Assembly: GCA_021813685.1 (NCBI GenBank)
Contig: JAKAJS010000162.1
Coordinates: 1 to 33,424 of the forward strand
Reading direction: 5' to 3'
DNA length: 33,424 bases
DNA from: Deltaproteobacteria bacterium
Lineage (GTDB): Bacteria > Desulfobacterota > Syntrophobacteria > Syntrophobacterales > Syntrophobacteraceae
Part shown: piece by piece, positions 1-33,424 of the stretch
How positions within the stretch are numbered: position 1 is the stretch's first letter
Layout: each line of letters begins with the position of its first letter
The notes under the pieces: model-generated
Database searches by the model: none
The model's input: the letters and a program-made list of their open reading frames with translations, nothing else
What the model was told of the DNA's origin: nothing
Position numbers and translations under genes: made by a program

Positions 1-743
1 GTCACGACGAGCCCGAGCCAGGTGACTCCGACCGCAGTTACGACCGAAAGAGCGATCGAGCGAGCCGGGCGGTGGGTAAGATTTACCGCCGCGGCTGCCG
101 GGGCGATGAGCAAAGAGGCCGTGAGAAGGATGCCGACCAGGAGCACGCAGGCTGCCGTTGTCAGGGCGAGGATGGCCAAAAAGGCGGTGGAAAGGGTGCG
201 CATGGGCACACCGCGCGCTTCGGCCCCTGCCGGGTCAACGGAGGCGAAGAGCAACGGCCGGTGTACGGCCGCAAGCGCCGCCAGGGCTGCCGCGCAAGCC
301 GCAATCGCAAGCAGTATCTCTTTCGAATTTATGGTCATCAGGGAGCCGAAAAGAATATTTATGCCGCTCATCGCGTGGGAACCGCTCGTGCGCGAATAGA
401 TGCTGAGAAAAAGCACACCGAGCCCCAGGGCGAACGAGAGCACCATCCCGATCTCCACGTCCCTTCCCCGCACCCGGTTTCCCAAAATGCCCAGTCCCGC
501 GGCAGCCAGAAGCGAAAACACGATCATTCCGACAAGGCTTGGCACTCCCAGTAGCGCCGCGCCCGTCGCCCCGGCGAATCCGATGTCGGTAAAGGCCTCC
601 GCGGCGAACGCCTGCGCCCGCAGGACCAAAAAGTAGCCGACGCTTCCGGCGACAACCGCCACTATGGCGCCGCCGAGAAACGCATTGGCCATCATTCCCG
701 AACTGAAAAGCTGCCCAGGCATCGCGTTTCCGTTTTCCTGCAT
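1..743 (-). CDS. Metal ABC transporter permease, second of two (TroD/ZnuB-like), 3' end cut by window edge
   Basis: Inner-membrane permease of the ABC-3 family, which moves divalent Mn, Zn or Fe. About 247 codons are visible before the window ends, so the C-terminus is missing. The translation is almost all hydrophobic segments separated by short loops. It contains family-typical stretches such as GYFLVLRAQAFA, FTDIGFAGATGAALLG and RGVPMRTLS. An alternative start lies at 722; I chose 743 because an AGGAAT-like site sits upstream and the reading frame is open. The start overlaps the end of the first permease gene by about 50 bases, which suggests coupled translation. The two permeases probably form a heterodimer. 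Metal specificity cannot be read from the permease. Confidence 0.85.
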   Translation of the reverse strand, partial: MQENGNAMPGQLFSSGMMANAFLGGAIVAVVAGSVGYFLVLRAQAFAAEAFTDIGFAGATGAALLGVPSLVGMIVFSLLAAAGLGILGNRVRGRDVEIGMVLSFALGLGVLFLSIYSRTSGSHAMSGINILFGSLMTINSKEILLAIAACAAALAALAAVHRPLLFASVDPAGAEARGVPMRTLSTAFLAILALTTAACVLLVGILLTASLLIAPAAAAVNLTHRPARSIALSVVTAVGVTWLGLVV

Positions 744-1627
744 TGGTCGTGGTTATTCCTGAAATTCCTCGCGGCGTGTCCGGCGCTTGGCTCCATCGCA
801 GCTGTCGTGCGCCACCCCTTCTCGCCAAAAAATATCCTTACCGGCATGTACACCAGAAAGGAGATCGAAGCGATAAAGAAGCTTACCGGCCAGTCCCCGC
901 TAAGTCCCGCAAGGGTTACGCCGGCAAACATGTAGACGATCCCGAGAAGCGCGGCAAGAAGGATCGCGTGCGCAGGCCGCTTGGCCAGCCGAGTCGCGGT
1001 CGCCCCCGGCCCCACCAGGAGCGTAAACACCAGAAGAGCCCCCACCACCTGAACGGCAAGAGATACGATCACGGCGACAGCCAGCAGGAAAAGGAGAGTC
1101 AGAAGGCGGACAGGAACTCCTTTGGCCTCCGCCACAAAGGGATCGAAGGTGATGAAAAGAAGTGGCCGGAACAATACGAGAATCAGCCCGACAGTCACAA
1201 TACTCATCAAGCCGGTGAGAATCATATCGCTGCGCGTTATTCCCAGAACGGTTCCAAAGAGAATGCTGTAGATGCGTTCGGCATACCCGCCGTAGAGCGA
1301 TAGAAACATCAGCCCCAACCCTAGCGCAAAAGACATTACGACGCCGATGGATATGTCCCGCTCGCGAAGTTCCCGGCCCCCGACGCTCATGGCCCCGGCG
1401 GCCAGAACGGTGAGGGCGAAAAGGCCGTAGACCGGCCTTACCCCGAAGAGCACCGCGCCGGCTGCGCCCGCAAAGCCGATATTGGGAAGCGCATGCCCCG
1501 CAAACGTATACCCGCCGCCGATGAGAAAATACCCGACGACGGCCGCTGCCACGGCAATGAACATGCCGCTGTAGAGCGCGTTTCGGAGGAACTCGAAATG
1601 GTACAGGGCGATAATGGAGTGCAGCAT
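692..1627 (-). CDS. Metal ABC transporter permease, first of two (TroC/ZnuB-like)
   Basis: ABC-3 family membrane permease of 311 residues with about eight hydrophobic segments. It shares segments with its neighbour (GYFLIGGGYTFAGHALPNIGFAGAAG, shown here only as key residues G, F, H, N, G; and RERDISIGVVMSFALGLGLMFLSLYGG-like helices), so the two permeases are paralogues. Its ATG overlaps the stop of the ATPase gene in a TGATG arrangement, typical of tightly coupled subunits. The last 40 or so residues are polar and outside the usual family core; they are encoded partly by the overlap with the next gene. It most likely works with the ATPase and binding protein encoded upstream to import a divalent metal. 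Confidence 0.9.
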   Translation of the reverse strand: MLHSIIALYHFEFLRNALYSGMFIAVAAAVVGYFLIGGGYTFAGHALPNIGFAGAAGAVLFGVRPVYGLFALTVLAAGAMSVGGRELRERDISIGVVMSFALGLGLMFLSLYGGYAERIYSILFGTVLGITRSDMILTGLMSIVTVGLILVLFRPLLFITFDPFVAEAKGVPVRLLTLLFLLAVAVIVSLAVQVVGALLVFTLLVGPGATATRLAKRPAHAILLAALLGIVYMFAGVTLAGLSGDWPVSFFIASISFLVYMPVRIFFGEKGWRTTAAMEPSAGHAARNFRNNHDQCRKTETRCLGSFSVRE

Positions 1628-2415
1628 CAGGTCTCGACTCCCAGGACAAACCTCTTCCCCATCGCTTCGACCACATCTACCGGATGATTGTAGAGCGAAC
1701 TGAGCGTTTCTCTGGTTATCACCGTTTCCGGCGAGCCTATGGCGGATCTGCCGTTCGCCATGTAGAGGACCCGGTCCACATGCTGCAAAAGCGGGTTGAT
1801 ATCGTGGGTCACAAACATGACGGCCACTTTGCGAGAGACACAGAGCCGGCCCACAAGAGCGATGATTTCCTGGGCGCTTGCGATGTCAAGATTTGCCAGC
1901 GGCTCATCGAGTAGAACGAGCCCGGGGTTGGCGATCAGCACCTGAGCGAGGGAAAGTCTCTGCCTCTCCCCCCCGGAAAGCTCGCCCACGGCCGCATCGG
2001 CATACTCGGCAGCCCGGACCTCCTCGAGCATTTCATCGACGAGCCTCCTGCGCTTGCGGCTGGGAAAGCCCGGCCCCCAGCGGTGGCCGTCCAGGCCAAA
2101 CCCCACGAGATCGCGGGCGCGCACGGCAAAATTGGCATCAAACGTCCGGAATTGGGGAGCATAGCCGATTTCAGGGTTGCCGCGGCGAGGCTTTCGGCCA
2201 AAAACCCGGATTTCTCCGGCTTCCGGCCGAATCAGGCCGAGAAGCAGTTTCAGAAGCGTCGTTTTTCCCGCCCCGTTTGGCCCCAGGACGGCTATGAACT
2301 CCCCGTCTTCGATCGTAAAGCTCATCTCGTTCTGGATCAGCCGCCCCCCGAAAGATATCCGGATGTCGTGCAAAGAAACGGGAACTCTTTGCGGACTGAC
2401 AAGCTCGGGCCTCAT
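1627..2415 (-). CDS. Metal ABC transporter ATP-binding protein (TroB/ZnuC-like)
   Basis: Cytoplasmic ATPase of the metal importer, 262 residues. Visible motifs in order: Walker A GPNGAGKT near residue 46, Q-loop region YAPQFR, ABC signature LSGGERQRLS, Walker B LVLLDEP, D-loop LANLD and the switch histidine in FVTHD. This full set indicates an active ATPase. The start overlaps the stop of the binding-protein gene by four bases (ATGA), and its stop overlaps the next permease start, so three genes are read as one unit. Length is normal for the family. The order binding protein, ATPase, permease, permease matches TroABCD and SitABCD operons rather than the divergent ZnuA/ZnuCB layout. Confidence 0.93.
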   Translation of the reverse strand: MRPELVSPQRVPVSLHDIRISFGGRLIQNEMSFTIEDGEFIAVLGPNGAGKTTLLKLLLGLIRPEAGEIRVFGRKPRRGNPEIGYAPQFRTFDANFAVRARDLVGFGLDGHRWGPGFPSRKRRRLVDEMLEEVRAAEYADAAVGELSGGERQRLSLAQVLIANPGLVLLDEPLANLDIASAQEIIALVGRLCVSRKVAVMFVTHDINPLLQHVDRVLYMANGRSAIGSPETVITRETLSSLYNHPVDVVEAMGKRFVLGVET

Positions 2416-3368
2416 TTCGCCCCCCCCGCCGCCCCGGCATCCAGAGCGGATTCGAGCGCCTCGATCTGCTCGAGCATCCAGGACTGGTAGTGTTTTCCCG
2501 GCGGCATCGTTTCGGTTACCCCGACCACCACCACCCCGGAGCGCTTTGCCAACTCCTTGAGATCTTCGGTAAACCGGTCTGCGGTCTGTTGGTTGTAGAC
2601 CAGCGCACGCACCAGTTTCTTTTTCACCTGGTCCCGCGCGACAAGCACCGCATCGGCCGGCGGGTCGATCCCCTGGGCCACCGCCTTTTGAAACGCGAAC
2701 GGGGTCAAGACCTTGAGACCCATGGGAACGGACTGATACTGGAATATCGGCTCGGTCAGCGCAATCGGCGCGCCGGGAAACCGCTTCGATACCGCGCGCA
2801 TTTTCGCTTCGATCTCCTCCAGGCTTTTGTCGAAGGCCTGGAGGTTCTTTTCAAACCAGGCCGCCTGCTGCGGACGCAAGGTTTTTAGATCTTTCGCAAG
2901 AGCCGCCGCCACAACCTTCATATCCTCCACGGAGTACCAGACGTGCTCGTTTTCGGGAAGTTTTACCGGAGAAATATCGAAGGCATTTATTACGAGCCGG
3001 CCCGGGTCGGGGGAGGCCGACAAAAGCTTTTTCATCCACTCGTCATACCCGCCGCCGTTTTCGATCACCAGGTTCGCCCCCGCCACCTCCATTGCGTCCC
3101 GTACGCTCGGCTCAAATTCGTGCGGATCGATATTCGGGTCGGACTGCACGCTTTTGACCCTGGCATACGGGCCGGCAAGCTGGGCGGCAATGTCCCGGTA
3201 AAAATTCTCGGCAGCCACAATAGAAAGAGGGCCGGAGACAACCGTTTTCGCTCGCGCCGGACAAACGGGCATGGAGGCGGCCTGAACCAGAAAGATCGCC
3301 GCCATTGCGGCCGCTAAAAAGAACCTGCGCCGGAAAGCAGGAGCTGGAAAGGTCTCTGATTCGACCAT
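2412..3368 (-). CDS. Metal-binding periplasmic solute-binding protein (ZnuA/TroA/PsaA family)
   Basis: Cluster A-I metal receptor of 318 residues that delivers Mn, Zn or Fe to the permeases. Residues 13-40 form a signal peptide (RRR followed by a hydrophobic core, then an ARA site). Likely metal ligands by position in the family are His83 (DPHEFEP), His142 (NEHVWYS), Glu206 (ALTEPIFQY, where Zn-type proteins usually carry His) and Glu286 (VGVTETMPP). A His-His-Glu-acidic set is seen in Mn-type receptors such as PsaA, and the His-rich loop of zinc-specific ZnuA is absent. Manganese or iron is therefore at least as likely as zinc. The start has a GAGGAA ribosome site. The first gene of the operon, directly behind a Fur-type operator. 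Confidence 0.9.
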   Translation of the reverse strand: MVESETFPAPAFRRRFFLAAAMAAIFLVQAASMPVCPARAKTVVSGPLSIVAAENFYRDIAAQLAGPYARVKSVQSDPNIDPHEFEPSVRDAMEVAGANLVIENGGGYDEWMKKLLSASPDPGRLVINAFDISPVKLPENEHVWYSVEDMKVVAAALAKDLKTLRPQQAAWFEKNLQAFDKSLEEIEAKMRAVSKRFPGAPIALTEPIFQYQSVPMGLKVLTPFAFQKAVAQGIDPPADAVLVARDQVKKKLVRALVYNQQTADRFTEDLKELAKRSGVVVVGVTETMPPGKHYQSWMLEQIEALESALDAGAAGGAK

Positions 3369-3395
3369 TGGCCATTCCTCGGGAAGAGATGCAGT

Positions 3396-3424
3396 TATTA
3401 ATGATACTCAATATCATTAATCAA
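3396..3424 (-). promoter_or_regulatory. Promoter of the metal importer operon
   Basis: Read on the minus strand, a -35 box TTGATT and a -10 box TTAATA are separated by exactly 17 bases. The predicted start lies about 20 bases before the ribosome site of the binding-protein gene. The Fur-type palindrome covers the spacer and both boxes, so repressor binding would block polymerase. Confidence 0.55.
3397..3421. promoter_or_regulatory. Fur-family metalloregulator operator
   Basis: A perfect inverted repeat, ATTAATGATA - CTCAA - TATCATTAAT (10-base arms, 5-base spacer). By eye it matches the E. coli Fur-box consensus at 15 of 19 positions over its central part. Fur, Mur and Zur sites overlap in sequence, so the metal is not decided by the site. 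No regulator gene is in the window. Confidence 0.7.
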
Positions 3425-3517
3425 GTCGGATAATAACTACCCTTCCCGGAAACGTCAATGAGAACCGTGGAGCGGGGAGGCGATTCCCACCCTCGGATAG
3501 GTGGCTTTCCCCGATGC

Positions 3518-5587
3518 TCACATCTTCAAATCGTCGAGGAACTCCGATGCCGGATCGACCGCCGTCACAAGGAGGTGGTCCCTTGCACGAGTGCAAGCGA
3601 CGTAGAGGAGGTGGCGTTCGGTATTATAGACTTCTTCAAGATCGGTGTCGTCGGCAACTGCTTCGATTCGTTCCTGCAAGGGGACTATCTCATCATCGCA
3701 GGCCATTACGATAACGCCACGGAACTCAAGACCCTTGGCAAGGTGCATGGTGCTGATGGAGACATGCCCGCTGATCGTGTCGCTATTCTCGTCAAGAACC
3801 CTGAAAGAAATCCCCGCATCTTTGACGGCGGCGCAGGCTCTATCAAGTTCGGCGGTGGAACGGACGAAAACACCAATTTCATGAGGGTGCCATCCATCGC
3901 TCCTGCGGTCCTTAAGCCATTGGCTGACAGTTTGAATTTCAGTTTCGGGGGTATCCAAAACTTTAATTATCGGTTCCGGCCCGTTAAATATCGAAATCGC
4001 GCCACGCCTTTCTTCCGCTATTCCATCGACATCAGAGATAGTGGAGGCAAGCAGACGGTCGGCCCGAATCCTTATCTGGTGGGAGGTCCGGTAGTTAATT
4101 CGAAGCGTGTGAGAACGTCCACGAATGTCTACGCCGAGCGACTTCCAGGAAAATGGTTGCTGAAATATCCTCTGACCAAGATCGCCTGCGAAGAAAAGAT
4201 GGCCGGGCTGCTCGGAGGTAAGAGCGGCAAGAAACCGCAACTGAGATATGCTGACGTCCTGCGCTTCGTCCACCACAACAAAATCAAAAGGCCGGCGTTT
4301 ACTTTCCGCAAATTGGGAAGCCAGTCGGCTGAAAATGTAATCCTCGGTCACCATCTCCCGGTCCCTGAGGCGGGACCGTACATGATCGAAAATAGACCAG
4401 AGCAGGACGCGCTGATTTTCCTTCAAACGCGTTTTACGGCCCAGTCGCCGGACATCACGATATGCCTCCCAGGTTTCCAACTGCCACGCGTCAACAACCT
4501 GCTCCCACTCAGTCATTAAAAAAGGAGCGCTGAATTTGTGGTCCCGGACTGTCCTGGCGGCTTCCTCCAAAAGCTTTTGGATCATTTCCCCGGGAGCGAT
4601 ATCCGGACGTCCGAAGTTCGATTCATAGAGCCGCCTGCCAATTGCGCCTATGGCCTGCACTTCCAGTCGCTCGCCGATTCGCGGTTCATTGCCGATCAAT
4701 CGCCTCAGCTTCGTTCGAAGAGCATTGGCCAGTGTGTCGGAAAATGTGGTGAGCAGGCCCCTGGCATCGGGGCTTCTTCTGGCAAGAAAAACAGCCCGGT
4801 GCAGTGCGACAATGGTCTTACCGGTGCCTGCCGAACCCGAAATGCGGGCAGGACCGCTGTAGTCTCGCTCAACAAGCTGACGTTGCGCGGGATGGAGAAA
4901 GACGGTCCATTTCTCCCAGGGAAATTCCAGGGCGCGCTCCAACTCCTCGACATTGTGCATTACACGGAACCGGCGCTGCGCGTCGGGGTGTTCGAAGGGG
5001 TCTTTGGCGCAGAAAGCCGGTTGTTTCTGCGGAATAACACCGGTGGCAAAGTCCAGCAGTGCCTCGGCGGCCTCCCCCGGCAGATGATCGGCCAACTCCA
5101 GCACGGTATCCTCATCGGCTTTGCGTACATCGTCCAGCCACTCGGCGGGCACACCATAACTCAACAGATCGTCCTCGGAAATGTCGGCGAACAAGGGCGG
5201 TTTGCGGGGGGCACTCTTTTCTGCCTCAACGTATTTTGGAACCGTGATTTCCCTGATCGTCTCCCGGATTTCAACCAATTGCGCGGCGCCTGTCCCGGGA
5301 TGTGTTTCCAATTTGCGGCGCTCGGCCCACGTATAGGCGTTGTCATGATGATCGACAAAGCACAGCAGCAGACTGGCTTGCGTCTTGTGGACGATGATGC
5401 GGATGTCGTCGCCGGCGCGCACCGCCCGGAAATTCGGATCTTTCGCCCTGTCGAGTTTGTGAAATTTCATGCCGGGATTGGCAGGATTTAGTTGGAGGTC
5501 GAAAGCGGTGGTCTTGACCAGTTTCTGTTCGACGCCGGTGAGTTTGGCCAAACTGTCCGTGAACGTATCGGCAATGCGAAATTCCAT
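3518..5587 (-). CDS. RelE/ParE-like domain fused to UvrD/Rep-type superfamily 1 helicase
   Basis: A 689-residue two-part protein. Residues 1-95 resemble a RelE/ParE toxin fold: MEFRIADTF, KFHKLDRAKDPNFRAVR, DIRIIVHK and VDHHDNAYTWAERRK, with Arg54, Arg57, Arg63 and His80-His81 in places where RelE-type enzymes carry functional residues. A helical linker (about 130-190, LLSYGVPAEWLDDVR) follows. The rest is a helicase with Walker A GSAGTGKT at 251-258, Walker B VVVDEAQD, motif III AGDLGQRIFQ, motif IV INYRTS, motif V STMHLAKGLEF and motif VI YVACTRARD. All ATPase motifs are present. The start is one base after the stop of the subtilase remnant (TGA-G-ATG), so it belongs to the defence operon and is its last gene. 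Its cellular role is unknown to me; phage defence is inferred from context. Confidence 0.85.
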   Translation of the reverse strand: MEFRIADTFTDSLAKLTGVEQKLVKTTAFDLQLNPANPGMKFHKLDRAKDPNFRAVRAGDDIRIIVHKTQASLLLCFVDHHDNAYTWAERRKLETHPGTGAAQLVEIRETIREITVPKYVEAEKSAPRKPPLFADISEDDLLSYGVPAEWLDDVRKADEDTVLELADHLPGEAAEALLDFATGVIPQKQPAFCAKDPFEHPDAQRRFRVMHNVEELERALEFPWEKWTVFLHPAQRQLVERDYSGPARISGSAGTGKTIVALHRAVFLARRSPDARGLLTTFSDTLANALRTKLRRLIGNEPRIGERLEVQAIGAIGRRLYESNFGRPDIAPGEMIQKLLEEAARTVRDHKFSAPFLMTEWEQVVDAWQLETWEAYRDVRRLGRKTRLKENQRVLLWSIFDHVRSRLRDREMVTEDYIFSRLASQFAESKRRPFDFVVVDEAQDVSISQLRFLAALTSEQPGHLFFAGDLGQRIFQQPFSWKSLGVDIRGRSHTLRINYRTSHQIRIRADRLLASTISDVDGIAEERRGAISIFNGPEPIIKVLDTPETEIQTVSQWLKDRRSDGWHPHEIGVFVRSTAELDRACAAVKDAGISFRVLDENSDTISGHVSISTMHLAKGLEFRGVIVMACDDEIVPLQERIEAVADDTDLEEVYNTERHLLYVACTRARDHLLVTAVDPASEFLDDLKM

Positions 5588-5588
5588 C

Positions 5589-5867
5589 TCAGCGTTCCAC
5601 CATTACAAGCGTTGCGATCTGATTGGCGACAGCGGCATACAGGTCCACATCTAAAACTCCACCGACAACCCATCCATCCTCCAATCCGGCCTGCTCCTGA
5701 GCCTCTCTGGCGGCCTCCATTGCCGGTTTGAGCGCCGAAACCTGCCCCAGGAGCGCCGAGCCGTGTCGGCTCCGATCGCGATCGGGGATTTTCTATTCAT
5801 CGATCTTTTGCTTGGGCTTGCTGTAAGATTCTGTTTCTGCAATGTTCCCGAGTATGAAATGCTTCAT
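5589..5867 (-). pseudogene. ietS: Remnant of IetS-type subtilisin-like protease gene (internal deletion plus TAG)
   Basis: One continuous 93-codon frame interrupted only by TAG at 5793-5795 (codon 25). The first 24 codons (MKHFILGNIAETESY...) and the part after the TAG (IPDRDRSRHGSALLGQ, LKPAMEAAREAQEQAGLEDG) look like the N-terminus of the S8 peptidases that sit behind this ATPase type. The last 25 residues (VDLYAAVANQIA...) may be the extreme C-terminus of the same family, so the whole Asp-His-Ser catalytic domain would be deleted in frame. That match is from memory. Its place, 45 bases after the AAA ATPase gene and ending one base before the helicase start, is where an intact ietS would lie. 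A 42-residue product from the internal ATG cannot be excluded. Confidence 0.6.
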
Positions 5868-5912
5868 TTCTCTCGCCTTCGGCTCTCGATCAACTATGGG
5901 CATATATCGGCT

Positions 5913-6899
5913 TTATTGACTTATTTTCTGCCTCCCAACAATGTCCAGACGTTCCAACAACATTATTCGGATTTGGGATTCGGTGACCCGTTCACGTTCG
6001 CGAATCAGAGACTCCTTCAAGGCCTCTTCGGCAGCCCGCGTGATCTCTGCCTGACTAAGGCCGACAGCGATTTTTGCCAGACGATTCCACGAAACGTTTT
6101 TTGCGGATGAAACAGCCAATCGTGCTTTCAGCAATGAGGCAATTTGCTTTTCCTCCGGAAGCTCATAGCGGAGTACATCATCGAAACGTCGGAACAGCGC
6201 ATGATCGAGGATTTCCGGATGGTTGGTGGCGGCAACAATCAAGCTGTGGGAAAGGTCCTGCTCGATCATCTGCAGGAAACTGTTAAGTACCCGCCGGATT
6301 TCGCCCACATCATTCGACAACCCTCTTTGGGAGCCGATTGCGTCGAATTCATCAAAAAAATAAACTCCGCGGGTCTGGTCGGTGGCATCGAAGACCTGCC
6401 GCAATTTGGCCGCCGTCTCTCCCATGTACTTCGTGATCAGTCCGTCCAGACGCACCAGGAATAAAGGAATACCCAATTCCCCCGCAAGAACCGAGGCGGT
6501 CAGTGTCTTTCCCGTTCCTGGAGAGCCTACGAGCAGGAGTTTGCGTCTCGGTGAGAGCCCGTGCGCCAGGATCCGGGCGGCATGCCGTTGCTCCAGGATG
6601 ACCCGCTGAAGCTCCTGCTCCAGTCCGGAATCCAAGACAAGGTCACCCAAGCGGGCCTTCGGGTAGGAAACCGTTAGCAAGCCTGCCAACTCCCCCCGCG
6701 GCCGGCTGATGGGAACCGGTTTAGACGAACCCCTGCGTCGCTTGGCTTCATCGATCAGGGCCCGGAGTTCCTCCGCCAATTTGCCATGACCAAGCTTTGC
6801 CTCATGCGCGGCGACCTGCATGACCACTGAAAAGAAACGCTGGTCATCGCCCTCCAGGTGTGATTTGAGCAGGGCTTTCAACTGTTCGGCACTTGCCAT
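5913..6899 (-). CDS. ietA: AAA ATPase, IetA-like component of an ATPase-subtilase defence pair
   Basis: Soluble AAA+ ATPase of 328 residues. A helical N-terminal part (1-75) precedes the ATPase core: Walker A GSPGTGKT at 125-132, pore region KYMGETAAKL, Walker B FFDEFD at 181-186, sensor 1 AATN at 223-226 and arginine finger LFRRFD at 236-240. The C-terminal helical lid contains AEITRAAEEAL. Members of this family are paired with a subtilisin-like protease; the pair IetAS was reported as an anti-phage system and earlier as a plasmid stability locus. A strong AGGAGG site seven bases before the ATG supports the start. It lies 30 bases after the methylase frame. Its protease partner is only a fragment here, so present function is uncertain. 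Confidence 0.82.
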   Translation of the reverse strand: MASAEQLKALLKSHLEGDDQRFFSVVMQVAAHEAKLGHGKLAEELRALIDEAKRRRGSSKPVPISRPRGELAGLLTVSYPKARLGDLVLDSGLEQELQRVILEQRHAARILAHGLSPRRKLLLVGSPGTGKTLTASVLAGELGIPLFLVRLDGLITKYMGETAAKLRQVFDATDQTRGVYFFDEFDAIGSQRGLSNDVGEIRRVLNSFLQMIEQDLSHSLIVAATNHPEILDHALFRRFDDVLRYELPEEKQIASLLKARLAVSSAKNVSWNRLAKIAVGLSQAEITRAAEEALKESLIRERERVTESQIRIMLLERLDIVGRQKISQ

Positions 6900-6929
6900 G
6901 GCCAGGCCTCCTTCCTCGGTTTATACTAA

Positions 6930-8156
6930 TTATACCCGGAATACCTTCATGACCTCATCGCCAAGGTGGTTGATCACCTTGACCGCAATGCGACCGGTTG
7001 GAGGCTTGTCGAACGGACGGGAGATATCGCTGTTGAGGGATTCCCAGGCCTCTTCGTTGATCTCGGCTTTGAGAGTCGTTTTGAGCGATTTATAGGGGTC
7101 ATTGGCCCCCAAAAAATAGGCATGCCGGACAAAGAAGCTTTCCTCATTATAATCGGTATCGATGAACCAGCACGCGATACCTTCGGCGCCATCGCTTCGA
7201 ACTTCGCCCGTATTAGGGTGGAAGACATCGACTCCATTAATTTTGACTCGGATTTGTCCGCTTCCAGCGTCCAAGATGTCTATATCAGGCTCCCCGAAAA
7301 TGACAAACAGATTGCCTTTGCCCGTATTTTTCAGGTCGTCGGCCATGTGCAGGTCGGCGTTCATTCGCGCCTTGAGCACGGGGATGCGGCCCAGTTTGTT
7401 GAATTCCGACGAGTGGGCGTCATAGTTGAAAGCGCAGGCGATGAGGGCATCGAAGTCTGCGTCGCCGGCTTCACGGGCGGCGGATACAAGATCGGGGCGG
7501 GACACCGTGCCGAACTCCGGACCGATGAAAATAGCGGCTCGTTTTTCCACACCCTTTTCTTCCTCACCTTCGAAGTATCGGCCCTCGGCGCAGACCAGGT
7601 TACCCGGCCAGGGGGCAATCGAGGTGAAATTGATTTTGTCTTCCTTATGGGCCTGCTGGACACCGGCGGCTTTGAGGTTTTCCAGGATCATTCGAGCGAA
7701 GTCGTGTTCCTCGCCGAAACCTTCCTTTGATTCCATTGCGCCGTCTATCAACTCGTCGTCCACGCCGACGGTCAGCACCCGATGAGGAGAAAGACTTTCG
7801 ACCGTGAAGGGACCCGAGACGCGGACCTTCTTTTTGTCCTCGTAGGGCTTGTCGTAAAGATATTCGAAATCGGCTTTGGCTGAGATAGAAGCATCAATTT
7901 CCTTTTGTCGGGCGATTCGATTCTTCCACCATTCAGCATGGAGATCTTTTGCTTCCTGCGACCACTTTTTGTCGGCATCGCGAGGGATTTCCCATTCTTC
8001 CCAATTCTTGCCGAGCGACTTGTTCAGCCGTTCCCTCAGAGGTTCCAGCGTTTCCTGAAACTTCTCCCAAATGACGTCGATCTCCGCATTGTTGGCGATC
8101 TGGCCCAGCTTGATATGGGGTAACTGCTCGCAGACAAAACCATGACGGATATTGAG
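6930..8156 (-). pseudogene. C-terminal part of the type III-like methyltransferase, separated by an in-frame TAA
   Basis: Directly after the TAA at 8157-8159 the same frame stays open for 408 codons to 6930. The translation (GFVCEQLPHIKLGQIANNAEID, KDLHAEWWKNR, YDKPYEDKKKVRVSGPFTVESLSPHRVL, then FARMILENLKAAGVQ...) is the normal C-terminal half of large adenine methyltransferases paired with BPTD_3080-type restriction subunits. N-terminal plus C-terminal parts would make one 933-residue protein if the TAA were a sense codon (for example CAA). No ATG lies near the beginning of this half and the first GTG in frame is at 7778, so separate translation of the whole segment is unlikely. Possible explanations are a true nonsense mutation, readthrough or a sequencing error. 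Confidence 0.8.
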
Positions 8157-9731
8157 TTACGTAGGGGCTTTAGAAGGCTCGGTTTGTGCAATCTCTGCTT
8201 CCTTGAGCTTCCCGCCCGATGAGTCGCTAAGTAGATAATATGGATAGCGTGCCCCCATGATCCGAGCCCGAGCTAGGGCCAAGGCTACTCGCGAAGTGTC
8301 AATTGTAATCCAACGCCTGCCCCATTGCTCAGCCACATACGCCGTGGTGCCAGAGCCACAGGTCGGGTCAATCACTAGATCCCCAGGATCAGTAGCCATT
8401 AAAATGCAACGTTCAACAACCTTGGTGTTGGTTTGAACCACGTAAAGTTTGTCTTCGGTAAAATTCCCCGACCCCGTGTCTGTCCAGATGTTACCATGGA
8501 CCGCCGCATCAAAATCGGTGTGGAATCGCACATATCGAATCGAGTTCTCTGCAGCATGGATACGATTAGCTCTTGCTAGTCTCTCAATTCCCTGAGGGTA
8601 ATTAGCCTTCCAGTGAGAGTTCTTCCCCCAACTATCATATGTCTTACCCCGGAAGATAAACGGTTGTGGCTCTTTTGATCTCCCTTGAGACAATATATTA
8701 TCGGGTTCGTATGGACGTGCTCCTTTCGGTAATATTTCCTCACCACGTTTCTCTTTTGCTGTTACGCCACGATAAGTGGCGTCCTCAAACATCAGCCATT
8801 TAGCATTCCCCTCACCAAGAACGAATTCCTTACGGTAGAAAGGCGGATTTGACTTTCCGGCCGCTTTATCCTTGGCGTACCACAGTACGAAATCGGACAT
8901 ATTCCCGAGATATCTCGCTTCAAATCCTGTTGTTGTCTGGATTGAAATTAGGCTGATAAAATTCCTGTCGCCAAAAACCTCGTCCAGCAGAGCACGGACT
9001 CGGTGAACATTCTCATCTCCTATTTGAATGAAGATGGAACCGGAATTGGCGAGAAGGTCACGCGCGACTGTGAGTCGGTCGCGTAGGTAGGTCAAATACG
9101 AATGAATCCCGTCCCGCCAAGTATCACGAAACGCCTTCACCTGTTCCGGCTCACGGGTGATATGGTCGGTGTTGCCATCTTTCACATCGCGACTGGTTGT
9201 TGACCACTGAAAATTAGAGTTGAATTTAATCCCGTAGGGAGGATCGATATAGATGCACTGAACTTTGCCGCGCAACCCTTCGCGTTCGGCCAGGGAGGCC
9301 ATCACCTGAAGGCTGTCGCCCAGGATCATGCGGTTGGACCAGTTGGCGTCGTGCTGATAGAACTCGGTCTTTGCGTTTTCGCCCGGCAGGCCGTTGAAGT
9401 CGGCGAACAGGTTGATCTGCTGCGGCTTACCAACTTTTTCCTGCTTCCTCGTCTGGCGAACCAGGTCGTCTACGAGCACCTTGGGATGGACCTTCTCCTG
9501 GATGTATAGCGGCGGGGCCTGGACTATCAAATCGGACCAGTCCCGCTCGTCTTTACCACGCCAGACCAGTTGCGGATCGAGGTCCCGGTTGCGACGCTCA
9601 TAGGCCACTCGAATGGGGCTTTGCTCTTCCTTGCGCATGACCGACTGGTATTCGGCGGTAGGAATGTTTTTACGCGAAGCATCCGCGTGCGTGATGGTTT
9701 CAATGGTCTTTGTCGTTGTCATCTTTGCCAT
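8157..9731 (-). CDS. Type III-like site-specific adenine DNA methyltransferase (Mod), N-terminal catalytic part
   Basis: A 524-residue product that holds both catalytic motifs: the DPPY motif IV at 163-166 (IYIDPPYGIKFNSNF) and, near residue 455, the AdoMet-binding motif I (DPTCGSGTTAYVAEQWG). IV before I defines a beta-class N6-adenine or N4-cytosine methylase, the class of type III Mod subunits. The part between them is visibly more AT-rich and less conserved, as expected for the target recognition domain. The start follows the res stop by one base (TAA-G-ATG). The protein ends at a TAA inside the family-typical frame, so it lacks about 400 C-terminal residues. Methylation activity may survive, but contact with the restriction subunit may not. 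Confidence 0.85.
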   Translation of the reverse strand: MAKMTTTKTIETITHADASRKNIPTAEYQSVMRKEEQSPIRVAYERRNRDLDPQLVWRGKDERDWSDLIVQAPPLYIQEKVHPKVLVDDLVRQTRKQEKVGKPQQINLFADFNGLPGENAKTEFYQHDANWSNRMILGDSLQVMASLAEREGLRGKVQCIYIDPPYGIKFNSNFQWSTTSRDVKDGNTDHITREPEQVKAFRDTWRDGIHSYLTYLRDRLTVARDLLANSGSIFIQIGDENVHRVRALLDEVFGDRNFISLISIQTTTGFEARYLGNMSDFVLWYAKDKAAGKSNPPFYRKEFVLGEGNAKWLMFEDATYRGVTAKEKRGEEILPKGARPYEPDNILSQGRSKEPQPFIFRGKTYDSWGKNSHWKANYPQGIERLARANRIHAAENSIRYVRFHTDFDAAVHGNIWTDTGSGNFTEDKLYVVQTNTKVVERCILMATDPGDLVIDPTCGSGTTAYVAEQWGRRWITIDTSRVALALARARIMGARYPYYLLSDSSGGKLKEAEIAQTEPSKAPT

Positions 9732-9732
9732 C

Positions 9733-12700
9733 TTATTTCCTTAGACCTCCGGCGGGCTGGGGAGCTATGGAATCGATCATCCGGTTAAACCTTTCCTCAA
9801 CTTTTGCCTTGAAATCGGTCTCGATCCGGTAGATCTCGGTAAATTCCGCAAATGCCCATCGACCATACCGACCATTATTATTCACTCCGGGTATCCAGTA
9901 GGTCTCCATGGTTGTTTTCTTATCTTTGGCATCTTCACGCCTGTATCCCTTAATTTCGACGATCAGGTGCAGCGGATCTTCCGAGCCGTCTTCTACCAGA
10001 ACGATGAAATCGGGCCTGTACTGGCGCGTCTCGGAGCCGTATCGGTAGGGGACTTCCAGGCCAAGGTTATGGTTTTTGACGTAAGCCACGACGCGGGGGT
10101 GGGATTCGGCAACCCGGCAAAACTCGGCCTCCCAGTCGCTGTCGAGAATGACCCAATTGATGTGACACCGGCGAGCATCCGTCTCCCAGCGTTCCTTCCT
10201 GGACGTGTTGAAATTCACGTGCATGGTGGATCCGGTTGGGTTATAGGGGTCGAGCACGGCCTTAATGGGGCGCTCGCCCGATAGAGAGCGGGTGATCGCG
10301 GCGGTAATGCGTTCGCAGGCCATGTCGGCCAATTCCTGGTACATCAGCAGTGCGGGATAAGTATCGCCTTTGCAGACCAGGCAGTTATCGAGCCACTGTT
10401 TTGTGATCCGCTTCAGTTGCCCGAACAGATAGAGTTTCGGCTCTTCTTCGGGATCGCGCCATTTCGTGTATAGCAGACGCTTGGCGACGTGAAACAGCAG
10501 TGTCGAGCGCCTCAGGTCTCCCAGGTGCTCGAGCGTCAGGTCAACGGCTTCGCCGATGATACCCTGATCTCTGGTGATCGACGGCCCCACGAGATCGGGG
10601 GTAAGCTCCAGGATGGAGTCATCGTTGAACTCCGCCGTGAGCCGCTCCTGCGGAAGCTCGACCCGGTAGCCTGCCACGCGCGGGAACCGGATTTCGAGAT
10701 GATCTCGATCGGGACGAACAGCCTTAACCTGGATGGTATCGCGGGGAGGCTGCGGCGGGGCCACAACAGGCCTGGCGGTAAAATCGAATGGAATCCCCAG
10801 AACGTCGGCGTATTCGACGTTAAACAAGCCCTCTTCATTGAGATCGTAGGACTGACGACGCAGCGCCCGTCCGATGACCTGTTCGCAAAGGAGCTGCGTT
10901 CCGAAGGCGCGTATGCCGAGAACATGGGTAACGGTGTTGGCGTCCCAGCCTTCGGTCAGCATCGAAACGGACACGACGCAACGGATTGATTCCCCGAGGC
11001 GGCCCTTCTTGCCGACGGTATTCATGACTTCCCGGAGCAGGTCCTGATCGCCGATGTTCTCTGCCTGGCGGACATCGCCGGTGCGCTCGATAATTTCACG
11101 GCGGAAACGGTCGATCAGAGCCGAAGCTGCGTCCCGGAAGTTCTTGTCCAACGCATCGCCTGATTCAAGCTGCTCGCTGTCGATCAACAGAGTGTGGGGG
11201 CGGGCAAGCTGATTGCCGTGCTCGTCGAAGTTCCGGAACAGTTCGAGCCGACCGTTTTCAAGGGTTGTCGAACCGTCTTCGTTCTCCCGGTTAAAGCCCG
11301 AGATGTAATCATAGACGAGCTTGGATGTCGAGGTGTTGTTGCAGACCACGATAAAGCAGGGAGGAACGTGAATGCCATTTTCCTTCCACAGGTTGTATGT
11401 CTTTTCATAGTGACCGTAGAGCGCCTCAAGCGCCGTTTGAAGTTCCACAGGAAGGCTGAGCGGATCGAGGGTCTTCGATTTGCCCCGGCCTTTCTTGGGC
11501 ATGCGTTTGCGGATATGTTCCCAGAGGTTGCGGAATTTGGGCATCTCTCCACCGGGGATGTTGTCGGCAACGGGCACCCGCGGGAGCTTGACGATCCCGC
11601 ACTCGATGGCGTCCATCAGGGAGAAGTCACTCATCGTCCAGGGAAACAGGGTGCCTTCGGCATAGCCGGAGCCGCGCAAGAAGAAGGGAGTGGCCGATAA
11701 ATCAAAGATACGAGGCACGCCAAGCTTGCGGTTAACGGCTTCCAACCCCGAAATCCAGAGGCGCGCCGCCTCGTTGTTCTTTTCCGCCTCTTCCTTTTCG
11801 TCGCCCTGCAAATCGCCTTCAGTATCGCCGTTGGGTTTTTCACGATAGCAGTGGTGGGCCTCATCGTTCAACACAAGGATATTTTTCATGCCCATTAAAT
11901 CGGGCATCACCCGCTGGAGCATCTGTCCTTCGGTTTCCAACGTGTTTAACGCTTCCCCACGGCCCTGGAGGAGCGAGCGTCCTCCCTTCGAAAGCTCCAT
12001 CCGCTCGCGAAGTTTAAAGGCATGATAGTTGGTTATGACTATTTTTGCCCGGTCCAGTTCCCCCAGCAGGTCACTCGGCACCAGTTCACGGCTTGCATAG
12101 TAACTGTCCGGATCGTTAGGCTGGAGCACACGCAACCGGTCCCGGATTGTCAGACCGGGTGTGACGACCAGAAAACCTCGCGTGAATTTCCTGCTGCCGG
12201 GTCGTCGCACCGCGTTGATTGTCTGCCAGGCAACGAGCATGGCCATGATAGTGGTTTTACCAGCACCCGTGGCAAGCTTTAGAGCCAGGCGCATAAGCTC
12301 CGGGTTTGCCTCGTGGTTGGCATCGGCAAGGTGTTCGAGAAAGATTTTACCGGCCTTCCCCGCCTTCGGCGCGACCTCGGAAAGCCAGATGGCAGTCTCG
12401 ACGGCCTCCACCTGGCAGAAAAACGGGCGGAAGTTGTTGAACTTATGGTGTCGCCAATGCTGGAGAAGACGTGCGGTTTCCGGCGTAACCTGCCAGTCGT
12501 TTGGATTGGGCAAACGCCGCCACGCGTCCACATGGGAGCGGAGCGTATTTATAATGCCGGTGGGGTCGTAGCGCTGCTCCCGGGTGGAAAGCCCTTTGCC
12601 GTCACCGAAAAGCAGATTGAGTTGTTGTCCGGCTGAATCCTTGCGTTTTCTAGGCTTCGGGATGGGGGTGATAAACTTTGCGCGGCGGCGTTTCTCAATA

Positions 12701-12801
12701 ATTCGTTGCGTGGGCTGGCCATCGTCGTCAAGCTCCCAGTGCCGCATCGGGTATTCGTATGGAGAGTTGAGGACGGGCTTTTCGAAGAATCGATTATCCA
12801 T
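9733..12801 (-). CDS. Type III-like restriction endonuclease subunit (Res, BPTD_3080-type)
   Basis: A 1022-residue ATP-dependent restriction subunit. The superfamily 2 helicase core shows Walker A LATGAGKTT at about 177-184, DEAH box at 313-316 (LVLNDEAHHCYRE), motif III FDLSATPFF near 367 and motif VI CEQVIGRALRR. A PD-(D/E)xK nuclease lies at the C-terminus: YRPDF near 928-932 followed by VEIKGYR near 948-954. The frame is open upstream to 12900, but I chose 12801 because an AGGAGGAG site lies nine bases before this ATG and the family begins with MDN-type sequences. It is the first gene of the defence operon. The gene appears intact, in contrast to its methylase. Confidence 0.9.
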   Translation of the reverse strand: MDNRFFEKPVLNSPYEYPMRHWELDDDGQPTQRIIEKRRRAKFITPIPKPRKRKDSAGQQLNLLFGDGKGLSTREQRYDPTGIINTLRSHVDAWRRLPNPNDWQVTPETARLLQHWRHHKFNNFRPFFCQVEAVETAIWLSEVAPKAGKAGKIFLEHLADANHEANPELMRLALKLATGAGKTTIMAMLVAWQTINAVRRPGSRKFTRGFLVVTPGLTIRDRLRVLQPNDPDSYYASRELVPSDLLGELDRAKIVITNYHAFKLRERMELSKGGRSLLQGRGEALNTLETEGQMLQRVMPDLMGMKNILVLNDEAHHCYREKPNGDTEGDLQGDEKEEAEKNNEAARLWISGLEAVNRKLGVPRIFDLSATPFFLRGSGYAEGTLFPWTMSDFSLMDAIECGIVKLPRVPVADNIPGGEMPKFRNLWEHIRKRMPKKGRGKSKTLDPLSLPVELQTALEALYGHYEKTYNLWKENGIHVPPCFIVVCNNTSTSKLVYDYISGFNRENEDGSTTLENGRLELFRNFDEHGNQLARPHTLLIDSEQLESGDALDKNFRDAASALIDRFRREIIERTGDVRQAENIGDQDLLREVMNTVGKKGRLGESIRCVVSVSMLTEGWDANTVTHVLGIRAFGTQLLCEQVIGRALRRQSYDLNEEGLFNVEYADVLGIPFDFTARPVVAPPQPPRDTIQVKAVRPDRDHLEIRFPRVAGYRVELPQERLTAEFNDDSILELTPDLVGPSITRDQGIIGEAVDLTLEHLGDLRRSTLLFHVAKRLLYTKWRDPEEEPKLYLFGQLKRITKQWLDNCLVCKGDTYPALLMYQELADMACERITAAITRSLSGERPIKAVLDPYNPTGSTMHVNFNTSRKERWETDARRCHINWVILDSDWEAEFCRVAESHPRVVAYVKNHNLGLEVPYRYGSETRQYRPDFIVLVEDGSEDPLHLIVEIKGYRREDAKDKKTTMETYWIPGVNNNGRYGRWAFAEFTEIYRIETDFKAKVEERFNRMIDSIAPQPAGGLRK

Positions 12802-12890
12802 GCTTTCGCTCTCCTCCTGATACCACCACCGAGGGAAAGTACAGTTGCAAACCATGAGCCGCTGATAGAAGAATTCGGATTGGAATATCC

Positions 12891-12919
12891 CGGATAGCAC
12901 GTGCAGTGGAACTCGTCAA
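12891..12919 (-). promoter_or_regulatory. Possible promoter of the defence operon
   Basis: On the minus strand TTGACG and TATCCG are spaced by 17 bases, about 90 bases before the chosen start of the restriction gene. The -10 box is weak. No other candidate with better spacing was seen in this stretch. Confidence 0.3.
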
Positions 12920-12979
12920 CAATTGGAATAGCGTGGAAGATCTTGTGAAAGAGATCTACGTTGGGCAACTACGCCGGGG

Positions 12980-13144
12980 ATGCGACACACTTGGCATGAA
13001 AAGAAAAAACGCCAAAGCATCCGCCGGCGCAAGCAGATTGTAACCATACGGCTCGATGCGGACATTCTCGAATGGTTCCGGGAAAAGCCCGGGTATCAGA
13101 CCTACATGAAAGCTCGCGGCCTCAGGCGCCGAGTGCTTCTTTGA
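12980..13144 (+). pseudogene. BrnA-like antitoxin remnant
   Basis: A 54-codon frame starting MRHTWHEKKK. Its centre, RRRKQIVTIRLDADILEWFRE, then PGYQT, resembles the DNA-binding ribbon-helix-helix region of BrnA antitoxins (RLDADVLEWF...GYQTRINAVLR). After GYQT the similarity stops and the frame ends in an unrelated arginine-rich tail. No BrnT-like toxin precedes it. The 3' end overlaps convergently with the next gene by 23 bases. I read it as the debris of a BrnTA module lost when the neighbouring genes arrived or decayed. Short length leaves real doubt. Confidence 0.45.
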
Positions 13145-13484
13145 GCCACTTCTCCAGTTCCTCGGAAATGGCGTACACCCCCACTCCCGGCTTTCTGCCC
13201 GCCGCTGCTACAGCCCGTGCCACCATCTCGGCTGGGGCGTGGATTTTGGCGATCTCATCGGCCTCTTTCATCGTTCTGCGAATGAGAGTCACCCGGACCG
13301 GTTTTTCCCAATCATAGATCACGAAATAGAAAGACTCCTGATCGGCAAATCTTACGGCTCGATCTTTTCGCGCCCACCCTGTCCCCCATTCCAGATAGGT
13401 CTCAACGGCCAGCTCCGGCGTCATCTCCCAGTCCAGCCGGTCGACGATTTCCCTGTGTCCCTTCAGCTCTTCCAGCCCCCACAT
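13122..13484 (-). CDS. Small conserved hypothetical protein (DVU0772-like)
   Basis: A 120-residue soluble protein without signal peptide or membrane segment. From memory it resembles a small family seen in sulfate reducers (DVU0772 of Desulfovibrio): HREIVDRLDWEMTPELAVETYLEWGTGW, FYFVIYDWEKPVRVTLIRR and a C-terminal EELEKWLKEAL are the recognisable stretches. The start is preceded by GAGGAGGGGG, an excellent ribosome site. The gene stands alone between a toxin-antitoxin pair and the defence operon, all on the minus strand. I do not know a function. Confidence 0.7.
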   Translation of the reverse strand: MWGLEELKGHREIVDRLDWEMTPELAVETYLEWGTGWARKDRAVRFADQESFYFVIYDWEKPVRVTLIRRTMKEADEIAKIHAPAEMVARAVAAAGRKPGVGVYAISEELEKWLKEALGA

Positions 13485-13616
13485 GCAATCCCCCTCCTCG
13501 AGCGTCTACACTCTCGTTATGCCGACAGTCTATTTTTCACACCTTGTCAGCCGTAAATATAATCATACCGGCATTCAGAGAATGGAAAGCAAAATGGAAA
13601 GAGGGGCCAAATTCGA

Positions 13617-13997
13617 TTATCCGTTTTTTTTCGCCGCATATCGGACCCCGTCGATTTTCTCGAAATCGGAATCCTGGGTCCACAGGGTTGCCCGGTACAT
13701 CCTTGAGGTGGCAAGAATGATGCTGTCGGCCATCGGCAGGCGAAATTCGATACTTATTTTTGCGGCAAAAATTGAAATTTCTGCCGTGAGGTCCACAACC
13801 AAACCCTGCTGCATGAGCGCTACGGCTTGCAGTGCGTCGATTTCCCCGCGTTGACGGAGAACTGCTTTAAAGACTTCATAAATCGTGATGGACGGGACGA
13901 CCAGATCGGACGACTGGGCCAGAGGGCGTGAAAAAAAAGATGCGTTGGGACCGTCAGTGAAATACTCAAGCCAGCCTGATGAATCGACCAGATTCAT
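13617..13997 (-). CDS. vapC: PIN-domain toxin (VapC-like)
   Basis: A 126-residue PIN-domain ribonuclease. The acidic active-site set is visible: Asp5 (NLVDSSGWLEYF), Glu41 (TIYEVFK), Asp91 (MADSIILA) and Asp109/Asp111 (TQDSDF). VapC toxins of this kind cut specific RNAs such as tRNA and are held inactive by the antitoxin. The start overlaps the antitoxin stop by four bases (ATGA), the usual coupling. It ends in a patch of lysines. The target RNA cannot be predicted. Confidence 0.88.
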   Translation of the reverse strand: MNLVDSSGWLEYFTDGPNASFFSRPLAQSSDLVVPSITIYEVFKAVLRQRGEIDALQAVALMQQGLVVDLTAEISIFAAKISIEFRLPMADSIILATSRMYRATLWTQDSDFEKIDGVRYAAKKNG

Positions 13998-14200
13998 ACT
14001 CTGTCGGTTTCTCTTTCTACAGTGGTATCGATTCCTTTGAGAAACCCCCTCATTTCCGAAATTTTTCTGAGAGGAATCATCTCGATCCTATTCTCGTAGA
14101 CAATCATCTGGACCTTTTGGCCCGGGGAGAGTTTCAAGGCATCCCGAAGCTTTTTGGGAATCACGACCTGGAACTTGGGGGAAATCTTGACGGCTTCCAT
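13994..14200 (-). CDS. vapB: AbrB/MazE-type antitoxin (VapB-like)
   Basis: A 68-residue DNA-binding antitoxin. The first 45 residues form a SpoVT-AbrB swapped-hairpin domain (KISPKFQVVIPKKLRDALKL, GQKVQMIVYENRIEMIPL). The rest should be the toxin-binding tail. A GGAGAA site precedes the ATG. It is the first gene of the vapBC operon and likely represses it by binding the repeats upstream. Confidence 0.88.
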   Translation of the reverse strand: MEAVKISPKFQVVIPKKLRDALKLSPGQKVQMIVYENRIEMIPLRKISEMRGFLKGIDTTVERETDRV

Positions 14201-14216
14201 ACGGTTTCTCCATCGA

Positions 14217-14260
14217 TACTATTTTCGTACTATTTTAGCTCGGAAAGCAGGGTTTTGCAA
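14217..14260 (-). promoter_or_regulatory. vapBC promoter with tandem operator repeats
   Basis: On the minus strand TTGCAA and TAAAAT are separated by exactly 17 bases. Two direct copies of a 9-base word (TACTATTTT on the plus strand, at 14217-14225 and 14228-14236) lie one helical turn apart over the -10 box and start site. This is a fitting place for VapB or VapBC autorepression. Confidence 0.5.
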
Positions 14261-14580
14261 GCAGCAGGCGGAGAGCCGCCCCGCCTCTTCTGCCCAAGGT
14301 ACCGCGAGGGTCGGCGCCTGACGGCCGGGCTATCCGGCTGCGCCGCCGGGAATTTCTTTGCGGGCCGGTTTTTTTCAGGTCACGCAAAAGCCATTTTGCC
14401 GTTATAATACTTACATTAGGAACTACGGCTTGACGGCTGGCGTTGCAGTCGGGAAGCGCCGCTGCCTCCGGCGGTGGCGGGGCCCTATTGGGAAAGCGGC
14501 GGAAAAAGCCGCAGTTGGATGTTTTCCTTCGTAGTGACTAAGGCGGGCCTCATCATAGTGAGTGCCAATGGAGGCTGGTA
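14261..14580 (+). other. Structured intergenic region and possible leader of the DUF151 gene
   Basis: No gene is seen in this stretch. A perfect -10 box TATAAT lies at 14403-14408 but without a good -35 box. After it the would-be transcript holds two hairpins: GCCGCTGCC/GGCGGTGGC around 14456-14480 and GCGGC/GCCGC around 14497-14513. Upstream are several GC-rich inverted repeats ending in a T run near 14368-14375, which could serve as a weak terminator. I recognise no known riboswitch. Confidence 0.3.
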
Positions 14581-15036
14581 ATGGAGTGTAGCGAGTTTGT
14601 CGAGATCGGGGAAGTCTTCGTAAAAACGGACCGGACCCAGGGCAACATGGTGATCCTGAAGCGGTCGGAAGAAGACAGCCATTATTTTCTCATGTTCGTC
14701 GGCGACGCCGAGATCACTGCGATAGCCAAGGAAAAGGGACTCGTCGAGCCAAAGCGGCCCCTCACCCACGACATCTATCTGACCATACTCGGGCGGAGCG
14801 GCGTTGCGTTCGAGAAGATCGAGATATACGAAATGCGGGAAAACACCTTTTACGCCAAAATCTATGCCCGCATCAACGGAGAGACGGCCATCTTCGATGC
14901 GCGTCCGAGCGATGCGGTCGCCCTGGCGCTCCACGAAAAGTGCCCCATCCTGGTGAGCAAGAAACTTCTGCGGGTGGAGCTCACCGCGGAGGAAGTCCAG
15001 GAATTCGAGATGATCGTAAAGACCGTAAAGTTTTGA
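14581..15036 (+). CDS. DUF151 bifunctional nuclease family protein
   Basis: A 151-residue soluble protein of the DUF151 (bifunctional nuclease) family, a compact fold for which DNase and RNase activity has been reported in plants and which is widespread in bacteria. The conserved core is visible: LTHDIYLTILGRSGVAFEKI, FYAKIYAR and the signature FDARPSDAVALALHEKCPI at about 103-121. A GGAGG site six bases before the ATG fixes the start. It is transcribed alone. Its role in bacteria is poorly known, so only the family is assigned. Confidence 0.85.
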   Translation: MECSEFVEIGEVFVKTDRTQGNMVILKRSEEDSHYFLMFVGDAEITAIAKEKGLVEPKRPLTHDIYLTILGRSGVAFEKIEIYEMRENTFYAKIYARINGETAIFDARPSDAVALALHEKCPILVSKKLLRVELTAEEVQEFEMIVKTVKF

Positions 15037-15072
15037 TTTCCCTGGCTGATTAATCTTTGTCAAAGTATCCGT

Positions 15073-15101
15073 TTGACTTGCGGCGCCGTTTTGGATAGAG
15101 A
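15073..15101 (+). promoter_or_regulatory. Weak promoter-like site before a terminator
   Basis: TTGACT followed after 17 bases by TAGAGA. The -10 match is poor. If used, it would produce a transcript of about 70 bases ending at the terminator at 15151-15175. Confidence 0.2.
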
Positions 15102-15150
15102 CTCAGAGGTCTTCCGGGTCCCGCCCTCAAGGCTGTTGCACAAACGACCC

Positions 15151-15175
15151 AAGCCGGCGCGGGCCGGCTTTTTTG
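15151..15175 (+). terminator. Rho-independent terminator
   Basis: Perfect 8-base stem AAGCCGGC/GCCGGCTT with a GCGG loop, followed by a run of T. It lies 115 bases after the DUF151 stop and so could end that transcript or a short RNA starting in the gap. A second GC-rich hairpin (GGGGGC-TTTC-GCCCCC) follows near 15220. Confidence 0.75.
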
Positions 15176-15307
15176 TCTCGGACCGGGGCGGCCGGGCGCG
15201 AGCAAGGCGTAGAAGCGCGGGGGCTTTCGCCCCCTGCACCCCCACGCCGCTATGCGGCTCATTTTCGGCGACTGAACGAGGAATCTTTTCTCTGATAAGG
15301 ACACTTT

Positions 15308-16453
15308 ATGGCCATTTCTTCTTCCTCAGCCACGTTTACCCGATTTTTCGTCCCCGAACTCGAAGAAGGCGATTTCTGGAGCTTCGTGGATGAAAAACTC
15401 CGCGGGGGGGCGTTCACCGAACCCGACGACACTCAGATCGAAACGGCGGGTTTTGCCTCCTGGGAGGACTTTTTCGACTCCTCCTTTTCCTACGGCTCTT
15501 ACCGCAAGGGCGAATACGTGGCCTTCAATTTCCGGCTCGACCAAAAGAAGGTCCCCCCCATGGTGCTCAAGCAGTTCGTGCGTCAGTCGGTGCAAAAATA
15601 CCGGGACGAGCACGAGGGCAAATGGCCGAGCCGGTCGGAAAAGCAGGAAATTCAGGAGAACATGCAGGAGTATCTGATCAACCGCGCTTTTCCCCAACCC
15701 GGTTCCTGCGAGGTGGTGTGGACGCCGGCACGAAACATCATGCTCATCGGGACTTCGAGCCCCAAGATGCTGGATGCGTTTCTCGAGGTTTTCGAGCAGC
15801 AGTTTCATACCTATCCCGTCCCGCTCTACCATGCCCAGTGGGCGGCCAACATGCTCCCTCTCACCCCGGCGCAGAAGGATACCCTGAGTTCGATCGTCCC
15901 GCTCAAGTCTCCGACGGCACTCGAAGAGGGGCGGTTTCTGGGAACCGAATTTCTCACCTGGGTCTGGTACTATATCGAATGCCTGGGCGGATCGATCCAG
16001 GCGGCGGAAAAAACGGCCGACCTGCACCTGGGAGAGCGCATGACGCTTGTTCTTCCGGGAGATGGCAAGGAGCGGGTGGTATGCACGACCCAGGCGAACT
16101 TTCTGCACGAGGCGCGAACCGCACTTCGCCAGGGCAAAGTGGTCGATGAGGTCCAGCTGCTCCTGATTATCGGAGAGAACGAATACACTCTTACGCTGGA
16201 CAGCTCTCTTTGGGCGCTAAAGGGGGTAAAGACGCCCAAACAGCTCCCCGATTACGGCAGTGAAGACCCCGACGGACGCTTCCTTGAAAAGATGTATTTT
16301 CTCGAGGAGGTTTGTGCAGCTCTGGATGCGCTCTACATGCGCTTTCTTTCCGAGCGGCTCACGCCGGGGTGGGATTCCGACACGCGGGTGGAACTTCAAA
16401 AATGGATCGACGAGGGCGGCTCGGCGCCTGAAAGCCCCCCCGCCATCGTGTAG
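15308..16453 (+). CDS. RdgC-family recombination-associated protein
   Basis: A 381-residue soluble protein that I assign to the RdgC family from its overall pattern: an N-terminal SATFTRFFVPE strand and helix, a conserved GEYVAFNFRLDQKKVPPMVLKQFV segment and VVWTPARNIMLIGTSSPKMLDAFLEVFEQQF in the middle. RdgC of E. coli is a ring-forming DNA-binding protein that restrains RecA. This type from Desulfobacterota is longer than the E. coli protein (about 300 residues) and has an extra C-terminal half, so the role may differ. An AAGGA site lies before the start. Only 11 bases separate it from the next gene, so the two are probably co-transcribed. Confidence 0.65.
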   Translation: MAISSSSATFTRFFVPELEEGDFWSFVDEKLRGGAFTEPDDTQIETAGFASWEDFFDSSFSYGSYRKGEYVAFNFRLDQKKVPPMVLKQFVRQSVQKYRDEHEGKWPSRSEKQEIQENMQEYLINRAFPQPGSCEVVWTPARNIMLIGTSSPKMLDAFLEVFEQQFHTYPVPLYHAQWAANMLPLTPAQKDTLSSIVPLKSPTALEEGRFLGTEFLTWVWYYIECLGGSIQAAEKTADLHLGERMTLVLPGDGKERVVCTTQANFLHEARTALRQGKVVDEVQLLLIIGENEYTLTLDSSLWALKGVKTPKQLPDYGSEDPDGRFLEKMYFLEEVCAALDALYMRFLSERLTPGWDSDTRVELQKWIDEGGSAPESPPAIV

Positions 16454-16464
16454 ACGCGGGACAG

Positions 16465-17595
16465 ATGAACACCATCGGCTTAGGCACTATCACCTACGTC
16501 ATAAAAGAGCACTGGTTGACGGCGTTTTTGCTGCTCGTCTCGCTTACGACCATCTGCCTTGCCCTGACGCTGCGCTGGTACGTGCGGCGGCGCCTCCGGC
16601 AAATGCTGGATAGCGGCTTCCAGGAAGATCACGAACTGGATATGCTCCCTGCGCCCGGCCCTACCGAGCGACAGGCGCTCGAATTTATCGCCAGGGCTCG
16701 GGAGGAGGTCTGGGCGGTGCCGGAAGGCGAACTGCAGATCGGATACGAGGCCTTCAGCCAACACGCGGCAAAGATTGTGCGCTCGATCGGGGCCATCTAT
16801 CACCCCGAGGCGGCCCGGCCCGAGTATGAAGCCTCCCTTTCCGACACCCTGGAACTGGTGACCCGCGTGAGCGCCCGGCTCGCAAAGCTCTCCGCGACCG
16901 TTCCCATCCGGTACGTGGGCAGCCGCAAACTGAGCGATTTTCAGCGCTATTACCAAGTCTATATGAAAATCAATGAAAGCCCGGTCTTGAGGATTTTCAA
17001 AAACAACCCCCACCTCTATAAGGCCGCAAGGTTCGCCTTCAACGTGAAAAACGCCGCCAACCCCCTCTACTGGGCCAGCCGGGAGCTTACCCGCGAGGGG
17101 TACTTCATCATCCTCCGATGGTTTTACCTGACATTTACCAGCGAAATCGGAAAAGAGGCCATACGACTTTACAGCGGAAAGCGGTTCCACCAGGAAGAAG
17201 ACCGCGACGCCGTCCTTATCTGCTACCGCATGTTTCACACGATGCGAAAGTGGAGCGGGCCGACACCGGCCGAGTGGGCCGCCTTCGTCCAATTTGTGAC
17301 GAACCTTTCGGCCCTCGATTCCGACAGCAAGCTCCATATCCTCGCTCGATGCTCGGAGGATCGGCTTCCAAAGGATCTGGAGGATCGTCCCATCACCACC
17401 AGGTCGGGAATAAAGTGGTATAAGAAGGGCCTTAAGACCCTGCTCGAAGCCGACGCGGAAACCTCTTCGGCAAAGGTGAAGCTTGTCGAAAGGGAAACGG
17501 AGGCGACGGAGGAACCGAAGCAGGAGGGGTCGAAGCGGGAAGCGGGGAGCGGGAAGCAGGAAGAAAAGCACTCTACCGCCGCTCATACTGTGTGA
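16465..17595 (+). CDS. Unrecognised membrane-anchored protein with a repeat-derived C-terminus
   Basis: A 376-residue protein. One membrane helix (about 18-40, AFLLLVSLTTICLALTL) is followed by a basic stop-transfer sequence and a large, mainly helical cytoplasmic part. A notable stretch is the aromatic-rich segment at about 170-235 (FKNNPHLYKAARFAFNVKN, NPLYWASRELTREG), perhaps membrane-associated. I do not recognise a family with a function. The last 25 residues (KQEGSKREAGSGKQEEKHS...) are encoded by a GAAGCGGGAAGC-type repeat that recurs between genes at 21837-21986, so the original stop was probably lost when the repeat arrived. It follows the RdgC-like gene by 11 bases. Confidence 0.75.
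   Translation: MNTIGLGTITYVIKEHWLTAFLLLVSLTTICLALTLRWYVRRRLRQMLDSGFQEDHELDMLPAPGPTERQALEFIARAREEVWAVPEGELQIGYEAFSQHAAKIVRSIGAIYHPEAARPEYEASLSDTLELVTRVSARLAKLSATVPIRYVGSRKLSDFQRYYQVYMKINESPVLRIFKNNPHLYKAARFAFNVKNAANPLYWASRELTREGYFIILRWFYLTFTSEIGKEAIRLYSGKRFHQEEDRDAVLICYRMFHTMRKWSGPTPAEWAAFVQFVTNLSALDSDSKLHILARCSEDRLPKDLEDRPITTRSGIKWYKKGLKTLLEADAETSSAKVKLVERETEATEEPKQEGSKREAGSGKQEEKHSTAAHTV
17540..17586 (+). repeat. Dispersed GAAGCGGG repeat, copy A (inside a coding region)
   Basis: This stretch matches 21841-21888 at about 43 of 50 positions: AAGCGGGGAGC, then GGAAGC, GGAA, AAAAG and CTCT/ACCGC in the same order. It codes for the tail of the membrane protein and ends just before its stop. Confidence 0.7.
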
Positions 17596-17645
17596 ACCAA
17601 GCGGAAGTGTTGCAGCTTCCCACGCCATTATTAGAAAGAGACCTC

Positions 17646-18134
17646 ATGAAACTGACCGGCAGTCGTTTTTTTGGAATTTTCGGCCTCCTTGCGGCGACAT
17701 ATCTTGTGTGCGCACTTTCGGGCTGCAGTTCGGCCGTGCACGTTCCCACGGGCTTTCGCGGCATCAAGTGGGGGGCAAAGAGCTCTTCGGTTCCCGGTCT
17801 GCACCAGGTGGCCGGCAACGGTAAGCTCGATCTCTACGAGAAAACCGGCGAAGTGCTCAAAACGGGAGACGTCAAACTCACCCGCGTTATCTATGCTTTC
17901 TATAAAGACCGGTTCTACATGGGTATGGCATACTTTCCCTCCGCCGACTTCATGCGAATGGAGGCCCTTTTGACCGAAAGACTCGGAAAGCCCTCCGAAG
18001 TCGACAAGGACCCCAACAAACTGATATGGGACAGCAACAATGTCTCCGTGCTGCTGACCGCCGATGGTCCGGGCAAAACCCGAATGGTTTACATGTACAA
18101 GCCCATTCAACTCGAAGTCGAGCTGAAAAAATAG
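17646..18134 (+). CDS. Small lipoprotein of unknown function
   Basis: A 162-residue lipoprotein. The signal sequence ([21 protein letters not shown]) ends in a lipobox LSGC with Cys about 25, so it is lipid-anchored after export. The mature part is a compact alpha/beta domain ([53 protein letters not shown]). I chose the ATG at 17646 over the in-frame one at 17592 because it starts a proper signal peptide and an AAAGAGA site precedes it. The pattern of a short domain asking whether a polypeptide binds to itself is not readable here; no function is assigned. A strong terminator follows directly. Confidence 0.82.
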
Positions 18135-18141
18135 TTCCCTG

Positions 18142-18170
18142 CCTGCCCGGACCCCGGGCAGGTTTTTTTT
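18142..18170 (+). terminator. Rho-independent terminator after the lipoprotein gene
   Basis: Perfect 9-base stem CCTGCCCGG/CCGGGCAGG with an ACC loop and eight T residues, starting eight bases after the stop. It separates this operon from the regulator gene that begins at 18200. Confidence 0.92.
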
Positions 18171-18199
18171 ACTCTTTACACCTTTCTCGGGGTTTTCCC

Positions 18200-19909
18200 A
18201 TGTCGGTGGCGCTCTCTATTCTCGATTCGCTGGTCAGCGGCGTGGTAGCCATCGACCGCGAAGTCAACATAACGGTCTTGAACGAGGCTGCGGCCACTAT
18301 GCTCGGGGTCGCCAAGGAACGGGCGGTAGGCCTCAACCTGTTATCTCTTATTCCCAATTCCGGGCTGATAAATGTCCTGCGCACCGGCCAGCCCGAAGTG
18401 GGGCGCCTGCGGGTAAAGGGGCGCAGGACGATCCTTGCCAGCCGCACGCCGGTGCTGCACAACGGCGTGATGATCGGCGCCGTTTCGGTTTTTCAGGACA
18501 TTACCGAAATGGAGAAGATCTCGCGCGAACTCGATTCGACCAAGGCGCTGGTTCGTACGCTGGAAGAAGTGCTGGCCGGCGCCGGAGAATGGATGGTCGT
18601 GGTCGATTCCTCCGGTCTCATAACGATGATGAGCGAGGATTATGCCGCCTTTAACTGCATCGATCTTTCGAAAGCCATCGGAAAGCATGTGACCGAAGTC
18701 ATCGAAAACACCCGGATGCACATAGTGGCCCAAACCGGAGTCGCCGAGATGGGAGAAAGCCAGTCGATCCGGGGCAGGGATTTGATCGTGAACCGTGTGC
18801 CCCTAAAGGACGGCGACCGCATCGTGGGCGCCTACGGAAGGGTTGTGTTTAAAAACGTGGAGCAACTCTGGGAGCTGGCGGCAAAACTCAAGGTGCTCGA
18901 ATCCAAGGTGCGCTATTATGAAAAGGAACTGACCCACCTGAGAGGGGCGCGCTACACCTTCGAGTCCATTCTCGGAAGCGGTCCGGCCATTTCCGCCGCC
19001 AGGCAGGAGGCTCTATTTGCGGCCCGGGGGGACTCGACCGTGCTTCTTCGCGGGGAGACAGGAACCGGAAAAGAGCTTTTCGCCCATGCCATCCACGCCG
19101 CGGGCCGCCGCCGCAGCGGTCCCTTTATCAAGCTCAACTGCGCAGCCGTTCCCGCCGAACTGCTCGAATCCGAACTGTTCGGCTACGAAGAAGGCGCCTT
19201 CACCGGGGCCAAAAAGGGGGGAAAGCCCGGAAAGTTCGAAATGGCCGCGGGAGGAACGCTCTTCCTCGATGAAATAGGAGATATGCCTCTTTCCATGCAG
19301 GCAAAGCTTCTGCGCGTGCTCCAGGAACGTGAAGTCGAACGGCTCGGCGGAACCGCGACCCGGCGGATCGATTTGCGAATCATAGCGGCTACCGCAGAAA
19401 AGCTCGAAAAGCTCGTGGGGGAAGGAAAATTTCGCTCCGACCTCTACTACAGAATCCATGTCATTCCCATCCGGATTCCCGCCCTTCGGGAAAGGATCGA
19501 AGACGTCGAGGAGCTCTGCGCAAGCTTTCTCGCAAGCTGCGCCGCGGAGGCGGGGGAGCCGGCGCGAAAGCTTTCTGCGGAAGCCCTGGAGGTGCTGTGC
19601 GCCTACCACTGGCCGGGAAATGTCCGCGAACTGCGAAACGCACTCGAGCGGTCTATTGCCCTTTCGCGAGGCGATACGGTTCTGGCCGCACACCTGCCCC
19701 CTCACCTGCTCCGGGATGCCCCCAGCCCGCAAAGCGCCCCGGCGCCCGGCGCCCTCGCACAGGTCCGCATGGAGGCCGAACGGAGCGCAATCCTTGCAGC
19801 CCTCAAGGCTACCGGCGGCAATAAGTCGCGCGCCGCCTCCCTTTTGCAGATCCACCGCGTAAAGCTCCATGAGAAGATCAGGCGGTATGGGATAAATGAA
19901 AACGTATGA
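18200..19909 (+). CDS. PAS-domain sigma-54-dependent transcriptional activator
   Basis: A 569-residue enhancer-binding protein. It has no receiver domain. Two PAS-type sensor domains (about 5-105 and 120-220) are followed by a coiled coil (225-248) and the AAA+ domain: Walker A GETGTGKE at 285-292, the sigma-54 contact loop GAFTGA at 332-337 and Walker [10 protein letters not shown] at 353-361. A Fis-type helix-turn-helix ends the protein ([24 protein letters not shown]). It should sense a small molecule directly and open sigma-54 promoters. The ATG at 18200 is chosen because the PAS domain begins there; the longer open frame upstream crosses the previous gene and terminator. A sigma-54 promoter lies 220 bases after its stop, so the following operon is its likely target. 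Confidence 0.92.
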
Positions 19910-19923
19910 AGCCGGGGCGAAGC

Positions 19924-20038
19924 GTACCCGATCGGGCACATGTACCGCCATGGGTACACTCCGGCCGCATCCGTACCACCGCACACAATTTCTCGGAAGA
20001 GTCCGGTTTTTGGAAACGAACCGTACCGTTTATGGTAT
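19924..20038 (+). promoter_or_regulatory. Candidate upstream activator sites, GTACC-N6-GGTAC palindromes
   Basis: Three sites share the same pattern: GTACC-CGATCG-GGCAC at 19924-19939, GTACC-GCCATG-GGTAC at 19942-19957 (perfect) and GTACC-GTTTAT-GGTAT at 20023-20038. A lone GTACC half-site lies at 19973. They sit about 95 to 210 bases before the -24 element, the usual distance for enhancer sites. The first two are 18 bases apart. They probably bind the activator encoded just upstream. Confidence 0.6.
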
Positions 20039-20131
20039 AGTGCTCCGCATCCCCGCTCAACGCTCCCTTTCCCCTCTCCAGCCACACCCGGCGCCCGTTG
20101 TAGAGATGATTTCCCCCGGCTTGCCGAAGGC

Positions 20132-20147
20132 TGGCGCAGACGTTGCA
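20132..20147 (+). promoter_or_regulatory. Sigma-54 (-24/-12) promoter
   Basis: TGGCGCAGACGTTGCA has the invariant GG and GC with correct spacing and matches TGGCACG-N4-TTGCW at nearly all positions. The start site would be near 20157, about 35 bases before the hydratase gene, whose GGGGAG ribosome site follows. Confidence 0.75.
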
Positions 20148-20192
20148 CATGGTTGCGAGTCTCGGCACTCATTGTTCATGGGGAGAACGTGA

Positions 20193-20597
20193 ATGTACAA
20201 GGTCGGAGATTGCGCCGAAATATCCAAGATCATCACGGAAGAAGATGTCTATCTCTTTGCCGGAATCACCGGGGACAGAAACCCGATACACACCTCGAGC
20301 GATTTTGCCGCCAAGACCAGGTTCGGCGAGCGGATCGCCCACGGCTTTCTTACCGCGGGGCTCATGTCGGCCGCGTGGGGGATGAAACTGCCCGGCCCCG
20401 GCTCCATTGCTCGTTCGCAGACGCTCAAGTTCCTTTTGCCGGTTCGCATAGGCGACCAGATCACCGCCCGGATTCAGATCGAAGAAATAAGCGAAGACGG
20501 TCTTCGCTTCAGCACCCGGTGTTTTAACCAGAACAGGGAACTGGTGCTGGAGGGGGAGGCGATTGTGGAGCCTCCCTCGAACCACTCGGGAACTTGA
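20193..20597 (+). CDS. MaoC-type (R)-specific enoyl-CoA hydratase
   Basis: A 134-residue single hot-dog domain protein. The hydratase motif is clear: FAGITGDRNPIHTSSDFAA with catalytic Asp28 and His33, then FGERIAHGFLTAGL. Such enzymes hydrate trans-2-enoyl-CoA to (R)-3-hydroxyacyl-CoA and act as dimers in the cytoplasm. It is the first gene behind the sigma-54 promoter and 30 bases before the binding-protein gene, which suggests that the transported compound, or its breakdown, passes through a CoA-linked step. The substrate chain cannot be read from the sequence. Confidence 0.88.
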   Translation: MYKVGDCAEISKIITEEDVYLFAGITGDRNPIHTSSDFAAKTRFGERIAHGFLTAGLMSAAWGMKLPGPGSIARSQTLKFLLPVRIGDQITARIQIEEISEDGLRFSTRCFNQNRELVLEGEAIVEPPSNHSGT

Positions 20598-20627
20598 TGG
20601 GCAAACGTAAAAGAAGGAGGCAGGCAG

Positions 20628-21830
20628 ATGAGGAAGGGTCTTTTGGCAGTTTTTGTAGTGCTGGTATTTGCTTCGAGCGCCATGGCGGCGGGAGTGATCA
20701 AGATCGGGGGGATGTATCCGCTTTCAGGCAGGGCGGCCGATCTGGGGATCACGTGCAACCAGGGGGCGCAGCTCGCGGTTAATCAAATCAACGCCAAGGG
20801 GGGCGTTCTCGGGAAAAAACTCGAGCTTCTCAGCACCGACGACAAGGCGAACACCCAGGAAGCCGTATCGATTTCCAACCGATACATTCTGAAGGACAAG
20901 GTCAATTTTCTTTTCGGAACGGTGAGTTCTGCCGCGGTGTTGGCCGTAGCGCAGGTTGCCAAGGAAAACAAGACCATTTTCATGGCCACGGTGGCCTCGA
21001 CCGACACGCTCACCACGACCGACTGGAACCGCTACACGTTCCGGGCGGGCACCTGCAATTCGCAGGAGGCCAATTCGCTGGCTCTGGCCACGCCGAAAAA
21101 CCTGGTGAAGTTCTACACGATCGGCCCCAACTACGAGTACGGACGGACCATGTGGTCGCTCTACAAGGCGAAGATCGCACAGGAGAACCCGAAGGCGCAA
21201 TTTATCGGCGAGCAGTGGCCCAAGCTCTTTGAGCCCGACTACACCCCGTACATCAATGCAATTCTTGCCGCAAAGCCGGATGCTGTCTTTTGCAGCCTGT
21301 GGGGCGGAGACCTGGTGGCATTCATAAAGCAGGCAAAGCCCTACGGACTGTTCAAGAAAATGAAGTGGATCATCGCTGCGGGCGCCGATCTTACCGTTGT
21401 CCAGGCGCTCGGAAAAGAAATGCCCACAGGCATTATCGCCGATCAGCGCTACTACTTCTACTGGCCCAAGACGGCACAAAACGCTCAATTCGTAAAGGCC
21501 TACAGGGCCGCGTACAAAAATTATCCGAGCGCCTGGGCCGAGGAAGGCTACGAGGGCATCTACTACCTGGCCGACGCGATGAAGAAGGCGAAATCGACGG
21601 ACGCCGACAAGGTCATCAAGGCCCTGGAGGGGCTAACCATAAACGCCCCGAGAGGAAAATCGACGATGCGTAAGCAGGACCACCAGATGGTGTGCGACTA
21701 CATGGTGGGGGATACGACATTCACGAAGGCCTATCCGTTTGCCATTACCGGAAATGACCGTGTATTTCCGGCAAACCAGGTGATCTACCCGCTAAGCGTG
21801 TGGGAAAAGGCGCAGGCGGCGAAACAGTAG
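20628..21830 (+). CDS. ABC transporter substrate-binding protein, branched-chain amino acid (LivJ/K) type
   Basis: A 400-residue periplasmic receptor. Residues 1-21 are a signal peptide ending AMA. The mature protein begins AGVIKIGGMYPLSGRAADLG, the typical opening of the Leu/Ile/Val-binding family, followed by GAQLAVNQINAKGGVLGKKLELL and, in the second lobe, AYKNYPSAWAEEGYEGIYYLADAMKKAKS. A GGAGG site precedes the ATG. Family members bind amino acids, amides, urea or aromatic acids, so the ligand is open; the neighbouring hydratase hints at an acyl or aromatic compound. Next comes a repeat-containing gap and then the permease gene. Confidence 0.9.
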   Translation: MRKGLLAVFVVLVFASSAMAAGVIKIGGMYPLSGRAADLGITCNQGAQLAVNQINAKGGVLGKKLELLSTDDKANTQEAVSISNRYILKDKVNFLFGTVSSAAVLAVAQVAKENKTIFMATVASTDTLTTTDWNRYTFRAGTCNSQEANSLALATPKNLVKFYTIGPNYEYGRTMWSLYKAKIAQENPKAQFIGEQWPKLFEPDYTPYINAILAAKPDAVFCSLWGGDLVAFIKQAKPYGLFKKMKWIIAAGADLTVVQALGKEMPTGIIADQRYYFYWPKTAQNAQFVKAYRAAYKNYPSAWAEEGYEGIYYLADAMKKAKSTDADKVIKALEGLTINAPRGKSTMRKQDHQMVCDYMVGDTTFTKAYPFAITGNDRVFPANQVIYPLSVWEKAQAAKQ

Positions 21831-21836
21831 CTAGGG

Positions 21837-21986
21837 GCGGAAGCGGGGAGCAGGAAGCGGGAATAAAAGAGCTCTTACCGCTGCATCTCCTGCTTCCCGT
21901 TTATCTTTCGAGGCCGAAGGCAGGTGGGTTTTTCTTCCTGCTTCCCGCTTCACGCTTCCCGCTTCGGCTTTTAAGCTTCCCGCTTC
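21837..21986 (+). repeat. Dispersed GAAGCGGG repeat, copy B with inverted arm
   Basis: The left arm (21837-21868) is the same unit as copy A. The right arm (about 21931-21986) contains CTTCCCGCTTC units that are its inverse complement, so the transcript can fold into a long GC-rich hairpin between the binding-protein and permease genes. It has no coding capacity and may stabilise the upstream message. Confidence 0.65.
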
Positions 21987-21999
21987 TGAGGTTTTATAG

Positions 22000-23964
22000 A
22001 TGGATCTTTCGTTTCTGACCGTTCAAGTTTTGAGCGCCTTGCGCGAGGCGGCCTTCCTGTTTTTGATTTCCTCGGGGCTGACTCTGATTTTCGGGGTGCT
22101 GAACATTTTGAATTTCGCCCACGGTTCGCTCTACATGCTGGGGGCCTATTTCATTTTTTGGCTCACCCTGCACTTCGCAGGACCGGGGGCTTTTTATCTG
22201 GCGCTCATCGCCGCCCCTCTGGGGGTGGGGCTGATAGCGATGGTGATCGAGATGGGGCTTCTGCGGCGCATCTACGCCCGGGAAGAGATCTACCAGCTGC
22301 TCCTCACCTATTCGCTCGTTCTGATACTCGATGATGTGGCAAAGATCGTCTTTGGCCCCGACTACAAATCGATTCACAAACCGGCGTTCCTTTCGGGGTC
22401 GGTGACATTTCTTGGAAGCACCGTCCCGGTCTATACGATCCTGGTGGTGATCGCAGCACCTTTCGTCGGGCTTCTCATGTGGGGGTTGCTCTACCGGACC
22501 CGGTTCGGCAAGGTGGTGCGGGCGACGGCATCGGACCGGGAAATGGCCGACGCGCTCGGCATCAACATGACGAGGCTCTTTACGCTCGTTTTCGGAATCG
22601 GGGCGGTTTTGGCCGGTTTTGCGGGAGCGCTCGCGGGACCCGTGCGCACGGTTTTTCCGACCGCTGGAGACGAGGTGATCATCCAGTCGTTTGTCGTCGT
22701 GGTGATCGGGGGCCTGGGGAGTCTTTGGGGGGCAGCGGTCGGATCTCTTCTGATCGGCGCGATCCAGACGGTGGGGATCATTTTATTTCCCAATCTGGAA
22801 ATGGGGCTGATCTATCTCCTGATGGTCGCGGTCCTGATCGTAAAACCGTGGGGTCTTTTTGGAAAGCCGATAAAGATACGCTCTCTTTCCGAAAATACCC
22901 TCGGCACGGAGACCCGGGAGATTTCCGCCGTCCACTACTCGGTCCCCCCCGCCCTGCGCTATGCGCTGTTTGCGGCATTGATGCTCCTGCCGCTTTTTGC
23001 CGGCCGATACTACCAGTATCTTTTGAGCGAGATTTTTGTTGCGGCGCTTATGGCCATTTCCTTCAACCTGCTTTTGGGCACAACGGGGCTATTGTCTTTC
23101 GGCCAGGCGGCCTTCTACGGTGTGGGGGCCTACACCACAGCACTTCTTTTGACAAAGACGGGAATGGGCACCCTGCCCGCCCTTGCCCTGTGCGTGGTTG
23201 CCTCGGCAGTCGCTGCGGCGGTGATCGGAATTTTCTGCATTCGCCTGAGCGGGGTCCATTTCGCCATGCTGACCCTTGCCTTCGGCCAGCTGCTCTACAC
23301 GGTGGCTTTCAAGTGGTATGATTTCACGGGGGGAGATAACGGCATCCAGGGCATCCCGGTAAAGCCGCTCCACCTGGGCGGACACCCGTTACATATCGGC
23401 TCCATAAAGGCGATGTACTATTTCATCCTGGTGATCGTCGCGATTGCGGTGGCCCTTCTTCGCCGCGTGCGCTCCTCGCCCTTCGGGGCAACGCTCAAGG
23501 CGATCCGGGAAAACGGAGAGCGCGCCGCCTATCTGGGCGTAAACGTCAAGATGCACCAACTGGCGGCCTTCGTCATCGCAGGCGCCTTCACCGGCCTGGC
23601 AGGGGGACTCTACGCCCTCATGTCCAAGTCGATCACCCCGGACATCATCAACTGGACCATGTCCGCAGAGCCCGTGCTCATAACGATCATCGGGGGCATC
23701 TACTCCTTTGCGGGCCCGGCGGTCGGGGCGGCGATATTCGTTATGTTAAACGAGTACATCGTCGCATGGACCCAGAACTGGTCGCTTGTACTGGGCCTTG
23801 TGCTCCTGGGCCTCGTACTGCTTCTCCCGGGCGGGGTTGTGGGCGCCTTCAACGGCAAGGCCAGGGACTTTCTCGTTAAAATCAGGTGGATAAAACAGTG
23901 GGCTTTCTCGAAGTCGACGGAATCAAAAAATCCTTCGGAGGACTTAGAGCCCTCCAGAACGTGA
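22000..23964 (+). CDS. Fused LivH-LivM branched-chain amino acid-type ABC permease
   Basis: A 654-residue membrane protein that joins two permeases usually encoded separately. Residues about 1-285 are LivH-like (SGLTLIFGVLNILNFAHGSLYMLG; cytoplasmic loop DREMADALGINMTRLF; VVVIGGLGSLWGAAVGSLL). After a polar linker (285-315) the rest is LivM-like (LLGTTGLLSFGQAAFYGVGAYT; RENGERAAYLGVN; AGGLYALMSKSITP). Both cytoplasmic coupling loops are kept. Fusion probably fixes the heterodimer at 1:1. The C-terminal polar tail overlaps the ATPase gene in another frame by about 67 bases. A GAGG site precedes the ATG. Confidence 0.9.
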   Translation: MDLSFLTVQVLSALREAAFLFLISSGLTLIFGVLNILNFAHGSLYMLGAYFIFWLTLHFAGPGAFYLALIAAPLGVGLIAMVIEMGLLRRIYAREEIYQLLLTYSLVLILDDVAKIVFGPDYKSIHKPAFLSGSVTFLGSTVPVYTILVVIAAPFVGLLMWGLLYRTRFGKVVRATASDREMADALGINMTRLFTLVFGIGAVLAGFAGALAGPVRTVFPTAGDEVIIQSFVVVVIGGLGSLWGAAVGSLLIGAIQTVGIILFPNLEMGLIYLLMVAVLIVKPWGLFGKPIKIRSLSENTLGTETREISAVHYSVPPALRYALFAALMLLPLFAGRYYQYLLSEIFVAALMAISFNLLLGTTGLLSFGQAAFYGVGAYTTALLLTKTGMGTLPALALCVVASAVAAAVIGIFCIRLSGVHFAMLTLAFGQLLYTVAFKWYDFTGGDNGIQGIPVKPLHLGGHPLHIGSIKAMYYFILVIVAIAVALLRRVRSSPFGATLKAIRENGERAAYLGVNVKMHQLAAFVIAGAFTGLAGGLYALMSKSITPDIINWTMSAEPVLITIIGGIYSFAGPAVGAAIFVMLNEYIVAWTQNWSLVLGLVLLGLVLLLPGGVVGAFNGKARDFLVKIRWIKQWAFSKSTESKNPSEDLEPSRT

Positions 23965-24653
23965 ACTTTTCGGTGGAAAAGGGCGAAATCCGGGCGATCA
24001 TCGGACCAAACGGCGCCGGGAAATCGACGCTCTTTAACGTGATGACGGGCCTGCTTCGGCCCAATTCCGGAGAGGTGCGCTTTAACGGGGAAACGATCTC
24101 CGGCCTTCCGCCCCACCGGATCATACGCAAAGGGATCGGCAGGTCCTTTCAGATCACCAACATCTTTCCGCGCATGTCGGTATTTGAAAACGTGCAGGTG
24201 GCGCTTTTTGCCATGCACGGCAAAAACCGCAACCCCTTTTCCACCGCGCGAAAGTTTTCGGGAATCGGGGAGGAAACCCTTACGATCCTGGAGGAGGTGG
24301 GCCTTGCCGACAAGGCCGATTCCCCGGCATCGGTGCTCTCCCACGGAGACCAGAAAAGGCTCGAGATCGCCATTTCGCTTTCCTCCCGGCCAAAGCTTCT
24401 CATGCTCGACGAACCGACTGCCGGGATGTCCCGTTTTGAGAGCCGCACGACCGTGGAACTGCTCAAAAAAATCTCCGCCGCCCAGGGCCTCACCCTGGTT
24501 TTCACGGAGCACGACATGGACATCGTGTTCGGCATTTCAAACAGGATCACCGTGCTGCAGCAGGGGACGGTCATAGCCGACGCGGCCCCCGAAGAAATTA
24601 AAAACAACGCAGAGGTTAAACGCGCCTACCTTGGCGAGGAGATAACGGATTAG
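23898..24653 (+). CDS. livG: Branched-chain amino acid-type ABC ATPase, LivG-like
   Basis: A 251-residue ATPase. Motifs: Walker A GPNGAGKST, LivG-specific GIGRSFQITNIFPRMSVFENV, signature LSHGDQKRLEIA (a variant of LSGGQ), Walker B LLMLDEPTAGM and H-loop TEHDMD. I chose the GTG at 23898, since AGGTGG lies eight bases before it and the protein then begins MGFLEVDGIKKSFGG as family members do; another GTG lies four codons upstream. It overlaps the permease end, so translation is probably coupled. It should form a heterodimer with the LivF-like ATPase that follows after five bases. Confidence 0.92.
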   Translation: MGFLEVDGIKKSFGGLRALQNVNFSVEKGEIRAIIGPNGAGKSTLFNVMTGLLRPNSGEVRFNGETISGLPPHRIIRKGIGRSFQITNIFPRMSVFENVQVALFAMHGKNRNPFSTARKFSGIGEETLTILEEVGLADKADSPASVLSHGDQKRLEIAISLSSRPKLLMLDEPTAGMSRFESRTTVELLKKISAAQGLTLVFTEHDMDIVFGISNRITVLQQGTVIADAAPEEIKNNAEVKRAYLGEEITD

Positions 24654-24658
24654 ACGCC

Positions 24659-25366
24659 ATGCCGCTACTGGAACTGAAATCGGTAAATACTTTCTACGGG
24701 CGCAGCCACATCCTTTTCGACGTCTCCTTATCGGTGGAAAAGGGCGAGGTGGTCAGCCTCATCGGCAGAAACGGGGCGGGGAAGAGCACGACATTTCGCT
24801 CGATCATCGGCCTCACCCCGCCGATGTCGGGGGAGATCCTCTTCAAGGGCTCGCCCGTAAACGGGCTAAAACCCCATCAGATCTGCCGCAGGGGGGTGGG
24901 GTTCGTTCCGGAGGACAGGCGCTGTTTTCCCGACCTCACGGTTCGAGAAAACCTCGAGGTGGTGGCGAGGAGGCAAAAGGAGACCGCTTCGCCCTGGACG
25001 ATCGCAAAGGTCTACGAGCTTTTTCCGCGCCTGGGAGAGCGAGAAAATAACCTCGGCGCCAATCTTTCGGGAGGCGAGCAGCAGATGCTGACGATCTGCC
25101 GCACCCTGATGACCAACCCCGAAGTGCTCCTTCTTGATGAACCCTCCGAGGGGCTTGCCCCAATCATTGTAAAAATGCTTGCCGACATGATCGTGGAGAT
25201 TCGAAACGAAGGCGTCACAGTGCTTCTTGCCGAACAAAACATCCATTTTTGCGCAAACGTCTCCGACCGCGGCTACGTGATCGACAAAGGCGCCCTGAGG
25301 TACTGCGGGAAGATGTCCGATCTGGTTACGGATGAGGAAATAAAGGAGAAGTATCTGGCGGTGTGA
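24659..25366 (+). CDS. livF: Branched-chain amino acid-type ABC ATPase, LivF-like
   Basis: A 235-residue ATPase with Walker A GRNGAGKST, the LivF-type segment GVGFVPEDRRCFPDLTVRENL, signature LSGGEQQML, Walker B VLLLDEPSEGLAP and a switch region LLAEQN where Gln replaces the usual His, as is normal for LivF. Length and order are typical (LivG then LivF). It is the last gene of the operon; 40 bases later the convergent kinase gene ends. No terminator is visible in that gap. Confidence 0.92.
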   Translation: MPLLELKSVNTFYGRSHILFDVSLSVEKGEVVSLIGRNGAGKSTTFRSIIGLTPPMSGEILFKGSPVNGLKPHQICRRGVGFVPEDRRCFPDLTVRENLEVVARRQKETASPWTIAKVYELFPRLGERENNLGANLSGGEQQMLTICRTLMTNPEVLLLDEPSEGLAPIIVKMLADMIVEIRNEGVTVLLAEQNIHFCANVSDRGYVIDKGALRYCGKMSDLVTDEEIKEKYLAV

Positions 25367-25407
25367 CAATCCGGCTCGCAGTGCGGGAAGCGATGGGGAA
25401 ATACCTC

Positions 25408-27441
25408 CTAACCTTCGATCGGCCAACAAGCCCGAATGGTCGTGCCTTCACCCGGACTGGATTTGATGGCGACTTCTCCTCTGGTGAGCTCGGCCCTTTC
25501 TCTCATTCCTATTAGTCCCAGGCTTTTTGCGGTCGTGGATTCCGTGATGAAGCCCAGGTCCATTCCGATCCCGTCATCGCTTATTTGGAGCTCGATCACG
25601 CCGTTATTCCTGGCAAGACGAACATCCACCCACTCCGCCTCGCTGTGTTTGCAGCAGTTGTTCAAAGCCTCCTGGGCGATCCTAAATATTGCGGTTTTGA
25701 GATCTTCAGAGATATCTTCCTCGCTGATTTCAGTATCGAGTTCTATGTGTATCTTTGAATAAATCGCCATAAGCTGCCGGCGATACCATTCCAAAGTAGG
25801 CAAAATCCCATAATCCGATAATATTGGTGGTTTGAGCCCCATGTATATTGTTCTGGTTTCATCGATGGAACTCTGCAAAATAGGAACAAATTCATCCAAT
25901 AGTTTCATAGCCTCTTCCGACAGTCCCACCTGCAGCTTGCTGGAAATGTGCTCAATGCGAAACTTGAGGGCTGCAAGCGTCTGTCCGATACTATCATGTA
26001 ATTCCGAAGCAAGCCTTTTCCTCTCATTTTCCTGGGCTTCAATCAGTTTAGACGAGACTGACCGCAGTCTTTCGTTAGCCGATTCCAATTCGATCGTCCG
26101 CTCCCGTACCCGAAATTCCAGTTCGTCTCTTGATCTGCGAAGCTCTTCTTCCATCCGCTTGCGCTCGGTAATGTCATCGTATGTTCCCAGGACCCCCATG
26201 ATCATCCCCGTCGAGTCATGAAGCGGAACCTTATTGGTGCGCAACCAGATTACGCTACCATCAGGCGATGTTTGCGGTTCTTCATAGCCGAGCTTGGGTT
26301 GTCCTGTTTCCATGACCCGGCGGTCATCAGATTGGTAGACTTGAGCCTGTTCAGCCCAACCCATATCAAAGTCGTTTTTGCCCACTATCTCTTCTGACGA
26401 CAAAAGACCGGCATCCAGAACAAATGCGCGGTTGCAGCCCAAATAATTCAAATCCGCATCCTTCCAGAAGACCCTTACCGGAATTGTATTAAGAACCAAA
26501 TCCAGCATTTGCCGTGACTCCCGAAGCGCCTCCTCCGCCCGCTTGCGCTCGGTGATATCGATAAAGGTCGCGATTGCGCCGTATACCTGCCCTGTCGCGT
26601 CATACAGAGGTGTGGAGTTGCCTAAAGTGACTCTTGATGAGCCGTCTTCAAGTAAATATTCCAACTCGTAATCCTGAACCCTCCGACCTTTTGCGGCTAC
26701 CTGCACCGGAAGCTCCTCCTCCGGGACTTCCATGCCGTTATGAAAAAGCTTGAAATGCATCGGGCGCTCTTTTTCAGGCGCGGTCTTCGAAACATTTACA
26801 CCGGCAGGCATGCCGAGGAATTCGTAGACCGCCCGATTTCCAGTCATGTAAAGACATTCGGTGTCACGAGTCAGCCAGATCATAGCTGGAACGGCATTCA
26901 TTATAGCCTCGAGTTCACGGGCGCGCCTCTCGGCCTCTTCTTGTGCCTGTTTAAGCTCCAGTTGCATTCGTTTACGTTCCGTTATGTCGGCGGCGGTCCC
27001 GAACCATTCGAGGATGTCCCCCTTCTCATCCAGCAGGGGAACGGCACGGGAGAAGGCCCATCCCGTGGTGCCGTCCACCCGCAAAAAACGATGTTCCATT
27101 TCAATTACGCTTTTCGTCCGAATTGCTTTATCGATAGCTGCCAGCAGCTCAGGCCGGTCATCAGGATGGATATATTTTTCGAGCGAGGTGCTCCGCGGGT
27201 CTTCATTATCGGAAATGAATTCCCTATCCCGGAGGTAGAGCATCTTGCTCCAATCCGGATTCATAAGACACACCACATCCGAACTCGTGGTTACGAAAGC
27301 GCGGAAACGTTCCTCACTCTTGCGGAGGATCTCCTCGATTCGCTTTCGCTCCTCCTGTTTGCCCTCCAGTTGAGCAACCCGATTGCGTAGCTCGTTCAGT
27401 TCGACCAATAGTCGCTTTTTAGTTTTGGCTTCATCCCTCAT
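25408..27441 (-). CDS. PAS-domain sensor histidine kinase (HisKA_3 type)
   Basis: A 677-residue kinase without membrane segments. A short coiled coil is followed by three PAS domains (about 42-160, 172-300, 303-432), each ending in a DITERKR-type junction. The kinase part is of the NarX/DegS class: the phospho-acceptor His482 in ELHDSIGQTLAALK, then a HATPase domain with N-box AQEALNNCCKHS, G1 box DDGIGMD and GLIGMRERAE. Such kinases signal to LuxR-type response regulators, but none is encoded nearby. The lack of membrane helices implies a cytoplasmic signal, such as redox state or a ligand. It runs toward the LIV operon and is likely monocistronic. Confidence 0.92.
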   Translation of the reverse strand: MRDEAKTKKRLLVELNELRNRVAQLEGKQEERKRIEEILRKSEERFRAFVTTSSDVVCLMNPDWSKMLYLRDREFISDNEDPRSTSLEKYIHPDDRPELLAAIDKAIRTKSVIEMEHRFLRVDGTTGWAFSRAVPLLDEKGDILEWFGTAADITERKRMQLELKQAQEEAERRARELEAIMNAVPAMIWLTRDTECLYMTGNRAVYEFLGMPAGVNVSKTAPEKERPMHFKLFHNGMEVPEEELPVQVAAKGRRVQDYELEYLLEDGSSRVTLGNSTPLYDATGQVYGAIATFIDITERKRAEEALRESRQMLDLVLNTIPVRVFWKDADLNYLGCNRAFVLDAGLLSSEEIVGKNDFDMGWAEQAQVYQSDDRRVMETGQPKLGYEEPQTSPDGSVIWLRTNKVPLHDSTGMIMGVLGTYDDITERKRMEEELRRSRDELEFRVRERTIELESANERLRSVSSKLIEAQENERKRLASELHDSIGQTLAALKFRIEHISSKLQVGLSEEAMKLLDEFVPILQSSIDETRTIYMGLKPPILSDYGILPTLEWYRRQLMAIYSKIHIELDTEISEEDISEDLKTAIFRIAQEALNNCCKHSEAEWVDVRLARNNGVIELQISDDGIGMDLGFITESTTAKSLGLIGMRERAELTRGEVAIKSSPGEGTTIRACWPIEG

Positions 27442-27641
27442 AGCGGCCTCGAAGGAGGAATGGATTCTAGGGACGATGGTCCCTCTAAAACTGAAGGCAT
27501 TTCATGGTTTGTGAATATACTAAAGACCCGATCAAAAAAGAATCTAAAATTTCCGTGCACTTTGCCCGGGAACAAAATCGGCGGACACGATTCGCTCGGG
27601 GAGTTGGAGGGGGGCAGGTTCCGGGTTTGTCTTGAAGCACT

Positions 27642-27687
27642 TAGGTCCTATAAGGCCTAATAGGCCTTATAGGTCTTATAGGACCTA
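27642..27687. repeat. Nested inverted repeat, TAGGTCCTATAAGG type
   Basis: Two perfect alternative hairpins share one stretch: inner arms CCTATAAGGCCT (27647-27658) and AGGCCTTATAGG (27662-27673) with an AAT loop, and outer arms TAGGTCCTATAAG (27642-27654) and CTTATAGGACCTA (27675-27687). It lies 25 bases beyond the valS stop and could protect or end that message. The gap 27442-27711 holds nothing else I can name. Confidence 0.75.
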
Positions 27688-27711
27688 TTGTGCGACCAGC
27701 AACAAAAACTG

Positions 27712-30393
27712 CTAACGGCTCACGTTTTCCCGCAAACCGTTCATGATTTCGAGTCTGTGGTTCAATTTCTCGATCTTTTCGCCGAGCCGTGCGTTCTTTT
27801 CCCGCTCCTTTTCGATCACCTCGGGAGGGGCTTTTTGGAGAAAGTCATCGTTTGAGAGTTTTCGGCTGGTCATCCCGAACTCTTTTTCGAGTTTGGAGAT
27901 CTCTTTTTTGAGCCGACCCGACTCACTTTCGAAATCCAGGATGTCCTTCAAGATCACGAAAACTTCCATGTTGCCCACGACCGCCCCTGCCGCCTGCCTG
28001 GGTTTGGCCGCTTCGCCCGCGCGGACTATGGTGAGACTCGAAACCTTGGCCAGGTCGCACAGGGTTCGCTGCTGGCGCTCGAGAATATCGAACTGGGCAT
28101 ACTGCTCGCACATGCACACGACCTCGACCTTAAGAGCCGGCGCCACGTTCATCTCACCGCGAATGTTGCGGATCGCCACGATGACCGCCATGAGGGTTTC
28201 CATCTGCTCTTCGGCTTCCGGATCGAGGAAGACTGCACGAGATTCGGGGAATGTCTCCCGCATGATGCTCGCCCCCGCGGTATAGGGCTTCATTCTTTGC
28301 CAGATTTCTTCGGTGATGAAGGGCATCACGGGGTGCAGGAGCACCAGGACGTTTCGCAGGACGAAAGCCGCAACGGATCTCGCTACCCGGCCGGCCTCGG
28401 CGTCCTGGCCGTAGAGGTCGGGCTTTACGATCTCCAGGTACCAATCGCAGTACTCGTGCCACAGGAATTGATAGAGCACCTGCGCGTACTGGTTGAAATG
28501 ATAGTTATCAAGAGACTCGGCGGTCTCGGCAGCAACTTTTTGGAGTCTGCTCAGAATCCAGCGATGGGCGAGCCCTGCCGGTTTTTCCGCAACTTCTTCG
28601 ACCTGCCCCTCGACGCCCTCGAGGTTCATGAGCAGAAGCCGCGCCGCGTTCCAGATCTTGTTGACGAAGTGCTTGTAGCCCTCGATGCGATCTTCGGAAA
28701 GCTTTATATCCCGTCCCTGGACGGCGAAGGCGGTGAGGGCGAACCGCAGGGCGTCGGTGCCGTACTTGTCCATCATGACGAGCGGGTCGATCACGTTTCC
28801 CTTCGACTTGCTCATCTTCTGCCCCTCGCCGTCGCGCACCAGGGCATGAACGTAGACTTCCCGGAAAGGGACCTCTTCCATGAACCGCAGTCCCATCATC
28901 ATCATCCGGGCAACCCAGAAAAAGAGGATATCGAAGGCCGTAACCAGGGCGGAAGTGGGGTAGAATTTTTCCAGTTCCCGGGTTTTTTCGGGCCAGCCAA
29001 GCGTGGAAAAAGGCCACAGGCCCGAGCTGAACCAGGTGTCGAGAACGTCTGCATCCTGTTCGAGCTCAGTGCCCGAACACTTGGGACACTCGGGGGGAGC
29101 CTTCATGGAAACGACGACCTCGCCGCACTCCCGGCAGTACCAGGCCGGAATGCGATGGCCCCACCATATCTGGCGGCTGATACACCAGTCTTCGAGATTT
29201 TCCAGCCAGTTGAAGTAATCCTTTTCCCATTTGGCCGGAACGATTTTGGTTTTTCCCTGCTGTACCGCTTCGATGGCCGCTTCCGCAAGGGGCTTGGTGT
29301 TTACGAACCATTGCAGCGAGAGCATCGGCTCTACCACGCTGTGGCAGCGGTAACAGTGGCCGACCCGGTGCGTGTAGGGTTCGCTTTTCACCAGAAACCC
29401 GCCCTTTTCCAGATCCTTTAGAATCTGCCGCCGGCACGCGAACCGCTCCATCCCCGCGTAGGCTCCCGCCGCCTCGGTCATGTTGCCCGCTTCGTCGAGC
29501 ACCTGCAAAATCTCGAGATTGTGGCGGGTGTGCAGCTCGAAATCGTTGAAATCGTGGGCCGGGGTAACCTTGAGCGCCCCGGTGCCGAACTCGCGCTCGA
29601 CATAAGGGTCGGCGATTACGGGAATGTGGCGGCCGGCAATGGGCAGAACCACCATCTGCCCGATAAACGCCTTGTAACGGTTATCCTGCGGATGAACGGC
29701 GACGGCCGTATCGCCCAGCATCGTTTCGGGCCGGGTGGTCGCCACCACCAGCGCCCCTTTTCCGCTCACCAGGGGGTAGCGGATATGGTAGAGAAAGCCG
29801 TTCAGTTCCTCGCCTTCCACCTCGATATTGGCAAGCGCGGTCATGCAGCGGGGACACCAGTTGATCATGCGCCTGCCCCGGTAGATCAGCCCCTCGTTGT
29901 AGAGCGAGACGAAAACCTGGCGCACGGCCCGGGAGAGCCCCTCGTCCATGGTGAAACGCTCGCGGGACCAGTCGCACGAAGCCCCGAGCCGCTTCAACTG
30001 GTTGATTATGATGCCGCCATACCTCGCCCTCCATTCCCAGACGCGCTCGATAAAGGCCTCGCGGCCGATCTCGTGCCGGCTTTTTCCATCGGCGGCCAAT
30101 TGCCTTTCGACTACGTTCTGGGTGGCGATCCCGGCGTGGTCGGTCCCTGGCAACCACAGCACCTCGAATCCCCGGAGTCGTTTATACCGGCACAAAATGT
30201 CCTGGATCGTATCGTTTAGCGCATGCCCCATGTGGAGCTGGCCGGTCACGTTCGGGGGCGGGATCACTATCGAATACGGAGGCTTCGAACTGGTTGGGTC
30301 GGCCCGGAAAAAACCATTTTCCTCCCAGTATGTATACCAGTGCGATTCGACTTCGCTAAATTCATATCCCTTAGGCAGAGCGCCTTCGCTCAT
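27712..30393 (-). CDS. valS: Valyl-tRNA synthetase
   Basis: A complete 893-residue class I synthetase that charges tRNA-Val. The ATP site motifs are HMGH at 54-57 (PNVTGQLHMGHALND) and KMSKS at 526-530. The editing domain lies between them (TTRPETMLGDTAVAVHP). The anticodon-binding helices and a C-terminal coiled coil (SGRLKKEISKLEKEF to the end) complete the normal architecture. A GAGGAA site ten bases upstream supports the start. Only 18 bases separate it from the acidic protein gene before it, so they form one operon. No T-box leader is seen. Confidence 0.97.
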   Translation of the reverse strand: MSEGALPKGYEFSEVESHWYTYWEENGFFRADPTSSKPPYSIVIPPPNVTGQLHMGHALNDTIQDILCRYKRLRGFEVLWLPGTDHAGIATQNVVERQLAADGKSRHEIGREAFIERVWEWRARYGGIIINQLKRLGASCDWSRERFTMDEGLSRAVRQVFVSLYNEGLIYRGRRMINWCPRCMTALANIEVEGEELNGFLYHIRYPLVSGKGALVVATTRPETMLGDTAVAVHPQDNRYKAFIGQMVVLPIAGRHIPVIADPYVEREFGTGALKVTPAHDFNDFELHTRHNLEILQVLDEAGNMTEAAGAYAGMERFACRRQILKDLEKGGFLVKSEPYTHRVGHCYRCHSVVEPMLSLQWFVNTKPLAEAAIEAVQQGKTKIVPAKWEKDYFNWLENLEDWCISRQIWWGHRIPAWYCRECGEVVVSMKAPPECPKCSGTELEQDADVLDTWFSSGLWPFSTLGWPEKTRELEKFYPTSALVTAFDILFFWVARMMMMGLRFMEEVPFREVYVHALVRDGEGQKMSKSKGNVIDPLVMMDKYGTDALRFALTAFAVQGRDIKLSEDRIEGYKHFVNKIWNAARLLLMNLEGVEGQVEEVAEKPAGLAHRWILSRLQKVAAETAESLDNYHFNQYAQVLYQFLWHEYCDWYLEIVKPDLYGQDAEAGRVARSVAAFVLRNVLVLLHPVMPFITEEIWQRMKPYTAGASIMRETFPESRAVFLDPEAEEQMETLMAVIVAIRNIRGEMNVAPALKVEVVCMCEQYAQFDILERQQRTLCDLAKVSSLTIVRAGEAAKPRQAAGAVVGNMEVFVILKDILDFESESGRLKKEISKLEKEFGMTSRKLSNDDFLQKAPPEVIEKEREKNARLGEKIEKLNHRLEIMNGLRENVSR

Positions 30394-30411
30394 AAAAATC
30401 GATTCCTCTTG

Positions 30412-31164
30412 TTACTTAAGCTCATGTTTGAGCTTTGTGATTTCCTCATTTAGTATTGTGCGGACGAGATCGGGCATCATCGATTCCACCACGGCCCGAA
30501 TATGTTCCTGCAGGCGGGATTCGATGCGGCCGACAAGCTCTTCGGCCACGGCCGAAATCTCGGCGGCAGAAGCTTCCGCAACAGGCGCCGGAGGCACGGG
30601 CTCCTTTTGCGCGGGAGGCTCCTCGAGACTTTCCTCGGCAGCTTGCTCGGGATACTCTTCTTCGGTAAATTTGAGCGCCGCCTCAGCTCGTGCCCTCAAC
30701 GACGACGGCTCTCCCCGCTGCGCATCCGCGGGACTGGACTCGGCCAACAAATCGTCCAGAAGCAAGTCTTCTTCCTCATCGGCGCTCGGCCTGGGAGCTC
30801 TTTGCGCCGAAGGTTTGCCCGTCGAAATCGATACCGTGGGCTCGAAGAGCCTATCCTCCTCATCCGTTTCGGCGCCGAAGGATTCCAGAAGATCTTCTTC
30901 CTCTTCCCTTTGAGAGCGCCCTTTTCCGGGAAGCCCCGGGCCCTTTCGCGCAGACACTGCCGGCGGAGATTCGAGTTCCTCATCTACATCGAAAATGTCT
31001 CCGTCCAGATCCAGATCTTCCTCTTCATCGATGGGCCTGTCGGGCATCTCGATGATATCCTCGAGATCGATTATTTCCTCGTCATCGTCCTCGAGTTGCC
31101 TGTCAAGACCACTCATCGGATCTGATGTATCCTCGTAAAGGTTTTTTGGCCTGGCTTTTTTCAT
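30412..31164 (-). CDS. Acidic low-complexity protein with PopZ-like C-terminus, upstream of valS
   Basis: A 250-residue, highly acidic protein without signal peptide. Parts: an N-terminal basic start, a hydrophobic-acidic segment EEIIDLEDIIEMPD (29-42), a long disordered Asp/Glu/Pro-rich middle with repeated EEEDLL-type motifs (88-93, 130-137), and two C-terminal helices (205-250). The last helix reads MPDLVRTILNEEITKLKHEL and lines up from memory with the end of Caulobacter PopZ (LPRIVETKVEEEVQRI): Pro, Ile/Leu-Val, Thr, Glu-Glu and Lys/Arg fall in register. PopZ also has an acidic proline-rich linker, and its gene neighbours valS in Alphaproteobacteria. I infer a polar scaffold-like protein; overall identity is low. 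GAGAGG precedes the start. Confidence 0.75.
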   Translation of the reverse strand: MKKARPKNLYEDTSDPMSGLDRQLEDDDEEIIDLEDIIEMPDRPIDEEEDLDLDGDIFDVDEELESPPAVSARKGPGLPGKGRSQREEEEDLLESFGAETDEEDRLFEPTVSISTGKPSAQRAPRPSADEEEDLLLDDLLAESSPADAQRGEPSSLRARAEAALKFTEEEYPEQAAEESLEEPPAQKEPVPPAPVAEASAAEISAVAEELVGRIESRLQEHIRAVVESMMPDLVRTILNEEITKLKHELK

Positions 31165-31468
31165 GGACGCCTCTCAACCACGCAATTCGATCCCTCTGGA
31201 ATCACAAAAATTCCCCCTTGCCCCAAAGCAAGGGCACCGATACCACGCATGAAATTGCCCTGTCAAGGTTTAGCTCGCCCCCCCGGGATGCGATTGGCGC
31301 CCCGGCGGTATTTTCCCCCGACTGTGAATTGTCCTCTTTTTTTGCGCTTTAGAAAAGAGGAATTCCGAAATAGTATTTGCAAACGGGGCAAATTATGCTC
31401 TCATTCGATGTTTTCCCGGGACAGGGCAAGCCCCGAAAAGATTTCCCACACGCACACACGAGTCGGCC
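31165..31468. other. Divergent intergenic region with imperfect inverted repeats
   Basis: No gene is seen between the divergent acidic-protein and kinase genes. Two inverted repeats stand out: CCTTGC/GCAAGG near 31213-31230, and a longer one with arms at 31326-31340 and 31353-31365 (GAATT, a two-base bulge, CCTCTTTT; inverse AAAAGAGGAATTC). The second lies about 105 bases before the kinase and may be an operator or attenuator. No confident promoter was found. Confidence 0.4.
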
Positions 31469-32908
31469 ATGTTTTTGAAATCACTCAGCCACATGCGCAA
31501 ATCGGTTTCCTTTCGAATCGCCGTCTGGTATTCGATTCTTTTCCCCCTGAGCACGATGCTCGTGATGGGCGTCTTCTACTTTCTGCTCGCATCCAATGAA
31601 AACCATAAAGACCGACAGATTCTGCACGCCAAGCTCGATGAGTTCACCAGTCAGTACGCCGAGGGGGGGCTCAAGACGCTCGAACGCGCGATTCGCAGAG
31701 ATAGAGGACACGATCAAAGGGTCTCCATATTTATTCGCATAGCAGGCCCCGACAACGTCACGCGCTTTCTCAGCGTGCCCAAATCGGAAAAACTCGAAGA
31801 CTACAAATATCTCGAACACCCCGGCGTCCGCCCCCGGTGGATGGATCTGGTGACCGGCATCGGCCACCCCACCGAAGCCATTTCGGCCCCTCTGCCCGAC
31901 GGAAACTTTCTTCAGGTCGGGAGAAGCGTCAAGTACCGGGCAATCCTTCTCGACCGGTTTCGCGAGCTTTTTGTCGGGGTGATGATCCCGGTGATCCTGC
32001 TCGCGTTTGCCGGGGGCGCCTTCCTGTCCCACCGCGCCCTGAGCCCCCTTCGCGGCCTGATCGACATGGTCCGCTTTATTATCGATACGGGAAAGATGCA
32101 CAATCGGGTGCCGGAAAACCTCACCGGAGACGAACTGGAGGAGTTGATCACTCTCTTTAACGCCATGCTCGAACAGATCGAGACCCTGATCGACAGCATG
32201 CGGGCCTCCTTGGACAACGCCGCCCATGATTTGCGCACTCCCATCGCGAGGCTGCGCAGTGTCGTGGAAGTCGCTCTGCAGTCCGACCAGGGGGTGGAGG
32301 GGCTGCGCGAAGCCCTCATGGACTGCGCGGAGGAATCCGAACGGATTCTGATCATGGTGAATACCCTCATGGACATCTCCGAAGCCGAATCCGGGGTAAT
32401 GAAGCTGCACCTCGAAGAGGTCAAACTCTCCTATCTTTTTGAAGACGTGAGCCAGCTCTACGATTACGTGGCTGAAGACAAAAACATAACCGTTACCACC
32501 CAATGCCCCCCGGAGCTGACCCTTCAGGCCGATTACAATCGTATGAGCCAGGTTTTGGCCAATCTGGTCGATAATGCCTTGAAATACTCCCAACCCGGAG
32601 GTTCGGTGCATCTGAGCGCACAAAATGCCGGAGAAGAGATCGCAATCAGCGTGGAGGATACCGGGGAAGGCATCCCGGCCGAAGAGATCCCAAGGATTTG
32701 GGACCGCCTCTACCGGGTGGACAAGAGCCGCACCCGACGGGGGCTGGGGCTGGGACTAAGCCTTGTCAAAGCCATCGTACAGGCTCACGGGGGAAGCATC
32801 GAGGTGCAAAGCACGCCGGGGGAAGGCTCCCGCTTCACCGTGCGCCTCTCCCCCGCCGGCCCCCATCCGGCAGGGGAGAGCTTGACTCCGTATCTTGCAA
32901 CGAAGTAA
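31469..32908 (+). CDS. Membrane sensor histidine kinase with HAMP domain
   Basis: A 479-residue inner-membrane kinase. Two membrane helices (about 17-40 and 168-188) enclose a periplasmic sensor of about 125 residues. HAMP (188-245) leads to the HisKA domain with phospho-acceptor His253 in NAAHDLRTPIARLR, then the HATPase domain with N-box NLVDNALKYS, G1 DTGEGIP, and G2 GLGLGLSLVKAIVQAHGG. All catalytic boxes are present. Such CusS/QseC-like kinases normally follow a response regulator gene, but the upstream gene is divergent and unrelated. The ATG lacks a clear ribosome site, and a second Met at residue 9 is possible. Confidence 0.92.
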   Translation: MFLKSLSHMRKSVSFRIAVWYSILFPLSTMLVMGVFYFLLASNENHKDRQILHAKLDEFTSQYAEGGLKTLERAIRRDRGHDQRVSIFIRIAGPDNVTRFLSVPKSEKLEDYKYLEHPGVRPRWMDLVTGIGHPTEAISAPLPDGNFLQVGRSVKYRAILLDRFRELFVGVMIPVILLAFAGGAFLSHRALSPLRGLIDMVRFIIDTGKMHNRVPENLTGDELEELITLFNAMLEQIETLIDSMRASLDNAAHDLRTPIARLRSVVEVALQSDQGVEGLREALMDCAEESERILIMVNTLMDISEAESGVMKLHLEEVKLSYLFEDVSQLYDYVAEDKNITVTTQCPPELTLQADYNRMSQVLANLVDNALKYSQPGGSVHLSAQNAGEEIAISVEDTGEGIPAEEIPRIWDRLYRVDKSRTRRGLGLGLSLVKAIVQAHGGSIEVQSTPGEGSRFTVRLSPAGPHPAGESLTPYLATK

Positions 32909-32986
32909 TATTATGGCAATGCCGGGGCAATGTTGCCTAAATGAGATTACTTTTGAGAAAAACCGCCGAGGCGGAAGAGAAATTAT

Positions 32987-33424
32987 ATGCCCGTATTCAC
33001 CATATCCAGAGGCGCCTACAGCTACGGCAGGGAAGTTGCCGAGAAGCTCGCCCGCAAACTCAACTACGAATGCATCTCCCGCGAGATCATTCTGAGCGCC
33101 TCCAGGCTCTTCAACATTCCTGAAATGATGCTCATCCGCGCCGTCCATGATGCGCCCTCGGTTTTCGACCGCTTCAGCTACGGCAAACAACGCTACGTGG
33201 CGTACGTGCGCCAGGCCATCCTGGAAATGGTCCAGAAAGACAACGTGGTCTACCACGGGCTGGCCGGCCATTATTTCCTGCGCGGCATCCCGCACGTCAT
33301 CAAGGTTAGAATTCTTGCCGGCATGGAAGATCGGGTGGCAGAGGAAATGCGCCGGGAGTATGTTTCGGCCGAGGAAGCCCGCAGGAATCTCATTAAGGAC
33401 GACGAGGCCCGCGACGCCTGGAGC
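32987..33424 (+). CDS. Cytidylate kinase-like family protein, 3' end cut by window edge
   Basis: The first 146 codons are visible. The N-terminus MPVFTISRGAYSYGREVAEKLARKL resembles the cytidylate-kinase-like family (Cytidylate_kin2 in Pfam), in which the P-loop reads ISRG-x-S-x-GREIA and lacks the classical GKS/T. Then CISREII and a segment HYFLRGIPHVIKVRILAGMEDRV follow the usual pattern. A GGAAGAGA site nine bases before the ATG fixes the start. It is 78 bases after the kinase gene and may share its transcript. The substrate of this family is not established, so CMP kinase activity should not be assumed. Confidence 0.8.
   Translation, partial: MPVFTISRGAYSYGREVAEKLARKLNYECISREIILSASRLFNIPEMMLIRAVHDAPSVFDRFSYGKQRYVAYVRQAILEMVQKDNVVYHGLAGHYFLRGIPHVIKVRILAGMEDRVAEEMRREYVSAEEARRNLIKDDEARDAWS

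Follow-up and report, generated by a model that had tools for sequence, protein, structure and literature searches.

A gene upstream of valS in a deltaproteobacterium encodes a putative receiver-less scaffold protein of the PopZ/RomR kind

The protein analysed here has its closest described counterparts in alphaproteobacterial PopZ and in RomR, known from Myxococcota and other groups. The accessible text of one PopZ study describes the PopZ architecture as conserved across Alphaproteobacteria and the linker as tuning condensate properties (PMC9512792). In that of a second, homo-oligomerisation is associated with the last 42 residues (H3-H4), and popZ precedes valS in both C. crescentus and A. 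tumefaciens (PMC5686542). RomR, in the accessible sections of its description, consists of a receiver domain, a proline-rich linker and a C-terminal domain, RomR-C, which is Glu-rich with an invariant Trp and Pro (legend to Fig. 1), suffices by itself for polar targeting and is reported in section 7 as having no homology to characterised domains; RomR also co-occurs with MglA (PMC3441718). No paper joining PopZ and RomR via valS was found in a literature search whose coverage left out most subscription journals and all preprints.

The window, meaning the whole stretch of DNA analysed, comprises 33,424 nucleotides from a member of the Syntrophobacteraceae. An ORF of 250 codons on its reverse strand (30412-31164) starts with ATG and stops 18 bases before the start codon (30393) of valS (27712-30393, reverse strand), the conserved downstream neighbour. 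The identity of the valyl-tRNA synthetase is firm (PF00133, E 9.5e-150; PF08264 and PF10458 also matched), and the ORF coordinates bear out the spacing given in a preliminary description of this DNA. The product begins with a basic stretch (MKKARPK), and its residues 26-39 form an acidic motif, DDDEEIIDLEDIIE; the part that fits the motif pattern, DDEEIIDLEDIIE (residues 27-39; 31048-31086, reverse strand), is comparable to PopZ DDVLELTDVVEE. An acidic, proline-containing linker follows (residues 40-200; 30565-31047, reverse strand), the length and sequence of which differ among relatives. Residues 20-200 have fractions of 0.32 D+E, 0.09 K+R and 0.10 P, compared with means of 0.24, 0.05 and 0.14 for the middles of a class-wide PopZ sample (n = 70), a likeness of composition alone. 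The protein ends in a domain of about 48 residues (203-250; 30415-30558, reverse strand) that closes with MPDLVRTILNEEITKLKHELK and that profile A1 (built from tails of the close family), hhalign and reciprocal genome searches relate both to H3-H4 of PopZ and to the RomR-type tail described below. No gaps are needed to align the tail segment MPDLVRTILNEEITKLK with LPxLVERLVREEIERIAR of PopZ, in agreement with the residue register proposed in the preliminary description.

Searched alone, the window protein matched no Pfam or NCBIfam family above cut-off, RNA-binding and enzyme families included, and gave no match to the PopZ family PF10691 (DUF2497) at E 10. The sole weak Pfam match, GlutR_dimer (E 0.047), was judged to reflect a short helix and was discounted. 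The gene was found in one copy in its genome: profile A1 gave one real match, and a second, at E 0.32, falls inside what is presumably a HemB-like enzyme. Elsewhere in the window, a DNA methylase gene (8157-9731, reverse strand; PF01555) lies beside one for a 1055-aa ResIII-type protein (9733-12900, reverse strand; PF04851) in an arrangement like a type III restriction-modification pair, with an AAA ATPase nearby at 5913-6899. A metal-uptake operon at 692-3368 (reverse strand) encodes an ABC-3 permease, an ABC ATPase and a ZnuA-like binding protein. At 22000-23964 (forward strand), two BPD_transp_2 stretches occur in one 654-aa protein, which seems to be a fusion of the two branched-chain amino acid permeases and lies between a binding protein and two ABC ATPases. 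A Cytidylate kinase-like protein (PF13189; 32987-33424, forward strand) runs off the window end beside a histidine kinase (31469-32908).

The position before valS is conserved among relatives, as the preliminary description had led one to expect. A first homologue search covered 59 genomes, 26 of them from the window's family; 21 of the 59 matched, the window's own included. All 21 belong to that family, the 33 genomes outside it giving no match in this search, and in all 21 the homologue and valS share a strand, the homologue coming first and no more than about 310 bases away. Profile A1 matched 22 of 247 genomes of the phylum, and 14 of the 19 matches beyond the window's family stand directly before valS. 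The remaining five (L041, L044, L046, L047 and L042) were kept out of the valS-linked count. Locus L042 (genome G190) has about 1.3 kb downstream (to about 2781) with no valS and an opposite-strand ORF, presumably a transposase by its resemblance, before the contig ends; close relatives have valS there. Locus L046 encodes an 865-aa protein (468-3063) with many short LPxAL-type repeats and a weak match to the tail profile, and contains no valS. Across the phylum, valS was present in 247/247 genomes, with coordinates for about 150 places among the matches listed.

Sixty valS-upstream regions, in most cases one or two from each taxonomic family, were then examined without a sequence query; two (L081 and L103) had no upstream gene sequence. 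Under a loose criterion, applied partly by eye and based on acid content or the motif, 33 of the 60 held a member-like gene, L079 being a doubtful one, and in about half of the surveyed regions no such gene was recognised. In 23 of the 60 the tail reached an iterated profile. Two segments drawn into that profile (L044 and L047) are presumably sigma-factor-like, and its E-values were therefore not used as a measure of significance. When the window protein was aligned with the 33 (alignment A3), a PF00072 receiver domain was found in 16 of the 34 proteins, and the other 18, the window protein included, gave no receiver match at E 1. At an E-value limit of 1, PF10691 matched 2 of the 34, the stronger at 6.7e-4. 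In one family of the phylum, the N-terminal halves of L036-L045 contain a second conserved block, EPDSFDLGKEISMEYDVSVEEIE-like, that follows the DIIDLTDLLEEG motif.

The receiver-domain proteins that hold this position in other lineages of the phylum match the published description of RomR, and in this respect the earlier reading, which considered PopZ, was incomplete. The label "RomR-type" used for them rests on those published features, not on direct comparison with the M. xanthus RomR sequence. Ten such proteins encoded before valS start with a receiver-like (L/I)(L/I)ADDS, and their tails (profile A7, n = 10) have an invariant Trp-Glu and Pro, as in WEVVPDLAE, with WE(V/I)(V/I)P in 10/10. 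A PDB search with one RomR-type protein matched the receiver region alone among 60 of 180 matches listed. Profile A7 matched 75 of the 247 genomes, after two second matches in already-counted genomes were dropped. Of these matches, 45 lie beside valS, 14 do not (including L352 and L366, full-length loci without valS that were entered as non-adjacent) and 16 are without valS coordinates; among the best 30 loci, valS was found in 23. Two RomR-type tails (L358 in genome G100 and L360 in G064) have two tandem WEV(V/I)P units, so the tail unit seems to have undergone natural duplication.

These proteins raise the alternative that the window protein is a receiver-less RomR acting with MglA in motility polarity, and not a PopZ-type organiser of the chromosome or pole. 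Within the survey of 60, a close MglA (best E below 1e-90) was encoded by 9/9 genomes with a RomR-type tail before valS versus 1/51 of the others, in a table classified by hand before the Fisher test was applied. The window's genome also encodes one MglA-like GTPase (49% identity). That protein is distant (E 1.7e-56, compared with values below 1e-90 in the nine RomR-type genomes), and the close type, present in 35 of the 247 genomes, is absent from this one. The window protein resembles the RomR-type proteins in its place before valS, its linker and a Glu-rich C-terminal domain with the conserved Pro; its tail retains Pro and Glu-Glu, but it has neither a receiver domain (Pfam scan, PF00072) nor the conserved tail Trp. 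A RomR-like role in motility polarity is thus possible, though on the less probable side.

The neighbourhood of popZ was examined at 153 alphaproteobacterial loci. A scan of genome contigs supplied 80 of them; PF10691, searched in one genome and in its class, gave 30; another 40, more divergent, were taken from that search; and 3 came from plasmid or chromid records. The set holds at least one duplicate (L119 and L197, from one genome). PF10691 matched 121 of the 144 genomes of the class that were searched. At 135 of the 153 loci valS follows popZ on the same strand within 1.5 kb, which confirms popZ as a valS neighbour in this class; at 17, no valS was found in the examined flank. In Sphingomonas parapaucimobilis (L111, 3700-5322) a histidine kinase family gene lies between popZ and valS, and the popZ-valS link therefore tolerates insertion. 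Among plasmid records, PopZ was found in six, and ValS gave a few alphaproteobacterial loci. At three of the latter (L113, L115 and L116) a simple pattern detected no PopZ, and at a fourth (L114) no PopZ is annotated before valS.

The C-terminal domains were compared by profile-profile alignment. With hhalign, the 153 PopZ tails matched four separate groups of the phylum with probabilities of 94.6% (the window's family), 95.9%, 95.6% and 92.0%. In 200 shuffles that kept the hydrophobic/polar class of each column in place, the observed score was reached 0/200 times in each of the four groups (z 4.1, 5.4, 5.6 and 3.9). As a control with real proteins, 183 windows of 46 columns each were taken from alignments of ValS, TolC and Pcm; none reached the observed score, and their top probability was 2.5%. 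The margin is thinner for a mixed RomR-type group, because the reversed PopZ profile gave 55% probability against it. The ten RomR-type tails alone matched PopZ at 88.5% probability, above 183/183 of the same real windows as control, and the window's family at 92.7%. The tail match calls for caution, since the domain is only about 45 residues long and such helices attract false positives. Neither PF10691 (E 1) nor the 52-sequence PopZ profile A4 (E 0.5) matched anything in the window's genome, because the single protein is too diverged and the signal is carried by the family profile only. A PDB search with the 52-sequence PopZ profile found nothing below E 0.19.

Reciprocal searches at the scale of genomes agreed with these alignments. 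Across the 247 genomes of the phylum, PF10691 gave 89 matches at E up to 1, all below threshold: the gathering cut-off is 27 bits, the best score was 19.3 bits and no genome (0/247) passed. Nineteen of the 89 precede valS in the correct orientation at a distance of up to 1.5 kb, where about 0.02 would be expected under an assumption of independent genomes, which the genomes of one phylum are not. These 19 cover 11 taxonomic families, with 7/19 from one family. By rank, four of the top five matches precede valS, as do 14 of the top 30; the other 16 of these 30 do not stand beside it. Profile A4 (52 tails) likewise placed 19 of its 89 matches within 1.5 kb upstream of valS, with about 0.02 expected on the same assumption. 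In both searches, matches without valS coordinates (23/89 for PF10691 and 16/89 for A4) were never counted as adjacent, and 4 and 7 further matches, respectively, were counted as non-adjacent after inspection of the locus revealed no valS nearby. In the opposite direction, profile A6, built without PopZ from the C-termini of 26 of the phylum's valS-upstream proteins, gave 105 matches in 144 alphaproteobacterial genomes. Sixty-six of them fell on places that PF10691 assigns to PopZ, and the first 33 in rank were all PopZ (best E 1.9e-6). A relation to H3-H4 was thus found at the family level by hhalign, with its two nulls, and by the reciprocal searches; the helices themselves and their oligomerisation are predicted. 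On these sequence comparisons, the relation of the C-terminal domain to that of PopZ holds for the family as a whole but not for the protein taken singly, and the likeness exceeds chance. The profile match to PopZ that the preliminary description had proposed to look for is accordingly significant for the C-terminal domain when family profiles are used.

PopZ and the valS-linked proteins also have in common an acidic motif of the IIDLTD/VLELTD type. PopZ linkers can hold DDVLELTDVVEE-like motifs, and the proteins of the phylum hold DEIIELVDVVEEG-like ones; in the window's family the N-terminal conservation consists of an acidic IIDLED motif. A fixed pattern for the motif was found in 15/21 proteins of the window's family and 14/33 surveyed valS-upstream proteins. 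Among PopZ sequences it occurred in 24/70 of the class-wide sample and 29/153 overall, being rare in the mostly rhizobial remainder of the set (5/83). Among the remaining six-frame ORFs of the survey loci that reach 100 aa, the count was 0/387, in a background that was not matched for acidity and in which many ORFs are not genes. The H1 client helix of PopZ (MEEILASIRRII), detected by pattern in 139/153 PopZ sequences, was found in 0/21 close relatives and 0/33 surveyed valS-upstream proteins. The PopZ plan read into the protein by the preliminary description therefore holds for the acidic, proline-containing middle and, at the family level, for the C-terminal domain, but the N-terminal part is not an H1 helix.

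The preliminary description had left the choice between deep homology and convergence open. On the convergence view, the protein would be acidic but unrelated to PopZ, would end in an unremarkable pair of amphipathic helices, and would owe to chance both its likeness to PopZ and its place before valS. Short helices are easily mimicked, as the sigma-factor-like false positives and the 55% obtained with the reversed profile in one group illustrate, and the missing H1 and the non-alignable linkers are consistent with such an origin. However, convergence requires three coincidences, namely the genomic slot, the reciprocal whole-genome profile matches and an acidic motif seen in none of the 387 other ORFs (which were not acidity-matched), and the pattern-preserving shuffles never reached the score in any of the four groups. 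Convergence is consequently improbable, and the profile match taken together with the valS linkage favours deep homology.

The window protein has in common with PopZ the C-terminal domain (at the family level), the acidic, proline-containing linker, a (D/E)DVLELTD-type motif and a gene upstream of valS. It differs in lacking the H1 client helix, in scoring below the Pfam cut-off and in belonging to a different phylum. It is not a canonical PopZ, because no Pfam family was matched at cut-off and the N-terminal client helix is absent. The idea of a PopZ-like organiser is accordingly supported in its C-terminal relation and valS link, but not as membership of DUF2497 by the Pfam cut-off or in possession of H1. 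A role as polar scaffold would also be common to DivIVA and other polar hubs, from which the window protein is set apart by the Pfam result alone, with no match above cut-off. An accessory or regulatory function in valine tRNA charging, to which any polar likeness would be irrelevant, would fit the tight 18-base linkage but is very unlikely given that no RNA-binding or enzyme family was matched above cut-off, that PopZ occupies the slot in Alphaproteobacteria, that about half of the surveyed valS-upstream regions do not have the gene and that 16 of the 34 members have a PF00072 receiver match.

The product of this valS-linked gene is thus probably a PopZ/RomR-like scaffold that would gather clients at a cell pole. 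The analysis supports family-level homology of the C-terminal domain, a shared motif, a conserved place before valS and receiver-domain versions in that place; helix pairing, oligomerisation, polar localisation and client binding are predictions. In the proposed mechanism, the C-terminal amphipathic helix pair, homologous both to the domain through which PopZ oligomerises and to the RomR-type tail that targets poles, would self-associate, and for the window's tail self-association is most likely because of this homology. The long acidic linker would be disordered and keep the assembly loose, soluble and dynamic, and the N-terminal IIDLED motif may bind or recruit at least one client protein. 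Clients would then collect with the assembly at the cell pole, as happens with PopZ and RomR. They could be chromosomal, like those of PopZ, or motility proteins, like those of RomR; both are possible because the window protein has neither a receiver domain nor the RomR Trp.

The best reading of the data is one ancient valS-linked scaffold family with PopZ, the RomR-type proteins and the receiver-less protein of the window as its branches. The evidence leans towards descent of PopZ in Alphaproteobacteria and of RomR in Myxococcota and the window's phylum from a single scaffold gene that stood before valS in their ancestor, with the window protein as a receiver-less survivor near the ancestral form. 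If this is true, PopZ and RomR, well-known polar organisers that have been treated as unrelated, share an ancestor, and a common origin marked by valS would bring together two areas of bacterial polarity research that have been separate. An acidic linker combined with an oligomerising tail would then have served to organise poles before these phyla split. A polar scaffold would also be predicted in many uncharacterised species, with valS providing a simple genomic address for it in other phyla.
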